Program-made: the position numbers and the translations under genes
Notes under the pieces: generated by a model
Told to the model about the DNA's origin: nothing
The model's database searches: none
What the model saw: the letters and a program-made list of their open reading frames with translations, nothing else
From: Archaeoglobus veneficus SNP6
GTDB lineage: Archaea; Halobacteriota; Archaeoglobi; Archaeoglobales; Archaeoglobaceae
Length of the DNA: 64,000 nt
Assembly: GCF_000194625.1 (NCBI RefSeq)
Contig: NC_015320.1
Coordinates: 620,001 to 684,000 of the forward strand
Direction of reading: 5' to 3'
Part shown: in pieces, positions 1-64,000 of the stretch
How positions within the stretch are numbered: the first letter of the stretch is position 1
Layout of the letters: each line of letters starts with the position of its first letter

Positions 1-1212
1 AGCTTCATGGCAGCCCATACAAACGTCTCCATGGTACATTCTTGCATAAGTTGCAGTCTGATTTAGCAAGTTTTCGTGATCATCAGGATCTGTCTTGCCG
101 ACTGGTCCCGAATATGCACTTGCATTTAGTATTGCATTGTATGCGTCAAAAGTTTTTCCGTAACCATGGCACGTCAGGCATGAGACTTTCTCTGCACAGT
201 GAACAAGTCCTTTGTTTGCAGCCGTATCAGGCACTGAAGGGTTATAATGGCAGTCTTTACAGTATGTGTTATTTATCAGCGATGTGTTAAGCGAGTACGT
301 TGACGTATATCCATCATACACTCCTCTCGCGTGAAATCTGATGTCTCCCCACAGATTAGTTAGGTACCAAGACCATCCAGGTTTAGTAGGATTAACGTAC
401 CTATAGATCGGAGCATGAGTTCCATTAATTAATCCCTCATAAATGTTCTCATGGCACTTTGAGCAGTTTATACTATCCATTGGTAGAAATTCATGTTTAC
501 CACTAAATTCTGTTGACTTAGCGGCGGTTATGGTGTAAGTGCGAGTTCCATTTGGTGAAAAGGACGTAAAATTCCAGTAAAGTGTTGAATAATCGATATT
601 CCAGTGATAAGTGTACGATATCTCCTTCGAATAATTCGTGTGACAGAGCAGACAGCCAATATTCATATCCCCAAGCGTGTCATTAGCGTATTCAATCAGC
701 CTTTTGTGGGCTGCATAGTATGAGATTCGAGAAACGTCGATTGTATAGTTCGGTATGCGTGAATTATCTGGGATGTATGCCAGATTAAAGCCCGCCGCTG
801 CTGGAGCGTAACTTATCCCGCCATGTATATTCCTGATAGGTGTAGTTTTCCAGTGACACTCTAAACAGTTCGGCACGTACGCCGCATGAGCCTGCCTTCC
901 CGGATGCGCTCCCGTTGAATTTATCACAGCAAATTTCACGCCGGTGCCGTTGTAGCGGTGGCAGGTTTCGCAGCTTAAATCACTATGTGGAGCTTTTGGA
1001 TTGGAATACAGCTCATTCCACACCCTGAGATGGCACTGTTTGCAGTACTCGTCGCTTCCGCTTCCAACTGTAACGTTTATCACTCCTGATTCCGCATTGT
1101 TATCAAAATTGAAGGTTGAATGTGAGCCTACGAAAAGAGTGATGACTGGTGTAGCGTACACGAGCATAGCCGCTGCAGCGGCGATCAGCAGGAGCACAAC
1201 TTTACTATTCAT
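1..1212 (-). CDS. Octaheme-or-larger c-type cytochrome, 3' end cut by window
   Basis: The minus-strand frame opens with ATG at 1212 behind a GGTGGTGGG ribosome site and stays open to base 1, so the C-terminus lies outside the window. The visible 404 residues begin with a signal-like segment (about residues 5-27, rich in Leu, Ile and Ala). They contain eight CXXCH heme-attachment motifs: CKQCH (residues 57-61), CETCH, CLECH, CLLCH, CSKCH, CKDCH, CLTCH and CMGCH. Extra single histidines between them could be distal ligands. It starts 9 bases after the stop of the cytochrome gene at 1222-1950, so the two are probably cotranscribed. An extracytoplasmic electron carrier is inferred from the export signal and heme count; the redox partner is unknown. 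Confidence 0.9.
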   Translation of the reverse strand, partial: MNSKVVLLLIAAAAAMLVYATPVITLFVGSHSTFNFDNNAESGVINVTVGSGSDEYCKQCHLRVWNELYSNPKAPHSDLSCETCHRYNGTGVKFAVINSTGAHPGRQAHAAYVPNCLECHWKTTPIRNIHGGISYAPAAAGFNLAYIPDNSRIPNYTIDVSRISYYAAHKRLIEYANDTLGDMNIGCLLCHTNYSKEISYTYHWNIDYSTLYWNFTSFSPNGTRTYTITAAKSTEFSGKHEFLPMDSINCSKCHENIYEGLINGTHAPIYRYVNPTKPGWSWYLTNLWGDIRFHARGVYDGYTSTYSLNTSLINNTYCKDCHYNPSVPDTAANKGLVHCAEKVSCLTCHGYGKTFDAYNAILNASAYSGPVGKTDPDDHENLLNQTATYARMYHGDVCMGCHEA

Positions 1213-1221
1213 CCCACCACC

Positions 1222-1950
1222 TTAGCCGTAGTCTCTTCTTTCCTCAACTTCCACAAAGGCATATTTTGATGACGTGATGTTGAGATACGACTCATTGAAT
1301 CCCGTAACAGTTGAATATCCCGGGATAACGTGGTTAACTTCCAGCAACATACCACTACTTATATTGAAGTTTATCGTCAGATTCACCATCATATGACAGG
1401 CAACACACGCCTCGCTTGAATCGGGCAGCAATGTACCATTGTTTGCAACTATTGCCCCTCTAACAAAGGAGTTGTGCGCTTCACAAATCCCCGCATCGCT
1501 TGCGTTTGGATCGGTGTAGTTGTAGGGCGAGCCGTATATGCTCATGTCTTCAAATCCGCCAGCAAATGACATATTCTGCAGAGAACTCAGCGGTATCTCA
1601 ACATACCGGATTGCCTGCTGTCCGTTATACTGGTGGCAAAGCATACACGCAACAGTACTCGCAGCATGGGCTTGTTTTCCGGGAACAACGGCTGTACCTT
1701 TAACCTCCGCGTACGTAATATTAATGTCTGCCCTGTGGCACGAGCATCCTATATTCCTGTGATAGCTCGACATCAACTCAGTATGCACGTCAGCATGACA
1801 CTTAACACACGGCACATCATTATCCTGACCACTTAAGTCATACCACAGGTGCTGACCTGCAAAAAGGGATGCGGTGGATGGAAGAACAAGAACACCTATT
1901 GCGAAGAAAGTTATGATTATGATTATAATCTTTGGAATTTTGTTATCCAT
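1222..1950 (-). CDS. Small exported multiheme cytochrome with a CXCH motif
   Basis: This 242-residue protein has an N-terminal hydrophobic export segment (residues 6-30). It has three canonical heme motifs, CVKCH (48-52), CMLCH (102-106) and CVACH (182-186). A fourth sequence, CSCH (69-72), has one residue instead of two between the cysteines. If CSCH binds heme, this is a tetraheme protein. A C-X2-H sequence (156-159) lacks the second Cys. Extracellular cytochrome filaments have been described in Archaeoglobales, and a small tetraheme subunit would suit such a role, but no filament feature is visible here. A TATA-like ATATTTAAATAAC (about 1969-1981) lies some 25 bases before the ATG, suggesting a leaderless message that also carries the downstream octaheme gene. 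Confidence 0.85.
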   Translation of the reverse strand: MDNKIPKIIIIIITFFAIGVLVLPSTASLFAGQHLWYDLSGQDNDVPCVKCHADVHTELMSSYHRNIGCSCHRADINITYAEVKGTAVVPGKQAHAASTVACMLCHQYNGQQAIRYVEIPLSSLQNMSFAGGFEDMSIYGSPYNYTDPNASDAGICEAHNSFVRGAIVANNGTLLPDSSEACVACHMMVNLTINFNISSGMLLEVNHVIPGYSTVTGFNESYLNITSSKYAFVEVEERRDYG

Positions 1951-2221
1951 ATTGTCTCAATCTTTTTACGTTATTTAAATATTGCTTCTGAACACTCTGA
2001 CTATTTTATTAATTATAATAAATAATTACTTTGCGAAGAAAGTGTAGAAATGATTGGTGCGGAAAAACGACGTCGCCAAGAGCTCTGATTAACATAAAGG
2101 CAAAAAATAGAAAGTTTTATAAACTTGTAATAATCAGATATGAGACGGGTGAGTTGAAAATGAAAATCACGCTTACCTCCGATTCTCCCGTTCCACGTAC
2201 TAAACTGGAGGGGGTTTTAGC
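1951..2221. promoter_or_regulatory. Divergent promoter region between two cytochrome units
   Basis: This AT-rich 271-base gap separates divergent cytochrome genes. On the minus strand, ATATTTAAATAAC at about 1969-1981 sits at leaderless distance from the ATG at 1950. On the plus strand, TTTATAAAC near 2116-2124 is the best TATA candidate for the unit starting at 2222, leaving a leader of about 75 bases. A GGAGGGGG ribosome site at about 2207-2214 supports the TTG start at 2222. A 64-codon open frame (2031-2225) overlaps the leader but has no ribosome site or recognisable product. Confidence 0.5.
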
Positions 2222-2665
2222 TTGAAGTCAAAACTGTTGAAGATCTTTGTTGCAGCGATTTCAGTTTTAATGTGCGTAGCTGCTGCTTTTGCCTGGAACG
2301 GTGTGCTCTACGACGTTCTCGGTATCAAGCACACCAGCGCTGAAGCTTATGAGTACGCAAAGGAACCAGTTTACCAAGGCAGCGAATACTGTAAGGAATG
2401 CCATCCGGATATTTATGAAATTTGGGCGAAATCCAAACACCACACACCAAGCGCAGATGTTGATTGCGAAGTCTGCCACGGTCCTGGACAGACACAGAAG
2501 ATCGACAAATCCCGCGAGTTCTGCGGGAGCTGTCATGCAAAGATTCCTTTCAGACCAGGAGCCTTGGGGCTAATCGACATCGACAGCCACTATTCGGGGC
2601 CTGAATGTATTGAGTGCCACAATCCGCACAATCCGTGGCCTGCAAAGGCAATACTCTACGAGTAG
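2222..2665 (+). CDS. Exported tetraheme c-type cytochrome
   Basis: This 147-residue protein carries a signal or anchor helix (residues 5-24) followed by four CXXCH motifs at 57-61, 82-86, 101-105 and 129-133. Several other histidines (such as H73, H74 and H123) could serve as axial ligands. The size and heme count resemble small multiheme quinol-oxidase or cytochrome partner subunits, but I cannot assign a named family. Translation most likely starts at TTG 2222, placed about 8 bases after a GGAGGGGG ribosome site. The next gene, a Tat-exported ferredoxin, starts 10 bases after the stop. The pair therefore probably forms a redox module that receives electrons from the quinone pool or passes them on outside the membrane. 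Confidence 0.85.
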   Translation: MKSKLLKIFVAAISVLMCVAAAFAWNGVLYDVLGIKHTSAEAYEYAKEPVYQGSEYCKECHPDIYEIWAKSKHHTPSADVDCEVCHGPGQTQKIDKSREFCGSCHAKIPFRPGALGLIDIDSHYSGPECIECHNPHNPWPAKAILYE

Positions 2666-2675
2666 GTGAGACGCC

Positions 2676-3407
2676 ATGAATCTGAATAGAAGAGAATTTA
2701 TCAAACTCGGTTTGAAAGCTGCAGTAGTTGCCGGAGGTATTGCGGCAGTTTCTGCATCACTATCACCGAAAGAAAAGTACTGGGGCTTTGTTGTAGATTT
2801 GACAAGATGTATAGGATGTGGAAAGTGTGTACAGGCCTGCAGAACTGAGAACAAAGTTCCAGAAGGATTTTACAGAACGTGGGTTGAAAGATATACTGTG
2901 ACCGAAGAGGGGCAGGTACTTGTCGATTCTCCAAAGATGGGGGAAGAGGGTTACACACCATACCCACCCGAAACAGACATTTCAAAAATAAAAGGCGGAT
3001 ACTTCGTTCCAAAGCTCTGTAACCAGTGCGAAAATGCACCATGCGTCGCTGTTTGCCCTGTTGGTGCAACCTACATGACCGATGACGGCGTGGTGCTCGT
3101 TGACTATGAGAAGTGTATAGGATGCGGCTACTGCGTATCAGCATGTCCTTATGGGGCAAGGTACCTCTACCCAGAAGATGGAGAGAGCGAGTACATGCGG
3201 GGCAAGGTTGACAAGTGTACGTGGTGCTACCACCGCGTGGTCAGGGGACTTGAACCGGCCTGCGTGTATGTCTGTCCGACGAAAGCGAGAGTCTTTGGAA
3301 ATGTTCTTGACCCGAACAGCGATGTAAGGAAGTACTACAGGCTGAAGCTCAAACAGCCTCGCCCGAAGACGGGAGCAGATCCAAAGCTGTACTACTACAC
3401 CGGATAA
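2676..3407 (+). CDS. Tat-exported four-cluster ferredoxin (NrfC/DmsB type)
   Basis: The protein is a 243-residue iron-sulfur subunit. A twin-arginine motif (RREFIK, residues 5-10) precedes a hydrophobic stretch up to about residue 29, indicating folded export by Tat. Sixteen cysteines fall in four groups (45/48/51/55, 115/118/123/127, 147/150/153/157, 181/184/196/200), the pattern of NrfC, DmsB and HybA-type subunits that hold four [4Fe-4S] clusters. Such proteins usually move electrons between a membrane quinol-oxidising subunit and a catalytic or multiheme partner. No NrfD-like membrane subunit or molybdopterin subunit is encoded nearby. Its partners here are probably the tetraheme cytochrome just upstream and the lipoprotein cytochrome downstream. 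Function is inferred from family and context. Confidence 0.9.
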   Translation: MNLNRREFIKLGLKAAVVAGGIAAVSASLSPKEKYWGFVVDLTRCIGCGKCVQACRTENKVPEGFYRTWVERYTVTEEGQVLVDSPKMGEEGYTPYPPETDISKIKGGYFVPKLCNQCENAPCVAVCPVGATYMTDDGVVLVDYEKCIGCGYCVSACPYGARYLYPEDGESEYMRGKVDKCTWCYHRVVRGLEPACVYVCPTKARVFGNVLDPNSDVRKYYRLKLKQPRPKTGADPKLYYYTG

Positions 3408-3544
3408 ACATAGCACAGAGATACGTTTTCCAATCTTTTCCAAACACTGTGAAACCTGAGATTTCAATCTGATAAGTAGTTGTTAGCTGCTATAGCCTGA
3501 TTTTTCATTCAATAGAGGCCTATTCGGCATTAAAACCGAAAAAC

Positions 3545-3582
3545 TAATATATATTTCGAGCAACTGAACTCCAAATGGAGGG
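3545..3582 (+). promoter_or_regulatory. Promoter and ribosome site of pentaheme lipoprotein gene
   Basis: A TATA-like CTAATATATATTTCG (about 3544-3558) follows an A-rich BRE-like stretch. The Shine-Dalgarno GGAGGG occupies 3577-3582. Two in-frame ATGs follow, at 3583 and 3589. The first directly abuts the ribosome site, so the second, 6 bases away, is the likelier start. Confidence 0.55.
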
Positions 3583-3588
3583 ATGTCA

Positions 3589-4140
3589 ATGAAAACCAAG
3601 ATGCTTATATTGTTGATGGTTGTATTGGTGGCGGGGCTTTTTGCCGGCTGTACAACGACAGAAGAGGTAGCTACACCAACGACCAAGGTTACGCAGGAGG
3701 AAACACCCACAGCAACACCTGTCGAAGAGACACCAGCTCCAACGCCAACTCCAGAGAAAACACCTCAGCCATCCGCTCCTGCTGCAGCGGCAGCAACTAT
3801 CGACTGCAGTGTGTGCCACAAGAAGGCCAGCGATTATGCTGCTCACAAGGATGGAAACGGCTGTCTGAAGTGCCACGGCACCGATCCGCACAAGATACAC
3901 GTCGGTGAGGGTACGATAAACCTCGAGTGTTCTGTCTGTCACGGCACTTCTGACAAGATATCGATTCCTGAGGCTCCTGACGGTCAGCCATCCTGTGTCC
4001 TCTGTCACGACTCGAAAGATCCTGTTAAGCCGTTTAAGGACTACGTCAATGTCCACATACCACGTGGAAAGCCGTGTACGGTCTGCCACACCCAGCCCAT
4101 TGACGAGCTGCACAAGGCTGCGGACGCTGGAGCCCAGTAA
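3589..4140 (+). CDS. Pentaheme cytochrome lipoprotein
   Basis: The signal peptide ends in a lipobox (LFAGC), so the mature protein should be anchored to the membrane outside face through the lipid-modified cysteine at residue 21. A spacer of about 45 residues rich in Thr, Pro, Glu and Ala follows, as in surface-anchored archaeal proteins. The C-terminal part has five heme motifs: CSVCH, CLKCH, CSVCH, CVLCH and CTVCH. I chose the second in-frame ATG because the ribosome site GGAGGG lies directly against the first. Length is then 183 residues. The linker would hold the heme domain away from the membrane, which suits electron delivery towards an external acceptor such as mineral iron; that role is inference. 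Confidence 0.9.
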   Translation: MKTKMLILLMVVLVAGLFAGCTTTEEVATPTTKVTQEETPTATPVEETPAPTPTPEKTPQPSAPAAAAATIDCSVCHKKASDYAAHKDGNGCLKCHGTDPHKIHVGEGTINLECSVCHGTSDKISIPEAPDGQPSCVLCHDSKDPVKPFKDYVNVHIPRGKPCTVCHTQPIDELHKAADAGAQ

Positions 4141-4165
4141 AATAGCCTGAAATAGCTGGCGAGCC

Positions 4166-4729
4166 ATGAGAGCAACTATTTTTTTAATTACTCTTATCCT
4201 AATTTTCGCCACTGCTACAACGCTATGTATTCAGACGGAAGAGGTTAAGGAAAAATCCAGCGAGTTTGTCGTTCCCACGCCAGCCCCGCAGGAAACGCCG
4301 GAAGTACAGAGTACAGCAGCCAAAGCAGAGCCCATAGATGGAAACTGTCTTGCATGCCACTACAATGCCAAGAGACAGTACATTCCACAGGTTGAGAAGA
4401 TTTCCGGCCACCTCGACGCCAGTGAGTACTGCATATATTGCCATGTAAAGAATGCACCAGAGCTAACGCCCGAACAGCTTTTCCAGGAGGTGCACAAGCT
4501 TCACACGTCAAAATATAGCGACTGCGACAAGTGTCACAAGACATACACCAAAGAAGAGCTTGCCTGTGGGAACTGTCATGCAGGCGATCCATTTAAACCG
4601 AGCTACGGTAATGTCTTTGAAATACACTCTCCGAGAAACGTTGGATGCATGGAGTGCCACGGTGACGATTTTGCCAGAATACACATTGACAGAAAACCGT
4701 TCCCCGCCTATTTTTCATTCCCTGAGTAG
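4166..4729 (+). CDS. Exported pentaheme c-type cytochrome
   Basis: This 187-residue protein has a hydrophobic N-terminal helix (residues 3-21), a short Pro/Glu/Thr-rich linker, and five heme motifs: CLACH, CIYCH, CDKCH, CGNCH and CMECH. A cysteine follows the signal helix but the preceding residues (Thr-Thr-Leu) fit a lipobox poorly, so I do not call it a lipoprotein. The build resembles its neighbour at 3589-4140 (signal, linker, five hemes), suggesting duplication and divergence. It starts 25 bases after that gene and is probably cotranscribed. Its 3' end faces the heat-shock operon across a short T-rich gap. Confidence 0.88.
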   Translation: MRATIFLITLILIFATATTLCIQTEEVKEKSSEFVVPTPAPQETPEVQSTAAKAEPIDGNCLACHYNAKRQYIPQVEKISGHLDASEYCIYCHVKNAPELTPEQLFQEVHKLHTSKYSDCDKCHKTYTKEELACGNCHAGDPFKPSYGNVFEIHSPRNVGCMECHGDDFARIHIDRKPFPAYFSFPE

Positions 4730-4768
4730 TTTAAATATTATTTTAATTTTTTAAAAAAATAGAAAAGA
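4730..4768. terminator. Bidirectional T-rich terminator
   Basis: The 39-base gap between convergent genes holds runs of T and A on both strands (TTTTAATTTTTTAAAAAAAT), the usual archaeal termination signal. No hairpin is needed or seen. Confidence 0.45.
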
Positions 4769-5296
4769 TTACTCAACCTTGATTTTCTTTCTGTCTTCCT
4801 TCTTCGGATACTTCTTCTTGAAGATAATCTCGAGCACTCCGTTGTTGTACCTTGCCTTTGCTGAGTCAGGAACGACCTCACACGGCAGGTCTACGACCTC
4901 GTAGTACTTCCTGTTCTCACCTTCTGCCTTGATTTCGACGGAAGTCTCGGATGCACTTACGTCGATGTCGTCCTTGTTCACACCAGGCATCTCTGCAATT
5001 ACATGCACCTCCTCGTCGGTCTCCATAACGTCGATCAGTGGCTTGCGTTCCTCGATGCCCTGAGACACGCCCTCAGGCTTCGTACCGAACTCCCTGATCT
5101 CTGGTTTGCCGTCAGGGCCAATCCTGATGGAGAATCCCCTGACTATGGGCTTTATTTCGCCACTTGCTGCTCTTCTGAATATCTCATCAAAGTCCCTCAT
5201 CATCCTGTCAAATATTTCGTCGAAGAGTTCAAACTCTCTACCAAAGAATTCATCAAAGATGTCGTCCCTATCCCTCTTCCTTCTCCTCCAGACCAT
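4769..5296 (-). CDS. hsp20: Small heat-shock protein, Hsp20 family
   Basis: This is a cytoplasmic ATP-independent holdase of 175 residues. An acidic/Phe-rich N-terminal arm (residues 10-45) precedes an alpha-crystallin domain (about 85-165), which ends with the conserved 'NGVLEI' strand and a basic tail. It is the last gene of the operon HSR1-Cdc48-Hsp20, 53 bases after cdc48, with its own strong GGAGGTGGT ribosome site. The same gene order (AF1298-AF1297-AF1296) is known in Archaeoglobus fulgidus, where it is induced by heat. Regulation is expected through the HSR1 operator at 8317-8331. Confidence 0.95.
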   Translation of the reverse strand: MVWRRRKRDRDDIFDEFFGREFELFDEIFDRMMRDFDEIFRRAASGEIKPIVRGFSIRIGPDGKPEIREFGTKPEGVSQGIEERKPLIDVMETDEEVHVIAEMPGVNKDDIDVSASETSVEIKAEGENRKYYEVVDLPCEVVPDSAKARYNNGVLEIIFKKKYPKKEDRKKIKVE

Positions 5297-5349
5297 ATTC
5301 CACCACCTCCTTGGGATTTTTATTAATCCTTATTTAAAAAATTATAAGG

Positions 5350-7584
<2,235 letters not shown>

Positions 7585-7612
7585 TTAACCTTAATTAAAC
7601 TTACCAGTCTTC

Positions 7613-8284
7613 TTACTTGACCACCCACATACTCCTACCATTCTGCTGAACCTCCTCGACGAGACCTTTCTTTCTGAGCCTCTCAAGGGCACTCTCGACC
7701 TCCCTGTACGGTATACCAAACTGCTCCGCAATCTCGAGCGCTGAATTGGCTCCCTTTGTGAGGCCCAGCAGCACGACTCTTTCCACCTCGTCGTCGATGT
7801 GTCTCTCTATTTCGTCGAGGAGGTACTCGAACACTTCCGTTATTCTGGAGGTTATCATGCCCTGAATTCTTGAAAAGTTCTGCTGAACCTCCTCAATTTT
7901 CCGCAGAACCTTGCAGAACTCTGACATAGACTTGCCTTCGAAGCTGAATCCCTCGAACAGTCTCTTAACCTCGCTTACAGTTTTCTCGATGTCTGCACTG
8001 CTGTTACCTGTCGTTATGACCGTCTCGAATCTGTGAGGGGTGATGGAAATCTCTATTCTCAGATTGCGGTTGATGTAATAGTATCTTCTTCGTCCTTCTT
8101 CGAAGCTCGCGACAATCCCTGCCTTTTCGAGTTTCTCGAGATGCTCGAGAACGGCTTTGGGAGCCATCTTGAGGGAGTAAGATATCTCGCTAACGTAACA
8201 CGGCTTCTTGGAGAGTAGGCTAAGTATTCTTCTCCTGCTCTCGTTTCCAAGAGCCTCGAGTACTGTGTCAATATTCGCTTTCAT
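7613..8284 (-). CDS. hsr1: Heat-shock transcription regulator HSR1
   Basis: This 223-residue DNA-binding protein has an ArsR-like winged helix-turn-helix at the N-terminus (about residues 5-75), a helical middle section, and a second helix-turn-helix-like region near the C-terminus (about 170-222). It is the first gene of the hsr1-cdc48-hsp20 operon, as in Archaeoglobus fulgidus, where HSR1 (AF1298) binds the palindrome CTAAC-N5-GTTAG. That same palindrome lies in its own promoter at 8317-8331, so autoregulation and heat induction of the whole operon are expected. The ATG is preceded by a GGGAGG ribosome site at 8288-8293. Confidence 0.93.
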   Translation of the reverse strand: MKANIDTVLEALGNESRRRILSLLSKKPCYVSEISYSLKMAPKAVLEHLEKLEKAGIVASFEEGRRRYYYINRNLRIEISITPHRFETVITTGNSSADIEKTVSEVKRLFEGFSFEGKSMSEFCKVLRKIEEVQQNFSRIQGMITSRITEVFEYLLDEIERHIDDEVERVVLLGLTKGANSALEIAEQFGIPYREVESALERLRKKGLVEEVQQNGRSMWVVK

Positions 8285-8316
8285 TGTCCTCCCTCTTATT
8301 TATTCTTATATGGTTA

Positions 8317-8347
8317 CTAACAAAAAGTTAGTGAAGTACTATATAAA
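8317..8347 (-). promoter_or_regulatory. HSR1 operator and promoter of the heat-shock operon
   Basis: The palindrome CTAAC-AAAAA-GTTAG lies at 8317-8331 (arms extend by one base each side). On the minus strand it sits just downstream of a TATA box, TTTATATA (8340-8347). The predicted start of transcription, about 25 bases from the TATA centre, falls at or near the far end of the operator. A bound repressor would therefore cover the initiation site. The consensus is that reported for A. fulgidus HSR1. Confidence 0.85.
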
Positions 8348-8434
8348 GATTTCGGTGAAGGAGATCATACATGTTCGCATAACGAATGAAAAAGCGATAA
8401 ATATCTAATAAACAAGAAATTAATAAGCAATAAC

Positions 8435-11035
8435 TTAAATTTCGACTACGACTACTGCACCTCCAACTTCAAGAACGTCAACTTCCTTACCGCTGACAAC
8501 CTTCTCTATCTCCGCTTCGAACCAGTCTCTCTCGAGTTTTATTACTTCGCCATCAATGTCAATCTCCAGTCCCTCCTTCAGCAATCTGTCCTTGTCTTCC
8601 TCGTTCAGCGCGTTAACTGCTTCGACTATCTTCTTGACCTTATCTCTGAACATCGGGCCGAGTATTCCGTACTTCGGCTTTAGAGCTTTGATCCTGACAC
8701 TAATCTCCGGAGCCTCGCTCAGGATTTCGACCTTAGCGTTCAGTGCGCCGCCTATGTCCCTTGCATCCACTTCAATGGGTGAGTAGATTTTGATGAACTT
8801 CAGAGGAGCATTCAAAGCCATACCCCTGTCGTGCTTAAGTCTTCTAACCTCCGCGACTATGTCTCTCATTAGGTCTCCGCGCTTCTCCGCTTCGCTGTCG
8901 ATGAACGCCTTATCTGCCTGCGGATAGCTCTGCAGGTGAACGCTGCCGTTGCCCTTGAAAATGTTCCAGCACTCCTCGGCTATGAAGGGTGTAATGGGCG
9001 CAAGAAGCCTTATCAGCGCATCCATAGCATTGTAGAGAACGAATTTGGCTGCTCTCTTTTCCTCGTCGCTTCCTGAGTAGAGTCTGTTCTTCACGATTTC
9101 AAGGTAGTTGTCCGCATACTCATACCATGTAAAGCTCCTTATTGCCTTTAACGCCTCGTTGAAGCGATAGTTTTCCATGTGTTCATCGACATCCTTTATG
9201 AGTCTGTTGAGCTTTGAGAGAATCCACCTGTCAGCAATCCTGAGTAGCTTTTCGTCATCTTCGCTCGGTGTGTAGTCCTTAATGTGACTCATGGTAAAGC
9301 GAAGGATGCTCCAGAACTTCTGCTGGAATCGCGAGGCAGCGATGACTTCTTTCCATGTGAATATGACGTCGCTGCCTACAACGCCTGTAGCGGCCCACTG
9401 CCTCAGAGCGTCGGCTCCATACTTTTCCAGAACCTCTTCGGGCGATATTATGTTTCCAAGGCTCTTGCTCATCTTCCTGCCATCCTCGCCCAAAACCATC
9501 CCGTTTATCACTATTTCATACCACGGGATTTTGTTTGCAAGGGCCAGTGAGCGGAGAATCGTGTAGAAGGCCCACGTCCTGATTATGTCGTGACCTTGCG
9601 GTCTTAAATGGGTGGGATACTCCTTCCAGTCGTAGGGCCAGCCAGTTATGGCGAGGGGGGTTATCGATGAGTCCATCCACGTGTCGAGGACATCGTCTTC
9701 ACCCTCGAATTCAGTTGAACCGCACTGCGGGCACGGCTCTTTTGGCGCGTCCTTTGTGGGGTCTACTGGCAACCACTCTTCCTTTGCAACAACTATTGCT
9801 CCGCAATTCTTGCAGTACCACACCGGAATGGGAGTTGCGAAGATGCGCTGCCTGCTTATCACCCAGTCCCATTCCATTCCCTCTACCCATCCCTCAAGGC
9901 GGGAAAGCATGTGCTCCGGGAACCACTTGATTTTCCTTGCCTCTTTCAGTATCCTTTCCTTGTCTATCTTAACGAACCACTGCTCTTCGGCAATGATCTC
10001 AACTGGCGTCTTGCATCGCCAGCAAACTCCGACGTTCTGCTCAACGTCTTCCTGCTTTATCAACCTGCCCTCAGCCTTTAGATCTTCGATTATTTTCTCT
10101 CTTGCCTCTTTCGTCGTCAAACCGGCGTATTTTCCGGCTTTCTCGTTCAGCCTGCCAGTTCTGTCGAGAACCATCCTTAGCTCGAGATTGTGTTTCTTCC
10201 ACCACTTGACGTCCTGCCTGTCACCGAAAGTACAGATCATCACTATTCCAGTACCATACTCCATGTCCACGTCTTCATCGGCTATGACTTCCACTTCGTG
10301 CCCGCCAACAGGCACGCGAACCTTCTTCCCAATGAGGTGCCTGTAGCGCTCGTCGTCGGGATGCACAGCTATTGCGACGCATGCGGGGATAAGTTCAGGA
10401 CGGGTTGTTGCGATTACAACACTGTCCTCGCCATCTCCAAATCTAATGTAGTTCAACTTCGTAGTGCCGGACTTGTATTCAATTTCGGCGAGGGCAATTG
10501 TCGTTTCGCAGCGAGGGCAGAATATAACGGGGTGGTAGCCCTTGTAAATGAGCCCCTGGTTGTACATGCGGACAAAAGAAACCTGTGTTTTGGTGTAGTA
10601 CTCGGGATACATTGTTATGTACTCCTTGCTCCAGTCTATGGAGAAGCCAAGCCTGCGCATGGCACTTCTCATCTTCTCTATGTTCTTCTCCGTAAATTCA
10701 ACACAGAGCCTGCGGAATTCTTCTCTCGGAACGTCGTTTTTGCTTATTCCGTGCATTTCCTCAACCTTAACTTCAGTTGGCAATCCATGGCAGTCCCAGC
10801 CCTGGGGGAACATCACCTCGTAGCCCTTCATTCTCTTGTATCTCGCAATGAAATCGATATAGCACCAGTTAAGGGTATTTCCTATGTGGAATGAACCAGT
10901 GGGGTATGGGGGAGGTGTATCAATTATATAATGGGGCTTCTCAGAGTTCCAGTCGAAGTAGTACATCTCGTCCTTCCACTGCCTTACCCACTTTTCCTCA
11001 ACTTCCTTGGCTCTGTACTCCTTTTCGATTTCCAT
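8435..11035 (-). CDS. valS: Valyl-tRNA synthetase
   Basis: This class I synthetase charges tRNA-Val and is 866 residues long, typical of the archaeal enzyme. The nucleotide-binding signature HIGN follows a Pro-rich loop near residue 51, and KMSKS appears in the second half ([10 protein letters not shown]). Zinc-ribbon pairs (CPRC, CWRC, CKNC and CPQC) lie in the insertion domains. The editing domain (CP1) occupies roughly residues 190-340, with the anticodon-binding helical domain after residue 600. The gene starts 4 bases beyond the stop of the FAH-family gene, and its GAGGTGAC ribosome site overlaps that stop, so the two form a translationally coupled unit. Confidence 0.97.
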
Positions 11036-11039
11036 TCTG

Positions 11040-11765
11040 TCACCTCACGTAGTTTCTAAGCACACCGATCCCTTCAATTTCAATTTCGACGACATCACCG
11101 CTATTCAGCTTACCGACGCCTGCTGGCGTTCCCGTTGCGATTACATCATGCTTTTTCAAAGTCATTATCGACGATATGAATTCAATGAGCTTAGGAACGT
11201 CAAATATGAGATTTGAGGTTGTCGAACTCTGTACGGTTTTGCCATTCAACCTCGTTTCTATTTTTAAATTTGATGGAGAAAGACTGACCACGTAGGGGCC
11301 GATGGGAGCAAAGGTGTCGAACGACTTGCTCCTCGTCCACTGACCATCCTTTTGCTGCAAGTCTCTCGCCGTGACATCGTTGAAGCACGTGTAACCCATA
11401 ACGTAGTCGTATGCTTCTTCACTGCTGACGTTTCTGCATTTCCTGCCGATAACGACGGCAAGCTCACCCTCGTAATCAACCCTGCTCGATTGAGGGGGCA
11501 GCTCTATGAAGTCCTCGTGACCAATGATGGCTGTTGACGGCTTCATAAATATGACCGGCTCCTCAGGTATCTCCATATTCAGTTCTCTCGCGTGGTCAAT
11601 ATAGTTCAAGCCGACACACACAATCTTACTCGGTTCGACAGGTGGAAGAAATTTCACGCCATTGAGTGGAAACTCTATGCCATCGAAATTCAAACTGCCT
11701 GAAGAAACGTCAAAATAGCCCTCACAAAGCTCTCCTCTTGCGATGAATCTGCCGTATGCTTTCAT
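11040..11765 (-). CDS. Fumarylacetoacetate hydrolase family protein
   Basis: This 241-residue enzyme belongs to the FAH/2-hydroxyhepta-2,4-diene-1,7-dioate isomerase superfamily, which cleaves or hydrates C-C bonds next to a keto-acid using a divalent metal. The core '[12 protein letters not shown]' entry strand and the metal-ligand region ([11 protein letters not shown], about residues 95-105, and a later FNDVTARD) are present. The true substrate (acylpyruvate, oxaloacetate tautomer or an aromatic-degradation intermediate) cannot be told from sequence. It is immediately upstream of valS, an association that probably reflects shared transcription rather than pathway. Confidence 0.85.
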
Positions 11766-11769
11766 GGTT

Positions 11770-13268
11770 CTACAGCCTTACCGGCAAAATATATTACTTC
11801 CGTTCTATCGGTGAACTACTCCGCCCTTACGGACGGAGTTTCTACCTTCAGAGGCATTAGCCTCATCATCGGTAGTTCGAGCTGGCTCACAGCAGCCCCC
11901 GTCCCCTTAAGGGACACTTTAGCTAACCTCTCCAAACCAAACTTCAGGATGTTCTTAGCTGCGTTGACGTCTCTATCGTCTTTATGACCGCAGTTTAAGC
12001 AGAGGAATTCTCTATCATCAACCTGTACCTTCTTCGATCCGCATACGCTACAGCGACGAGTTGAACCATGCTCATTAACAATGTATGCCAGATTGTTGTT
12101 CTCCATTAGCTCTACCTGTAGCGTTACGGCAAACTCACGAAAAGCCCAGTGATTGACCCTTTTTCTTAACCTTTTATTGCCAGAGCCTTTGTAATGCTTG
12201 TCGGTTCTTACATCTTTGGGCAAGCCTATGAAAACGATTGCATCGTTAAACTGCTTGGCCATCTCAACAGCAAGTTTTCTGCGAAAGTCTGCAGCTATAT
12301 TCCTGCGTTTTCTCCTGAGTTTCTTCAATGCCCTTATCTTGCCTAAACTCTGTAGCTTGGCTATTCGGTTATTGAGTTCTCTCATTCTAATGAAGAACTC
12401 CTTGTACTCTGACTTCTCGACGAGGATAGCACGGCTATCCTCGCCCTGCTCATAAGCCGTCACTAGTCTCTTTAAACCAAGGTCTATTCCAACAACTTTC
12501 TTGGGCCTGATTATCACCTCCTTTTCAACCACAACATGAACTTCATACCTCTTGAGTCTGCTCTTCCAAACAATCTGGAAGGATTTTATCGACCAACTTT
12601 TAAGGTGTTTTTCAGCGTATGAGTAGGAGTGTAGGGGGATTACAATCCTCTTGCCTTTTTCCAGAGTCGAAATACGCATCCATAGCCTAAACTCCTTAGC
12701 TGAGTAGGAGAACTCGATTGAACCGATCCGGTAATCAAACATAACCGGAATCTTTCTACTTACAGTTGGTAAAGAGGGTTCCTTCTTCCTCAAGCGATAG
12801 AGCTTGCGTTCAAGTTTTCTACGTTTGTGCTTATCTTTACAGCGTTCAATGGCTCTCTCCAACTTGCTAACCTTCTTCTCCCACTCCTTGTGCTGTTTCT
12901 TGTAGGATTTGTACATCCACAAAGCCTTGTCCCTGCAAGCCTGAGCAAAAGCAGAAGGTAAGCCAGTAATAGCCTCTACTTCCTTGCGGAACTTCTCAGC
13001 CTCCTTTACAGTAGTGACATCGTTTGCAACTATTCTATCAAGAAAAAGCTGAACTCCATAAGTAAGTCGAGCGGTTAAGCGATTAAGCTTGCTAAGCTTC
13101 TCGTTAGTAATTGCATCCGAAACAGGAATCTTAATCGTCTTTTGGAGGGTTTGTTTCATCGGCTTCATTTTATCCTCAATATTTATCTAATTTTTGAGTG
13201 GAGTGAAAGTTGGCGGGCTTTCATCCCCACGCTTACGCATGGGGTCTTCCCGCCCGCATTAGATAAAG
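11770..13268 (-). mobile_element. TnpB-only IS200/IS605-type element
   Basis: The element holds a single tnpB gene and no tnpA, so it could move only with a transposase supplied in trans. The left-end candidate, 5' of tnpB on the minus strand, is a nested hairpin. An inner 8-bp stem with a GTAA loop (CCCCATGC/GCGTGGGG, 13227-13246) sits within an outer GCGGGC/GCCCGC stem. Both are bracketed by an inverted repeat TTTATCTAAT/ATTAGATAAA (about 13182-13192 and 13258-13267). The right-end candidate is a stem ACTCCG/CGGAGT (about 11817-11838) overlapping the tnpB stop. Both loops contain CGTAAG. Exact element ends are uncertain, and no target duplication is expected for this family. Confidence 0.65.
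11816..13168 (-). CDS. tnpB: TnpB RNA-guided nuclease, altered RuvC-II site
   Basis: TnpB proteins are transposon-encoded, RNA-guided DNA nucleases related to Cas12. This copy is 450 residues, full length. The RuvC-I aspartate is present (GIDLGLKRL, D229), as are the zinc finger (C373/C376 and C390/C393) and the RuvC-III aspartate (DDRDVNAAKN, D400). The RuvC-II glutamate, normally in a 'IEDL'-like strand, is absent: that strand reads IVFIGLPKD (312-320) with Gly at the expected position. E353 in the following helix could be a relocated catalytic residue, an arrangement reported for some TnpB clades. A guide RNA would come from the 3' end of the gene and the right-end hairpin. The frame is intact, so it may be active or domesticated. 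Confidence 0.92.
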   Translation of the reverse strand: MKPMKQTLQKTIKIPVSDAITNEKLSKLNRLTARLTYGVQLFLDRIVANDVTTVKEAEKFRKEVEAITGLPSAFAQACRDKALWMYKSYKKQHKEWEKKVSKLERAIERCKDKHKRRKLERKLYRLRKKEPSLPTVSRKIPVMFDYRIGSIEFSYSAKEFRLWMRISTLEKGKRIVIPLHSYSYAEKHLKSWSIKSFQIVWKSRLKRYEVHVVVEKEVIIRPKKVVGIDLGLKRLVTAYEQGEDSRAILVEKSEYKEFFIRMRELNNRIAKLQSLGKIRALKKLRRKRRNIAADFRRKLAVEMAKQFNDAIVFIGLPKDVRTDKHYKGSGNKRLRKRVNHWAFREFAVTLQVELMENNNLAYIVNEHGSTRRCSVCGSKKVQVDDREFLCLNCGHKDDRDVNAAKNILKFGLERLAKVSLKGTGAAVSQLELPMMRLMPLKVETPSVRAE

Positions 13269-13290
13269 GACCGGGCAAAGTTCATGCGAA

Positions 13291-13530
13291 TTATACAGGA
13301 CTTCGCAGTAGGTATGCCACCAGAATCACTACTGCGAGGCCGGCTATGAAAAGGGCCACCCTCGGGCTCAGCCAATCCTCCCTGTACCAGATCAGCCACT
13401 GATTGGGTCCGAGAGATAGGTGAGAGGATATTTCTGCTTTACTGTGCTGCCTGAGGTGCTCTTTTGCTTCGGCTGTGCAGTTTTAATGGTCCTTCGTTAT
13501 TTCAGGAAAAAGGTCTTCTTTCAGCCACAT
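13291..13530 (-). pseudogene. Small tail-anchored membrane protein gene with in-frame TAA
   Basis: An ATG at 13530 with GGTGGAG upstream opens a frame that runs to the TAA at 13291-13293 but is broken by one in-frame TAA at codon 16. Beyond it the reading frame has clear coding character: a polar segment, then WLIWYREDW, then a C-terminal membrane helix (ALFIAGLAVVILVAYLL) and a three-residue tail. No alternative ATG, GTG or TTG lies between the stop and the helix. I do not recognise the family. The adjacent TnpB element hints that local rearrangement may have accompanied decay. A sequencing error at the stop is the main alternative. Confidence 0.5.
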
Positions 13531-13601
13531 CTTTTAAACACTCCACCTTGGCCACAAACTTTTGAGTAATCTTTAATATCCTCCCGTGGCACTGCCGGGA
13601 G

Positions 13602-13874
13602 ATGAAGCGTATTACCGCCTACATCAGCGGTGTCGTTCAGGGCGTGGGCTTTCGCTACTTCACACGCAAGGTTGCGAAGGAGATGGGTGTCAAAGGTTAC
13701 GTTATGAACCTCTCCGACGGCAGAGTATATATAGTCGCCGAGGGAAGTGAAGAACAACTTGAAAAGTTCATTTCAACCGTCAGGCAAGGCCCACTTCACG
13801 CAATCGTAAAGGGTATTGAGATATCAGAGGGCGAAGCTACAGGAGAGTTTGAAGACTTTAAAATACGTTACTGA
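13602..13874 (+). CDS. acyP: Acylphosphatase
   Basis: This small cytoplasmic enzyme hydrolyses carboxyl-phosphate bonds such as acetyl phosphate. At 90 residues it has the family's usual size. The signature [14 protein letters not shown] (about residues 10-23) carries the phosphate-binding loop and catalytic arginine, and the catalytic asparagine lies in 'GYVMNLSDG' (about residue 36). The ribosome site is a close GGGAG before the ATG. It is followed after 24 bases by hisF on the same strand. Confidence 0.95.
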
Positions 13875-13898
13875 TGTGAGCTATATGGACGTGATATT

Positions 13899-14714
13899 AT
13901 GCTCGCGAAAAGGATAATTCCCTGTCTTGATGTCACACTTGACGAAAGTGGTGCAACTGTAGTTAAAGGAGTCCAGTTCGTGAATCTTCGAAGGGCTGGC
14001 GATCCCGTGGAGCTGGCCAAGAGATACGACGAGGAAGGAGCAGATGAACTGGTTTTTCTCGACATAACGGCCTCTGCCCACGGAAGAGATACAATGGTCA
14101 ACGTTGTGGAGAGAACTGCCGAGCAGGTATTTATCCCCCTGACCGTTGGCGGTGGTGTCAAGAGCGTAGAAGACATAAACCGCCTGCTTTCTGCTGGAGC
14201 GGACAAGGTGGCGATAAACACCGCGGCGGTCAAAAACCCGGAATTTGTAAGGGAAGCATCGCAGATTTTTGGCAGCCAGTGCATAGTGATAGCCATAGAC
14301 TGCAGGCGAAACTTCGATTTGAGTAAGGGAGAATACATAATTGAGCTCGAAGATGGCAGTAAAGCGTGGTACGAGGTTGTGATATACGGTGGGAGGAAAC
14401 CCGTGGGAATTGATGCAGTTTCGTGGGCGAAGAAGGTTGAAGAACTTGGAGCTGGCGAGATTCTGCTGACTTCAATGAACAGGGATGGCACAAAAGATGG
14501 CTTTGACATCCCAATAACGAGGAAGATAAGCGAAGAGCTTTCGATCCCGATCATAGCATCTGGCGGAGCAGGAACAATAGAGCACTTCTACGAGGGATTT
14601 GTGGAAGGGAAGGCTGATGCGTGTCTTGCGGCGAGCATATTCCACTACAGGGAGATCGAGATTAGGGAAATAAAGGAGTACCTCAGGGAAAAGGGTGTAC
14701 CCGTAAGGTTGTAG
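13899..14714 (+). CDS. hisF: Imidazole glycerol phosphate synthase, cyclase subunit HisF
   Basis: HisF takes ammonia from the HisH glutaminase and converts PRFAR to imidazole glycerol phosphate and AICAR, a step linking histidine and purine synthesis. The 271-residue protein is a (beta/alpha)8 barrel. The first catalytic aspartate is in 'IIPCLDV' (residue 11) and the second in 'VIAIDCR' (near residue 130). Phosphate-binding glycines appear in 'LTVGGGVKS' and 'IIASGGAGT'. hisH is not in this window. The gene lies in a tight same-strand run with acyP and the MazG-like gene. Confidence 0.97.
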
Positions 14715-14728
14715 GTTCAGGTGGTAGT

Positions 14729-15010
14729 GTGACAATAAGGGAGTTCCAGCAGCTCATCAGAGAGCTTTACTTTGAGAGGGATGCGGCAAGAGGAGTGGAG
14801 AAGACCACCCTCTGGCTCATTGAGGAAGTGGGCGAGCTTGCAGAAGCTGTTAGGAAAGGAAGCAACGTGGGCGAAGAAATTGCAGACATAATCGCTTGGG
14901 TTTTAAGTGTAGCAAACCTTTACGGAATCGACGTGGAAGAAGAAATTTCGAAGAAATATCCTGGCTACTGCATTAGATGTGGTAAAAAGCCCTGCAGGTG
15001 TAAAGAATGA
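14729..15010 (+). CDS. MazG-like nucleotide pyrophosphohydrolase
   Basis: This 93-residue all-alpha protein carries the EExxE...ExxD pattern of the MazG/HisE superfamily: 'LIEEVGELAEAVRKG' (about residues 31-45) and 'EEIADIIAW' (50-58). These residues bind Mg2+ and cleave NTPs or dNTPs to the monophosphate. The C-terminal tail has a CxxCGKKPCxC cysteine cluster that could bind zinc. Translation starts at GTG 14729. The stop overlaps the start of the next gene (ATGA type), so the two are coupled. Possible roles are house-cleaning of aberrant nucleotides or a link to nucleotide metabolism around hisF. Confidence 0.85.
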   Translation: MTIREFQQLIRELYFERDAARGVEKTTLWLIEEVGELAEAVRKGSNVGEEIADIIAWVLSVANLYGIDVEEEISKKYPGYCIRCGKKPCRCKE

Positions 15011-16155
15011 CATTTCTGATTGTTGATGGCGAGGACATTAGGAAGGGTGAAGTCACCGACCGCTACTTCATATGGACTGAACGGATTCTGAAGGAGAAGG
15101 GTGTCAATCCGCTCGTCGTTGCTGAGGTTACAACCTCTACATGGGGAATCTTCACTGGCCTGAACGACGTACTGAAACTGATGGAAGGTTTGCCGGTTGA
15201 CGTTTACGCAATGCCAGAAGGGACGCTGTTCTTCCCTCACGAGCCCGTTCTAACCATAGTGGGCAGGTATCTGGACTTTGCAAGGTTCGAAACCGCTCTT
15301 CTCGGCTTCATCTGCCATGCAAGCGGAGTGGCGACAGCAGCGTTCAAGGCAAAGCTCGCTGCAGGAGACAGAAAGGTTCTATCTTTCGGAACGAGAAGAC
15401 AGCACCCCGCACTTGCTGCGATGATAGAGAGAGCAGCATACATTGGTTGTGTTGACGGTGTGAGTAACTACGCGGCGGAGAAGTACCTTGGCATAAAGAG
15501 TGTGGGAACGATGCCTCACGCACTGATAATCTCCTTTGGCAACCAGATTGAAGCGTGGAAGGCCTTTAACGAGGTTGTTGATAAAAAAGTTCCAAGGACT
15601 ATGCTCGTCGATACATACTGCGACGAGAAAAGCGAGGCAATAATGGCAATTGAAAACGTCGAGAGGGTCGATGGTATCAGACTCGACACCCCGAGCTCGA
15701 GGAGAGGAGATCTGAGGAAGATAATCGAAGAGATAAGATGGGAACTGGATATAAGGGGCAGAAAGGATGTTAAAATTGTCCTGAGCGGTGGCATCGATGT
15801 TGAAACTATCCTGAAACTTAGAGATGTTGTTGACGTGTTTGGTGTAGGAACGTACATCGCGGCTGCAAAGCCGGCAGACTTTGCTCTGGACATAGTGGAA
15901 AGAGAAGGAAATTTTGTTGCCAAGCGTGGCAAGAGGGGCGGAATGAAACAGGTCTACAGAGACTGGGAAAAAATGGAGGACGAAATCAGGCTTTTCAGAG
16001 ATAAAGCGCCTGAGGGTAAAGAGCCGCTGCTTGTGAAGTTCATGGAAAGTGGAAGAATCCTGAAGGAGATATCGATGGAAGATGCAAGGAGACTTGCATT
16101 GAGGCAGATGGAGATTATAAGAGAGTTAGGAAGAGTAGATGAATTTTTGATGTGA
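15007..16155 (+). CDS. Nicotinate phosphoribosyltransferase (archaeal type)
   Basis: The enzyme joins nicotinate to PRPP to give nicotinate mononucleotide, a salvage step for NAD. The 382-residue protein shows the type II phosphoribosyltransferase fold. It has an N-terminal domain ending near residue 110, the FGTRRQHPA loop (about 128-136), 'IKSVGTMPHALI' (about 162-173), and the phosphate-binding region 'IVLSGGIDVETI' followed by 'DVFGVGTYI'. It overlaps the MazG-like gene by 4 bases and is probably cotranscribed with acyP-hisF-mazG. NAD supply and nucleotide clean-up would then be coexpressed, which is inference from spacing. Confidence 0.93.
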   Translation: MTFLIVDGEDIRKGEVTDRYFIWTERILKEKGVNPLVVAEVTTSTWGIFTGLNDVLKLMEGLPVDVYAMPEGTLFFPHEPVLTIVGRYLDFARFETALLGFICHASGVATAAFKAKLAAGDRKVLSFGTRRQHPALAAMIERAAYIGCVDGVSNYAAEKYLGIKSVGTMPHALIISFGNQIEAWKAFNEVVDKKVPRTMLVDTYCDEKSEAIMAIENVERVDGIRLDTPSSRRGDLRKIIEEIRWELDIRGRKDVKIVLSGGIDVETILKLRDVVDVFGVGTYIAAAKPADFALDIVEREGNFVAKRGKRGGMKQVYRDWEKMEDEIRLFRDKAPEGKEPLLVKFMESGRILKEISMEDARRLALRQMEIIRELGRVDEFLM

Positions 16156-16306
16156 CCTTGCGCAGTCAAATCAAATTCCCTAACCATAAATACTATTAAC
16201 AGAAATTCCATTATTTCATTACACTGGGTGCAGTGCAATGCGCCCGTTACATCCGCAATGTGGTGTCTGTGGCACCACTTTAAGGCTCATAGGACGTGTC
16301 CTCCGT

Positions 16307-16391
16307 GCGGGGGTTGCCGAGCCAGGCCAAAGGCGGTGGACTCAAGATCCACTCCCGAAGGGGTCCGAGGGTTCAAATCCCTCCCCCCGCA
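16307..16391 (+). tRNA. tRNA-Leu (anticodon CAA)
   Basis: This class II tRNA has acceptor arms GCGGGGG (16307-16313) and CCCCCGC (16384-16390), discriminator A at 16391 and no encoded CCA. The anticodon stem TGGA/TCCA encloses the loop CTCAAGA, giving anticodon CAA for UUG codons. A long variable arm (CCCGAAGGGG region) and the T arm GGGTTCAAATCCC are present. A TATA-like ACTTTAAGG lies about 28 bases upstream (16276-16284). No intron is seen. Confidence 0.95.
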
Positions 16392-16555
16392 TGTTTTTCT
16401 CTAAATCTTACTCACATGCTATGTCGCAGGTTTGACGCTGGACTCGCACAGGTGTGGGGCATAACCTTAAGCACAAAAACACACAAAAAGATGCAGACAG
16501 AAAAGTACTGGATAAATCCAGAAAGTATTTAACACTCTCATTGAAGGGTTGGTAG

Positions 16556-17869
16556 ATGCGGATAGTGATTGCAGGAGCTGGCGAAGTTGGCTACAACTTA
16601 GCAAGAGAATTATCCCATAACTACGAGGTCATTGTCATAGAAAATGATGAAAGAAAAGCAGACGAGGTAGATAAGCTCAACGTTGAAGTTATCAGAGGTA
16701 ATGCAGCGAGTCCGAGCGTTCTCAGCAAGGCAGACGTTGGCAATGCAGACATATTCATAGGAGTTACAGGAAACGATGAGGCGAACCTCATAGCCGGCAT
16801 TGCCGCCAGAAAGCTTGGAGTTAAGAAGACGATCGTTAGGGTTGGAAACCCGGAGTACGTGGATAAACCCATTGTTAAAGACCACTTTATGGGTTACGAT
16901 GTTGTAATCTGCCCGCAACTCGCCCTTGCAAGTGCCATAGCAAACCTCGTTACAATTCCCGGAGCCGTTGACTTCGTCTCTTTCAGCGGCGGTAAGGTGG
17001 ATATGGTTGAAATAATCATCCCTAAGGGTTCTCCTGTAGCGGGAAAAAAGGTTGCCGAGCTTCCTCTTCCTGAAAATGTTATACTTACAGCAGTTTACAG
17101 AAACGGGGAGCTGATAGTTCCGAGGGGCGATACCGAGCTTAGAGAAGGAGACAAAGTCGCTGTAGTCGGAACGTGGGAGAGCATAGGGAAAATGACCAGA
17201 GTTTTCGGCGACCCTGTTGTTAAGAACGTCGTTATTTTCGGTGGAGGAATAGTTGGAAGCTACGTTGCTCGAATTCTGGACAAGAGCAACCTTAACATCA
17301 AAATCATAGATTCTAACCCTGAAGTTTGTGAAAGTCTCTGCAGAGTTCTGAAGAGGACGAGAGTCATAATAGGCGACGCCACAGACCTCGATTTGCTGAT
17401 GGAAGAGGAGGTCGGAAAGTCTGATGTGGCAATAGCTACGACAGAGAGTGACGGTAAAAACCTCCTCGTCTCCCTCCTTGCAAAGAGTCTCGGGGCGAAA
17501 AAGGCCATAGCGAGAGTGGAAAAGGTTGGCTACGCAAAGCTCTTTGAGAAGGTTGGCGTTGACGCGGCTCTTTCGCCAAGGAAAATCACCTACGCAGAAG
17601 TTATAAAAAATCTGAGGCTGATGGATGTTCACACGCTGGCAGAGCTTGGTGGTGAAGCTGCCGTTCTCGAAGTGAGTGTTAAGAGTGAAAAGCTGTCAGG
17701 CAGGCGGATAAGAGATATAAAGCTGCCAAAGAGAGCTATCATAGGCGCAATACTGAGGGGTGACGAATGCCTGATTCCGAAGGGTGAGACTGAGCTAAGA
17801 CTTGGCGACAAGCTCCTCGTCTTCACGACGTGGGAAGATATAGAGGAAGTAGAAGACAGGCTCAGTTAG
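16556..17869 (+). CDS. trkA: Trk potassium uptake system, NAD-binding subunit TrkA
   Basis: TrkA is the cytoplasmic regulatory ring of the Trk/Ktr potassium transporter. The 437-residue protein has two tandem RCK units: Rossmann fold 1 (GAGEVGYNLA, residues 6-15) with its TrkA-C domain (about 140-220), and Rossmann fold 2 (FGGGIVGSYVA, near residue 228) with a second TrkA-C domain (about 360-437). Each Rossmann fold ends in a conserved acidic residue for ribose binding (IENDE, IDSNPE). The membrane subunit gene starts 10 bases after its stop, so the pair is an operon. Confidence 0.96.
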   Translation: MRIVIAGAGEVGYNLARELSHNYEVIVIENDERKADEVDKLNVEVIRGNAASPSVLSKADVGNADIFIGVTGNDEANLIAGIAARKLGVKKTIVRVGNPEYVDKPIVKDHFMGYDVVICPQLALASAIANLVTIPGAVDFVSFSGGKVDMVEIIIPKGSPVAGKKVAELPLPENVILTAVYRNGELIVPRGDTELREGDKVAVVGTWESIGKMTRVFGDPVVKNVVIFGGGIVGSYVARILDKSNLNIKIIDSNPEVCESLCRVLKRTRVIIGDATDLDLLMEEEVGKSDVAIATTESDGKNLLVSLLAKSLGAKKAIARVEKVGYAKLFEKVGVDAALSPRKITYAEVIKNLRLMDVHTLAELGGEAAVLEVSVKSEKLSGRRIRDIKLPKRAIIGAILRGDECLIPKGETELRLGDKLLVFTTWEDIEEVEDRLS

Positions 17870-17879
17870 GGCTGATACA

Positions 17880-19307
17880 ATGAATGTCCGCCTCGTTCTG
17901 AACTTCCTGGGCAGAATTCTCATCTACTTTTCCCTAATAATGCTGCTCCCCCTTGCAATAGCCTACTACTATGGTGAACCTGTTAAACCATTCATCGCCG
18001 CCCAGGCAGCGGCCATCGCTACTGGAGTTGTTTTCATGCTTCTAAAGCCTGAAAGCGAGCTGCTGAGGTACAAGGAGGGTATGGCAATTGTCGGCCTCGG
18101 CTGGCTGTCCGTTTCGATTGTTGGCTCGATACCTCTCTTGTTCCACACCCACCCGGTTAACGCCTTCTTCGAAACCATGTCCGGATTCACCACCACGGGA
18201 GCCACGATATTCGATAGAGTTGAGGATTTGCCAAAATCTATCCTCTTCTGGCGAAGTCTCACGCAGTGGCTCGGTGGAATGGGAATAATCGTCCTCTTCG
18301 TCGCTGTATTTCCAGCAATGGCGAGGAAGGGTGAAAAGCTCTTTCAGGCGGAGTATCCGGGAGTTAACCTCGGCAAACTAAAACCGAGGGTTGAAGACAC
18401 GGCAATCATTCTTTACAGCATATACCTGTTCTATACAGTCCTCGAGGCCATGATCCTCTATTTCCTTGGTCTTTCTCCCTTTGATGCCATAACGCATGCA
18501 TTCACGACGCTCTCCACGGGCGGGTTCTCAACCCACACTGAGAGCATAGCCTATTTTTCCAGTCCGGCAATTGAAGCTGTTATATCTCTCTTCATGTTCC
18601 TTGGCGGAACGAACTTCGCCCTTCACTATTTCCTTCTAACCGGAAAGCGTCTACCCTTCAGAGATCCCGAATTCAGAATATACGCCGCAATTATTGCGAT
18701 TTCTGCAGCCATGCTTGCAGTTGTAAACCTCCAGAAATTCGACCTCCTCGAGTCAATCAGGTATTCAGTTTTCCAGACTGTCTCGATAGTAACCACGACC
18801 GGTTACACAACCTCCGACTTTGACACGTGGAGCGATGCTGCGAAGATGGTTATTCTCATTCTGATGTTCGTGGGCGGCTGCTCCGGTTCTACGGCCGGTG
18901 GAATGAAGGTCATAAGGCTGTATCTTCTTCTCGAGTACGCAATCCTTCAGGTGCTGAAGGCTGCGGAGCCGAGGATAGTCAGAATAGTCAGGTATGGCGA
19001 GCAAGTGATAAACAAAGAGGCGCTCGACGCAATTGCGGCATTCTTCATACTCTACATCCTCGTTTTCGTCTTTTCTTCCCTTACACTCGCTCTATCCGGC
19101 CTCGACATAATTACATCCATTTCTTCAGTTGCGGCATGTCTCGGTAACATCGGTCCTGCGATGGGTTTGGCTGGAGCGGCGGAAAGCTACGCTGCTCTGC
19201 CCTACCACGTCAAGCTGGTGCTTGCTGTAGACATGTGGGTTGGAAGGCTTGAAATGTTCACGGTAATATCTCTCTTCATACCCCAGTTCTGGATGCGTAA
19301 GTGGTAG
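17880..19307 (+). CDS. trkH: Trk potassium uptake system, membrane subunit TrkH
   Basis: This is the potassium-translocating subunit, 475 residues with about ten hydrophobic membrane segments arranged as four membrane-pore-membrane repeats. The selectivity-filter-like loops can be seen as 'SGFTTTGATI' (about residues 98-107), 'TTLSTGGFST' (near 210), 'VTTTGYTTSD' (near 305) and 'LGNIGPAMGL' (near 420). It works with TrkA encoded immediately upstream. Its own stop is followed by a short gap holding the promoter of the KaiC-like gene. Confidence 0.96.
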   Translation: MNVRLVLNFLGRILIYFSLIMLLPLAIAYYYGEPVKPFIAAQAAAIATGVVFMLLKPESELLRYKEGMAIVGLGWLSVSIVGSIPLLFHTHPVNAFFETMSGFTTTGATIFDRVEDLPKSILFWRSLTQWLGGMGIIVLFVAVFPAMARKGEKLFQAEYPGVNLGKLKPRVEDTAIILYSIYLFYTVLEAMILYFLGLSPFDAITHAFTTLSTGGFSTHTESIAYFSSPAIEAVISLFMFLGGTNFALHYFLLTGKRLPFRDPEFRIYAAIIAISAAMLAVVNLQKFDLLESIRYSVFQTVSIVTTTGYTTSDFDTWSDAAKMVILILMFVGGCSGSTAGGMKVIRLYLLLEYAILQVLKAAEPRIVRIVRYGEQVINKEALDAIAAFFILYILVFVFSSLTLALSGLDIITSISSVAACLGNIGPAMGLAGAAESYAALPYHVKLVLAVDMWVGRLEMFTVISLFIPQFWMRKW

Positions 19308-19363
19308 TGCAATGGTAATTGTGATGAGCAAGGTTTATATCTTTTCAACAATTAAATTATAAT

Positions 19364-20251
19364 ATGGCGAGGTACTACGAACTCAGGGAACTCGAATCCA
19401 AGGCTCCAAAGCTTTTTGGCATTCCAACGGGAACGAAACTTGACGAGATGTTCTTCAAAATAGAGGAAGAAGATGGAAAGTTTGTCAAGAAGCCCCTCGG
19501 CGGACTTCCTTACCTCTCGATAATGAATCTCACAGGAGTTCCCGATAGCGGTAAGAGTGTGCTTGCGGAGCAGTTTGCCGTAACGCAGGCTAATGCGGGT
19601 TACCGTGTACTCTTCGTCACTGTTGAGAGTCCGGCAAACTTCCTCTACACGGCTTTAAAGCATAAGAGCGAGGCGATGGGGGCTGACTTCAGCAAGGTTG
19701 AGGAGAACATAGTTGTAATCGATGCCTCGGAGAGCGATGAGCTCAGAGAGAATCCAAAAGCTTTGCTCGACACTATGGCCTACGCAATACGGGAGAAGAA
19801 GGTAACCAACGTAATAATAGACAGTATCACCGGCCTCTACGAGCACAAGGAGATGATGGCCAGACAGATAGTCAGGCAGTTCTTCAACTTCCTAAAGAAG
19901 TGGAGACAGACTGGCATATTCGTCTCGCAAAAGAGGAGTGCGCAGGCAAGTGAGAGTGCCGAAGCAGCCGGAGGGCTTGCGGTAGCGCACATAGTAGATG
20001 GAACGATTGTTCTCGACAAGAAACTCGTAGAAACGAGGTGGGATGTAAGTCTCTACGGTCTTCCTATCGGCAGCGTGTTGAGGACAATCAGAATCGACGG
20101 CTGCAGACTCTGCGGGCACGATTCAAGAACATGGGTCTTTGAGATAACAGAATTCGGAACAATAGACATCATAGCTCCGCTCAGCGAGTTCATAAAGAGG
20201 AGGGGCAGGATTGGGGAAGAAAAGCAGGAAAAGATTGAAGAGGTAGAATAA
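19364..20251 (+). CDS. KaiC-like RecA-superfamily ATPase
   Basis: This 295-residue single-domain KaiC/RadA-type ATPase has an N-terminal extension of about 45 residues, a Walker A GVPDSGKS (about residues 58-65), an acidic 'TVESPANFLY' segment, and a Walker B strand ending in VIIDS (about 148-152). A C-terminal CRLCGH could bind metal. It resembles the archaeal KaiC group typified by AF_0795. Function in archaea is not settled; signal transduction or regulation is usually proposed. A TATA box GGTTTATATC (19331-19340) lies about 25-30 bases before the ATG. The downstream gene belongs to a family that habitually accompanies such KaiC proteins. Confidence 0.88.
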   Translation: MARYYELRELESKAPKLFGIPTGTKLDEMFFKIEEEDGKFVKKPLGGLPYLSIMNLTGVPDSGKSVLAEQFAVTQANAGYRVLFVTVESPANFLYTALKHKSEAMGADFSKVEENIVVIDASESDELRENPKALLDTMAYAIREKKVTNVIIDSITGLYEHKEMMARQIVRQFFNFLKKWRQTGIFVSQKRSAQASESAEAAGGLAVAHIVDGTIVLDKKLVETRWDVSLYGLPIGSVLRTIRIDGCRLCGHDSRTWVFEITEFGTIDIIAPLSEFIKRRGRIGEEKQEKIEEVE

Positions 20252-20268
20252 TTGGCGGAGGTGATAGT

Positions 20269-20874
20269 ATGGAGGTTATTGCAAAACCAAAGGGTGGAAA
20301 CATCGATAAGATGGCGGAAAAAGTGTTTATGGAGAGTATAAACCTCCTCGGAGGACTAAAAAAGCTGGTAGAATACAGAAACCTCACGTGGCTCCCATCG
20401 CTTGCTGAAGCTGCATACGTCATTGTCCTGAAAAACGAGGCTTTCAAGACGTATGGCGAGATAGCAAAAGAGCTTGGTATAACCGAGCAGACCGCGAGAA
20501 ACGTTGCAACGGCCGATGAGGAAAAGGTAAAGGAGTACATAGAAGGCAGGCTTGAAGAGAAGCCAAACGAGCACATTGCGGGCGGTATAGCAAAGCTCGC
20601 CTACAGAAAGCTGAAAGAGGAAGGCAGGCTCGAAGAGGAAGAGGTGGTAATCAGGCACGACGAGATTGAAGTTCTTGGAATCGACTGGGCCGTGCACGTT
20701 CTTGTAAGGATAAAAGGTCTCGACTTCCCGGTGGGCAAAGAGCAGCTTGCAGAGAGGCTTGAGGGCATGGTTATTAAGGGTAAAAACGTTGAAGAAATAC
20801 TTGATAAGCTTGAATACCCCGTTAAATCGCCTGCAGAGCTTCTGCACAAGATAAAGCTGAGTCTTGAGGAATAA
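20269..20874 (+). CDS. KaiC-partner regulator with helix-turn-helix
   Basis: This 201-residue protein contains a helix-turn-helix-like segment 'TYGEIAKELGITEQTARNVA' (about residues 64-83) preceded by a helical region. A more acidic alpha/beta C-terminal part has no motif I recognise. It matches the description of the 'near-KaiC' probable regulatory domain family (TIGR03879 as I recall), whose members sit beside matching KaiC-like ATPases. It starts 17 bases after the KaiC-like gene with a GGAGGTGAT ribosome site, so the pair is an operon. A two-part switch in which the ATPase controls a DNA-binding partner is plausible but inferred. Confidence 0.7.
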   Translation: MEVIAKPKGGNIDKMAEKVFMESINLLGGLKKLVEYRNLTWLPSLAEAAYVIVLKNEAFKTYGEIAKELGITEQTARNVATADEEKVKEYIEGRLEEKPNEHIAGGIAKLAYRKLKEEGRLEEEEVVIRHDEIEVLGIDWAVHVLVRIKGLDFPVGKEQLAERLEGMVIKGKNVEEILDKLEYPVKSPAELLHKIKLSLEE

Positions 20875-20921
20875 TCATCTATTTTTATTATTTTATCTAA
20901 ATATCCTGAATTCCGTAAAAA

Positions 20922-22553
20922 TTACAACCTCCCCTTCTTTCTAACGTCAACTGCAAACCCCTTTTCAGCTTCGACCATCTCTCTGCCGGACATCCTCGCC
21001 ATTCCAACACCGTAAAACTCGCTGTTGTAGAAAACGACGACATCGTTGGGCCTTATGTTTTCGTCCGCATCAACGACTCCAGCAGCAAAGATTGTGCCTT
21101 TTGGTTCGAAATCGGCTATCTCAACCCAGTAAAGCCTTTCCTCGAGCAACCTCCTCGCGAAGGGTAAATCGATGTCGAGCATGCCGTAGCGCATGTCTGT
21201 TCTCGCTACCCTTTCCCTCCCGGCATAGAGTTCGAGGTTGGGGTACTTGCCCCTCGGTCTTCCATCCATGCCGATGCCGAACTGATAGCGAGACATGTGG
21301 GCGAAAATCTCCCGGTATAAATCAAAGCTATCCTTTGGCGAGTCGTCGAGAGCTTTCTTCAGCTTTTCGATTGAGCTGGGAGACAGAATGTCGCCTTCAC
21401 ACGTGAAAATGACGTCAGCTCCGGCTATGCTCGCAGCCCTTTCGGCAACCTTTGCGTAACCTCTCTCAACGTGTGCGATTACGGTATCAAATTCGCCCCT
21501 GATTAGGAGTGCCGCAAGCTTTTCAGCAACGTATTCTACTTCATCCCCGCTCCACTGGCCCGTAACGGGCACGTCATAGTTCATTACAGGATAGCAGAGC
21601 TCCAGTTCCCTCGGAGATACGAGGGGCGATGAAACAATAATCTCGCAAACTCCCTTAAACGAAACTCTCCTCCTCAGCTCTCGATGACTTTTCGAGAGCA
21701 TGTAGGGCTTTCTTGCGGAACACGGCAAAATTACGACGGTTTTACTCTTCGGCTCGTATATTTCAACGCTCCTTTTGAAAAACAGTGCAAGCTCGGGTCG
21801 TGTAAATGACTCGGACGTTGTTGGTTTCATCATGCTCCGCTTAAAGCGGGGAACGAAGCTGCCAAAGTCGTGCATGTCAGCAAATCGCAGCATTGCTGTA
21901 AGTTCTGGGTTCGTTTTGACTCTCGCTTCAACGAAATTTCTCAGCTCTTCCTGCCTTATAAGCTCCCTTACGAGCATTATCTGCTGTTCAAGCACTGCAG
22001 TATTGTGTCTCGCGAGCAGCTTTCCCCTTTCCTCATTTCCAAGCTTTTTCATTTCGGCGCCGTACTCGGAGCAGACAGGGCAGTTGCACGGCAGCTCCTT
22101 CAACATATCAACGCTGAATTCTGCATCGGTGAGCATGTAAACGCCCTCGTAGCCCTTTACGATGGGCAGGATGTTGTCAACAATGTCAACGCCCAAGTAC
22201 ACAAGCAGCGGCAAATTCATGGGTGTTGCAATCGCAGGAGCGTAGATGGGCTTTAAGCTGCTCATCCTCAGCTCCAGCAGGCTTTCAACTATTTCTCTCG
22301 GCCTGCAACAAACAGTTGCGATTGTGAAGTTTTCATCCCTGCTCCTCAGCATTTCAAACCTTACTTCATCAATACTCTTCAGAGCGTAGGGGGCATAGCC
22401 AAAATCTATGGAATCAACAAAAGAAAACCTCTCCTTCTGCAGAAAATCTATCATCATCGGAGTCTGATAACGCATTCCATCGACTTCGAGCACAGCAAGC
22501 CTCGCGAGGCCGTCTCTTCTCTCGAGGGAAAGCGAAGCCTGCATCCTGCTCAC
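20922..22553 (-). CDS. arcS: Archaeosine synthase ArcS
   Basis: ArcS converts preQ0 at position 15 of archaeal tRNA into the archaeosine precursor or archaeosine. This 543-residue protein has a tgt-like N-terminal domain (about residues 1-230, with CPVC near 159-162), then the ArcS-specific core with the PC-X3-KPY-X2-S-X2-H signature (LPCSARKPYMLSKSH, about residues 280-294), and a C-terminal PUA domain (about 465-543) for tRNA binding. It overlaps tgtA by 4 bases (ATGA), so the two archaeosine genes are translationally coupled and act in sequence. Confidence 0.93.
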   Translation of the reverse strand: MSRMQASLSLERRDGLARLAVLEVDGMRYQTPMMIDFLQKERFSFVDSIDFGYAPYALKSIDEVRFEMLRSRDENFTIATVCCRPREIVESLLELRMSSLKPIYAPAIATPMNLPLLVYLGVDIVDNILPIVKGYEGVYMLTDAEFSVDMLKELPCNCPVCSEYGAEMKKLGNEERGKLLARHNTAVLEQQIMLVRELIRQEELRNFVEARVKTNPELTAMLRFADMHDFGSFVPRFKRSMMKPTTSESFTRPELALFFKRSVEIYEPKSKTVVILPCSARKPYMLSKSHRELRRRVSFKGVCEIIVSSPLVSPRELELCYPVMNYDVPVTGQWSGDEVEYVAEKLAALLIRGEFDTVIAHVERGYAKVAERAASIAGADVIFTCEGDILSPSSIEKLKKALDDSPKDSFDLYREIFAHMSRYQFGIGMDGRPRGKYPNLELYAGRERVARTDMRYGMLDIDLPFARRLLEERLYWVEIADFEPKGTIFAAGVVDADENIRPNDVVVFYNSEFYGVGMARMSGREMVEAEKGFAVDVRKKGRL

Positions 22554-24028
22554 TCCATTGGCTCCAGCGTAGCGTTTTGCGGAAGGTCTTTTATGTACGG
22601 CCTCCAGACGTCCTCAACCATTATCCTGAACTTCTTATCGCTGTGGTGGCTGAGAAAGTCCACGAGGTGGCGAACAGCTACCTCCAACGCTTCTCCCTCG
22701 ATATACTCGGCAGGAGGAAGCTCAGCGTGCCCGGCAGGGTACGATTCAATAAGCTCGGCTGGCACAATGCCAAAAGCGGGGCGCAGGTAGAAATCTGCCT
22801 GCTCCAATAGATTTGTGGATATGATGAACTCTCTACCTTCGAGCTCCACCTGTTTAACCCTCTCTGCATGCCTCACTACTGCAGGCCGGTATACACTCTC
22901 GATGCCCGTGTAAAAGAATGTCTGTTTCATGCCTGCATCGAGCATCTCCATGAGCTTTGCATACCTTTCCTCTTTCAGCAGCCTCCATGCAGCTATGAGG
23001 TAGGGGTGCGACCTTATCCTCTTCTCAACAAGCTCAAACAGCGTGTTCTCCTTAATTGCCTGCTTTATTGTCCTTATTTCTTCGAAACAGACGTAGAGGT
23101 TGTGTTCCGCTATGAGCCTTGCCCTCTCAGACTTTTTCATTCCCCTGAGTTCTTCGGGAGTGTACTTGGAGCACACAGGACAGCTGCACGGGAAGTAGTG
23201 CAATTCGTTCAGCTTCTTCGTCCCGTAAGGGGTTAAATAGCGGTCATCCTTGGCGTACAGCGCATATGCTGCAGAATCAAACAGATCGCAGCCGAGGGCA
23301 ACGGCCAATGCGAAGAGCATTGGATGGCCCGCTCCAAACAGATGTACTGGGGCCCAGGCTGGCAGAACTGACTTAGCTTCAAGCACTATGCGTGCAACAT
23401 CTGCAAAGCGATAGGTGTCAAGGAGAGGGACGACAGCCCCGATGGGGAACACAGCCCTTATGCCCGTTTCCTCTGCAATCCTGACGGCAATGCTGGCTGA
23501 TTTTCTCCTCAACTCCGGATGAGTTGAACCCTGAATTGGGATGGCAAGCAGTGCCTTTTCACCTTTAAACAGCTCGGCCGCTTCGCTCTCCCTTTCAACG
23601 GTCGTAGACAGATCCTCCTCTGCAAGCGAAAGAACGGAGTCTGGAGGCGTCGGGATGTCGAGCGGGACAGCAATATCGCTGCCTATGGCCTTCTGAAACT
23701 CGACGATTTCTCTGTTGTTAACTTCAACACCGCCATAGACCATAAGCTGGTAGCTACCGCTGTCGGTCATCACCGCAAGATCAGTGTCAAGCAGGCCATG
23801 AACACCCTTCTCAAGAGCCACATCTCTGAGGGACGGGGTGCGATAAATTATGTAGGAGTTTGTAATTACCATGTCTGCCCCGAACTTCTTCATCTCGCTG
23901 GCAGATATGAACTCGATGTTAGGGTTTATGACAGGCATCAGCGTTGGTGTTTCTATTACGCCGTGAGGAGTCTCGAGCTTCGCTATCCTTCCCATTGCAT
24001 CCCTGTGGGTAATCTCAAAGTACTCCAT
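22550..24028 (-). CDS. tgtA: Archaeal tRNA-guanine(15) transglycosylase
   Basis: ArcTGT swaps guanine 15 of tRNA for preQ0, the first step of archaeosine formation. The enzyme shows the catalytic regions VMTDSGSYQ (nucleophile region) and 'VPLDIPTPPDS', plus a zinc site CSCPVCSKYTPEEL with a later His. C-terminal domains follow. I start it at ATG 24028 (492 residues) rather than at an upstream frame opening at 24091. A TATA box TTTTTATAC (24049-24057) lies about 25 bases before 24028, pointing to a leaderless message, and family members begin with a sequence like 'FEI..RDAMGRI'. The arcS gene overlaps its stop. Confidence 0.94.
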   Translation of the reverse strand: MEYFEITHRDAMGRIAKLETPHGVIETPTLMPVINPNIEFISASEMKKFGADMVITNSYIIYRTPSLRDVALEKGVHGLLDTDLAVMTDSGSYQLMVYGGVEVNNREIVEFQKAIGSDIAVPLDIPTPPDSVLSLAEEDLSTTVERESEAAELFKGEKALLAIPIQGSTHPELRRKSASIAVRIAEETGIRAVFPIGAVVPLLDTYRFADVARIVLEAKSVLPAWAPVHLFGAGHPMLFALAVALGCDLFDSAAYALYAKDDRYLTPYGTKKLNELHYFPCSCPVCSKYTPEELRGMKKSERARLIAEHNLYVCFEEIRTIKQAIKENTLFELVEKRIRSHPYLIAAWRLLKEERYAKLMEMLDAGMKQTFFYTGIESVYRPAVVRHAERVKQVELEGREFIISTNLLEQADFYLRPAFGIVPAELIESYPAGHAELPPAEYIEGEALEVAVRHLVDFLSHHSDKKFRIMVEDVWRPYIKDLPQNATLEPME

Positions 24029-24434
24029 CAGTGAACGTTTGACGTATTGTATAAAAATTGTTGGCTGGTTTTGGACAACGAGTTCTGCCATATCGCCGTG
24101 GTCGTGGGGTGTTGTAGTGGGGGCTAAAAACTCGAATGGCCCGACCGGGGCACTATCCTTATTTGTACATGTTAAGGGACACGGTGAGAACTGTAGCTAA
24201 GAAATAGCACTCGTATTAAGAGTTTTGGTTGTATAACTATTAATTATTTAAGAATTAATTTCAGAAAGAATTATATAGGTTACTGTTACAATAGTATTAT
24301 ATCCGAGGTAAGATGCTGCCTCGTGGAAGGGTTGCATTTTGTCTATGCTACACTTGTACCGCCGTTGCAGTAGTTATCCCTCCTCTGTGCAGTGGGGTAA
24401 TAGATTGAGGCACTATTTGGGGGAGGTGATACGA
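24029..24434. other. Intergenic region with divergent promoters
   Basis: This 406-base gap holds the leaderless tgtA promoter on the minus strand (24049-24057). On the plus strand, AT-rich TATA candidates (AATTATATAGG near 24268 and TATTATATCC near 24296) precede the broken UspA gene. A strong ribosome-site sequence GGAGGTGAT occupies 24423-24431. An open frame extends upstream of it to a TTG at 24339, but those codons show no Usp similarity. I see no RNA gene or repeat here. Confidence 0.5.
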
Positions 24435-25280
24435 ACGTTCGATAAGGTGCTGTATGCAACGGATTTTTCCAGACATTCGGAAAATATAGTAGACGTACTC
24501 GTGGAGTATGGGGGCGTAATCGAAGAGGTTGTGGCTGTGAGGGTCGTGAACATTAACAGAGTAAAAGGTTCTGTTTTTAGCAATGTGAATGGGTGGGTGT
24601 CCCAAGAGAGAGCGGTTTCGGAAGAAAACCTCTCTAAGCTCGTGGACAATCTAAGGCAGCATGGAGTACGTGCCAGATACTATACACCCATCCCCGTTGG
24701 CGATCCGGCTACAGAAATCGTGAAGGTTGCTGAAGACGAAAAAGTTTCGCTCATAATCACGGGTTCGAGGGGGCGAAGCACACTGAAGACAATTCTGCTG
24801 GGAAGCGTTGCTGAGGGTGTGCTCAGGAGGGCAGGCGTTCCAGTGATAGTCTTCAAAGGTGAATCTGCTGACATCTTCGACAGAATACTTTATGTCCATT
24901 ACCCCCTGGATATCTCCAGCGAAACGCTCGACTACGTAAAGTGCGCTGCGAGGGCAGGTGGCAGGGAAGTTGTAATTTTGTATACCATAGAGCCGCAGTT
25001 CCCCATAGAGTCGATAAACAAAAAGCTGAAAGAGATGCAGGAGAAAGCTGAGGAAGCAGTTAATTCGGTAAAGCAAGAGCTCGAGAAGGTCGGTATAGAT
25101 ACCAGAGTCCTGATATAAATCGGCACCCCATATAGGGAGATACTGAAGACTGCAAAGGAAGAGAAAGCCTCTATTATAATGCTCAGCTCCCGGTTTAAGC
25201 GTGGGCTACTCAGCAGCACGACTGATGCTGTTGTAAGGCATTCAGAAATTCCCGTTTTCGTGTGTAAACCAAGATGGTGA
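24435..25280 (+). pseudogene. Tandem UspA-domain stress protein, start lost and TAA inside
   Basis: Two universal-stress domains can be read in one frame. Domain 1 (about 24435-24867) is complete and contains the ATP-binding pattern GSRGRST...LLGSVAEGVLRRAGVPVIV. Domain 2 is interrupted by an in-frame TAA at 25116-25118. The following 53 codons, in the same frame, are its C-terminal half (IGTPYREILKTAKEE through IPVFVC) and end at TGA 25280. The codon expected to be the start, about 4 bases after GGAGGTGAT and directly before Phe-Asp-Lys, is ACG instead of ATG. Both lesions suggest a recent pseudogene; a shorter product from GTG 24426 to the TAA is possible. Confidence 0.8.
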
Positions 25281-25430
25281 AGATGTTTGATAAAATCTTT
25301 TGGATTTTTTGAATGCATAATATATCTAAGTCCAAGGCTGACCATTGCAAGGCAATTATCGTACTCTATAAGGGAATTCAGGAAGTTTTAAGAGAGATTT
25401 CTCTAAGTTATAGGAGCTATAGACACTCAA

Positions 25431-26048
25431 TCACTCTTGAACAAATGGTTGGAAAATCCTCAAAATTGTTTCCGAGAAGAGAGCTACCACACACGCCCCA
25501 AAGAAAATAGACACAATAAATTCAAAATCATTTAGCCCCAACTCTCTCTTTGGAATAATCAAAGGCTGGTCTGCAACAACAATCAAAAGGCTTTTGAGGG
25601 TGATATACACCACTATGATAAACAATAGGGATAGTAGTATGCCCTGTATCCTCGGTTTTAGACTGCTTTCGATGTAGTTCTTTTTTATCTTTTGCACTTC
25701 ACCACCAGATTTGATATGAAATCCCCAGCCTCCATTTACAAGATACTCGGTAACGTTGGACAGTATTCTCATAACTGCTAATATTACAAATGTAGTCCCA
25801 AATAGAGCCCACTTAATTTCCTCAAAATAGGCGTCTCCAACCAACTTGTTGGATATAAAGTAAAGTGACAGGTTCATCGGATATGCCAAAATCAAATACA
25901 CGTATCCTACCCTCGCAACTCTCTCTACGAAATTCTCATCTCTGTGGTACCTTGTTAGCTTATATGTGGCCTCTAAGAGGATCCTCATCCACAATACCAG
26001 GAGCAAAAACGCAAAAAGGGAGGTGGTAATTAAACGAAGAAATACCAT
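25431..26048 (-). CDS. Polytopic membrane protein of unknown function
   Basis: I do not recognise this 205-residue protein. It begins with a hydrophobic segment (residues 5-25), then has hydrophobic stretches at about 48-68, 85-100, 135-155 and 175-195, so four or five membrane helices. A short basic/acidic cytoplasmic loop (about 110-130, GGEVQKIKKNY) lies between. It follows the 61-codon membrane gene at 26053-26238 by only 4 bases, so the two probably form an operon. It sits in a decayed region containing a broken UspA gene and toxin-antitoxin remnants, which may mean it arrived by transfer. Confidence 0.6.
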   Translation of the reverse strand: MVFLRLITTSLFAFLLLVLWMRILLEATYKLTRYHRDENFVERVARVGYVYLILAYPMNLSLYFISNKLVGDAYFEEIKWALFGTTFVILAVMRILSNVTEYLVNGGWGFHIKSGGEVQKIKKNYIESSLKPRIQGILLSLLFIIVVYITLKSLLIVVADQPLIIPKRELGLNDFEFIVSIFFGACVVALFSETILRIFQPFVQE

Positions 26049-26052
26049 TGCA

Positions 26053-26238
26053 CTACTCGTACCCCTGTGCAGTCTTAAACTTTACAACTTGAGCAATCAC
26101 CTCTACCAGTTCGAGCAGTCCGATTAGTACAAAAACTCCAATTCCCATGATGTATCCAATCTCAACACTTGCCCAGATTCCAATCGGTGATAGAACTGCC
26201 TGTAACGCATGAACTACGGTGCTTACACCAACCATCAA
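26053..26238 (-). CDS. Small two-helix membrane protein
   Basis: This short hydrophobic protein of 61 residues has two likely membrane helices (about residues 5-22 and 30-50) and a charged C-terminal tail (KFKTAQGYE). No family is recognised. It lies 4 bases upstream of a larger membrane protein on the same strand, with an AT-rich promoter-like stretch (ACTAAATAGTTTAAA on the minus strand, about 26247-26261) before its ATG. The pairing of a small and a larger membrane protein suggests a joint complex. Reality of the gene is moderately supported by the hydrophobic pattern and spacing. Confidence 0.5.
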   Translation of the reverse strand: MMVGVSTVVHALQAVLSPIGIWASVEIGYIMGIGVFVLIGLLELVEVIAQVVKFKTAQGYE

Positions 26239-26337
26239 CTTTACTAAATTTTTAAACTATTTAGTTCTTTTCTCTAATAATGAAATTATAATGTCAGCGA
26301 CGGGGGTTTAAGTGTTAGGTACTACGCATCTTATTGA

Positions 26338-26632
26338 ATGAAGTTCAAAGTCGTAATTCAAGAGGCTGAGGAAGGGGTACATAGTTAGCTGCTCCCAGCA
26401 TTACCGGGTTGCCATTCTCAAGGTGAAACATATTGAAGAAGTTTTGGAGAACATCAAGGAAGCTATAATCGGGTGCCTCGAATCCCTCGCAGAAGATAGA
26501 ATGAAGAAGCTCAAGCCTGAAGGCAAGATCGTCGAAGTCGTCGTCTGATTTTCATGGCCAAGCTCCTCGTAATCTCTGTAGAGAAGGCTATTAAGGCCTT
26601 CGTAAAGGCTGGCTGGTATGTAGACAGGCGCA
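26338..26632 (+). pseudogene. Remnant of a HicB-HicA toxin-antitoxin pair
   Basis: An ATG at 26338 starts a HicB-like sequence (MKFKVVIQEAEEG), but the rest is spread over shifted frames. YIVSC, PALPGCHSQGET and then IEEVLENIKEAIIGCLES to TGA 26548 can be pieced together only with several small insertions or deletions. A HicA-like start follows at ATG 26554 (MAKLLVISVEKAIKAF, then GWYVDRR) and breaks off after about 26 codons, where unrelated sequence begins at about 26633. HicA toxins are mRNA interferases neutralised by HicB. Here both are dead. The order antitoxin-toxin is as in many archaeal HicBA loci. Confidence 0.75.
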
Positions 26633-26639
26633 CTCTAAC

Positions 26640-26883
26640 TTCTCCTGCTCCAACAACTCTATGACTTTGCTAATGGCTTCTGCTACTTTCTCTTGTTCAA
26701 GCGGATCTGCTAACAACACATCACATTTCAGGATCTCGTTGAGGAGTCTTCATTCAAGTTCCCCAGGTGTATATCGTACCTTTCGCATAACAGTCTTAGG
26801 CTCTTCATTTCCCTCTGGACTCTTTCAATGCTTATCCCGTTTTGCAGTAGCTTCTCGTAGTCAATGCTCCGCCACTTTTCCAT
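26640..26883 (-). pseudogene. Frameshifted small helical protein gene
   Basis: From ATG 26883 the minus strand reads about 45 codons of a charged helical protein (MEKWRSIDYEKLL, then ERVQREMKSLRLLCERYDIHLGNL). After that the frame ends early at a TGA, while a shifted frame continues with NEILKCDVLLADP and EKVAEAISKVIELLEQEK. A single indel near 26730-26750 would join the halves. A TATA-like CTTAAATAAC lies upstream (about 26923-26932), so it once had a promoter. The family is not recognised. Its 3' end abuts the truncated HicA, marking a rearrangement junction. Confidence 0.55.
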
Positions 26884-26970
26884 ATCTACCTTCTGTACCA
26901 CGCTCTTATTTTTCTCAGAAGAGTTATTTAAGGGGTTGAAGTTTGTTACCGTGCCTTCAACCCCTTCTTA

Positions 26971-27044
26971 GGGCCCGGACCGGGATTCGAACCCGGCTCC
27001 TGGGATCCACAGTCCCAGAGGATAACCTCTACCCCATCCGGGCC
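26971..27044 (-). tRNA. tRNA-His (anticodon GTG)
   Basis: The acceptor arms GGCCCGG (27044-27038) and CCGGGCC (26978-26972) pair fully. The discriminator is C at 26971, as required for tRNA-His. The anticodon stem TGGGA/TCCCA encloses the loop CTGTGGA, giving GTG. The T arm CCGGGTTCGAATCCCGG is canonical. Position -1 is T in the DNA, so the identity nucleotide G-1 is not encoded and would have to be added after transcription. CCA is not encoded. Decayed genes lie directly beyond its 3' end. Confidence 0.95.
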
Positions 27045-27214
27045 ATCGACTAACTGCACCTATCTCTAATTTGTTTTAAAATTTTTTGCTGTAGTTAACT
27101 TGGCAATCGCAGCATCCCTTGTCTTGGCTTTTCTCTGCTGCTGTAGTTTATTATGCAAACTTGGGATGTGATGTAACGCCACACTCTCTGCTGGAGTTTT
27201 TGGCATCACTACTC

Positions 27215-27242
27215 GTTGAAATCCGACTAATGTAGGTTGAAA
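27215..27242 (+). repeat. Solitary CRISPR-repeat-like sequence
   Basis: A 28-base sequence matches the 30-base array repeat of this window with one substitution (A to C at position 10) and one deleted base near position 23. It begins GTTGAAATCCGACTAATG and ends GGTTGAAA. No second copy lies nearby, so it is not an array. It is about 18 kb from the array and in the same orientation. It may be a relic of a lost array or a single-guide element such as the CreA type. Confidence 0.8.
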
Positions 27243-27319
27243 CGAACACGCTAAAATATAGTCAAACACAGACGTGTAAGACTTCAGACGTGAACTACAT
27301 ACATGCAACAAAAATCAAA

Positions 27320-27859
27320 CTACAAGCCCTTCAAAGTCTCGAGCCTGTACAGAATTTCGCACGAGTGCTCCAAGTAGCTCGCAAGTCTAAAGGCCATTTT
27401 CAGGTTCTCTGAAGCGACATAGATTCCGTGTCCTCTGACGATCGCTACCTTTCTTTTAGCCACTTCTTCTGCTATCTTCGCTGCAAGATCCTCGCTGCCA
27501 AACCTCCCCTCAACGACTCTCGCCTCACCAATGAAAACTCTGCCTTCGAGGTCAACCGGCATAATTTTGTCAGTCTTAAAGGAAAGAACAACATTGAAGA
27601 TGCCGTGGCAGTGGAGAACGGCCTTGTAATCGGTTTTTCTGTAAATCGCCTCGTGAACAACCAAATCGCTCGAAGCTTCGGCACTTCTCTCTCCAAGCTT
27701 CAGCGTTACAAAGGAGTCCTCATCGAGTTCGTCGAGCATTACGCCTGTTTTTGTTATGGTGATCGTGTCACCATTCCTGAAACTGAGATTTCCACTCGCC
27801 CCATCTATCAGCCTGTAGGCTGCGAGTTTTCTCCCAACTTCTATCGCCTCGTGAAGCAT
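27320..27859 (-). CDS. Class II aldolase/adducin family protein
   Basis: This 179-residue enzyme of the fuculose-1-phosphate aldolase/RhaD/ribulose-5-phosphate epimerase superfamily binds zinc and cleaves or forms C-C bonds in sugar phosphates. The N-terminal 'GASGNLSFRNGDTITITKTG' segment (about residues 20-39) binds phosphate. The catalytic glutamate is in 'VHEAIYRK' (about residue 69). Zinc histidines appear in 'HCHG' (about 83-85) and 'RGHGIYV' (about 143). Exact substrate is unknown; fuculose-1-phosphate or a related ketose phosphate is typical. It follows the ATP-grasp gene by 21 bases and may be cotranscribed with it. Confidence 0.9.
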   Translation of the reverse strand: MLHEAIEVGRKLAAYRLIDGASGNLSFRNGDTITITKTGVMLDELDEDSFVTLKLGERSAEASSDLVVHEAIYRKTDYKAVLHCHGIFNVVLSFKTDKIMPVDLEGRVFIGEARVVEGRFGSEDLAAKIAEEVAKRKVAIVRGHGIYVASENLKMAFRLASYLEHSCEILYRLETLKGL

Positions 27860-27880
27860 AGCATTATATTAACCAACAGT

Positions 27881-28912
27881 TTATAACTGCATTGCGTAAA
27901 CGAGATTCTTCCTCTCGAGGACTTTTTCAACAACATTCTCAAAACTTCCACCAGAAGCGAGAATCGAGAGCAGAGGCTCGCCCTTTTCTACCTTAACTCC
28001 TCTGGGCGGAATATCTGCAAAGAAGGGGCACGTCGCGGGGATCTTTAGCCTCATTTCTCTGTCCGCGTACATGATTGTCCTCGCTGCAAACCTCCTCGGC
28101 TTCGGCACTTCAACTGCCCTACCTTCGACGCTCGCAACGTGCATGGAGAATAGATTCACATCAAGGCTCCACTCGATACTGTCGAGACTTCCCTGGAATC
28201 TCGGATTCACCTCGAGAACGTACGGTTTATCTGCAATTATAAAATCGACACCAACGGAGCCAGAAAGGTCGAATAGTTCTACAGTCTCCACAGCGATTCT
28301 ACAAATTTCGTTTCTAAGTTCAGCTTCGCACGGATAGGGAGTTATGTTTCCAGAATACTTGAAATCCGATGCGTTCATTTCGTTCCATCCCGAGAGGAGG
28401 TGATTGACTGCAACAACGGTTGTTCTTCTTCCACATAACAGAGATACTGAGCACGAAGTTCCCTGAATGTACTGCTGGCAGACGCAATCATTCGAGGTTA
28501 CGGGAGTGTCCGAGAGGAAAACATCAACACCTCCCCCACCCCTCCTCGGCTTTACTAGGAACGGGCCCTCCCCACATGATTCTGCAAATTCAGGATGCGG
28601 AATTCCAGCCCTTTCGAGAATTCTGTAGAACTTTCGTTTATCGAGCGTCCTCTCGTCTACCCTACCAATGGTGTTCTCAACTTTGAGATCTTCAAAACCT
28701 GTGGATAAAACTACTGGAGCGTTGTAGCGTTCAGATACCTCTTTTACTGCTTCTTCTGCTTCCTGTTTATCTTCGACTCTGACGATTCTGTCTGCGTAGA
28801 GGTAGAGGTCTGCATCGCAGTACTTTGTCACAGCAAAAACAGTCCACCCTGCTTTCCTTGCAGATTCTGCAACGTTTCTGACGTTTATTCCGGCAACCAC
28901 CACTCTGTTCAT
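27881..28912 (-). CDS. ATP-grasp family ligase
   Basis: This 343-residue protein has the ATP-grasp fold: an N-terminal Rossmann-like preATP domain (VVVAGINVRNVAESA), the central lysine strand 'PFLVKPRRGGGGVDV' (about residues 126-140) and the Mg2+ site 'PYVLEVNPRFQGS' (about 229-241). Enzymes of this class join a carboxylate to an amine or thiol through an acyl phosphate. It resembles the COG2232 type, whose substrate is unknown; a role in cofactor or methanofuran-type synthesis is possible but unproven. Start ATG 28912 is preferred over GTG 28921, because GAGGTG lies about 6 bases upstream of the ATG. It is followed by the aldolase-family gene. Confidence 0.82.
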   Translation of the reverse strand: MNRVVVAGINVRNVAESARKAGWTVFAVTKYCDADLYLYADRIVRVEDKQEAEEAVKEVSERYNAPVVLSTGFEDLKVENTIGRVDERTLDKRKFYRILERAGIPHPEFAESCGEGPFLVKPRRGGGGVDVFLSDTPVTSNDCVCQQYIQGTSCSVSLLCGRRTTVVAVNHLLSGWNEMNASDFKYSGNITPYPCEAELRNEICRIAVETVELFDLSGSVGVDFIIADKPYVLEVNPRFQGSLDSIEWSLDVNLFSMHVASVEGRAVEVPKPRRFAARTIMYADREMRLKIPATCPFFADIPPRGVKVEKGEPLLSILASGGSFENVVEKVLERKNLVYAMQL

Positions 28913-28957
28913 CGTTGGCACCTCTTCTCTGTAAGCGGGCAGACTGCATCTCTATTC

Positions 28958-29119
28958 TTAATCCCCACTCAATGTTTCAAAAATCACTGGAAATCTATTT
29001 GATCCAGCTCTGAATACTTTCAGAGGTATGACATGATCGAAGTACGTCAGATTGAACGCATAGCCCTCTACCATTTTGGTTTCAATCAAATCTTCAAAAA
29101 CAATAGACTCCAGTATCAT
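28958..29119 (-). CDS. Short unannotated protein coupled to cofE
   Basis: A 53-codon gene starts at ATG 29119, overlapping the cofE stop in an ATGA arrangement, and ends with TAA at 28958-28960. The product is a compact acidic/hydrophobic protein (MILESIVFEDLIETKMVEGY at the start, RAGSNRFPVIFETLSGD at the end) without membrane helix or metal motif. I recognise no family. Overlap with an essential coenzyme F420 gene argues for translation. A relation to F420 metabolism is only a guess from position. Confidence 0.5.
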   Translation of the reverse strand: MILESIVFEDLIETKMVEGYAFNLTYFDHVIPLKVFRAGSNRFPVIFETLSGD

Positions 29120-29892
29120 TTCTCTGATCTGGCGAGCTTTATTAGCCTCCTTATCACGTCCTCTGCCTCACTTCTGTAAACAGCCTTCATTCCCTCATCT
29201 ATGTCGTCGTCTTCACCAAGCCAGAACTTCAAACCCCTAAAAACGACCGCGGGTATACCGGAGTCGCCCTCGCCCATTATGAGGTTAGCGAAGGCAGCAA
29301 TCTCGTCAGCAATGCATTCTTCGGTCCTCTGAAGGTCGTTGCCATAGAGGTCTTTTTTCCCTTTCCAGTCTCTCAGAGGGACAACTCCGGAAACACCGAT
29401 AGCAAAGCCTGTAACACCCTTTCTGAAGCATCTTCCGTTTGTGTCTGTTATGATGATTCCCACATCCTTTCCGGTCTTCACGAGTTCTTCCCTTATTCGT
29501 TCCGCACTTCTGTCCGGGTTTTCGGGTGGGAGGAGTATAAAGCCAGGCTCGACATTGCTCCTGTCAATTCCCGCGTTAACACAAACATTGCCAAACTTCG
29601 CTTTTACGAGCAGAAATGGGTAGTCAATCAGGACTTCCTCACTCTCCTCAAGTACAGCCTGAACAAGCCTTGGATCTTCGCAAAGCCTTTCAGCAATTTT
29701 TATCGCTTTCTCACATGGAGTGTACTCTTCGAGCCTTCTGAGCCTTCCTTCTGCCTTTGAAACAATCGTGGAACATATGGCAACGACGTCTCCGCTTTCG
29801 ACGTAGGGAGCTATCAGCGCTGCCAGCGACGCTATGCCTGAATTTGCCCGAATGATGGGAAGTTTGATCCCTGTAACCCTTACTTCATGCAT
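29116..29892 (-). CDS. cofE: Coenzyme F420-0:L-glutamate ligase CofE
   Basis: CofE adds the gamma-linked glutamates to F420-0 using GTP and Mn2+, completing the deazaflavin coenzyme used for hydride transfer in Archaeoglobales. The 258-residue protein matches the family length. Recognisable parts are 'VAICSTIVSKAEGR' (about residues 38-51), the nucleotide/metal region 'GIIITDTNGRCFRKGVTGFAIGVSG' (about 144-168), and 'KDLYGNDLQRTEECIADEIAA' (about 179-199). It overlaps the end of alaS by 8 bases, and a 53-codon gene overlaps its own stop, so three genes share a transcript. Confidence 0.95.
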   Translation of the reverse strand: MHEVRVTGIKLPIIRANSGIASLAALIAPYVESGDVVAICSTIVSKAEGRLRRLEEYTPCEKAIKIAERLCEDPRLVQAVLEESEEVLIDYPFLLVKAKFGNVCVNAGIDRSNVEPGFILLPPENPDRSAERIREELVKTGKDVGIIITDTNGRCFRKGVTGFAIGVSGVVPLRDWKGKKDLYGNDLQRTEECIADEIAAFANLIMGEGDSGIPAVVFRGLKFWLGEDDDIDEGMKAVYRSEAEDVIRRLIKLARSEK

Positions 29893-32596
29893 ATCTCTGC
29901 CTCAGGAAGGTGAATATTATATCCATGAGTTCGTCCCTCGTTAAGGCTCTCTGTCCCGCGCCCTGGGCGAGATTTGGTTTTCCTCCTCCGCTTCCCTTTA
30001 TGTGCCTACCTATTTCTTTTATGAGTTCCCTTGCATCTATGCCATCCACTCCGCTGAAGGTTACGAGCCTGACTCCCTCACGCTGAGACATTAAAGAGCC
30101 CACACAGCCGAGGTTTGCAAGCTCGCTACCAATCTTGACGAGCTCGTTCATCGGAGCATCAATTACCTCGGCTACTACTTTTATCGAATCGAACTCTTCA
30201 GCTTTCTCTGCAAGACTTTCGGCCTTCAGCCTGGCAATCTCGGCAAGCAACCTCTCTATCTCCTTCTTTTGCTCTTTCCACTCGTCGAAGAACCTCTGAA
30301 CTGTCTTTGGAAGTATAGTGGGTTCGACGCGCAGAATCCTGCTTGCCTCCTTGAGCAGGGCTTCATTCTTCGCAATCTGCTCCAAAGCAGCCTCTCCGGC
30401 AGCGAACTCGAATCTTATGACTCCATCCTGAATCGATTCCACTTTAAGGATTTTTATAACGCCTATCTCGCCTGTAGAGCTGCAGTGGGTTCCTCCGCAA
30501 GCCTGAACGTCATCCCCAACCCTCACGACCCTGATCTCTCTGCCGGGCGGCACACCACCCTGATAGAGTCTGAAGCCGTAGCGTCTCTCTGCCTCAATTC
30601 TGTCCATCCACTCCCACGTTACCGGCTTGTTCGCCATAACTTCCCTGTTTGCTATTCTCTCTATCTCGTAAATCTCCTCTTCACTCGGCCTCTTGTAGTG
30701 GGTGACGTCGAGCCTTGCCTTTTCCCATTCCTTCCTCGCACCGCTCTGCCACGCGTGCTTGCCGAGAACCTGCTGGATTGCGTAAAGCAGGAGATGCGTG
30801 GCGGAGTGGTGCCTCGTGTGTCTGAGCCTGCGTCCCCGGTCTATTATACCTTTAACCTTAGTGCCAGCGCTCAGGCTGCCCTTTATCTTGTGAACGACAA
30901 CGCCGTTCTCCTCGAAGACATCAACCACGGGGATTTTTGTGGAGTTTACAATGAAGTATCCAGTATCGTTGTCCTGGCCTCCGCTTTCGGGATAAAAGGC
31001 CGTTCTGTCGAGAATTACGTATTCTCCTTCAACGCCTATTACTTCCGCCTCAAATTCCAAAACGGAGGAGTCGTAGTAGAGCTTTTCAGTTGGTGGGTAC
31101 GTGCCCTTCAACTTCTTCTCTTCTTCCTTCTTCTCCGCCTTGACGTGCCTCGACGCAAGCTCTGCGTAGAAGTCCTCGGGCATCTCGACTTCGACACCTT
31201 TCTCCTCAGCAATTTTGGCAACGAGTTCTGCCGGAATCCCGTGGGAGTCGTAGAACTCAATGAGGTCGTCCTTTTCTATGCGCTTCTTCTTTGCTACGAC
31301 CCTCTCGACCATTCTCAGGCCCTTCTCTATTGTAGCTCTGTATCGCTTCTCCTCCAGCTCGAGAATCTCCTGAATCGTCTCCATTGGTATCTCGAAGGTG
31401 AACGGCTTGAGGAGCCTTCTGTGAAGCTCGACGAGGTCAAACAGCGTGGCGGAGAGGTTCAGCTCTTCAGCAAGCCTGAGACTTCTCCTTATCATGAGCC
31501 TCGCCAGATAACCTCCGCCGGCGTTCGACGGAATGAGTCCGTCGCCGAGCATGAAGAGAATCGTCCTCGTGTGGTCAGCCAAGGCATAAACCTTTTCGAG
31601 GGGGGACACGATGCTTACGAGCTCGTCCACAGATATGCCAAGCCTGTTGGCTGCGTTGAGTCTGAACTCCTCCAGAGCCTTACCTCTCAGGGAACTCATA
31701 ACTCCAGCGAGCTTCGAACTTTCAGCAATTATTCTCCTGACTTCCTCATCTTTGCGGGAGAAGCTGATGTTGCTGTTCTCCTCGATGAAATCGAGGACTT
31801 CAGGGAATATCGCATCGTAAACCGTTGGCGTACCCTGGCTCGCCCATACAAAGCGCTCCAAGCCGTAGCCAGTATCGACGATGTAGTTGTCCATCTTTCT
31901 GTACCTTTCGCCTTTGATCTCAATGTCACCATCTGGCGAGACTTCAAGGTTCATGAAGACGAGAGTTGCGAGCTCAAGGCCTCCAACTATCGCTTCAAGG
32001 CAAGGCCCGGCGTTGCCTCCGCCTGCCCAGGGCTCCTCCTTGTAGATTACGTTCTCCTTGGGAACTCCAAGCTCCTCGAGCAGCTCGGTGCAGAGCTTAA
32101 CAGTCTCGTTCTTCCAGTAAATCTCCTTTTCGGGGTAGTTGAACGCATGGTGGGCCATCATTTCGAAGAGTGTGAGGTGTCTGCCAGTCCTGCCCACGCT
32201 GTCGAGGTCATCCATTCTTATGCAGGGCTGGGAAATCGTGAGGGGGTTTGCTGGCGGAGGAGCAACTCCAGAAGTTACGAACGGCTGGAAGTCTGCAATC
32301 GACGCAATTGTGAGATAGATATCATCTCTCCACCTCGCAACGACGGGATATCGGTCGATTCTTGCATGACCTCTCTTTTCGAAGAAGCTCAGATAGTACT
32401 CCCGCATCTCGTCGAGGTTAAATGGCTTTTTAAAAACGGGGTTTTCAATGAAGGTGTAGCTCCCGCATGGCGGGTCATTGCATATCTCGTGATCGCCAGC
32501 AGTCCAGAAGTATTTTCCACACTTTGGACAGCGCTTTCTCACGAATCCGTTTTCCTGGAGGAATGTTATGTCGAGATACTCCTTTTCGAGGCTCAT
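29885..32596 (-). CDS. alaS: Alanyl-tRNA synthetase (archaeal type)
   Basis: This class II synthetase charges tRNA-Ala. At 903 residues it has the archaeal N-terminal zinc-finger extension (CPKC near residue 18, with C34 and C39). The catalytic core has motif 1 near 'FFEKRGHARIDRYPVVARWRD' and a Gly-rich motif 3 region. The editing/Ser-Cys domain carries zinc ligands 'HHSATH' and 'CGGTHCSSTGEIG', and the C-terminal oligomerisation part ends with the Gly-rich 'GSGGGKPNLAQGAG' motif. A TATA-like TTATATG (about 32617-32624) lies some 23 bases before the ATG, suggesting a leaderless message. cofE overlaps the 3' end. Confidence 0.97.
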   Translation of the reverse strand: MSLEKEYLDITFLQENGFVRKRCPKCGKYFWTAGDHEICNDPPCGSYTFIENPVFKKPFNLDEMREYYLSFFEKRGHARIDRYPVVARWRDDIYLTIASIADFQPFVTSGVAPPPANPLTISQPCIRMDDLDSVGRTGRHLTLFEMMAHHAFNYPEKEIYWKNETVKLCTELLEELGVPKENVIYKEEPWAGGGNAGPCLEAIVGGLELATLVFMNLEVSPDGDIEIKGERYRKMDNYIVDTGYGLERFVWASQGTPTVYDAIFPEVLDFIEENSNISFSRKDEEVRRIIAESSKLAGVMSSLRGKALEEFRLNAANRLGISVDELVSIVSPLEKVYALADHTRTILFMLGDGLIPSNAGGGYLARLMIRRSLRLAEELNLSATLFDLVELHRRLLKPFTFEIPMETIQEILELEEKRYRATIEKGLRMVERVVAKKKRIEKDDLIEFYDSHGIPAELVAKIAEEKGVEVEMPEDFYAELASRHVKAEKKEEEKKLKGTYPPTEKLYYDSSVLEFEAEVIGVEGEYVILDRTAFYPESGGQDNDTGYFIVNSTKIPVVDVFEENGVVVHKIKGSLSAGTKVKGIIDRGRRLRHTRHHSATHLLLYAIQQVLGKHAWQSGARKEWEKARLDVTHYKRPSEEEIYEIERIANREVMANKPVTWEWMDRIEAERRYGFRLYQGGVPPGREIRVVRVGDDVQACGGTHCSSTGEIGVIKILKVESIQDGVIRFEFAAGEAALEQIAKNEALLKEASRILRVEPTILPKTVQRFFDEWKEQKKEIERLLAEIARLKAESLAEKAEEFDSIKVVAEVIDAPMNELVKIGSELANLGCVGSLMSQREGVRLVTFSGVDGIDARELIKEIGRHIKGSGGGKPNLAQGAGQRALTRDELMDIIFTFLRQRYA

Positions 32597-32872
32597 CGTT
32601 TCTCAGGCTGTGAGGATTCATATAATTTTTTTGATGTGGCCGATGTGGCTATTTCGTGGATGCTGGAGGACGACCTCGGCGATAGCCTGTACAATCTGAT
32701 TCCGGAGGTTTCGGAAAACTGTAATCAAAAGAGATGAATGATAAAATCGATTCAGAGGTACGTTTCTTCAAATATATCGTCGCTAAAGCCCTCACGCACA
32801 CATTACGCCCAGTACGTCCGGTAAATTCCTAAATCGGAAAAGATTAAAAGACCTGAATTCAACCAGTGGGGC
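32597..32872. other. Intergenic region between alaS and argJ
   Basis: This 276-base gap separates divergent alaS and argJ. It holds the alaS TATA near 32617-32624. On the plus side a weak TATA (AAAGATTAAAAG near 32839-32850) sits about 25 bases before the argJ ATG. A 33-codon frame from GTG 32636 to TGA 32737 has reasonable codon composition, but its frame is simply the tail of a long antisense frame through alaS, and it has no ribosome site. I do not call it. Confidence 0.4.
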
Positions 32873-34039
32873 ATGGAAATTAAAAGAATCGATGCAGGAA
32901 TTACTGACGTTGATGGTGTTTACTGCTGTGGAATCAAGGAGGGTAAATATGGCCTTGGCATTGTGAAGTGTAAGGGAAAAGTTGCAGGGGTTTTCACTCT
33001 CAATAAGCTGAAAGCCGCTCCAGTCATTGTGACAATGGAGCATATAAAGGGCGGAGAAATAGAGGGTATCATCGTAAACAGCGGAAATGCCAATGCCTTC
33101 ACCGGCGAGCAGGGAATAAAAAATGCAAAAAGGATGGCCGAAATGCTCGCCGAGAGGCTGGGAGTAGATGCGAGCAAGATAGCCGTAGCCTCCACGGGCG
33201 TCATCGGAGTTCAGCTTGATATGGGCTGGATAGAGACGACCTTCGAATCCATTTTCCCGAGCCTTAACTCGAGTAGAGATGCAGCTCACAGCTTCGCAAA
33301 GGCAATAGTGACGACGGATGCCTTTACAAAGGAGTACGCAGTTAAAGCAGGTGATGTGATTATTGCAGGAGTTGCGAAGGGGGCAGGGATGATAGCCCCA
33401 AACATGGCCACCATGCTCGCGTTCATTTTTACTGATGCGGACTTCGAGAGTCATGAATTGCAGGAAATGCTGAAAAATGCAGTTGATGTATCCTTCAATG
33501 TAACGGTGGTTGACGGAGACACGTCAACGAACGACATGGTTCTGCTTGTTGCAACTGGCAAGAAGAAGGTGGACAGAGATGTTTTCCAGCAGGGACTCAA
33601 CGAGGTTTGCATCAACCTCGCGAAGATGATTGCAATGGATGGCGAGGGTGCGTCAAAGCTGATTGAGGTTTATGTCAGGGGAGCTAAAAGCAAAGAAGAT
33701 GCGTTCAAAGCTGCGAGAAGTGTCGTCTCATCTACACTCGTTAAGACTGCCGTTTTTGGCAACGACCCCAACTGGGGCAGAATCATTGCCGCTCTCGGCT
33801 ACTCCGGAGCGGACGTCGACGACTGCATAACGCTCGTTCTCGAGGGAGAAGCGGGCTCTGTCAAGCTTCTTGACAGAGGAGAAATCATGAACACGAGGCA
33901 GAAAGCCAAGGAAATAATGAGAAACAGCAAGGAAATCAAGTTTGTAATTGACCTTCACAAGGGTAGCGAGGAGGGTTACGCAATCGGCTGCGACCTGACA
34001 CACGACTATGTAAACCTGAACGCAAAGTACACGACCTGA
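32873..34039 (+). CDS. argJ: Bifunctional glutamate N-acetyltransferase/ornithine acetyltransferase ArgJ
   Basis: ArgJ transfers the acetyl group from N-acetylornithine to glutamate and so recycles it in arginine synthesis; many versions also acetylate glutamate from acetyl-CoA. The 388-residue precursor self-cleaves at an Ala-Thr bond, here in 'GAGMIAPNMATML' (about residues 172-184), leaving Thr as the nucleophile. The 'TLVKTAVFGNDPNWGRI' and 'AMDGEGASKL' signatures are also present. It is the only arginine gene in the window. Its stop nearly meets that of the convergent gene at 34042. Confidence 0.96.
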   Translation: MEIKRIDAGITDVDGVYCCGIKEGKYGLGIVKCKGKVAGVFTLNKLKAAPVIVTMEHIKGGEIEGIIVNSGNANAFTGEQGIKNAKRMAEMLAERLGVDASKIAVASTGVIGVQLDMGWIETTFESIFPSLNSSRDAAHSFAKAIVTTDAFTKEYAVKAGDVIIAGVAKGAGMIAPNMATMLAFIFTDADFESHELQEMLKNAVDVSFNVTVVDGDTSTNDMVLLVATGKKKVDRDVFQQGLNEVCINLAKMIAMDGEGASKLIEVYVRGAKSKEDAFKAARSVVSSTLVKTAVFGNDPNWGRIIAALGYSGADVDDCITLVLEGEAGSVKLLDRGEIMNTRQKAKEIMRNSKEIKFVIDLHKGSEEGYAIGCDLTHDYVNLNAKYTT

Positions 34040-34041
34040 GC

Positions 34042-34485
34042 TCACTGTAGATCGAACACGTCTCCGGTTAGACTGTCCATTATTCTCTTTTTCCCGTCCT
34101 CTTCAAATATCCAGAAAACCTTGTAGGCCTTTTCCTCCCTCAAAATATCTGTTCTTGGAGTCCACCAGGATATAACCCTCATATTGCCCCACAGAAAGGC
34201 ACTCTCCATCGCCTTCTTCCTTGCATCTTCTCTGCCAACAAGCTCGTCCATCACAACATCGTTCGGCACATCCCACTCGTGAAGCTCTATAAAATCGTCG
34301 CCTCTCTCAACCCCAAAGCGGTAGCAGTCAACGTAGGCGTAGTAGTCGAGCTCTTTGTCCCTGCCAGCTATCCTTTTGAAGTACAGCCTGATGTGGAAAA
34401 TCCTGTAGGGGTAGAGGACGAAAGTTCTGGCATCATCCGGTTTAAAAATCGGATTCATCACCTTAACTCTGGTCATGTCCACCAT
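34042..34485 (-). CDS. Conserved-looking protein of unknown function
   Basis: I do not recognise this 147-residue protein. It is soluble, rich in aromatic and charged residues (VLYPYRIFHIRLYFKR near the start, 'WWTPRTDILREEKAYKVFWIFEED' in the last third), and has an alternating hydrophobic pattern suggestive of a beta sheet. There is no signal peptide, metal motif or nucleotide-binding loop. An ATG at residue 4 is an alternative start. It converges with argJ and is divergent from the symporter unit, so context gives no pathway. Confidence 0.65.
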   Translation of the reverse strand: MVDMTRVKVMNPIFKPDDARTFVLYPYRIFHIRLYFKRIAGRDKELDYYAYVDCYRFGVERGDDFIELHEWDVPNDVVMDELVGREDARKKAMESAFLWGNMRVISWWTPRTDILREEKAYKVFWIFEEDGKKRIMDSLTGDVFDLQ

Positions 34486-34678
34486 TCCGGTTACCTACGA
34501 TAACGAATTGATAAGACTTGCCCCGTGCCTATCTAATTAGATTATAATTTTTTCATACTTAATATGTACTACCAAACATTTATTTTACTTATTCGTCAAT
34601 CTTGATAAAAATAGTTCAGATAGAAACCCCTTTATATGGAGTCTTGCAACGAATTCAGAGCCTTGGGGAGGTGTGTGA

Positions 34679-34834
34679 ATGGGTCTCAGCAGCGCAGCAT
34701 GGATGACCTTGCTTATTCCGACGATTTTGGGCATCGCTGTGATGATTGTGTACGGCTTCTGGGATAAAATAACGGGCAAGGAGTATCTCGTTACGGACGA
34801 AATTCTTGGCTACGACGAAGGTCTGGAGGAGTGA
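34679..34834 (+). CDS. Small symporter accessory membrane protein
   Basis: This 51-residue protein has one hydrophobic helix (about residues 8-28, LLIPTILGIAVMIVYGFW) followed by a charged tail ending EGLEE. It starts at ATG 34679 behind a GGGGAGGTG ribosome site, and its stop overlaps the ribosome site and near start of the sodium:solute symporter. Small proteins of this build directly upstream of SSS-family transporters are a known accessory group. A stabilising or regulatory role for the symporter is likely. A TATA-like CCTTTATATGG at about 34628-34639 is the promoter candidate. Confidence 0.85.
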   Translation: MGLSSAAWMTLLIPTILGIAVMIVYGFWDKITGKEYLVTDEILGYDEGLEE

Positions 34835-34836
34835 AT

Positions 34837-36432
34837 ATGAGCGTTCTGATTGGATTTGTGGTATATCTAGCAGTCCTCATGTACATTGGCTGGTGGGCAA
34901 GCAGGTACACGAAAACAGAAGACCAGTATTTCGTAGGTGGCAGAAGGGTTCGGGTCATTGCTGCTGCTTTGAGTGACAAGGCAAGTGACTTCAGCGGCTG
35001 GTTAATGCTCGGTTATCCCGGCCAGGCCTTTAAGTCAGGACTTGGCGCATTCTGGGCAGCGATAGGATGTCTATTCGGAACCCTCGCCGACTACGTTCTG
35101 ATTGGGCCAAGGCTCAGGATCTACACAGGAAAGTTCAGAGCCATAACTGTCCCAGATTACTTGGAAGCGAGACTCAAGGATGACACGAAGCTCATCAGAA
35201 TTCTTGGAGCGATAATCATCCTGATCTTCATGACGGCATACGTCTCCGCCCAGTTTGCTGCCGGAGGCAAGGCTCTGGCACAGGCGTTTGGCATAGACGT
35301 CAATACAGCGATTCTGGTAACGGCCATCATCGTAACGGCCTACGTTCTGACTGGTGGATTCTTTGCTGTTGTTTGGACTGATGTGATTCAGGCTCTGTTC
35401 ATGCTTGCCACATTGATAATAGTTCCGATTCTTGCGCTGGCAAGTGTTGGTGGTCTGGACAGAGCTACGGAGATCATGGCGAGCGTGGATCCGAATCACC
35501 TGCATCCCTTCGGTGGCGCTGCTGGTTTCGCTGCCGTGGTCTTTGCGATAGGCTACGCGTCGTGGATCGTCGGCTACCTCGGCCAGCCACACATAGTGAC
35601 GAGGTATATGAGCGTCGAAGATCCGAGAAAGCTCAGAAGGCCTGGAATATTCATCAGCGGCATATGGACGATCATCGTTCTGTGGGGCGCATTCTTCGCA
35701 GGTTTCCTTGGCTTTGCGCTGGTAGAAGGTGGAATCGTCCAGGTTGAAGACCCAGAACGAATCATTCCGGCAATTGCGCTCGAACTCATGCCATCGTGGC
35801 TGGCAGGCTTCGTTATAGCAGGTATTCTGGCGGCGATAATGTCTACCGCTGATTCACAGCTCCTCGTAGCATCTTCTGCTATCTCGAGGGATCTGTACCA
35901 TAAAGTTCTCGGAAAAGAGCTCGGAAAGAAGCAGATGGTCAACATTGGCAGGCTTGTGGTTATAGCTCTCGCAATAGTGGCTCTCTACTATGCGATGAGC
36001 GGAAACAAGATAGTTTACGCAATGGTCGCCACCGCCTGGGGAGGTCTGGCAGTTGGCTTCGGGCCGATTCTGACGCTCAGCCTGTGGTGGAAGAGGGTTA
36101 CGAAGGAAGCTGGAATTGCAGGAATGGCCTACGGCCTGATTTCGGAGGTCATCTTAGAGTCATCGATATACGGGTGGTCTTTCCACCCCGACGCTCCAGG
36201 AATCTTTGGTTCAATAGGAGCAGCACTGAACGGAGTTCCCGTGTTCTTCGTGAACTTCTTCGTAACCCTGCTCGTCATTGTCGTTGTCAGCTTGGTTACG
36301 AAGCCTCCAGAGGACATCGTTAAACTGCACGGAGAGATATTCAGGAAGGTTCCGGTTAGTGCGATGGAAGCGAGGAGCAGGAGCCAGGTGGAGAACGTTG
36401 CAGAGTTCGCCAGAGCAAAGGGGCTTGCTTAA
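34837..36432 (+). CDS. Sodium:solute symporter (SSS family, PutP-like)
   Basis: This 531-residue transporter has about 13 membrane helices and the SSS fold. An unwound first core helix 'ALSDKASDFSGWLMLGYPGQAF' (about residues 46-67) provides part of the substrate and Na+ sites, and 'TADSQLLVASSAISRDLY' (about 332-349) matches the conserved Na2 site. It is closest in style to proline symporters, but acetate, pantothenate or other solutes cannot be excluded. ATG 34837 is chosen because GGAGGAG (34825-34831) lies at the right distance; GTG 34831 is too close. A T-rich run after the stop is a likely terminator. It is coupled to the small accessory gene. Confidence 0.92.
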   Translation: MSVLIGFVVYLAVLMYIGWWASRYTKTEDQYFVGGRRVRVIAAALSDKASDFSGWLMLGYPGQAFKSGLGAFWAAIGCLFGTLADYVLIGPRLRIYTGKFRAITVPDYLEARLKDDTKLIRILGAIIILIFMTAYVSAQFAAGGKALAQAFGIDVNTAILVTAIIVTAYVLTGGFFAVVWTDVIQALFMLATLIIVPILALASVGGLDRATEIMASVDPNHLHPFGGAAGFAAVVFAIGYASWIVGYLGQPHIVTRYMSVEDPRKLRRPGIFISGIWTIIVLWGAFFAGFLGFALVEGGIVQVEDPERIIPAIALELMPSWLAGFVIAGILAAIMSTADSQLLVASSAISRDLYHKVLGKELGKKQMVNIGRLVVIALAIVALYYAMSGNKIVYAMVATAWGGLAVGFGPILTLSLWWKRVTKEAGIAGMAYGLISEVILESSIYGWSFHPDAPGIFGSIGAALNGVPVFFVNFFVTLLVIVVVSLVTKPPEDIVKLHGEIFRKVPVSAMEARSRSQVENVAEFARAKGLA

Positions 36433-36550
36433 ACTTTTTTTGTTTCTTTTTGTGGGTTGGGAAGATAAAGACACTTTTAGGGTCATTTCTGCCGGTTTCA
36501 AATTCTAAGGATATCCATTCTTCGGCTCCTTGTGAAGTGGCTCTTAACGG

Positions 36551-36832
36551 ATGACGAAATTTGAATTTACTAAAGAAGCTGACGAGATCATTAAAAAAGA
36601 GAGCGATAAACTCGTTAAATTATGAGCTACGAAGTTTACATATTCAAAAAACCAGAAAGAAGGTTGATAAATTCCTGACGGAGATAGAATTAAGGATAAA
36701 TTAGGAGGTCTTAAAAACTTTCGAGAGTTCGTACATGTCTATCAACTAAATAAGTCTATTCCCTCTTTTACACACGGTTCTTTAAAACCTCCATCGAGAG
36801 AAATCAGATATTTAATCCTGTAAAGTTTTATC
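36551..36832 (+). pseudogene. Decayed RelBE-like toxin-antitoxin remnant
   Basis: A 24-codon frame (MTKFEFTKEADEIIKKESDK) ends at TGA 36625 in an ATGA overlap with a second frame that starts like a RelE toxin (MSYEVYIFKKPERR) but stops after 18 codons. RelE-like residues continue in shifted frames (KVDKFLTEIELRI, then KDKLGGLKNFREFVHVYQL). The overlap is typical of toxin-antitoxin operons. At least two frameshifts make the toxin dead. It lies just beyond the 3' end of cas3. The surrounding 36433-36838 stretch otherwise holds only the symporter terminator and AT-rich sequence. Confidence 0.6.
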
Positions 36833-36838
36833 ACAATA

Positions 36839-39049
36839 TTAAATTATCCCTATCTCATTACAAACTTCATCCATAAGCCCAGTTTCATGACTGTACTTGA
36901 GATTTGCAATAATTATTCTGTGATCCCTATCATACCAGAAGATCTCTCCAAATTTATCCTGCAAGGCATAAAACTTCCAGTAAGGGAGCGGGACCAAGTA
37001 TCGGTGAACCTCAATTCCTCTTCCGCTTTTAATTAATCTAACGGCCTTATCTGCAAATCTTACTGGGACAACTTCCAAACCCTGAAACATTCTGTAAAAC
37101 TGGTGTTCACTTTCAGTCTTTTTAAGTGGTTGCAGATCTTCAAAAAGTTCGAGAGCAGTGAGTCTGTGCTCTTCTATTTCTTTGACAAGTTGGCTCTTTA
37201 TTTTGGAGTAGGCCTCACTTACAAGGTTGGGGATAAGCGATTCCTTGAGTTCCTGCCCATCTAAGTTCTTTAAGATTTTGATACTCTCTCTTACAACATC
37301 ATATGGTTTGTAAACGTTCTCATCTTTCTCAGAACCGTCAGTTAAAACGTAGACATCAGCTATTCTCTTTTCTTTCCATCCCTGTCGGTTTACTCTTCCA
37401 AATCGCTGAATAAGAGCATCAAGAGGTGCGGGTTCTGTCAGAATTGTCTGAAAGCTTATGTCTAGTGATACTTCAACAACCTGTGTTGCAACAACGAAAT
37501 CATAACCGTCCAAATCTCTCCTCAATTTTCTCTCAAGCTCCTCCCTATTTCCGTAGGTAAACCGGCTGTGAAGAAGCATAACGCGATAACCAAGGCTTTT
37601 AAGTCGTTTATAAACCTCAATCGCCCTATCGACAGTATTGCATGCAATTAATGCAGGTGTAAGATTTCTCTCTTTAAATTTCTCTGCAAAGCTTTGAAGG
37701 TTCTCCTCAATATTTCCCTTAACAATTTTAACGCGATGTCTTGTGAAGCGATCAGCATCCTCGCTTGGAATTTTTAGCTTCTCTGGATTCAGCAATTCAA
37801 TAAAAAGCTCCTCAATGAAGTCCGGCAGAGTTGCAGACATGATCAAAGCTTTCGTTTTGTGTTCTTTAAGTATCTCCAGCATTGCAAGAATTATTCCCAG
37901 AATATTCGGTTCATAGGCATGTATCTCATCAAAGATTAGCAAAGCATTTTTCAGCTCACTTAGCGTCATTTCGAAGAACCCAACACCGAAAAATGCCTTC
38001 ATTATCTGGAATGGCGTTGTTACTTTTAAGGGTGTGAATATTTTTTGATAGAGACTTGAGAGGCGCTTATATTCAAAATTTGAAGCGTAGAGATAGTAGG
38101 ATGATGAACTATGTAAAACACCAACTAACTCCGGACTTTTAAAATATTCCAGCATTCTGTCATACATTGCATTAATGCTTGCCTTATACGGTAAAACATA
38201 GAAAATTCTGTTGGAAACTCCTCTTTTGGTTGAATGACTATTAGCGTCTGCCCACAAAAGAGCACTCTCAGTCTTCCCATATCCAGTGGGTGCCCTGAGA
38301 AGGAGATTTCCTTTAATTTGATTTGCCTGTTTCTGCAAAGGTCTCCACTCTTCTCTTGGAATTCTGAACGCAATAACCTCGGCTATAAATGGAAGAAGTC
38401 TTACTGAGTTCTCACCTGCAGATGACAGATGATCACATGCATTCAGCAACCCTTTGAGAAAAATTAGCTCTTCTTTGTATTTTTCCCAATTTCGATCATA
38501 CCAATTTAGCAGTCCATCGAAATTATATTCCTTAATTCCCTTTTTCCAGTCATCAGAGAGCTTAAACTTTCCGATAGTCTTGCCAAAAACATAGATCTCC
38601 CAGTATGGGATTTTTGGCATGAAAACTTCTTCAACATAGTCAGAATTTTCAAGGAGTTCATCAACTCTCTCAAGATAGCTCATCCATACGAATTCTTCGG
38701 CTTTAGTTGGTACCGGAAGGTCATTCAAGTATCTGTGGTGGGTCAAAATTGCAAGAGCAATCAAATTTCTTTCTTCCTCGACACAATCCAAAAACTGTGT
38801 AAATGCTGTTGAAAGGATCTCATGTCTGTATCCCCAGATTTCTCCTTTTGCTCCAGCTCTCTGAAAACCAACTGAACACTTGCCAAGATCATGCAAAAGA
38901 ATGGAGTAAAAAAGAAGCTCCCAGAAATTTTTGCGTATTTCAGAAATCCACGGAAATGCAGTTTTTATACTCTTCATCACATTAAGAGCATCATTGACAT
39001 GGCATTCGAGAAAATCGTTGGGGTTAAACTTTGCCATGCAGACCTTCAT
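36839..39049 (-). CDS. cas3: CRISPR-associated nuclease-helicase Cas3
   Basis: Cas3 is recruited by Cascade to target DNA and degrades it with its HD nuclease while unwinding it. In this 736-residue protein the HD domain comes first (ECHVNDAL with H17, then LLHDLGK with H53-D54, later 'RHEILS' and 'THHRY'). A superfamily 2 helicase follows, with Walker A 'APTGYGKTESA' (about residues 255-265), DEIH box 'LIFDEIHAYEP' (about 365), 'SATLPDF', and the C-terminal motif 'QRFGRVNRQG'. ATG 39037 (residue 5) is an alternative start. It overlaps cas5 by 26 bases and is the last gene of the effector operon. Confidence 0.95.
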   Translation of the reverse strand: MKVCMAKFNPNDFLECHVNDALNVMKSIKTAFPWISEIRKNFWELLFYSILLHDLGKCSVGFQRAGAKGEIWGYRHEILSTAFTQFLDCVEEERNLIALAILTHHRYLNDLPVPTKAEEFVWMSYLERVDELLENSDYVEEVFMPKIPYWEIYVFGKTIGKFKLSDDWKKGIKEYNFDGLLNWYDRNWEKYKEELIFLKGLLNACDHLSSAGENSVRLLPFIAEVIAFRIPREEWRPLQKQANQIKGNLLLRAPTGYGKTESALLWADANSHSTKRGVSNRIFYVLPYKASINAMYDRMLEYFKSPELVGVLHSSSSYYLYASNFEYKRLSSLYQKIFTPLKVTTPFQIMKAFFGVGFFEMTLSELKNALLIFDEIHAYEPNILGIILAMLEILKEHKTKALIMSATLPDFIEELFIELLNPEKLKIPSEDADRFTRHRVKIVKGNIEENLQSFAEKFKERNLTPALIACNTVDRAIEVYKRLKSLGYRVMLLHSRFTYGNREELERKLRRDLDGYDFVVATQVVEVSLDISFQTILTEPAPLDALIQRFGRVNRQGWKEKRIADVYVLTDGSEKDENVYKPYDVVRESIKILKNLDGQELKESLIPNLVSEAYSKIKSQLVKEIEEHRLTALELFEDLQPLKKTESEHQFYRMFQGLEVVPVRFADKAVRLIKSGRGIEVHRYLVPLPYWKFYALQDKFGEIFWYDRDHRIIIANLKYSHETGLMDEVCNEIGII

Positions 39050-39671
39050 AGAGCCATACTCCGATGTCTATTTCGGGGTCGTAAGGAAGCTTACCATTGT
39101 ATGTTTGTCGCTTTCTTTGAGCTAAATTTCTGGGAAAAGGCAGAATAGTAAATGGTTTTACTATTTTTGCTCTTCTTGGTGTCGTTGAGTAATCAAATTC
39201 CACTGGAAGTGCATGAACCAAACCCGGCAAACCTGAAGCTATTGGAACAATAGTTCCTCCAACAGGAACATTCGCCCTTTCTTTAAGCTCGATCTTCTCT
39301 ATCTTTTCTACTGTGGCTATGTCGCTTGAACGTCCAAGCAACAATTGAAATTTCGGCTTTCTGAAGTATTTTTCCCATTCGTCAGGCAGGTAAAGATGAA
39401 GGGTGTTGTCGAACAACACCTCTCGCCTTATTACATCAGTTTCAGTTTTCCCCAAGGCATAGATTCTTTCAAGATCTACTCCTTTACCCTCACTCTTGAA
39501 GACATATCCAACGAATGGAATTTCGCTGAAAGACGCTATTTCGCCTCTTGCCGCTGACAATATGCCCTGAATTGTCGAGAGCGGAGGGACTGGTAAGGTG
39601 GGCTGATAGCCTGACTGGAATGTGGGATATCTAAAGCTTGCAGTCCAGCTTTTTATTTTTACTCGTATCAT
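39024..39671 (-). CDS. cas5: Cascade subunit Cas5 (type I-B)
   Basis: Cas5 caps the 5' handle of the crRNA in Cascade. The 215-residue protein starts with the Cas5 signature strand (MIRVKIKSWTASFRYPTF), followed by 'QPTLPVPPLSTIQGILSAA' (about 23-41), the conserved loop and helix of the RAMP fold. It lies 3 bases after cas7 and overlaps cas3, the usual order cas6-cas8-cas7-cas5-cas3 of the Tneap-like I-B group. Cas6 is present as a separate protein, so Cas5 is unlikely to process pre-crRNA here. Confidence 0.92.
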   Translation of the reverse strand: MIRVKIKSWTASFRYPTFQSGYQPTLPVPPLSTIQGILSAARGEIASFSEIPFVGYVFKSEGKGVDLERIYALGKTETDVIRREVLFDNTLHLYLPDEWEKYFRKPKFQLLLGRSSDIATVEKIEKIELKERANVPVGGTIVPIASGLPGLVHALPVEFDYSTTPRRAKIVKPFTILPFPRNLAQRKRQTYNGKLPYDPEIDIGVWLYEGLHGKV

Positions 39672-39674
39672 AGA

Positions 39675-42186
<2,512 letters not shown>

Positions 42187-42190
<4 letters not shown>

Positions 42191-42909
42191 ACCACCTTCA
42201 CCATCCCGAAACCCATGCTGTTGCGTTCCCCAAACCCCGCCTTATACCCGACTTCCAGCAATTCCTTACTCCCCTCAGCCTCAAAAACCATCAGAGAAGC
42301 GCGGTGAAACGTATTCTTGAGCTGAACCCTTACTGGCTTCGAACTTACTACCCTAACCCGAAGTTCATCATCCTTCGGCTCTCTGCCATAAAACGCCACG
42401 TATTTCTTAACCAGATTCTTCCTCAAATTCTCGTAAAACTTCGGGTTGTTGGGATACAGATCAACGGTTTTCTTCCGCCCGTTTTCTTCCACGGTGGTAA
42501 CGTTAATCGGAGACAGCGTTACGAACTTCTCTCTTTTACCCACTTCTTTCTCCTTCATCACATTTATTTCCGACACGACAAACTCCGTGCCTCCAATCTT
42601 AACTTCGGGCTTCTCCAGCAGTCCTTCGATGAGAGCGACACCAACATACTTCCGCATGGTCGAAAAGAAGAAATGGACGTTTGGGTTCAGCAGCCTCATC
42701 CTCCCGTTTTCAATCCTAAACTTTCGCCCCTCCACCATCAATCTGCTGAACGTGAAGAACTTGAACTGCGATGGAGTATGCAATTCCAGAGAAAGTTCTG
42801 GATCGGCCCTCTCAATAGCTCTGTAGATCATAGAGGCGAGATGGTATGAATGGTTAAAATCGATGTATGCAGGATCCGAGCAGGCTGTTAAACCAATCCG
42901 CAGCCGCAC
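42187..42909 (-). CDS. cas6: Pre-crRNA endonuclease Cas6
   Basis: Cas6 cuts the CRISPR transcript inside each repeat and leaves an 8-base 5' handle, predicted here to be the last 8 bases of the repeat (ATTGAAAG). The 240-residue protein has two ferredoxin-like folds and ends with the family's Gly-rich loop 'GYKAGFGERNSMGFGMVKV' (about residues 220-238). A histidine near residue 24 or 28-32 (FNHSYHLASM) is the likely catalytic residue. It heads the effector operon; the 108-base gap upstream contains an AT-rich promoter candidate (AAACTTATAAAAC on the minus strand, about 42990-43002). Confidence 0.93.
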
Positions 42910-43017
42910 ACGTTTTTTGCTGTCTTAATTTTACTTAAAATTTTTGAGTGGTGCGAAAGTGAACTAATTTTAAAAAAGCTATGTATTTTGTTTTATAAGT
43001 TTAAAATGTAAACTGAA

Positions 43018-43281
43018 TCATATTATCTCACTGCTGCAACTCTTGTCGATGCCGAGAACGTCCTTCTTTAGACTCCTGTTGCTTGGCAGGCGGTATATCA
43101 CTACCATGTCTTCACTGCCATCGATTATGTCACTAAGTCCGAGCTTCACTTCCTCCAAATCCGCCTCGCTTAGCTCACCCTCAAACACAGAGTTCTGGAT
43201 CCACGTGAGATATCGTCGCAGGAACTTCTTAACCTGGTTGACCCTCTCCACGTTCACGTCGTAGACTATGATAACGTACAC
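43018..43281 (-). CDS. cas2: Spacer-acquisition protein Cas2
   Basis: Cas2 is the central dimer of the Cas1-Cas2 integrase. The 87-residue product from GTG 43281 begins VYVIIVYDVN, the family's first strand with its acidic residue, and continues with 'RRYLTWIQNSVFEGEL' (about residues 22-37), also conserved. I prefer GTG 43281 to ATG 43302, because GCAGGTGGT lies at the right distance upstream and the protein then starts as Cas2 normally does. It follows cas1 by 38 bases. An AT-rich gap after its stop separates the adaptation genes from the effector operon. Confidence 0.93.
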   Translation of the reverse strand: MYVIIVYDVNVERVNQVKKFLRRYLTWIQNSVFEGELSEADLEEVKLGLSDIIDGSEDMVVIYRLPSNRSLKKDVLGIDKSCSSEII

Positions 43282-43319
43282 GCTACCACCTGCGTGTTTC
43301 ACAACTCATTGTCCACCCG

Positions 43320-44312
43320 CTACCACCACATAACGAAGGGAGAGTACTTTTCAACGCCAAGCAAATGTTTTGCGAGCTTGTAGCACTCGAGCCTTATGAG
43401 TCGCTGATAAGAAACGTTTCTGTTGAGCTTTCTGTGCTTTATTGTCGTGTTCAATTTATCATTGTAAGCTTTCAGGAACTTCTCCTTTCCGCTCTCGCTA
43501 AGCAGAACTCCATTGAGCTCCTCCCTGAAATCGTCATTCTTAATCACACCTTTGTTTACAAGCCCGAAAATCGTCCTGTCAACGATCAGTGGCTTGAATA
43601 TCTCCGCTATATCGAGAGCGAGACTGAATCGTCTTTCTGAGGGCTCATGAAGATATGAAATCGTTGGATTAAGCTGGGTATGGTATATTTCGGAGAGGAC
43701 AGTTGAGTAAAGCAGCGCGTTACCGAAGCTTATCATTGCATTCACCTCGTTGTGCGGCGGTCTCCTGCTTCTCCTTTCGAACTCGAAGTTTCGCAGTATC
43801 GAGTCGAAGGCTGAGTAGTATGCGTTCCTGGCGTTTGCTTCCACGCCCATTACCTCGTTCACGGTTTCTGCAGTCAGAAGGCTCTGCAGAGCATCATCAA
43901 CTTCCTTCTTCGCGTCTTCTTCTTTGTAATAGGCCAGAACTCTGGACATGTTGAGAATTGCTCCCTCAACAAAGGCCTTTGCCAGAAATAGTCTTTTCTC
44001 TTTATCGATGTAATGCTCAACCTGCCTGACGAGCACATCTCCCGAAACGAGAGTCTCTCGTGGATAAAAGCTACCAACGTAGAATCCGGAGCGGTTGAAG
44101 AAGTGAACGCACACACCTTCTTTTGCCAGTGTTGAAAGGGCTGGAGATGTGACGGTGAGAGAGCCAAGGGCGTAAATGGCGTATATCGAATTGATGGGTA
44201 TTGGTCTCTTTCCTTCCTCGTTCTCGAAGTATATCGTGTTTTCGTGCCTCCTCAGCTTCCCGTCCGAGACTATGTAGTAGTTCCTCTTCTTCAAAACCAT
44301 CACCTGCGACAC
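43320..44312 (-). CDS. cas1: CRISPR integrase Cas1 (type I-B)
   Basis: Cas1 is the metal-dependent integrase that inserts new spacers at the leader end. The 330-residue protein has an N-terminal beta domain and a helical catalytic domain. Expected metal-binding residues are E158 (GVEANARN), H222 (YLHEPSERR) and an acidic residue at D234 or E237 (LALDIAEIF). The gene begins with GTG directly after the cas4 stop; ATG 44300 is an alternative start. It forms an adaptation cassette with cas4 and cas2. Confidence 0.96.
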
Positions 44313-44819
44313 TTATGAAAAACAGAACTCAAAGTACGCGCACCTCCTACAGATTTTCTTTTTCTCCGGTTTTGGGATGCCTCCGGCAACGATTTCATCT
44401 ATTTCCTTCACGATATTCTTCAACTTCTCCTCATCCTCTCCACTGAGCTCCAGCTTGATGGTTTCTCTATGTTTTGGATACGTCAGAACAGCTCTGGCTT
44501 TAATCCCGAGGGTCTTGAGGAAGTATAGGTAGTAGAGAGTCTGGTAAACGTGAGACTCCTCCATCTTTTTGGACTTCTTCACTTCTCTTATTTCAATCAC
44601 GTCTCCCCGCTTCACCACATCTATGGCAATTGGGCCGATTTGAACATCTTTTTCGTCTCTTGAAAAGACCTCTCTGTGGATGAGCTTTCCAAGCTTAACA
44701 GCATCACTTTCTTGCTCCATCGTTACATTGTGGCTGAAAAGCCAAAGTTTCGTCTTGCAAATGAAATAATAGTTAACCTGCGTACCACGCACGTACATCT
44801 CGGAAACTTCCGAAATCAC
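44313..44819 (-). CDS. cas4: PAM-selecting nuclease Cas4
   Basis: Cas4 trims prespacers and helps to select PAM and orientation. The 168-residue protein has the iron-sulfur cysteines of the family: one near residue 21 (YFICKTKLW) and a C-terminal CRRCAYFEFC. RecB-like nuclease residues appear in 'IEIREVKKSKKMEE' and 'QTLYYLYFL' (QxxxY). The longest frame starts at GTG 44819, about 27 bases from a TATA box (GGTTATACGG, about 44841-44850), consistent with a leaderless message. ATG 44798 (MYVRGTQVNYYF) is the alternative favoured by homologues. A perfect inverted repeat lies between these two starts. Confidence 0.93.
   Translation of the reverse strand: MISEVSEMYVRGTQVNYYFICKTKLWLFSHNVTMEQESDAVKLGKLIHREVFSRDEKDVQIGPIAIDVVKRGDVIEIREVKKSKKMEESHVYQTLYYLYFLKTLGIKARAVLTYPKHRETIKLELSGEDEEKLKNIVKEIDEIVAGGIPKPEKKKICRRCAYFEFCFS
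44800..44813. promoter_or_regulatory. Inverted repeat at the start of the cas4-cas1-cas2 transcript
   Basis: The palindrome TCGGAA-AC-TTCCGA occupies 44800-44813, about 35-45 bases downstream of the cas4 TATA box and just before ATG 44798. Perfect 6-base arms with a 2-base centre are typical of a dimeric transcription-factor site. It could be an operator for the adaptation genes; no known regulator gene lies in the locus. Confidence 0.4.
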
Positions 44820-45146
44820 AAGTTTGATTTGTTTCTCTCACCGTATAACCTTTTCTCCATCCATCGTCCATCTTTTAATCTGCTGTTAATATTGATTAAA
44901 CTTTTGATTTTTATTTGGTTCTTTTAGGCTACTGAGGATGGAATGGACGTTGTTTTGAATCATCCCCTTTGTATTTTGATTTTTATCGATTTACATTTGA
45001 ATAATCTGGATTCTATGAGAAAGAGGTCGAATCCGTGGATCGTCCACCTTTTTAAAGAGTTTGCACAACTGAAGGTGGGCGATTCGGGATTGCCATAGCA
45101 GCCTTCAGAAACCTTTAAATTACCATTCAGGAGAAAATTACCGAGT
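44820..45146 (+). promoter_or_regulatory. CRISPR leader
   Basis: The 327-base AT-rich gap between cas4 and the first repeat contains no plausible gene. The array's degenerate repeat is at the far end, so this side is the leader. ACCTTTAAATTACC (about 45110-45123) is a TATA candidate some 25-30 bases before the first repeat and would drive the plus-strand precursor. An inverted repeat GTGGA-TCG-TCCAC (about 45034-45046) followed by a T-run lies mid-leader and may be a protein site. The cas4 promoter occupies the opposite end. Confidence 0.75.
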
Positions 45147-48100
45147 GTTGAAATCAGACTAATGTAGGATTGAAAGGAGATTTCCCCTTTCAATCCTCAT
45201 CCTCATCTATCTCCCGTTGAAATCAGACTAATGTAGGATTGAAAGCTGCGACGTATCAAGAGTCTTTCCGTTAGCCGTTTCATGTTGAAATCAGACTAAT
45301 GTAGGATTGAAAGGCACAGAAAATTGAGTGCTGGAGAGGATGCAAAAAAATGTTGAAATCAGACTAATGTAGGATTGAAAGATCGGGGAGGGAGATTAGG
45401 ATGGATATAGAGTGTCTAGTTGAAATCAGACTAATGTAGGATTGAAAGGAGTTCTTTGGCAGAGATAAGTTCAGTAAGGTTATCTCAAGTTGAAATCAGA
45501 CTAATGTAGGATTGAAAGGCGCTATTCTTTTACTTCTCGCAATGCGGTAATCAATGGTTGAAATCAGACTAATGTAGGATTGAAAGAAGCGCTTGGCTGC
45601 TTACTGCGTGGCTCAGTACTGCGCGTTGAAATCAGACTAATGTAGGATTGAAAGGAGGTGGTTAGAGACATCTTGAATAAAATGATGGGCAAGTTGAAAT
45701 CAGACTAATGTAGGATTGAAAGCTTATTGACTTCTTCAATTCTCCCTTTTAGATATAGATGTTGAAATCAGACTAATGTAGGATTGAAAGGCATAACAGA
45801 GTGCGCCCTCCGTGCCTCCCGTTCCGTGTTGAAATCAGACTAATGTAGGATTGAAAGATGGGGGAACTGGCTCGAACTCGCTGATTTCTTCGAAGAGTTG
45901 AAATCAGACTAATGTAGGATTGAAAGCAAATTAGCAAGGGCTACAACGATACCATCATACGGAGTTGAAATCAGACTAATGTAGGATTGAAAGATCAACA
46001 TCGGTCCGGGACAATATCAGTTCAAGGCGAGGTTGAAATCAGACTAATGTAGGATTGAAAGCTATGAGTACTGTAAAAGGAATTTAAATTTAAAATAGGG
46101 TTGAAATCAGACTAATGTAGGATTGAAAGTTCTAATGCCGTGAAGTATGCTCTTTTTGCTTCGGGAGGTTGAAATCAGACTAATGTAGGATTGAAAGGAT
46201 TGTGGCGGTGATTTGGTGGACTTAGGCAACAATGAGTTGAAATCAGACTAATGTAGGATTGAAAGTACTTCAGACAATACAATATCCCAATCGAACAACA
46301 CAGTTGAAATCAGACTAATGTAGGATTGAAAGACGGTGAACGTTGATCATCCTTTGATTGTCTTGCTGGTTGTTGAAATCAGACTAATGTAGGATTGAAA
46401 GTGTCCATCAAAAGGCCTAACGGAGGATGAGGTTCAAGAGTTGAAATCAGACTAATGTAGGATTGAAAGTTCCCACTTGATGATACCCTGACCTTCATTC
46501 TTTTCGAGTTGAAATCAGACTAATGTAGGATTGAAAGTTGTGGTATAATTAATAGTTCTCATCTGCCATTTTTTATGTTGAAATCAGACTAATGTAGGAT
46601 TGAAAGGCTCGCAAGGAAATGCTGAACGGAAATAGGCACACCGTTGAAATCAGACTAATGTAGGATTGAAAGACTCTTTCACCTCCTAACAGCTTTTTTC
46701 TATATACTGTCACTGGTTGAAATCAGACTAATGTAGGATTGAAAGTCTATACCACCTCAAAAAATGTTTAAGGAAGCAGAATCTGTTGAAATCAGACTAA
46801 TGTAGGATTGAAAGTTTGGGGTAACTGGCTTGAGCTTGCAGACTTCTTAGAGGTTGAAATCAGACTAATGTAGGATTGAAAGGCGAGCATGAACGGGAAC
46901 TGCACGAATCCGCGGGCTCCCGTTGAAATCAGACTAATGTAGGATTGAAAGATAGCTGCAAAAATCTTTTGCATCCCTGCAAGTCCCCTTGTTGAAATCA
47001 GACTAATGTAGGATTGAAAGGCAAATAATCTATAAACTGTCTCGCTAAGTCGAAAGCGTTGAAATCAGACTAATGTAGGATTGAAAGCTCGAGTTCCCTG
47101 CTCATCCTGCTATATCTCTCAAAAATGTTGAAATCAGACTAATGTAGGATTGAAAGAGGATTACAGCCGGAATCCTCAGCCAGCCGACGAAGTAGAGTTG
47201 AAATCAGACTAATGTAGGATTGAAAGAGATTGCCCCCCTCAGCATGGCGGGGGACATTCGCGAGTTGAAATCAGACTAATGTAGGATTGAAAGTATTGTC
47301 AACCTTTTAATTCGCTCTTTCAATGCCCTAAAGTTGAAATCAGACTAATGTAGGATTGAAAGTAGAGGAATGGGAAATTCTGGGGAAGGATGACGAAAAA
47401 GTTGAAATCAGACTAATGTAGGATTGAAAGCTAAGAAGGCTTATAGTTGAGCACAGACACTTGGATTTAGTTGAAATCAGACTAATGTAGGATTGAAAGT
47501 AGGGGGGAGGTAGATGAGGATTGAAAGAGGGAATCTCAGTTGAAATCAGACTAATGTAGGATTGAAAGGAGAAGAGCTGACGTTCACTGAAGAGGACGGA
47601 AACAACGTTGAAATCAGACTAATGTAGGATTGAAAGCTGGGGTAACTTTCCGAAGTTCAAATGCAGGCATGAACTGTTGAAATCAGACTAATGTAGGATT
47701 GAAAGGATTCTAAGTTAAAATAGATGGGTTGAATAAAAAAAGGTTGAAATCAGACTAATGTAGGATTGAAAGGGACATGGGGCAATAAGCAGCCATTCAG
47801 CCCAGAGCCATCTGTTGAAATCAGACTAATGTAGGATTGAAAGATAGAGTTCTATGTTGTAGTATGTTCCTGCAGAGAGATCGTTGAAATCAGACTAATG
47901 TAGGATTGAAAGCATGCTCTTGCTGAGCCATAGCCAAGCCCATGAAGCGGGTTGAAATCAGACTAATGTAGGATTGAAAGACGTAGATTTGACATTCTCA
48001 GCGGGCGCAACGAGGCAGGTTGAAATCAGACTAATGTAGGATTGAAAGTTACATATATCTACAAAAGCTGCACAATCTGCAGCATCGTTGAAATCAGACT

Positions 48101-49770
48101 AATGTAGGATTGAAAGAATAAGAGCGGGCGAGTATGGCGACATGAGCGAGGCAAGTTGAAATCAGACTAATGTAGGATTGAAAGCTTCGAATGGGATAAG
48201 GGCTTAGAGGATTTGGCCGAATGGGAGTTGAAATCAGACTAATGTAGGATTGAAAGCATGCTGAAAACTACATTGTCTTCAAGGGCGTTTCTTATGTTGA
48301 AATCAGACTAATGTAGGATTGAAAGAATCCTGTGACAGTGCAACGTATTACTTTACTATTCATGTTGAAATCAGACTAATGTAGGATTGAAAGGACTCTG
48401 TGTGTGAGGTGGTGGTAGAGATGGAGCAAAAGTTGAAATCAGACTAATGTAGGATTGAAAGTTTTGAGAAAATAAGACGTATAAACCTTTGTAACAATGG
48501 TTGAAATCAGACTAATGTAGGATTGAAAGAAATTCCTCGGACGGGATAAGTTCAGCAAAGTTATCGCGTTGAAATCAGACTAATGTAGGATTGAAAGGTT
48601 TGATGTGCGAATGTGGATACTCGAAGAGGTATGTTGTTGAAATCAGACTAATGTAGGATTGAAAGTTGAACCATATCTCGTTCTGAGGGAAACTCATCTG
48701 AACGTTGAAATCAGACTAATGTAGGATTGAAAGGTTCCAGCCTGTGATAATAAAAAGCACCACAGCACCGAGTTGAAATCAGACTAATGTAGGATTGAAA
48801 GACATAAATCATTATCCTGTCGAAGTTTCAGATTATTTGGTTGAAATCAGACTAATGTAGGATTGAAAGGATATACCATCAACTGAATTACCTGAATTGC
48901 CATTAACAGTTGAAATCAGACTAATGTAGGATTGAAAGGTTGCGTATGCGCCCAGATATGGTACGAACTGTTCAAAAGTTGAAATCAGACTAATGTAGGA
49001 TTGAAAGCGCTGGGACGATAATCAGACTTGTAAACGCTGATGCTACGTTGAAATCAGACTAATGTAGGATTGAAAGCGCTGATACAGCTTCAGCGGAGTC
49101 ATACGCTTAATCCTGTTGAAATCAGACTAATGTAGGATTGAAAGTTCTATTTCTCGTCCGATATCCCTACTGTAGTGTCTTAGTTGAAATCAGACTAATG
49201 TAGGATTGAAAGAATTTATTGGGCCGATGGCAACACGCCCAGCTGAGCTTGTTGAAATCAGACTAATGTAGGATTGAAAGTTTTGTCCCGCTGAGCACGT
49301 GCACGCTGCGAATGATTGGTTGAAATCAGACTAATGTAGGATTGAAAGTTCATTCTCTCTTTCAATCTCAGCAATCTTACTCATTAGTTGAAATCAGACT
49401 AATGTAGGATTGAAAGTACTTGCGGAGCTACTACGACAAATACGCCAAACTGCTCGTTGAAATCAGACTAATGTAGGATTGAAAGGTAGGGATTTCTTTA
49501 ATCCAGGTTTCGTCAATTGCTGCGTTGAAATCAGACTAATGTAGGATTGAAAGACATCTGAATCTTCGAATACCTCAATGCTGTATATGCTCGCTGTGCG
49601 TTGAAATCAGACTAATGTAGGATTGAAAGAGTACCCTTTCAAGCACAATCACGGCGATATCGTCTGCAGTTGAAATCAGACTAATGTAGGATTGAAAGCT
49701 TTGTACCTCAGCATAGCTCCCACAACACCGAGCAGCCCGGGTTGAAATCAGACTAATGTAAGATTGAGAA
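45147..49770 (+). CRISPR. Type I-B CRISPR array, 68 repeats and 67 spacers
   Basis: Repeats are 30 bases, start GTTGAAATCAG and end GTAGGATTGAAAG. Repeat-to-repeat distances are 66-76 bases, giving spacers of 36-46 bases (mostly 38). My count by position is 68 repeats, the first at 45147 and the last at 49741. The last repeat is degenerate (A for G and a disturbed 3' end), which sets transcription on the plus strand, with the leader at 44820-45146. The other repeats I inspected are identical. Three spacer pairs, 1/35, 5/50 and 11/25, look homologous to each other (see findings). Frames seen across the array are artefacts of the repeats. Confidence 0.99.
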
Positions 49771-49869
49771 ACGTACTGTAGTGGAGTTTAGAAGGATCAA
49801 AAAATTCTCATCATTATTAACAAAAATATCGCTATTCTTAATAAGTATTTGTTATCAAAAAATCAGCCA

Positions 49870-50499
49870 ATGCCCAAAAGGGTCTCAACAGGAATTCCCG
49901 GATTCGATGAACTTTGCGGGGGTGGGCTGCCGCAAGGAGGTACGTATCTTGTTGTAGGAGCTGCAGAATCTGGAAAAACTGTTTTTTCTATGCAGTATCT
50001 GGTAAATGGGGCGAGGATGTTTGGGGAAGCAGGAATATTCATCACCACGGAGGAGAGCCCGCGGCATATAAGGGATCGCTTTTCCTCATGGCAGATTGAA
50101 GACCTCGAAGACGAGAACATGCTGGCAGTAATAGATGCACGCCTGTCCCTGGATATGGGGGAAGTTGCGGCAATTAAAGACGAGATTGGTGCGGAGAGAG
50201 CGGTTCTCGATTCTGCAAACCCGGTATGTTTTCCACATCCTTGGGCTTTGTTGAACGTTTCAGGTATAATGAAAGCTCTGGACCTGACAAGCATATTTAC
50301 CTGCCAGACGGAAGATATGACGGCTAAACTTGCCGCAGATGGTCTGATTGTGCTTCATTATCTGAAAGGAGGTTATTTTGAGAGCAGGGGTATTGAAATA
50401 GTAAAGATGAGAAGCTCACCCCACAGTGAGGGCGTGCATCCCTTTGAAATAACAGAAATGGGAATTGTTGTTCACCGTATCAGGGTCTTCTGGTTCTGA
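49870..50499 (+). CDS. KaiC-like ATPase, short form
   Basis: This 209-residue RecA-superfamily protein has a KaiC-type opening (RVSTGIPGFDELCGGGLPQGG), a Walker A 'GAAESGKT' (about residues 36-43) and a Walker B-like strand ending LDS (about 115-117). The region after Walker B is shorter than usual and lacks the normal Leu-rich stretch, so it may have lost a segment. A TATA-like CTTAATAAGT (about 49836-49845) sits about 25 bases before ATG 49870, suggesting a leaderless start there rather than at TTG 49849. It lies just beyond the array end, but no link with CRISPR function is evident. Regulatory or signalling roles are proposed for such proteins. Confidence 0.8.
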   Translation: MPKRVSTGIPGFDELCGGGLPQGGTYLVVGAAESGKTVFSMQYLVNGARMFGEAGIFITTEESPRHIRDRFSSWQIEDLEDENMLAVIDARLSLDMGEVAAIKDEIGAERAVLDSANPVCFPHPWALLNVSGIMKALDLTSIFTCQTEDMTAKLAADGLIVLHYLKGGYFESRGIEIVKMRSSPHSEGVHPFEITEMGIVVHRIRVFWF

Positions 50500-50510
50500 A
50501 TTGTGAGGCA

Positions 50511-51326
50511 TCACAAAAAGAGGATATCGACAGGTGGCTTCTCAAAGAACCCCTTCTTCTCTGCCATTGTTAGGAGAGCATCTATCCCCTTTACAACGCT
50601 ATCTGGCATCTCGTACGTGTACTCGTTGACGTACATCATGGCGAAGCGCTTCGTTGTTTCCTTGTCCAGCCCCCTTGAGTACTTCATTGCATACTCGACA
50701 GCCTCGTCCGCATTATTTAAAGCGTAGTCGATGCTTTCCCTCATTGCCTTCAGGAAAGCCTTCTGCATATCCTCGGGAATGCTCCTCTTGATGGCATTAA
50801 CGCCGAGAGGGAGGGGCAGGCGGGTTTTGTCGTACCACCACTCCCAGAGATCGAGCACTTTCGTCAGGCCATGTCTTTCGTAGGTTATCTGGCCTTCATG
50901 AATGAGCAGGCCAGCATCGACGTCTCCTCTCTTGACAGCTGGTATAATCTCGTCGAATCTCATCTCAACTGGTTCGAATTCGTCGACGGCAAGTTTGAGC
51001 AGGAGATATGCAGTGGTGTACTTCCCTGGAACTGCAATACGCCTTCCCTCAACCTCTACATCATTCTTAGCCACGACAATAGGGCCATAGCCGTCGCCAA
51101 CACTTGCTCCTGCAGAAAGAATTCTGTACTTATCGTGGAGGTACGCGTAAGCGTGAACTGAAATAGCTGTTACGTCAAGTCCTCCGTCAAAGGCCATGCG
51201 GTTGAGAGTTTCTATGTCCTCTATGACGTGCACGACTTTGAAGGGCATCTCTATTTTTCCTGCAGTCATTGCGTAGAACATGAACGCGTCGTCAGCATCC
51301 GGCGTGTGTGCAACTGTGATCTCCAT
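50511..51326 (-). CDS. mqnD: Menaquinone biosynthesis protein MqnD
   Basis: MqnD makes 1,4-dihydroxy-6-naphthoate from cyclic dehypoxanthine futalosine in the futalosine route to menaquinone, the respiratory quinone of Archaeoglobales. The 271-residue protein has the periplasmic-binding-protein-like fold, with 'TPDADDAFMFYAM' at the start and the conserved region 'DVTAISVHAYAYL' (about residues 51-63). The catalytic histidine is probably in 'GLLIHEGQITYE' (about 140-151). I use ATG 51326, since a TATA-like ATTTAACCC (about 51348-51357) lies at leaderless distance; GTG 51335 is the longer option. Other mqn genes are not in this window. Confidence 0.92.
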   Translation of the reverse strand: MEITVAHTPDADDAFMFYAMTAGKIEMPFKVVHVIEDIETLNRMAFDGGLDVTAISVHAYAYLHDKYRILSAGASVGDGYGPIVVAKNDVEVEGRRIAVPGKYTTAYLLLKLAVDEFEPVEMRFDEIIPAVKRGDVDAGLLIHEGQITYERHGLTKVLDLWEWWYDKTRLPLPLGVNAIKRSIPEDMQKAFLKAMRESIDYALNNADEAVEYAMKYSRGLDKETTKRFAMMYVNEYTYEMPDSVVKGIDALLTMAEKKGFFEKPPVDILFL

Positions 51327-51456
51327 GTCAGGCACACTGCAGGCTGGGTTAAATAGTTTGTGAGATATCTATGAGTGAAATAGTGTTGCCGGACGATACT
51401 TCGTGAAATGTTCGAAGACTCGCATAAGATTTAAAGCCCTCCATCCTACCAGCCCC

Positions 51457-51999
51457 ATGTTCGTGCTCTGTCTGGTAAACACCTACGACAAGCTCAAGCT
51501 GCATGAGATACACCTCAGGAGCATCGCGAGAGCAGCCCCGCTGTGCTATGCGTTTGGCCTCCACTTGGCCCTCCTTGATTTTCCCTTCTGGAAGGAAAGA
51601 GACGAAGTTGTAAAAGCAGTTAGAGACTACACGACGATAGGTGAGCACGGCAGATACCTCGAAGAGCTTGATAAGAGCGGGAAATTCCATTTAATTGAAA
51701 AAATACCCGCTCACTTTGGTGTGCTTGTTGCAACAACTTCAAAACCCGACGAGGGTAAGAGGATAAGCACTGATGATGTGCCCTCCTTAACCTCCGCAAC
51801 ATTTTTAATGGGTCTGGGAAGGAAGGGGTTGCCAAAAGAGCTTATGAAAAAAGCAAAATATCATTGGGATGTAACGGGGAAAGGCGTTAGCCTTGAAACG
51901 TGCGCGGCTATGGGGGTCATCGCGGCCCTTGTGGGGTGTAAACATGGAGGACATAAGGATTTGCCCGACTCACGGATTTTACAGGGGCGAAAGCTGTAA
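51457..51999 (+). CDS. DUF531 family protein
   Basis: This 180-residue protein belongs to an archaeal family of unknown function (DUF531) that resembles knotted RNA methyltransferase-like proteins. Recognisable stretches are 'YDKLKLHEIHLRSIARAAPLCYAFG' at the start and 'FLMGLGRKGLPKELMKKAKYHWDVTGKGVSLETCAAMG' towards the end. The ATG at 51457 is preferred to the one at 51403, because TTTAAAG (51436-51442) lies about 20 bases upstream, compatible with a leaderless transcript, and the conserved sequence starts there. Its last 56 bases overlap the kptA gene, so the final residues (about 18) are the least certain part. Confidence 0.8.
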   Translation: MFVLCLVNTYDKLKLHEIHLRSIARAAPLCYAFGLHLALLDFPFWKERDEVVKAVRDYTTIGEHGRYLEELDKSGKFHLIEKIPAHFGVLVATTSKPDEGKRISTDDVPSLTSATFLMGLGRKGLPKELMKKAKYHWDVTGKGVSLETCAAMGVIAALVGCKHGGHKDLPDSRILQGRKL

Positions 52000-52576
52000 G
52001 TGCGGCTACAAAGGCGAACTTATCCTCGACAAAGAGAGGGTTGAAAAGCTCGGTAGGCTTGTTTCTGGAATTCTGAGACATTTTCCTGACAAATTCAGGC
52101 TTGAAATGGATGAAGACGGCTGGGTTGACTTTGATGCTCTTGCAAGGGTTGTAAGCAGGAAGTACCGCTGGGCAAACCAGTGGCTCATAAAAGCAATGAT
52201 ATACAGCGACGAGAAGAAGCGCTACGAGCTTAAAGATAACAGGATAAGAGCGAGGTACGGCCACAGCGTCAGGGTTAAACTCTCAGATTATCCGCCAGCA
52301 GAGGAGGATGTCCTCTACTACGGCACTGGCGAAGAGGAAGCTCACAGACTCCTCGAAATTGGTATAAAGCCCGTAAATCAGGCCTATGTACATCTATCAA
52401 CGACGATAGAGAAGAGTGAAGAAGTGGCGAGGCTTCGCACCGATGATCCCATAATTCTCGAAATCGATGCAAAGGCGGCGATGGAGAATGGGATAAGAAT
52501 TATCAAGGCAAATGACTACATAGCTCTTGCTGAGGAAATCCCTCCTAAGTACATAAAGAGGGTAATCCGGCTTTAA
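51944..52576 (+). CDS. kptA: RNA 2'-phosphotransferase KptA/Tpt1
   Basis: KptA transfers a 2'-phosphate from RNA to NAD+, releasing nicotinamide and ADP-ribose 1'',2''-cyclic phosphate; in eukaryotes it finishes tRNA splicing. The 210-residue protein has a short N-terminal zinc-finger-like part (CPTHGFYRGESCKCG, about residues 6-20), then the winged-helix domain 'SGILRHFPDKFRLEMDEDGWVDFDAL' and the NAD-binding ART-like domain with 'LYYGTGEEEAHRLLEIGIKP' and 'YVHLSTTIEKS'. Position 2 of the usual 'HGT' reads YGT, a change at a residue that is normally His. ATG 51944 is chosen by homology; the reading frame overlaps DUF531 by 56 bases. Confidence 0.9.
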   Translation: MEDIRICPTHGFYRGESCKCGYKGELILDKERVEKLGRLVSGILRHFPDKFRLEMDEDGWVDFDALARVVSRKYRWANQWLIKAMIYSDEKKRYELKDNRIRARYGHSVRVKLSDYPPAEEDVLYYGTGEEEAHRLLEIGIKPVNQAYVHLSTTIEKSEEVARLRTDDPIILEIDAKAAMENGIRIIKANDYIALAEEIPPKYIKRVIRL

Positions 52577-52595
52577 ATCTTGAATTATTTAGATT

Positions 52596-53000
52596 TTATT
52601 CGAGGCAGAAATAGAGTGGAGGAATTCTATCGGTAATTCCGAGCTCAACGCTCGAACCTATGCATAGGGTGACGTTGAGCGGTTCTGTCAGTTCAACGCC
52701 CTCAAAACGCGCGCATCCATCCTCTACGTGCACGGGGAAGAGAAAATCAGCATGACTGAAGTCTATTTTCTCAACTGTGTAGTTATCAGCGGCAAAAAGA
52801 GCCTTTACGTCATCCTCTATACTGCTCGCACCGAAGAGGAAGACCTTGATTGCCGTGAGGGGGTCGAGGGTGTAGCTTACTTTTACCTCCACGCTGCCGT
52901 TGCAGTAATGTACTTCCGCGCTGTCGAAGTTTAAAGCTGCCGCTGGTTGAAGAACCAGTGCAAGGATAGCAATGAGCAGCGTAACGTGAAGACGAAGCAT
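52596..53000 (-). CDS. Small secreted protein of unknown function
   Basis: From ATG 53000 this 134-residue protein has a clear signal peptide (residues 2-22, HVTLLIAILALVLQPAAA) and a mature part of about 110 residues with four cysteines. Its beta-strand-like pattern suggests an extracytoplasmic domain stabilised by disulfides. No family is recognised. The start is supported by a TATA-like TTATATTTTTT (about 53020-53031) some 30 bases upstream; a longer frame exists but its extra residues look non-coding. It is separated from rbcL by 68 bases and is probably transcribed independently. Confidence 0.75.
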   Translation of the reverse strand: MLRLHVTLLIAILALVLQPAAALNFDSAEVHYCNGSVEVKVSYTLDPLTAIKVFLFGASSIEDDVKALFAADNYTVEKIDFSHADFLFPVHVEDGCARFEGVELTEPLNVTLCIGSSVELGITDRIPPLYFCLE

Positions 53001-53068
53001 TGCACCGCACTTTTTCCCCAAAAAATATAAGACTTTCGAATTGAAAAATGTTGGATTAAAAATTATAG

Positions 53069-54316
53069 TTACTTGGGCCTCGTGTAACCCCATTTCTCGA
53101 GGGCTCTGGCAAGCTCTGCGTGCTTTTTCGCGTGCTCGTCGAGGGATATACCCTTTATTACTGCATCTATAGCCTGCCTCAGTGCTTTGGCTCCAGCGTG
53201 CGTCCCGTCTGGATGTCCATGGACTCCTCCGCCGGCCTGGATTATGACGTCCTTTCCGAAGAGCTGCACAATATCTGGAACGAGTCCGGGATGCAACCCG
53301 CCGGAGGAGACAGGAAATACGGGCTTCACGTACCATTCCCGCCTGCATATGTCTGCAAGCCTCTTGACCATGTCCTTGCTTCCCTCCATCTTGCCAACGC
53401 CTGTGCCCACGTGGAAGTTATCAACGCCGGCGAGCCTCGAAATCTTAACAAGGACATCGAGTGAAATTCCGTGCTTCGGGTTTCTCGTGAAGGCAGCGTG
53501 CATGGCTCTGTGGGCGTGAATTCCAAGGCCAAGATCTTCACACTCCTCTCTCAACATCTGAACTGCCGAAAATCCGGCAGTTAAGATATCGACCATGACA
53601 TACTCGTTACCGTAATCTGCGACGAGTTTTGCCCTTCTGAGCATCTCCTTTCCAACTGCTGTCACGTTTGCGAGATAGACCTTCTTTTCTCCTGTTTCCT
53701 TTTCTGCCTTCTCTCTCGCTTTCATGACCTTCTCGAGTCTCTTCTCGAACCTCACGAAGGGCTGACTTGTCAGGTTCTCGTCGTCTTTTATGAAGTCAAT
53801 TCCTCCTGACCATCCCTGATAGGCAATGTCTGCGTATTCGTCGGCATCGAATCCGACCTTTGGCTTCGGAACCGTTGCAGTTAAAGGCCTGTCGTAAACG
53901 CCGAAGAGCTTTCTTACTCCTTCAATCCCGAGCAATGGCCCAGAGAAATGTTTGCAGTACTCTGCTGGAAATTCTATGTCTTCAAGGCGGAGGTTTTTCA
54001 GAGCTTTCATGCCGAAAACGTTCCCAGCAACGCTGCTGAGTAGCTGAGGTATGCTACCCTCTTCGAAGAGGTCGAGGGGGTAGGCAATCTTTACAACGTT
54101 TCCATCAATTTCGAAAACCTTTGCCATGAGACGCTTTATTCTCTCCGGAAGCTTTGCGAGGGTTGTCCACGTTCCGACTGAGCTCTCTGAGGCGACCCTT
54201 CCGGCAGCCTCCTCCATTGAAATCCCGTCGGGCTCAACGCGAAAAACGCATATGATCTCGTTTTCTTCTGGCTCGTAGCTTAGATCGACAAACTCAGTGT
54301 ACCATTCAAAACTCAT
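53069..54316 (-). CDS. rbcL: Ribulose-bisphosphate carboxylase, form III
   Basis: Form III RuBisCO fixes CO2 onto ribulose 1,5-bisphosphate, which in most archaea comes from AMP breakdown (AMP phosphorylase and ribose-1,5-bisphosphate isomerase). The 415-residue protein has the active-site segment 'GGIDFIKDDENLTSQPF' with the lysine that becomes carbamylated, loop 6 'GTGVGKMEG', and the phosphate-binding 'VSSGGLHPG' and 'QAGGGVHGHP'. No small subunit is present, as expected for form III. Its partner genes are not in this window. A TATA-like TTAATATAAGG lies about 25-30 bases upstream of the ATG. Confidence 0.95.
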   Translation of the reverse strand: MSFEWYTEFVDLSYEPEENEIICVFRVEPDGISMEEAAGRVASESSVGTWTTLAKLPERIKRLMAKVFEIDGNVVKIAYPLDLFEEGSIPQLLSSVAGNVFGMKALKNLRLEDIEFPAEYCKHFSGPLLGIEGVRKLFGVYDRPLTATVPKPKVGFDADEYADIAYQGWSGGIDFIKDDENLTSQPFVRFEKRLEKVMKAREKAEKETGEKKVYLANVTAVGKEMLRRAKLVADYGNEYVMVDILTAGFSAVQMLREECEDLGLGIHAHRAMHAAFTRNPKHGISLDVLVKISRLAGVDNFHVGTGVGKMEGSKDMVKRLADICRREWYVKPVFPVSSGGLHPGLVPDIVQLFGKDVIIQAGGGVHGHPDGTHAGAKALRQAIDAVIKGISLDEHAKKHAELARALEKWGYTRPK

Positions 54317-54511
54317 AGAATTTATTCAACGCTGCCTTATATTAACTTTCTGTAGTATGTGCTGGTAGGCTTTTTAATTTTTGACTGTCAGAACAATTTC
54401 ATGTAGTGGTGGAAAACGGGTGTGTAGAGTCCACTAGGCCTTCCCGGCAGAGTCTGTCTGGAGGGCAAAAAGTTTATTAATTGATTGACAGGCAGAGATG
54501 CGTGATTCACC

Positions 54512-55153
54512 ATGGCGAGAAAGAAGAGGCAGGCCAGAGTAAAGGATAAATGGACACTTAAAAAATGGTACACGCTCATCGCTCCTGAGTACTTTGGAAT
54601 GGCGGAAGTCGGAGAGACTCCTGCAGATGACCCAAGCAAGGTCGTAGGCAGAACTGTGGAAATAACGCTGGCAGAACTGATAAACGACTACTCCAACCAG
54701 AACCCCTACAAGAAACTGATCTTCAAGGTTCACAGAGTTGCCAGCGATAACGCTTACACGAAGTTCCACCGCTTCGAACTCACGAGGGACTACCTGAACA
54801 GCCTCGTAAAGAGGAGGACCAGCAAGATCGAGGACGTTATTGACGTAACCACCGCAGACGGTTACGTTCTCAGAGTAAAGCCCGTCGCCTTTACCATCAA
54901 GCGCTGCAAGTCCTCGCAGAAGAGGGCTATAAGGGCAGTGATGAGAGAAACGGTTATGCAGTTCGGCACGCAGGAGAACTTCGTTCAGTTCCTTCAGGAG
55001 TGTGTGCTGGGTAAGATACCCTCTGAGATATACAAGAGGGCAAAGAAGGTCTACCCCCTGAGAAGGGTTGAGATAAGGAAGATTGAGCTTCTTAAGGAAC
55101 CTAAGCCCGTAGAGGTTCCGGAGAAAGAAGCAGAGGCTGTAGCTGCAGCCTGA
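54512..55153 (+). CDS. rps3ae: 30S ribosomal protein S3Ae (eS1)
   Basis: This archaeal/eukaryotic small-subunit ribosomal protein is 213 residues long. The N-terminal basic segment MARKKRQARVKDKW and 'KKWYTLIAPEYFG' (about residues 17-29) are diagnostic. The central part, 'YKKLIFKVHRVASDNAYTKFHRFELTRDYLNSLVKRRTSKIEDV', forms the beta core, and the end is rich in Glu and Ala. A TATA-like AGTTTATTAATTG (about 54470-54482) lies some 30 bases upstream of the ATG. T-runs after the stop form a probable terminator before the permease gene. Confidence 0.96.
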   Translation: MARKKRQARVKDKWTLKKWYTLIAPEYFGMAEVGETPADDPSKVVGRTVEITLAELINDYSNQNPYKKLIFKVHRVASDNAYTKFHRFELTRDYLNSLVKRRTSKIEDVIDVTTADGYVLRVKPVAFTIKRCKSSQKRAIRAVMRETVMQFGTQENFVQFLQECVLGKIPSEIYKRAKKVYPLRRVEIRKIELLKEPKPVEVPEKEAEAVAAA

Positions 55154-55244
55154 CTTTTTTGATTTTAATAGTTTTATTCTGGATTTGGTTTATCTGCAGA
55201 GTTACCGTGGAAAATGTGATATACTCTGCTGAAGATAATATGGC

Positions 55245-56234
55245 ATGCGTGACAAGTGGGCGTCCGTTTTTGTCGTCAGCGTTGTAGCTCTTCTCGCCCT
55301 CCTTGTCCTGTTCTTCTCCCCTCTCCTCGATGGAATAGTTATGGGTATTGTTTTTGCATACGTTGCAAAGCCAATCAAGAAGAGGGTTGAAGAGAAAACA
55401 GGAAAAGCTGCTGCAAGCCTGATTGCAACTCTTCTCATAATCGTTCCAATCTTCATCCTGATGTTTTACGGGATTTTTCAGGGGATAAACCAGCTCGTGT
55501 ATCTCTTTACCCATCAGCATGAAGTTGAGCAAATGCTCGTCAGCACTCTGAGAGATGCGGGAATTGATGAGAAGTACATCGAAGATGTCAGACTCTGGAT
55601 ACCAAGCGTTATATCCTTGGCTCAGGGCAAGCTCAAGATTTCTGCGATCGACGTTACCATCCGGGCAGTGATGTTCTTCATGAACTTTATTATATCTGCA
55701 ATCGTCTGCTTCTACGTTCTTCTTGATGCTGACTCATTTGTAAGAAAGACGATAAGGATATTTCCAGAGAGTAGACAGAAGGAGATTGCGAGGTTTATAG
55801 CTGAGGTTGACGAAACGCTTCTTGCACTCTGGTTCGGAAACTTTGCCTTTGCGGTTATAATCGGTTTGGTAAGTATACCATTCTTCATGGCTTTTCGGAT
55901 ACCATACGCCCCGCTCCTCAGCGGGCTCATGTTTCTCGCGGCCCTGATCCCGGTGTTCGCCGAGTGGATGGTTCTTGCCCCTGTAGCACTGTTTCTCGCC
56001 CTTACGAACTTAAACATGGCAATATGGTTCACTGCTATAGGATTTCTGTTCCTGTACTTCCTTCCCGAAGTTGTTCTTCGCCCCTACTTTGTCGGCCATG
56101 CATCACGAATTCATCCTCTTGCCCTCCTGCTTGCGTTCATCGGTGGAGCAATGGTAGGGGGCGTTGCGGGTTTCTTCGTTGCGCCGATGGTTGTGGCTGT
56201 TATAACGGCCGTTTATAACTACTACACGAAGTGA
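55245..56234 (+). CDS. AI-2E family (TqsA/PerM-like) transporter
   Basis: This polytopic membrane protein of 329 residues has about eight helices. The opening 'FVVSVVALLALLVLFFSPLLDGIVMGIVFAYVAKPI' and the later 'PYAPLLSGLMFLAALIPVFAEWMVLAPVALFL' and 'LLAFIGGAMVGGVAGFFVAPMVVAVITAVY' are typical of the AI-2E/PerM family. Members export autoinducer-2 or move ions; no autoinducer role is known in archaea, so the substrate is uncertain. Its last bases coincide with the region just upstream of pyrH, which has its own promoter-like sequence. Confidence 0.9.
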   Translation: MRDKWASVFVVSVVALLALLVLFFSPLLDGIVMGIVFAYVAKPIKKRVEEKTGKAAASLIATLLIIVPIFILMFYGIFQGINQLVYLFTHQHEVEQMLVSTLRDAGIDEKYIEDVRLWIPSVISLAQGKLKISAIDVTIRAVMFFMNFIISAIVCFYVLLDADSFVRKTIRIFPESRQKEIARFIAEVDETLLALWFGNFAFAVIIGLVSIPFFMAFRIPYAPLLSGLMFLAALIPVFAEWMVLAPVALFLALTNLNMAIWFTAIGFLFLYFLPEVVLRPYFVGHASRIHPLALLLAFIGGAMVGGVAGFFVAPMVVAVITAVYNYYTK

Positions 56235-56272
56235 CGGCAGACTTATATTTTGCCAGTCCAAACTCCAAGGCG

Positions 56273-56953
56273 ATGAGAGTAGTACTGTCACTGGGCGGTT
56301 CAATGGTGATGCAGGACTTTAACGCTGATCGAATAAAGGCCTACGCCAGTGTAATCGAGAAGCTCGCATCCAAGCACACGATTCTCGTTGTGGTTGGTGG
56401 AGGAAGGGTTGCCAGGAACTACATATCGACGGCAAGAAGTCTCGGCGCGGACGAAACGTTCTGCGATTACCTCGGCATAGGTGTTACAAGATTAAACGCA
56501 ATGCTCCTCGCATCGGCCATAAAGCAGGCACCCAAGGTCGTTCCAGAGGATTTCAGGCAAGCGTACGAGCTGTCCCTGAGCCATTCTGTGGTGGTGATGG
56601 GTGGAACGTTTCCAGGCCACACTACCGACGCTACCGCCGCGCTGCTTGCTGAGTTCGTAAACGCCGATGTTCTGCTCAACGCCACGTCAGTTGATGGAGT
56701 TTACTCAGCAGATCCACGAAAAGATCCGAACGCAGTAAGATATGACCGAATTACGGCAAAAGAACTTGTCAGGATTGTTTCGGTGGGAGAGACTAAGGCC
56801 GGGAGCAGCAACGTCATCGACCTGCTTGCAGCGAAGGTAATTGAAAGGAGTGGCATCAGAACAGTGATCTTTCTTGGTGAACCTGAAAACATCGAGAAGG
56901 CTCTGAAGGGGGACGTTGAGGGTATTGGAACAGTTGTTGAAGTGGACCAATAG
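56273..56953 (+). CDS. pyrH: UMP kinase PyrH (archaeal type)
   Basis: PyrH phosphorylates UMP to UDP in pyrimidine nucleotide synthesis. The 226-residue protein has the amino-acid-kinase fold: 'VLSLGGSMV' at the start, the nucleotide-binding 'VVVGGGRVARNYI' (about residues 42-54), 'DYLGIGVTRLNAMLLA' (about 69-84) and 'GGTFPGHTTDATAALLAEFVNAD' (about 110-132). I start it at ATG 56273, since a TATA-like CTTATATTTT (56240-56250) lies about 25-30 bases upstream and family proteins begin near here. A start at 56231 would overlap the permease gene. Confidence 0.94.
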   Translation: MRVVLSLGGSMVMQDFNADRIKAYASVIEKLASKHTILVVVGGGRVARNYISTARSLGADETFCDYLGIGVTRLNAMLLASAIKQAPKVVPEDFRQAYELSLSHSVVVMGGTFPGHTTDATAALLAEFVNADVLLNATSVDGVYSADPRKDPNAVRYDRITAKELVRIVSVGETKAGSSNVIDLLAAKVIERSGIRTVIFLGEPENIEKALKGDVEGIGTVVEVDQ

Positions 56954-56967
56954 GTGGGGTTGTAATT

Positions 56968-57312
56968 CTAAACCTTCCTCATCTTTTGTATAAACCTCCT
57001 GTACCACTCGAATTCCTTTGGCGTGACAATATGAATTTCGAAGGGTGCAAATACATCTATAGCCTTCATAATCTTGGCTCTTATCCTGCCCCGCTCCCAC
57101 TGGCTCTTTGGGGTGTTTTCTGAGACTATGAGAATATCTATGTCACTGGCAGGCGTATGTCTGCCTTCAACAACTGAACCGAAGACATAAACATCTGCTT
57201 TGCCGAGCGAGCCTTCTGCCACCTTCTTTATCTTCTGGGCGTATTCCATGTAGTTTTCAAAGTATTTTCTCTCCTCTTGGGCTATCTCTCTAACAGCATC
57301 CATTAGATTCAT
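56968..57312 (-). CDS. MNT-type nucleotidyltransferase (antitoxin-like)
   Basis: This 114-residue minimal nucleotidyltransferase has the pol-beta motif GS-X10-DID (GSVVEGRHTPASDIDILIVS, about residues 45-64). A third acidic residue may lie near 'FEIHIVTPKEF' (about 90-100). In known HEPN/MNT modules this protein silences the HEPN toxin by adenylylation. It overlaps the upstream HEPN gene by 4 bases (ATGA), confirming a paired operon. It lies downstream of and convergent to pyrH, separated by 14 bases. Confidence 0.9.
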   Translation of the reverse strand: MNLMDAVREIAQEERKYFENYMEYAQKIKKVAEGSLGKADVYVFGSVVEGRHTPASDIDILIVSENTPKSQWERGRIRAKIMKAIDVFAPFEIHIVTPKEFEWYRRFIQKMRKV

Positions 57313-57695
57313 AACCCATCAACCAGCTCTCTAATTCGTTTAGCTAAATCGAGCATGTTTTCGACCTCTTTTCTTTCGAATTCACTCGGAATGTAACGAG
57401 AGGTAATGTATGCGTTCTCAAGATTGGATATACCATCTATATTCTCCTCCATGAACGCCCGTATTTTTTCGAGCTTTCCTGTAATTTTTCCAATTTCTTT
57501 GAGTAATTTCTTTATAGAGTGTGTTTTGGGGTAATCTCCGGCCAGAAGGAATAGTTTGTATTTTAGATAGAGTTCAACGAATTGCTGAATATTAAAAGCT
57601 GCAAGATCAAACACTCCGCTGTGCAGCAAATATTCCCCGTTCCTTAAGAATTTTTCAGCTCTATCTCGCAGTATTTCTATCTCTTCAACGCTCAT
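57309..57695 (-). CDS. HEPN domain protein (toxin-like)
   Basis: This 128-residue all-helical HEPN protein is of the COG2250-like kind that pairs with MNT nucleotidyltransferases. Conserved features are 'FDLAAFNIQQFVELYLKYKLFLLAGDYPKTHSIKKLL' (about residues 28-64), with a candidate catalytic histidine at 'KTHS', and 'NAYITSRYIPSEFERKEV' (about 92-109). A clean RX4-6H ribonuclease motif is not evident, so RNase activity is uncertain. It is the first gene of the two-gene operon and diverges from the HD-domain gene at 57771. Confidence 0.88.
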   Translation of the reverse strand: MSVEEIEILRDRAEKFLRNGEYLLHSGVFDLAAFNIQQFVELYLKYKLFLLAGDYPKTHSIKKLLKEIGKITGKLEKIRAFMEENIDGISNLENAYITSRYIPSEFERKEVENMLDLAKRIRELVDGL

Positions 57696-57770
57696 TTGTT
57701 GTTAGGTGTCTCTACAAGTTGAATAATGTTTCGCAATAAAGGCTTAATACGCCGGCAGCGACATCCAAAT

Positions 57771-58301
57771 ATGGAAGATATTACTAAATTTCTTTTCGAA
57801 GCAGGCATGTTGAAGCTCGTACCACGTTCCGGCTGGTTCAAGATTGGGATAAAGTATCCCGAAAGCGTCGCAGAACATACCTTCAGAACTGCCCTGATTG
57901 CGTATATAATCACCTACCTCGAAACGTCTGACTCGTCAAAGGCAAGTAAGGCCGCATTTCTCGCGCTGATTCACGACTTCCACGAAAGTCGAACACTCGA
58001 CTTGCACAAGCTGTCAAGGAGATATGTTAGCTTTAACTCCGAAGAAGTCCTGAAGGAACAGCTCGAGCTTCTGCCAGCACATATGCGGAAGGAAATTGAA
58101 GAAATGATGGATGAGCTTGGTGATTTCGTTAAAGATGCTGACAGGCTTGAGCTTTTGCTGCAGGCAAAGGAATATGCTGAAGTCTATCCATCTGCCATGA
58201 AGTACGCAGAAGGACTCGAGTTCAAAAGCGAGGCTGCGAAAAAGCTGGCTGAATCAATAAAGAGCTCTGATCACAGGTGGTGGCTGAGGTTTGAGGAGTG
58301 A
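57771..58301 (+). CDS. HD-domain nucleotide phosphohydrolase (YfbR/HDDC2-like)
   Basis: This 176-residue HD phosphohydrolase is similar to YfbR-type 5'-deoxynucleotidases. Metal ligands are visible as 'SVAEHTFRTALIA' (His near residue 34), 'LIHDFHESRT' (HD near residues 67-68) and 'DFVKDADRLELLLQAKEY' (Asp near 125). A likely role is hydrolysis of dNMPs or other nucleotides. The start at ATG 57771 is favoured over 57726, since a TATA-like GCTTAATACG lies about 25 bases upstream (57740-57750), suggesting a leaderless start. The next gene overlaps the end by 11 bases. Confidence 0.88.
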   Translation: MEDITKFLFEAGMLKLVPRSGWFKIGIKYPESVAEHTFRTALIAYIITYLETSDSSKASKAAFLALIHDFHESRTLDLHKLSRRYVSFNSEEVLKEQLELLPAHMRKEIEEMMDELGDFVKDADRLELLLQAKEYAEVYPSAMKYAEGLEFKSEAAKKLAESIKSSDHRWWLRFEE

Positions 58302-58800
58302 AGAGAGCGGAAAGGGGGAATTAAAGTTCATATGCGACAGAATGCTCGGAAAACTCGCAACGTGGTTGAGAATAGCTGGCTATGACACGCTGTACGTTGG
58401 CAGTATTGAAGTAGATGGGAACGAGGACACGTACATGGTTCACAACCATAAGGACAGAATTCTACTAACGAAGGACAGAGAACTGTACAGGAGAGCCATT
58501 TCAGCTGGAAGGCGTGCTCTCCTTATAAAATCCAACAGCGTTGCAGGGCAGATGAAGGAAGTGATGGCGCTGGGCGTAAAGTTCGAGCCGGTAATGAACA
58601 GGTGTAGCGTCTGCAACGCTTTGCTGCGAAAACCCACCAAAGAGGAGGCGAGAGAAGTAGTTGAAAGAGAAAAACTCGGAGATGACATACTCGAGAGGTA
58701 CGAGCTGTGGTACTGCGAGAAGTGCAGGAAGTTATACTGGATGGGCAGCCACTGGCGAAACATGCTGCGTTTTCTCGAAGGATTGAAGTCTGAAAATTGA
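58291..58800 (+). CDS. Mut7-C RNase domain protein
   Basis: This 169-residue protein has the PIN-like Mut7-C fold: 'FICDRMLGKLATWLRIAGYDT' (about residues 13-33, containing the first aspartate) and 'RILLTKDRELYRRA' (about 56-69, second acidic residue). A C-terminal zinc ribbon follows with CSVC (about 105-108) and CEKC (about 143-146). Members are thought to be RNA nucleases, but cellular targets in archaea are unknown. The TTG start at 58291 overlaps the preceding HD-domain gene by 11 bases, implying cotranscription. Confidence 0.87.
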   Translation: MRSEESGKGELKFICDRMLGKLATWLRIAGYDTLYVGSIEVDGNEDTYMVHNHKDRILLTKDRELYRRAISAGRRALLIKSNSVAGQMKEVMALGVKFEPVMNRCSVCNALLRKPTKEEAREVVEREKLGDDILERYELWYCEKCRKLYWMGSHWRNMLRFLEGLKSEN

Positions 58801-58831
58801 AGTTGAGGGTGAGTAGCCATATTCGTAATTC

Positions 58832-58863
58832 GTTATTTGTCGAGTAAGTTATTCGTCGATTAG
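58832..58863. repeat. Adjacent 16-base direct repeats before the KAS III gene
   Basis: GTTATTTGTCGAGTAA (58832-58847) is followed directly by GTTATTCGTCGATTAG (58848-58863), two copies with four mismatches. A partial copy (ATTCGTAATTC) precedes them. They lie just upstream of the TATA-like TTTTAAATATT (58868-58878), where activators or repressors bind in archaeal promoters. The TATA is about 25 bases from the ATG at 58899, so transcription is likely leaderless. Confidence 0.45.
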
Positions 58864-58898
58864 TTAATTTTAAATATTTTGATGTATTATTACCATTT

Positions 58899-59864
58899 AT
58901 GGCTACAGTGACATCCACAGGCTCGTACCTGCCTGAGAATGTCATAACCAATAAAGAATTCGAACAAACTCTCGACACGTCAGATGAGTGGATCAGAACA
59001 AAACTCGGAATCAAAAAGAGGAGGTTTTTGCGAGCCGATCAAACGACGTCTGATCTTGCTGCCTACGCGGCAAGGGATGCGTTGAGGAAGGCTGGAGTTA
59101 AGCCAGAGGATGTAGAGCTGATAATACTCGCAACAACAACACCAGACATGATTGCTCCATCAACAGCGTGCATTCTGCAGGGCAAGTTGGGGGCTGTAAA
59201 TGCTGCGGCCTTCGACGTCATGAACTTCTGTTCAGGCTTTAACTACGCGCTGGCTGTAGCGTCAAAATTCGTTGGGAACGAATGCAGTAACGCACTCGTT
59301 GTTGCTGCTGAGGCATATTCAAGATTTCTCGACTTTTCAGACAGGCGTACGTGTGTCATTTTTGGTGATGGGGCTGGAGCGGTTCTGCTCGAAGACGGTA
59401 ACAGGGGCGTCTTTTTCAACTACCTCAGGAGCGACGGAACTGGCTTCAACATCATACAGATTCCAGGCGGAGGAGCGATGTATCCGGCGAGTGTTGAAAC
59501 CGTCAATGCGAAACTCCACACGTTCAAAATGGACGGCAGGGGTGTCTGGGACTTCGCCACGAAGTTCGTTCCCAAGGAGATAAAGAAAGCCTTCGGCAGG
59601 GCGAAAATGGAAATCGAGGATTGCGATTTCTTCATCTTCCATCAGGCGAACCTCAGGATAATTCGGGAGATTATGAAGACTCTTGGAATTCCGGAGGATA
59701 AAACTCACACCACCATCGAGGAGTATGGCAACACTGCAAGTGCATCGATACCCATCACGCTTGACGATGCTGTTAAGCGAGGAAAGGTGAGAAGAGGAGA
59801 TATTGTAGCCCTTATCGGTTTTGGTGGGGGGCTTGCGTGGGGTATAAACCTCATAGAATGGTGA
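58899..59864 (+). CDS. 3-oxoacyl-ACP synthase III-like (FabH/KAS III) enzyme
   Basis: This 321-residue thiolase-fold enzyme has an intact KAS III triad: cysteine in 'MNFCSGFNYALAV' (about residue 110), histidine in 'FFIFHQANLRI' (about 249), and asparagine in 'EYGNTASASIP' (about 279). In bacteria FabH condenses acetyl-CoA with malonyl-ACP; archaea usually lack fatty-acid synthase, so the substrate here may be CoA-bound and the product different. It is more like bacterial FabH than archaeal HMG-CoA synthase. It is 6 bases upstream of an acyl-CoA carboxyltransferase gene that could supply malonyl-CoA or methylmalonyl-CoA. Tandem repeats precede its promoter. Confidence 0.88.
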   Translation: MATVTSTGSYLPENVITNKEFEQTLDTSDEWIRTKLGIKKRRFLRADQTTSDLAAYAARDALRKAGVKPEDVELIILATTTPDMIAPSTACILQGKLGAVNAAAFDVMNFCSGFNYALAVASKFVGNECSNALVVAAEAYSRFLDFSDRRTCVIFGDGAGAVLLEDGNRGVFFNYLRSDGTGFNIIQIPGGGAMYPASVETVNAKLHTFKMDGRGVWDFATKFVPKEIKKAFGRAKMEIEDCDFFIFHQANLRIIREIMKTLGIPEDKTHTTIEEYGNTASASIPITLDDAVKRGKVRRGDIVALIGFGGGLAWGINLIEW

Positions 59865-59870
59865 TTTTCC

Positions 59871-61403
59871 ATGATTAACGCTCTTAAAGAAGTGGAGAGT
59901 AGGAGGAGAAAAATCCTCGAGATGGGCGGGCAGGAGAAAATCGAGAAGTTAAGAAAGAGCGGGAAGCTGACAGCAAGGGAAAGAGTGGAGTGTCTGCTCG
60001 ACGAGAACAGCTTCGTCGAACTGCAACCCTTTGTGGAAAGCAGGAATAAGGACTTCGGACTTGACGGACTGCCAGCAGACGGTGTTATCACGGGATATGG
60101 AACGGTGGATGGCAGACCGGTTTGTGTCTACGCCCAGGATTTCACGGTACTTGGAGGTAGTTTGGGCGAGATGCACGGCTTGAAGATCGCAAGACTTCTC
60201 GACTTTGCACTCGATGCTGGGATTCCTGTCATAGGGCTCTGTGACAGCGGGGGAGCGAGAATTCACGAGGGTGTAGACTCGCTTAAGAGCTACGGAGAGA
60301 TATTCAGGAGAAACGTCGAGGCGAGCGGCAGAATACCTCAGATTAACGTGATAATGGGGCCGTGCGCTGGTGGAGCTGTTTACAGCCCGGCTCTCGGAGA
60401 CTTCGTAATAATGACGAAGAACAGGAGCTGCCACATGTTCGTAACCGGCCCCAAGGTCATAAAGGCCGTAACGGGCGAGGATGTCAGCTACTCCGAACTT
60501 GGAGGATGGGAAGTCCACGCAGCGAGGAGCGGTAACTGCCATCTCGTCGCTGACAACGATGTGAAAGCACTTCAACTCGTCAGGAAGCTGCTGAGCTACC
60601 TGCCCCTCAACAGCGGTGAGTACCCGCCTGTAGTGAATACCGGCGACGATCCCATGAGAAAAACCCCTGAAATTTACGAAATAGTGCCCGAGGATCAGCG
60701 GAAGCCCTATGACGTGAGGATGTTGATAAAAGCCGTGGTTGACAACGGAGAGTTTTTCGAAATCCAGCCCCAATTTGCGCCAAACGCCACTGTTGGCTTT
60801 GCACGCATCGATGGCAAAAGCGTCGGTATAGTTGCAAACAACCCGTGGTTTTATGCTGGCTGCCTCGATGTAGATGCAAGCGACAAGATTGCGAGGTTCA
60901 TACGGTTCTGCGATGCGTTCAACATCCCTCTGATAACGCTCGTTGACGTTCCGGGGTTTCTACCGGGGGTGGAGCAGGAGTACAGGGGCGTGATCAGGCA
61001 CGGTGCAAAGATAATCTATGCGTACAGCGAGGCAAGCGTACCATTGATAACGGTAGTAGTAAGAAAAGCGTACGGAGGGGCATACATAGCCATGGGGAGC
61101 AAGCACCTTGGGGCTGACATTGTATACGCATTCCCAACGGCCGAAATAGCCGTGATGGGGCCCGAAGGAGCAGCAGAGATAATTTTCAGGAGGGAGATCG
61201 AATCTTCGAAGAATCCGGAAGAGATGAGGGAAAAGATGGTCGAGGAATACAGGCGGAGGTTCGCGAATCCCACGAGAGCTGCAGCGAGGGGCTACGTTGA
61301 CGACGTCATAGACCCTCAGTACACGAGAATCAGGATAGCCTCGGCTCTAAGGGTACTTGAGAGAAAGCAAAAGAGGAGAAAGCACGGAAACATTCCTTTA
61401 TAA
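59871..61403 (+). CDS. Acyl-CoA carboxyltransferase (propionyl/methylmalonyl-CoA type)
   Basis: This 510-residue carboxyltransferase subunit is of the acetyl/propionyl-CoA carboxylase or methylmalonyl-CoA decarboxylase family. Two crotonase-like halves can be seen: an N-terminal half with '[16 protein letters not shown]' and '[21 protein letters not shown]', and a C-terminal half with '[24 protein letters not shown]' and '[17 protein letters not shown]'. These bind acyl-CoA and carboxybiotin. The biotin carrier and carboxylase subunits are not in the window. Coupling to the KAS III gene suggests it makes or consumes malonyl-CoA or methylmalonyl-CoA. Its 3' end overlaps porB, on the other strand, by 6 bases. 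Confidence 0.92.
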
Positions 61404-62282
61404 CATCTCGTCAAGCCCAAATTTTCTGGCGTTGTAGTCTGCGATAGCCTGAATTCGCTCGATTTCCTTTCTACCTTCCTCGCTTGCAAAGAGGTGTCTG
61501 AACCTTTTCTGCATTTTTAAGTATTCCTCCACAGGCTTCCTCTTCCCGATCTTCATGACGTTCGTTACCTCATCATCAACAACCTCGTAGTTGACCCAGA
61601 GGGCAGTTTCGACGGCAAGTCTGCCAACCTCAACGGTTTTTGACGTGTCGTATCCCCATCCGGTGGGACATGGCACGTGAACCTGAATGTACGCTGGCCC
61701 ATCAACCTCACACGCCCTCTTCACCTTCCTGAAGAGGTCTTTGGGGTACGAAGATGAGGCTGTTGCGACGTAGGGGATGTGGTGTGCCGCAACAATCCAG
61801 GGCGCATCTTTTTTAGGCCGTGGGTTTCCAATGCTCACCTCTCCGCTGGGCGAGGTGGTTGTGTGTGCCGCGTATGGTGTGGCTCCGCTGCGCTGCACGC
61901 CAGTGTTCATGTAAGCCTCGTTGTCCAAGCAGATGTAGATGACGTTGTGTCCCCTCTCGAGCATGCCGGAAAGGGCACCGAAACCTATGTCTATCGTTCC
62001 TCCGTCTCCCGCAAACACGACGACCTTTGTATCTTTACCCATCCTCTTAACGGCCCTCTCAATACCAGAAGCGACGGCAGCAGCATTCTCGAAAAGCATG
62101 TGGATACACGGAATGCGCCAGGCAGAGCGGTTGTACAACCCCGTCGAGACCTCAAGGCATCCGGTTGCCATGCATGCGATGGCGTTTCGCCCTATGGCTT
62201 TCAGGGCTATCCTCACTGCGAGAGTCTGTCCGCAGCCCGGGCATGCGGTATGGCCTGGAGCGAGCAGTTCTTCTGCGGGCAT
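61398..62282 (-). CDS. porB: Pyruvate:ferredoxin oxidoreductase, beta subunit
   Basis: PorB is the thiamine-diphosphate-binding subunit of pyruvate:ferredoxin oxidoreductase, which links pyruvate and acetyl-CoA with reduced ferredoxin. The 294-residue protein has '[14 protein letters not shown]' near the start (two cluster cysteines), the TPP signature '[35 protein letters not shown]' (about residues 90-124), and '[19 protein letters not shown]'. I chose ATG 62282 over GTG 62321, because the shorter protein has the usual family length and avoids a 22-base overlap with porA. Downstream it meets the carboxyltransferase gene end to end. Confidence 0.95.
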
Positions 62283-62299
62283 CCCCGCTACGCTATTGG

Positions 62300-63451
62300 T
62301 TAAGCCCTTAACTTGAACCACACGACTTCACCTCCTTCAAGCTTCTTTGCCTTCTCAACAATCTCTTCGACGTCTGCAATACGGGTATCCCTTCCTCCGA
62401 GGCCCACGACGAAGTTGCAGACCTTTGGTCTGGAATCCATCGTGTATAATGCAGCTTTGACTTCGCTGAAAAGCGGGCCCTCAAATCCGTAACTGAATGC
62501 TCTGTCTATCACCACCACAGTTTCAACGTCTTTCAGCGTATTTCTCAGCTCATCAAACGGAAACGGGCGGTACGTGCGGAGCCTTACGAGTCCAACACCA
62601 TTCATGTGCTCTATCGCCTCCTTTATCGTACCACATATGGAGCCCATGGCAATCAGGGCTACTTCTGCGCCATCCATGTTGTAAGTTTCAATCAGACCGT
62701 TGCCGTAGGTTCTTCCAAACATCTTTCTGTACTCTCTGTTGGCTCTGATAATCCGTCGCTTGGCGTTCTCCATTGCCTTCTGCTGTTCCCACTTGAACTC
62801 CATGTAGTCACTCGGCAGAGCGTAGACTCCGAACGTCATGGGATTCTCAGGATCAAGCCTGTACTCGGGCTCGTACGGCGGCAGGAATTCATCCACGAGC
62901 GCCCGATCTGGCAGGATGACCGGCTCATACGTATGCGTGAGGACATAACCATCCATGCAGATCATCGCCGGCAGCATGACGTCGCTGCTCTCCGCTATTC
63001 TATAAGCCTGTATCGTGAGATCCACGGCTTCCTGAACCGATTCTGCGTAGAACTGCATCCAGGATGTGTCCCGCTGGGACATGGAATCGGAGTGATCGTT
63101 CCAGATGTTCAGCGGGGCACTCAAAGCCCTGTTTGCAACGGTCATAACCACCGGCAGTCTCATTCCGGAGACGGCATGCAGAACCTCGTGCATCAAAGCC
63201 AGGCCTTGAGATGACGTGGCGGTATATGTTCTCATCCCGCACGCCTCTGCTCCGGCGATGAGGGATAGAGCAGAATGTTCGGACTCAACGTTAACGAACT
63301 CTGCATCGAGAGTCCCGTTCGCAACGAGTTCTGCCAGCCTCTCCACGATGTGAGTCTGAGGGGTTATGGGGAATGCAGCAATGACGTCAGGCCTGCAGAG
63401 CGCAACAGCCTCAGCAATGGAATGCGAGCCTTCCTGAACGACGTATTTCAT
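62300..63451 (-). CDS. porA: Pyruvate:ferredoxin oxidoreductase, alpha subunit
   Basis: PorA is the alpha subunit, 383 residues, which contributes the pyruvate site. The N-terminal '[36 protein letters not shown]' (about residues 7-42) carries the family's ITPQT loop, and '[41 protein letters not shown]' follows (about 55-95). The Gly-rich C-terminal '[19 protein letters not shown]' (about 334-352) is also typical. It overlaps the iron-sulfur subunit gene by 4 bases and lies between that gene and porB in one operon. The ITPQT motif and paralogue pattern fit pyruvate better than 2-oxoisovalerate. Confidence 0.95.
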
Positions 63452-63930
63452 TTAACCTCAACCTCCATGGTTATCGCTCCGAGGGGACATACCTCAGCGC
63501 AGATTCCGCATCCCTTGCAGTAGTCATAGTCTGGCTCGAAGAAACCCTCCTCGTTGAGAACCATGCATCCCTCCGGGCAATACATCCAGCAGATCCCGCA
63601 TTCGACGCACCTGATCTCGCACTGCGTTTCTTGAGGACAGACTCTACCGCATATCGCTGGCAGCGCGTTCTTCTCTCTGAGTATCTTTGCAGCCCTCTCT
63701 AAGTCTCCTTCAACTATGCACGCTATGAAGCCGGGGATGTCTATTTCCACCGGACAGCCTGAAATACAGCCCGGTTCGAGACAGCGCAGACAGCGCTTCG
63801 CTTCCTGCACAGCCTGCTCGTACGTGTAGCCGAGGGCAACCTCCTCGAAGTCTCTTATCCTTTCCTCCGGAGACCTTTCAGGCATTGGTGTCTTCTTTTT
63901 CTGATATTCCTTCAGGAGTGGCTTCTGCAT
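63448..63930 (-). CDS. porD: Pyruvate:ferredoxin oxidoreductase iron-sulfur subunit with extra N-terminal domain
   Basis: The C-terminal half is the usual delta subunit: 'IRCVECGICWMYCPEGCM' and 'YCKGCGICAEVCPLGAI' bind two [4Fe-4S] clusters and pass electrons to ferredoxin. The N-terminal ~105 residues are an added module with 'EAKRCLRCLEPGCISGCPVEIDIPGFIACIVEGDLERAAKILREKN' and 'ICGRVCPQETQCE', the iron-sulfur domain normally found at the start of glutamate-synthase small-subunit/NfnB-like proteins. The ATG at 63930 (160 residues) has GGAGGG upstream; GTG 63939 is the alternative. It overlaps the preceding porG-like gene by 19 bases and porA by 4. Confidence 0.88.
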   Translation of the reverse strand: MQKPLLKEYQKKKTPMPERSPEERIRDFEEVALGYTYEQAVQEAKRCLRCLEPGCISGCPVEIDIPGFIACIVEGDLERAAKILREKNALPAICGRVCPQETQCEIRCVECGICWMYCPEGCMVLNEEGFFEPDYDYCKGCGICAEVCPLGAITMEVEVK

Positions 63931-64000
63931 TCCCCACACCCTCCGATTTCCTCTAAAAACAGCCTTTTCGCGAGTTCTTCCTCCTCTCTGTACGTGCCGA
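63912..64000 (-). CDS. C-terminus of probable PorG (gamma subunit), partial
   Basis: The minus-strand frame entering at 64000 reads GTYREEEELAKRLFLEEIG, then GGCGECRSHS, and stops at TGA (63912-63914). It overlaps the start of the delta-like gene by 19 bases, the usual coupling of gamma and delta subunits in archaeal Por operons. Only about 29 codons are inside the window, so identity rests on operon order. Confidence 0.45.
   Translation of the reverse strand, partial: GTYREEEELAKRLFLEEIGGCGECRSHS

Follow-up and report, generated by a model that had tools for sequence, protein, structure and literature searches.

Homologous spacer pairs in a type I-B CRISPR array of Archaeoglobus veneficus SNP6 probably record repeated capture from related mobile elements

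The stretch of DNA that we analysed (64,000 bp, referred to here as the window) corresponds to bases 620001-684000 of the single 1,901,943-bp contig of Archaeoglobus veneficus SNP6. It contains a long CRISPR array (array A) and a complete cas operon (Table 1). In this operon Cas8b1/Cst1, Cas7/Cst2, Cas5t and Cas3 are encoded together (36839-42190, identified by NCBIfam matches above cut-off), and Cas6 as well as the adaptation genes for Cas1b, Cas2 and Cas4 are present in the same operon. Judged by this gene content, the CRISPR-Cas system to which array A belongs is of type I-B (Cst-type), is apparently complete and has adaptation genes of its own (Cas1-Cas2-Cas4). The array A repeat is 30 nt long and ends with ATTGAAAG. 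A second array elsewhere in the genome (array B, genome positions 83683-85137) holds 21 spacers and has a repeat that is nearly that of array A. Because the leader sequence of array A is similar to the leader of array B, and because the last repeat of array A (49741-49770) is degenerate, the leader can be placed to the left of array A. Spacer 1 is therefore the newest spacer, as had already been stated in a first-pass annotation of the locus. Of note, a lone CRISPR-repeat-like sequence, GTTGAAATCCGACTAATGTAGGTTGAAACG, which differs from the array repeat by a substitution and a short deletion, is located at window positions 27215-27244, 18 kb away from array A and with a tRNA-His gene ~170 bp from it.

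Table 1. Features of the CRISPR-Cas locus and of the spacers discussed in the text (window positions, unless given as genome positions).
Feature	Position	Strand	Description
Type I-B cas operon	36839-44819	-	complete; left of array A
cas3	36839-39049	-	NCBIfam match above cut-off
cas5t	39024-39671	-	NCBIfam match above cut-off
cas7/cst2	39675-40736	-	NCBIfam match above cut-off
cas8b1/cst1	40733-42190	-	NCBIfam match above cut-off
cas6	42187-42909	-	
cas2	43018-43302	-	
cas1b	43320-44312	-	
cas4	44313-44819	-	
CRISPR array A	45147-49770	+	68 repeats (last degenerate), 67 spacers; repeat GTTGAAATCAGACTAATGTAGGATTGAAAG; leader left
Inverted repeat	45166-45197	+	12-bp, perfect; AGGATTGAAAGG-8 nt-CCTTTCAATCCT, across the repeat 1/spacer 1 junction
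Spacer 1 (newest)	45177-45215	-	reverse complement: RBS-like GGGAGATAG + ATG AGG ATG AGG ATT GAA AGG GGA AAT CTC = MRMRIERGNL; handle-bearing
Spacer 5	45449-45488	+	EFFGRDKFSKVIS; homolog of spacer 50
Spacer 11	45858-45896	+	WGNWLELADFFE; homolog of spacer 25
Spacer 25	46815-46852	+	WGNWLELADFLE; homolog of spacer 11
Spacer 31	47227-47263	+	APLSMAGDIR; opposite-orientation homolog of spacer B2
Spacer 32	47294-47332		handle-bearing
Spacer 35	47500-47538	+	TAGGGGGGAGGTAG + ATG AGG ATT GAA AGA GGG AAT CTC = MRIERGNL; homolog of spacer 1, other strand; handle-bearing
Spacer 37	47637-47675	+	WGNFPKFKCRHE; match in a DNA cytosine methyltransferase gene, G029:C250
Spacer 50	48530-48567	+	KFLGRDKFSKVI; homolog of spacer 5
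Spacer 62	49349-49386		handle-bearing
Spacer B2 (array B)	genome 83780-83824		APLDMAGDVS

The first-pass annotation, whose positions for spacers 1 and 35 in the 67-spacer array were correct, had claimed that the reverse complement of spacer 1 aligns with spacer 35 over most of its length. This near-full-length similarity is real. Local alignment paired 33 bases with one 6-nt gap and 3 mismatches (score 22.5), and none of 20,000 dinucleotide shuffles specific to this pair reached that score (mean 10.9). When all 88 spacers were shuffled and every spacer was compared with every other on both strands, the maxima of the 150 resulting sets were never above 19, which was the largest value. The coding readings that had been proposed, MRMRIERGNL for spacer 1 and MRIERGNL for spacer 35, were likewise right: the 6-nt gap keeps the reading frame and consists of the two extra codons of spacer 1, and, read from the ATG, the two mismatches in the coding part each change a third codon position without altering the amino acid. 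The ribosome site upstream of the ATG, described earlier as Gly-rich, is actually G-rich (Shine-Dalgarno-like). Since the gap is in frame and the mismatches are synonymous, the spacers themselves give good support to the view that 1 and 35 represent two diverged copies of one gene start, with the reading as a gene drawing on the frame, the Shine-Dalgarno-like site and two synonymous changes over only 8 shared codons. The same observations, together with the alignment, bear out the earlier proposal that homologous gene starts, here of diverged elements, gave rise to both spacers, which lie in opposite orientation.

Three further homologous pairs, which the first-pass annotation had missed, were detected among the spacers: 11/25 (score 21), 5/50 (score 19), and 31/B2 (score 20). 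A score of 19 was reached in 1 of the 150 shuffled whole sets and a score of 20 in none. The peptides read from these pairs are WGNWLELADF[FL]E for 11/25, [EK]F[FL]GRDKFSKVI for 5/50, and APL[SD]MAGD[IV] for 31/B2. All mismatches of 11/25 (8/8) and most of those of 5/50 (5/7) fall at codon position 3. For 31/B2, with ten codons compared, this holds for only 2 of 7 mismatches, and its reading frame is less certain for that reason. The pairs 11/25 and 5/50 are each in the same orientation, and 1/35 and 31/B2 are in opposite orientation, with 31/B2 spanning the two arrays. In all, four pairs of spacers are more similar than expected by chance and have diverged like coding homologs, 31/B2 being the least clear. 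Several pairs, near-identical as well as diverged and in both orientations, were also present among 432 spacers from the arrays of other Archaeoglobi. Related spacer pairs are therefore ordinary for Archaeoglobi arrays, and the phenomenon is already known.

We considered whether spacer 1 could be an inverted and mutated copy of spacer 35 that was made in the host, either by rearrangement of the array or by re-capture of array DNA. Spacers 1 and 35 do cover nearly the same stretch (33/39 nt), and the origin of a spacer from array DNA is conceivable. However, an in-frame 6-nt indel combined with synonymous changes is the mark of gene evolution, whereas spacers residing in an array are under no codon constraint. 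In addition, the two spacers have different ends (offset by 1 and ~4-5 nt), and divergence of the coding type is also found in 11/25 and 5/50. We regard a copy made in the host as highly improbable.

The first-pass annotation had also noted that part of spacer 35, AGGATTGAAAG, equals the end of the repeat, and it had left room for either chance or a repeat-derived capture. The match, which covers the last 11 nt of the repeat, is correct for spacer 35, but it is not confined to this spacer and is found in spacer 1 (minus strand) as well. A sequence common to both spacers would be expected if they had been taken from the end of a CRISPR repeat and the adjoining DNA, through repeat-derived capture or from a virus-borne mini-array, and such an origin could also account for the presence of the 8-nt crRNA handle ATTGAAAG or its complement in 4 of the 88 spacers (expected: 0.1 from genomic 39-mers, 0.2 from shuffles). 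Upstream of the 11 nt, however, the spacers read ...GATGAGGATTGAAAG where the repeat reads ...AATGTAGGATTGAAAG. The spacer sequence thus leaves the repeat at this point and follows the reading frame conserved between spacers 1 and 35, which makes repeat-derived capture unlikely. In those arrays of relatives that were read, the repeats keep AATCAGAC..(T/A)(A/G)GGATTGAAA and not the upstream sequence of the spacers, and handle-bearing spacers occur at chance level in relatives' arrays (2/432, versus 1.4 in shuffles). We find a repeat origin hard to credit, and the sharing of AGGATTGAAAG is probably due to chance.

With regard to the handle itself, the four spacers that bear it or its complement amount to three events if 1 and 35 are counted once, and their excess, allowing for the post-hoc choice of the motif, is suggestive only. 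The sequence ATTGAAAGAGNGAAT occurs in the A. veneficus genome only within spacers 32, 35 and 62. According to folding predictions, the 12-bp inverted repeat at the start of array A would pair the 5' handle of crRNA 1 with its spacer. Pairing between 5' handle and spacer is predicted for both crRNA 1 and crRNA 62 at 37 C, and at 75 C it is predicted to be weaker for crRNA 1 and to hardly occur for crRNA 62. We attach very little weight to the idea that handle-bearing spacers are over-represented for a reason, such as handle-like sequences in invaders or self-silencing of crRNAs. If it were true, crRNA loading may for instance be disturbed by handle-like sequences that invaders of this host have close to gene starts, or a hairpin between handle and spacer may silence crRNA 1 and crRNA 62.

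Searches for the source of the spacer pairs returned no protospacer for 1/35 in IMG/VR, INPHARED, PLSDB, GTDB contigs or 59 Archaeoglobi genomes, and IMG/VR contained no match to 1/35, 11/25 or 5/50, whether as exact or as degenerate patterns. Neither 1/35 nor 11/25 has another match in the A. veneficus genome, and these pairs are therefore not self-derived. A number of candidate sites were set aside. Four IMG/VR matches to the 31/B2 pattern were taken as chance, as the proteins or reading frames concerned resembled neither one another nor archaeal elements in any visible way, and four bacterial matches among GTDB contigs were treated in the same way. Chance was also assigned to a match to 1/35 that lies internally in an endonuclease III-like protein (G016:C229) and to a match to 11/25 inside a biotin ligase-like protein (G011:C10), both proteins being named from their translations. 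A match to spacer 15 on a contig that carries an arabinofuranosidase-like gene and is not virus-like (G054:C78) is probably fortuitous, and the matches of spacer 62 in many genomes, which are stretches of 19-30 nt, probably reflect common coiled-coil codons.

A target-like site was found for spacer 37 alone. Of this spacer, 36 nt could be compared with a site in a DNA cytosine methyltransferase gene on contig G029:C250 of another Archaeoglobi genome, and 31 of these match, with CCT immediately upstream; as one diverged site, this is not a PAM determination. The virus-like contig (G029:C250:1-4262, locus L046) encodes the methyltransferase, a phage-family helicase and one protein without a Pfam match, and it may represent a tailed virus that infects Archaeoglobi. 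The methyltransferase of this contig shares 44% identity with its counterpart in Caudoviricetes sp. vir520, and a search of IMG/VR for relatives of the contig's helicase yielded none. Spacers 11, 25 and 37 each start 1-2 bases before TGG-GGN-AAC (Trp-Gly-Asn, WGN). From this shared start, the three spacers may be captures at one methyltransferase motif, with 11 and 25 taken from more distant methyltransferases.

Repeated captures at one site could go beyond random sampling if adaptation has hotspots (a PAM combined with a favoured site) or if older spacers prime the acquisition of newer ones. The same-strand pairs 11/25 and 5/50 share their register within 1 nt, which fits this possibility, as would three captures at a single site if spacer 37 indeed shares its methyltransferase site with 11/25. 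Moreover, priming was reportedly strand-independent in a study of a type I-F system, which we count in favour of priming. On the other hand, PAMs of type I systems are of the CCN type, and if this holds here, random sampling of CCN sites with 88 spacers predicts ~3 same-site pairs for a target pool of 10 kb and 0.9 for a pool of 35 kb. Chance alone would yield ~1-3 same-site pairs for a target of 10-35 kb, so no hotspot is needed. Gene starts are also not favoured, because a ribosome-binding site with a start codon is present in 7 spacers, compared with 7.8 in shuffles. The number of pairs agrees with captures drawn at random from a few small families of elements, though a modest preference may exist, and we consider a genuine hotspot or priming effect rather unlikely.

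We are therefore left with separate captures as the reading that we hold to be very likely for spacers 1 and 35. These spacers would have been acquired at different times from two related and diverged mobile elements, each time at the identical position, where a small gene begins. In type I adaptation, capture in the opposite orientation requires a PAM on the other strand, and each of the two spacers would have needed a PAM on its own strand to be inserted in its present orientation. The element would have escaped the older spacer by drift (the 6-nt insertion and the synonymous changes), after which a new spacer at the same place would presumably have become useful. That both spacers match the final 11 nt of the repeat would be a coincidence of the target sequence, and the pairs 1/35, 11/25, 5/50 and 31/B2 would together be the record of infections that recurred with related elements of one family. 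The first-pass annotation had likewise suggested that the host adapted repeatedly to one element lineage; in general terms this is upheld by the further homologous pairs, which mark it as a recurring feature of this host, but the target element is unproven, as the searches gave a PAM-flanked protospacer for neither spacer 1 nor spacer 35. If the proposed account is correct, the pairs by themselves show that A. veneficus, a hyperthermophile, has encountered several diverged members of given element families and has renewed its defence against the same genes. The conserved peptides MRIERGNL, WGNWLELADF, GRDKFSKVI and APL[SD]MAGD could then be used to identify Archaeoglobi elements in vent metagenomes.

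Several known systems can be compared with these observations. In repeated or primed acquisition by type I systems, hosts likewise carry several spacers at homologous sites on either strand; in the present case such acquisition is known from spacer-spacer homology alone, by which priming and independent naive captures are not told apart. Caudoviricetes sp. vir520, a virus with Methanofastidiosa as host, contributes a methyltransferase relative, yet it is directly matched by no spacer. Archaeoglobus veneficus pleomorphic virus 1 (AvPV1, Thalassapleoviridae) has been described as a resident provirus from strain SNP6 (PMC10919331). This virus of the same host species is, like its four relatives, matched above shuffle level by no spacer of arrays A or B. 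AvPV1 is for that reason not the target, and the lack of matches fits its reported stable coexistence with the host. Finally, no departure from the type I-B (Cst/Tneap) subtype with Cas4-Cas1-Cas2 adaptation was seen in the A. veneficus system, in which, as in that subtype, all subtype genes adjoin the array with its leader and 30-nt repeat.

Follow-up and report, generated by a model that had tools for sequence, protein, structure and literature searches.

The described CRISPR-Cas system that comes closest to the locus treated here is type I-B (Tneap, Cas8b1/Cst1), and from Sulfolobales CRISPR spacers are known that match viruses at the amino-acid level only. The window, a stretch of 64,000 nucleotides from the genome of Archaeoglobus veneficus SNP6 (NC_015320.1, positions 620,001 to 684,000), holds a CRISPR array with 30-bp repeats and 36-46 nt spacers that is structurally nothing unusual. 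The cas genes beside it follow the same order as in type I-B (Tneap), cas4-cas1-cas2-cas6-cas8b1-cas7-cas5-cas3. This operon is intact and complete, as the effector signature of Cas8b together with Cas7b, Cas5b and Cas3 (PADLOC) is present, and likewise the adaptation module of cas1, cas2 and cas4, plus Cas6 (Table 1). Two spacers of the array, 11 and 25, are highly likely to represent the same site, copied from two diverged relatives of one invader.

Table 1. Positions of the CRISPR array, its spacers discussed in the text and the neighbouring genes in the window
Feature	Position	Strand	Description
Lone degenerate CRISPR repeat	27215-27244	+	GTTGAAATCcGACTAATGTAGGttGAAAcG
tRNA-His gene	26971-27043
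Type I-B operon	36839-44819	-	adjoins the array
cas3 (HD + helicase)	36839..39049	-	PADLOC Cas3b 8e-221
cas5b	39024..39671	-	PADLOC I-B/TNEAP 8e-57
cas7b	39675..40736	-	PADLOC I-B/TNEAP 5e-79
cas8b1 (Cst1)	40733..42190	-	PADLOC Cas8b 4e-83; I-B/TNEAP model 8e-65
cas6	42187..42909	-	PF01881 2.2e-36
cas2	43018..43302	-	PF09827 1.8e-21
cas1	43320..44312	-	PF01867 5.3e-95; PADLOC Cas1b
cas4	44313..44819	-	PF01930 1.2e-55; PADLOC Cas4b
Array leader region	44820..45146	+	aligns with the sequence preceding the second array of the genome
CRISPR array	45147..49770	+	68 repeats GTTGAAATCAGACTAATGTAGGATTGAAAG, 67 spacers (36-46 nt); leader end at 45147
Spacer 1	45177..45215	+	gene start in antisense (ribosome-binding site + ATG ... 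MRIERGNL)
Spacer 4	45382..45418	+	26/37 identities with spacer 35 at offset -1; purine-rich and weaker
Spacer 5	45449..45488	+	EFFGRDKFSKVIS; start shared with spacer 50
Spacer 11	45858..45896	+	encodes WGNWLELADFFE; begins at codon position 3
Spacer 25	46815..46852	+	encodes WGNWLELADFLE; begins one base earlier in the target, at codon position 2
Spacer 31	47227..47263	+	IAPLSMAGDIR; pairs on the opposite strand with spacer 2 of the second array (IAPLDMAGDVSK)
Spacer 34	47431..47469	+	LRRLIVEHRHLD; matches spacer 60 (LRKLIVEHRHWD) of the related genome G149 (array L075)
Spacer 35	47500..47538	+	sense, same kind of gene start as spacer 1: GGAGGTAG ATG AGG ATT GAA AGA GGG AAT CTC
Spacer 50	48530..48567	+	KFLGRDKFSKVI
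Terminal repeat of array	49741-49770		degenerate; trailer end at 49770

Lower spacer numbers would be the newer ones, because the terminal repeat starting at 49741 is degenerate and the sequence before 45147 has leader homology. The second array of the genome (G000:C1:83681-85200; L001, L111) carries a repeat one base off that of the window array (ACTATTG), and its last repeats are of the window-array version (ACTAATG), which looks like a replacement of the leader-side repeat. The lone degenerate repeat of the window lies 17.9 kb from the array and about 170 bp from the tRNA-His gene.

Re-translation of spacers 11 and 25 gave the shared peptide WGNWLELADF(F/L)E at the coordinates at which a preliminary description of this DNA had placed it. 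Read from its second base, spacer 11 is TGG GGG AAC TGG CTC GAA CTC GCT GAT TTC TTC GAA, and spacer 25, read from its third base, is TGG GGT AAC TGG CTT GAG CTT GCA GAC TTC TTA GAG. Eight of the twelve codons differ, all of them at the third base only, in agreement with that description; seven of these changes are synonymous and the remaining one (TTC/TTA) leads to an exchange of F to L. A ninth mismatch (A/T) falls on the third base of the codon preceding WGNW. The two spacers are offset by one base in the target, a shift missing from the earlier account, and overlap by 37 nt, 28 of which are identical, with all nine mismatches sharing one codon phase (P = 1.7e-5). Nei-Gojobori counts are 7 synonymous differences at 6.2 synonymous sites, which means saturation, and 1 nonsynonymous difference at 29.8 sites. 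As 67 spacers form 2,211 pairs, some resemblance between unrelated spacers is expected, but that the likeness of 11 and 25 arose by chance has a next to negligible probability. Their translated score (BLOSUM62, ungapped) is 68, against 30-37 for the top-scoring of the 2,211 pairs in each of 12 shuffled arrays, and together with the one-phase placement of the mismatches (P about 2e-5) this refutes chance short of a compositional artefact.

The strand on which the target is coded needs separate consideration, since an antisense frame, SKKSASSSQ[F/L]P[H/Q], is open in both spacers and the same bases fall on its third positions, so that the period-3 pattern alone leaves the strand unfixed. A codon-based likelihood with purifying selection (omega 0.02-0.2) favoured the plus frame 25-380 fold over the antisense frame, because both Trp codons are unchanged and just one change is nonsynonymous. 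The antisense reading would require two nonsynonymous changes, and the two Trp codons that stayed the same encode the sole single-codon residues of the plus frame; coding on the other strand is therefore very improbable. Thus, purifying selection on a protein-coding target, as proposed earlier, is well supported by seven of eight changes being synonymous and by the preference for the plus frame. Judged from the two spacers, the target would be a protein-coding site with a conserved (L?)WGNWLELADF(F/L)E and saturated synonymous sites, which is likewise well supported. No copy of spacer 11 or 25 was found elsewhere in the host genome with the degenerate pattern and up to 3 mismatches, and the target is accordingly not a self gene.

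Other spacers of the array also recur in pairs. Spacers 5 and 50 reach a translated score of 52, which is above shuffles, and are identical at 28/38 positions at offset 0. Spacers 1 and 35 share a 25-nt match of 92% on opposite strands, with a nucleotide score of 21 against a shuffled maximum of 15. The latter pair had been grouped with 11/25 and 5/50; it is real and above shuffles, but its members lie on opposite strands over a ribosome-binding site with its start codon and, unlike the other two pairs, do not form a same-site synonymous pair. A third copy of this gene-start site is possibly present in spacer 4. A reading in which the repeat-like AGGATTGAAAG in spacers 1 and 35 reflects targeting of a viral mini-array was discarded in favour of the gene start (ribosome-binding site + ATG), and the resemblance of AGGATTGAAAG to the end of the repeat is regarded as coincidental. 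Spacer 31 and spacer 2 of the second array (L111) reach a score of 20, where shuffles attain at most 15, and overlap in a common peptide, IAPL[SD]MAGD[IV]. Spacer 34 agrees with spacer 60 of the related genome at 29/38 positions at offset 0, with a common LR[RK]LIVEHRH[LW]D, and from the shared peptide and start both hosts probably meet one element family.

The preliminary description had suggested a motif search for one protein family hit by both spacers, and no protospacer came up in any collection searched. Strict degenerate patterns for the 11/25 protospacer had 0 matches in viral contigs (IMG/VR), where relaxed patterns gave chance-like matches only, and there was one chance match in genome contigs of 84,980 species. 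In 392 genomes of the phylum, allowing up to 3 mismatches, the array itself was recovered along with three chance 3-mismatch matches, one of which was checked and lies in a birA-like gene (G092). Phage and plasmid records, queried with the contiguous array of the window, were without relevant match. In viral contigs the strict and relaxed patterns of both pairs (5/50 and 11/25), the gene-start motif and spacer 34 yielded no convincing target, and in five Archaeoglobi pleomorphic viruses (BK065154-BK065158) no array match exceeded shuffles, neither as DNA nor as protein. An hmmscan of the padded 12-residue peptides returned nothing; STIV_B116-like control peptides also returned nothing, hence this search was powerless, and twelve residues are too short for naming a family.

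Several candidates were rejected along the way. Seven matches to WGNWLE[LF] in viral contigs are chance-like: the open frames around five of them span just 18-43 codons, a sixth (L023) falls in a frame of 189 codons on a contig with 70% G+C, and the last (L024) shares the frame of a 242-aa tailed-phage protein but diverges immediately (WGNWLEFVDQ). NWIEIADF (L121-L123) belongs to a 113-codon frame in a different context, and LIVEHRHVD (L115, L117, L119, L120) to a protein conserved in other phages that lacks the flanking residues. The match in L014, to a Clostridiaceae regulator in another frame, is due to chance, as are those in G267 and G277. No family with the motif turned up in the public collections, and these probably under-sample vent archaeal elements, so that the absence of a protospacer there is compatible with homologues on mobile elements. 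Of the earlier proposal that the protospacers lie in a conserved coding gene of mobile elements, the conserved coding site thus stands, whereas a mobile origin, probable as it appears, did not gain a protospacer.

Arrays of related genomes, from which 1,058 spacers were extracted, provided a candidate PAM and positive controls. CC occupies -3,-2 for nine of their spacers with a DNA or protein match to Archaeoglobi pleomorphic viruses, which suggests a 5' CCN PAM. Under CCN, the codon ahead would have to be CNA for protospacer 11 and NTT for protospacer 25; Leu (CTA, CTT) is the sole preceding residue that would fit at both, and these codons would differ at the third base, as across the rest of the overlap. 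This fit serves as a consistency check and does not read the PAM itself. In some 632,000 spacer pairs drawn from this array and the related ones, the diverged (70-95%) same-strand pairs all have an offset of 0 or -1, which is what a PAM-anchored origin would predict.

The related arrays also hold diverged same-site spacer pairs. Spacers 12, 31 and 45 of one array (L096, G087:C8) and spacer 17 of another (L102, G122:C8) encode (V/I)Y(I/V)LN(A/S)(I/L)(V/I)PP, which is the beginning of an STIV_B116-like gene in a third genome (MLYILNALVPP; L127:1429-1725, minus strand). The mismatches among these spacers are concentrated at codon position 3, and L096 re-samples this gene start three times. The STIV_B116-like protein itself hit PF08960 (5.9e-5) with 23.6 bits, slightly below the cut-off of 26; the PF08960-like STIV_B116 family includes viral ring nucleases acting as anti-CRISPRs (AcrIII-1). 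Spacers of further arrays (L074-L078, L098, L112) match Thalassapleoviridae (L015-L019, L124-L126) by DNA, with 4 mismatches at best, or by protein. Divergence in the related-array matches to pleomorphic viruses is of the synonymous type, mostly with a 5' CCN flank. With these named targets as controls, peptide-matching spacer pairs do mark conserved mobile-element genes in these archaea.

A single invader with paralogous genes or repeated domains might also have supplied both protospacers. Small archaeal elements often have gene families, and a spacer pair alone cannot separate orthologues from paralogues. Such paralogues would need to be old, however, given the saturated synonymous sites (7 differences / 6.2 sites), and the independent pairs (5/50, and 31 with the second array) as well as the cross-species match of spacer 34 better fit a diverse element family, which makes this origin improbable. 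Two diverged relatives of one invader are preferred as the source.

It had further been concluded from 11/25 together with pairs 1/35 and 5/50 that the array keeps re-acquiring sites in the same genes. Both further pairs are real, but repeated re-acquisition, plausible as it is, goes a step beyond them, as chance could give one or two pairs. With a single family of 1,000-2,000 PAM sites as the source of all 67 spacers, 1.1-2.2 same-site pairs would be expected, and 0.1-0.2 if just 20 spacers came from such a family; two known Archaeoglobus viruses have 1,220-1,330 CC/GG sites. Chance would therefore account for two same-strand same-site pairs only where almost the whole array derives from one small element family. 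These figures bear on an extended form of the preferred explanation in which site reuse has a cause of its own, namely that primed or hotspot adaptation directs spacers to the same sites, in place of random sampling and selection. Two same-strand pairs at the same PAM site (offsets 0, -1) in one array and the lower of the two expectations speak for such a preference, and in Haloferax volcanii, whose system is likewise of type I-B, adaptation hotspots have been documented (PMC7521656). On the other hand, the higher expectation would account for the pairs, primed spacers need only be near the priming site and not on it, and selection for conserved sites yields the same pattern, so preferred re-acquisition is possible but rather doubtful. 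From the array alone, hotspots, priming and conserved-site selection are indistinguishable.

For two diverged relatives of one invader, a simple course of events can be proposed. Immunity at the DNA level would track nucleotides, and synonymous drift would defeat the guide while the protein is unchanged. A crRNA from spacer 25 would face the element of spacer 11 with mismatches at positions 2, 8, 17, 20, 23, 26, 29, 35 and 38. Type I systems have little mismatch tolerance in the PAM-proximal octamer. With nine mismatches, two of them within the PAM-proximal 8 bases, this crRNA would be expected to give no protection. Another spacer taken from that place would then be useful, restore immunity and be retained; by the polarity of the array, spacer 11 would be this later one. 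A much wider reading, speculative and on balance unlikely, would take the array as the record of an unsampled Archaeoglobus mobile-element family, in which type I-B re-samples PAMs of conserved sites after each synonymous erasure and so tracks protein-conserved sites in the long term and non-randomly.

Pairs that agree in peptide and diverge in DNA may serve as a peptide fingerprint of an unseen element, giving third-position divergence without a virus genome, and they illustrate why DNA-guided immunity may need re-immunising against relatives of a known invader. Applied to the sister arrays, the method named pleomorphic viruses and STIV_B116-like genes, and arrays alone can thus steer a search for unknown viruses.

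Spacers of this sort are a familiar kind of CRISPR behaviour and not categorically new. The window array had no match to Thalassapleoviridae above shuffles although A. veneficus, its likely host, carries AvPV1. Other Archaeoglobaceae spacers, which share the repeat family, match AvPV1 and its relatives with synonymous-type divergence and 5' CCN, whereas the best matches of the window array equal shuffled controls. The L096 spacers over the STIV_B116-like start resemble 11/25 in that several spacers of a single array fall on the same conserved coding site and vary mostly at third positions, and differ in that their target family is named (PF08960-like). As with the amino-acid-level spacers of Sulfolobales, the peptide of 11/25 is common while third positions differ; there a spacer is compared with a virus, whereas here one spacer is compared with another within one array, and the element behind them is a putative one.
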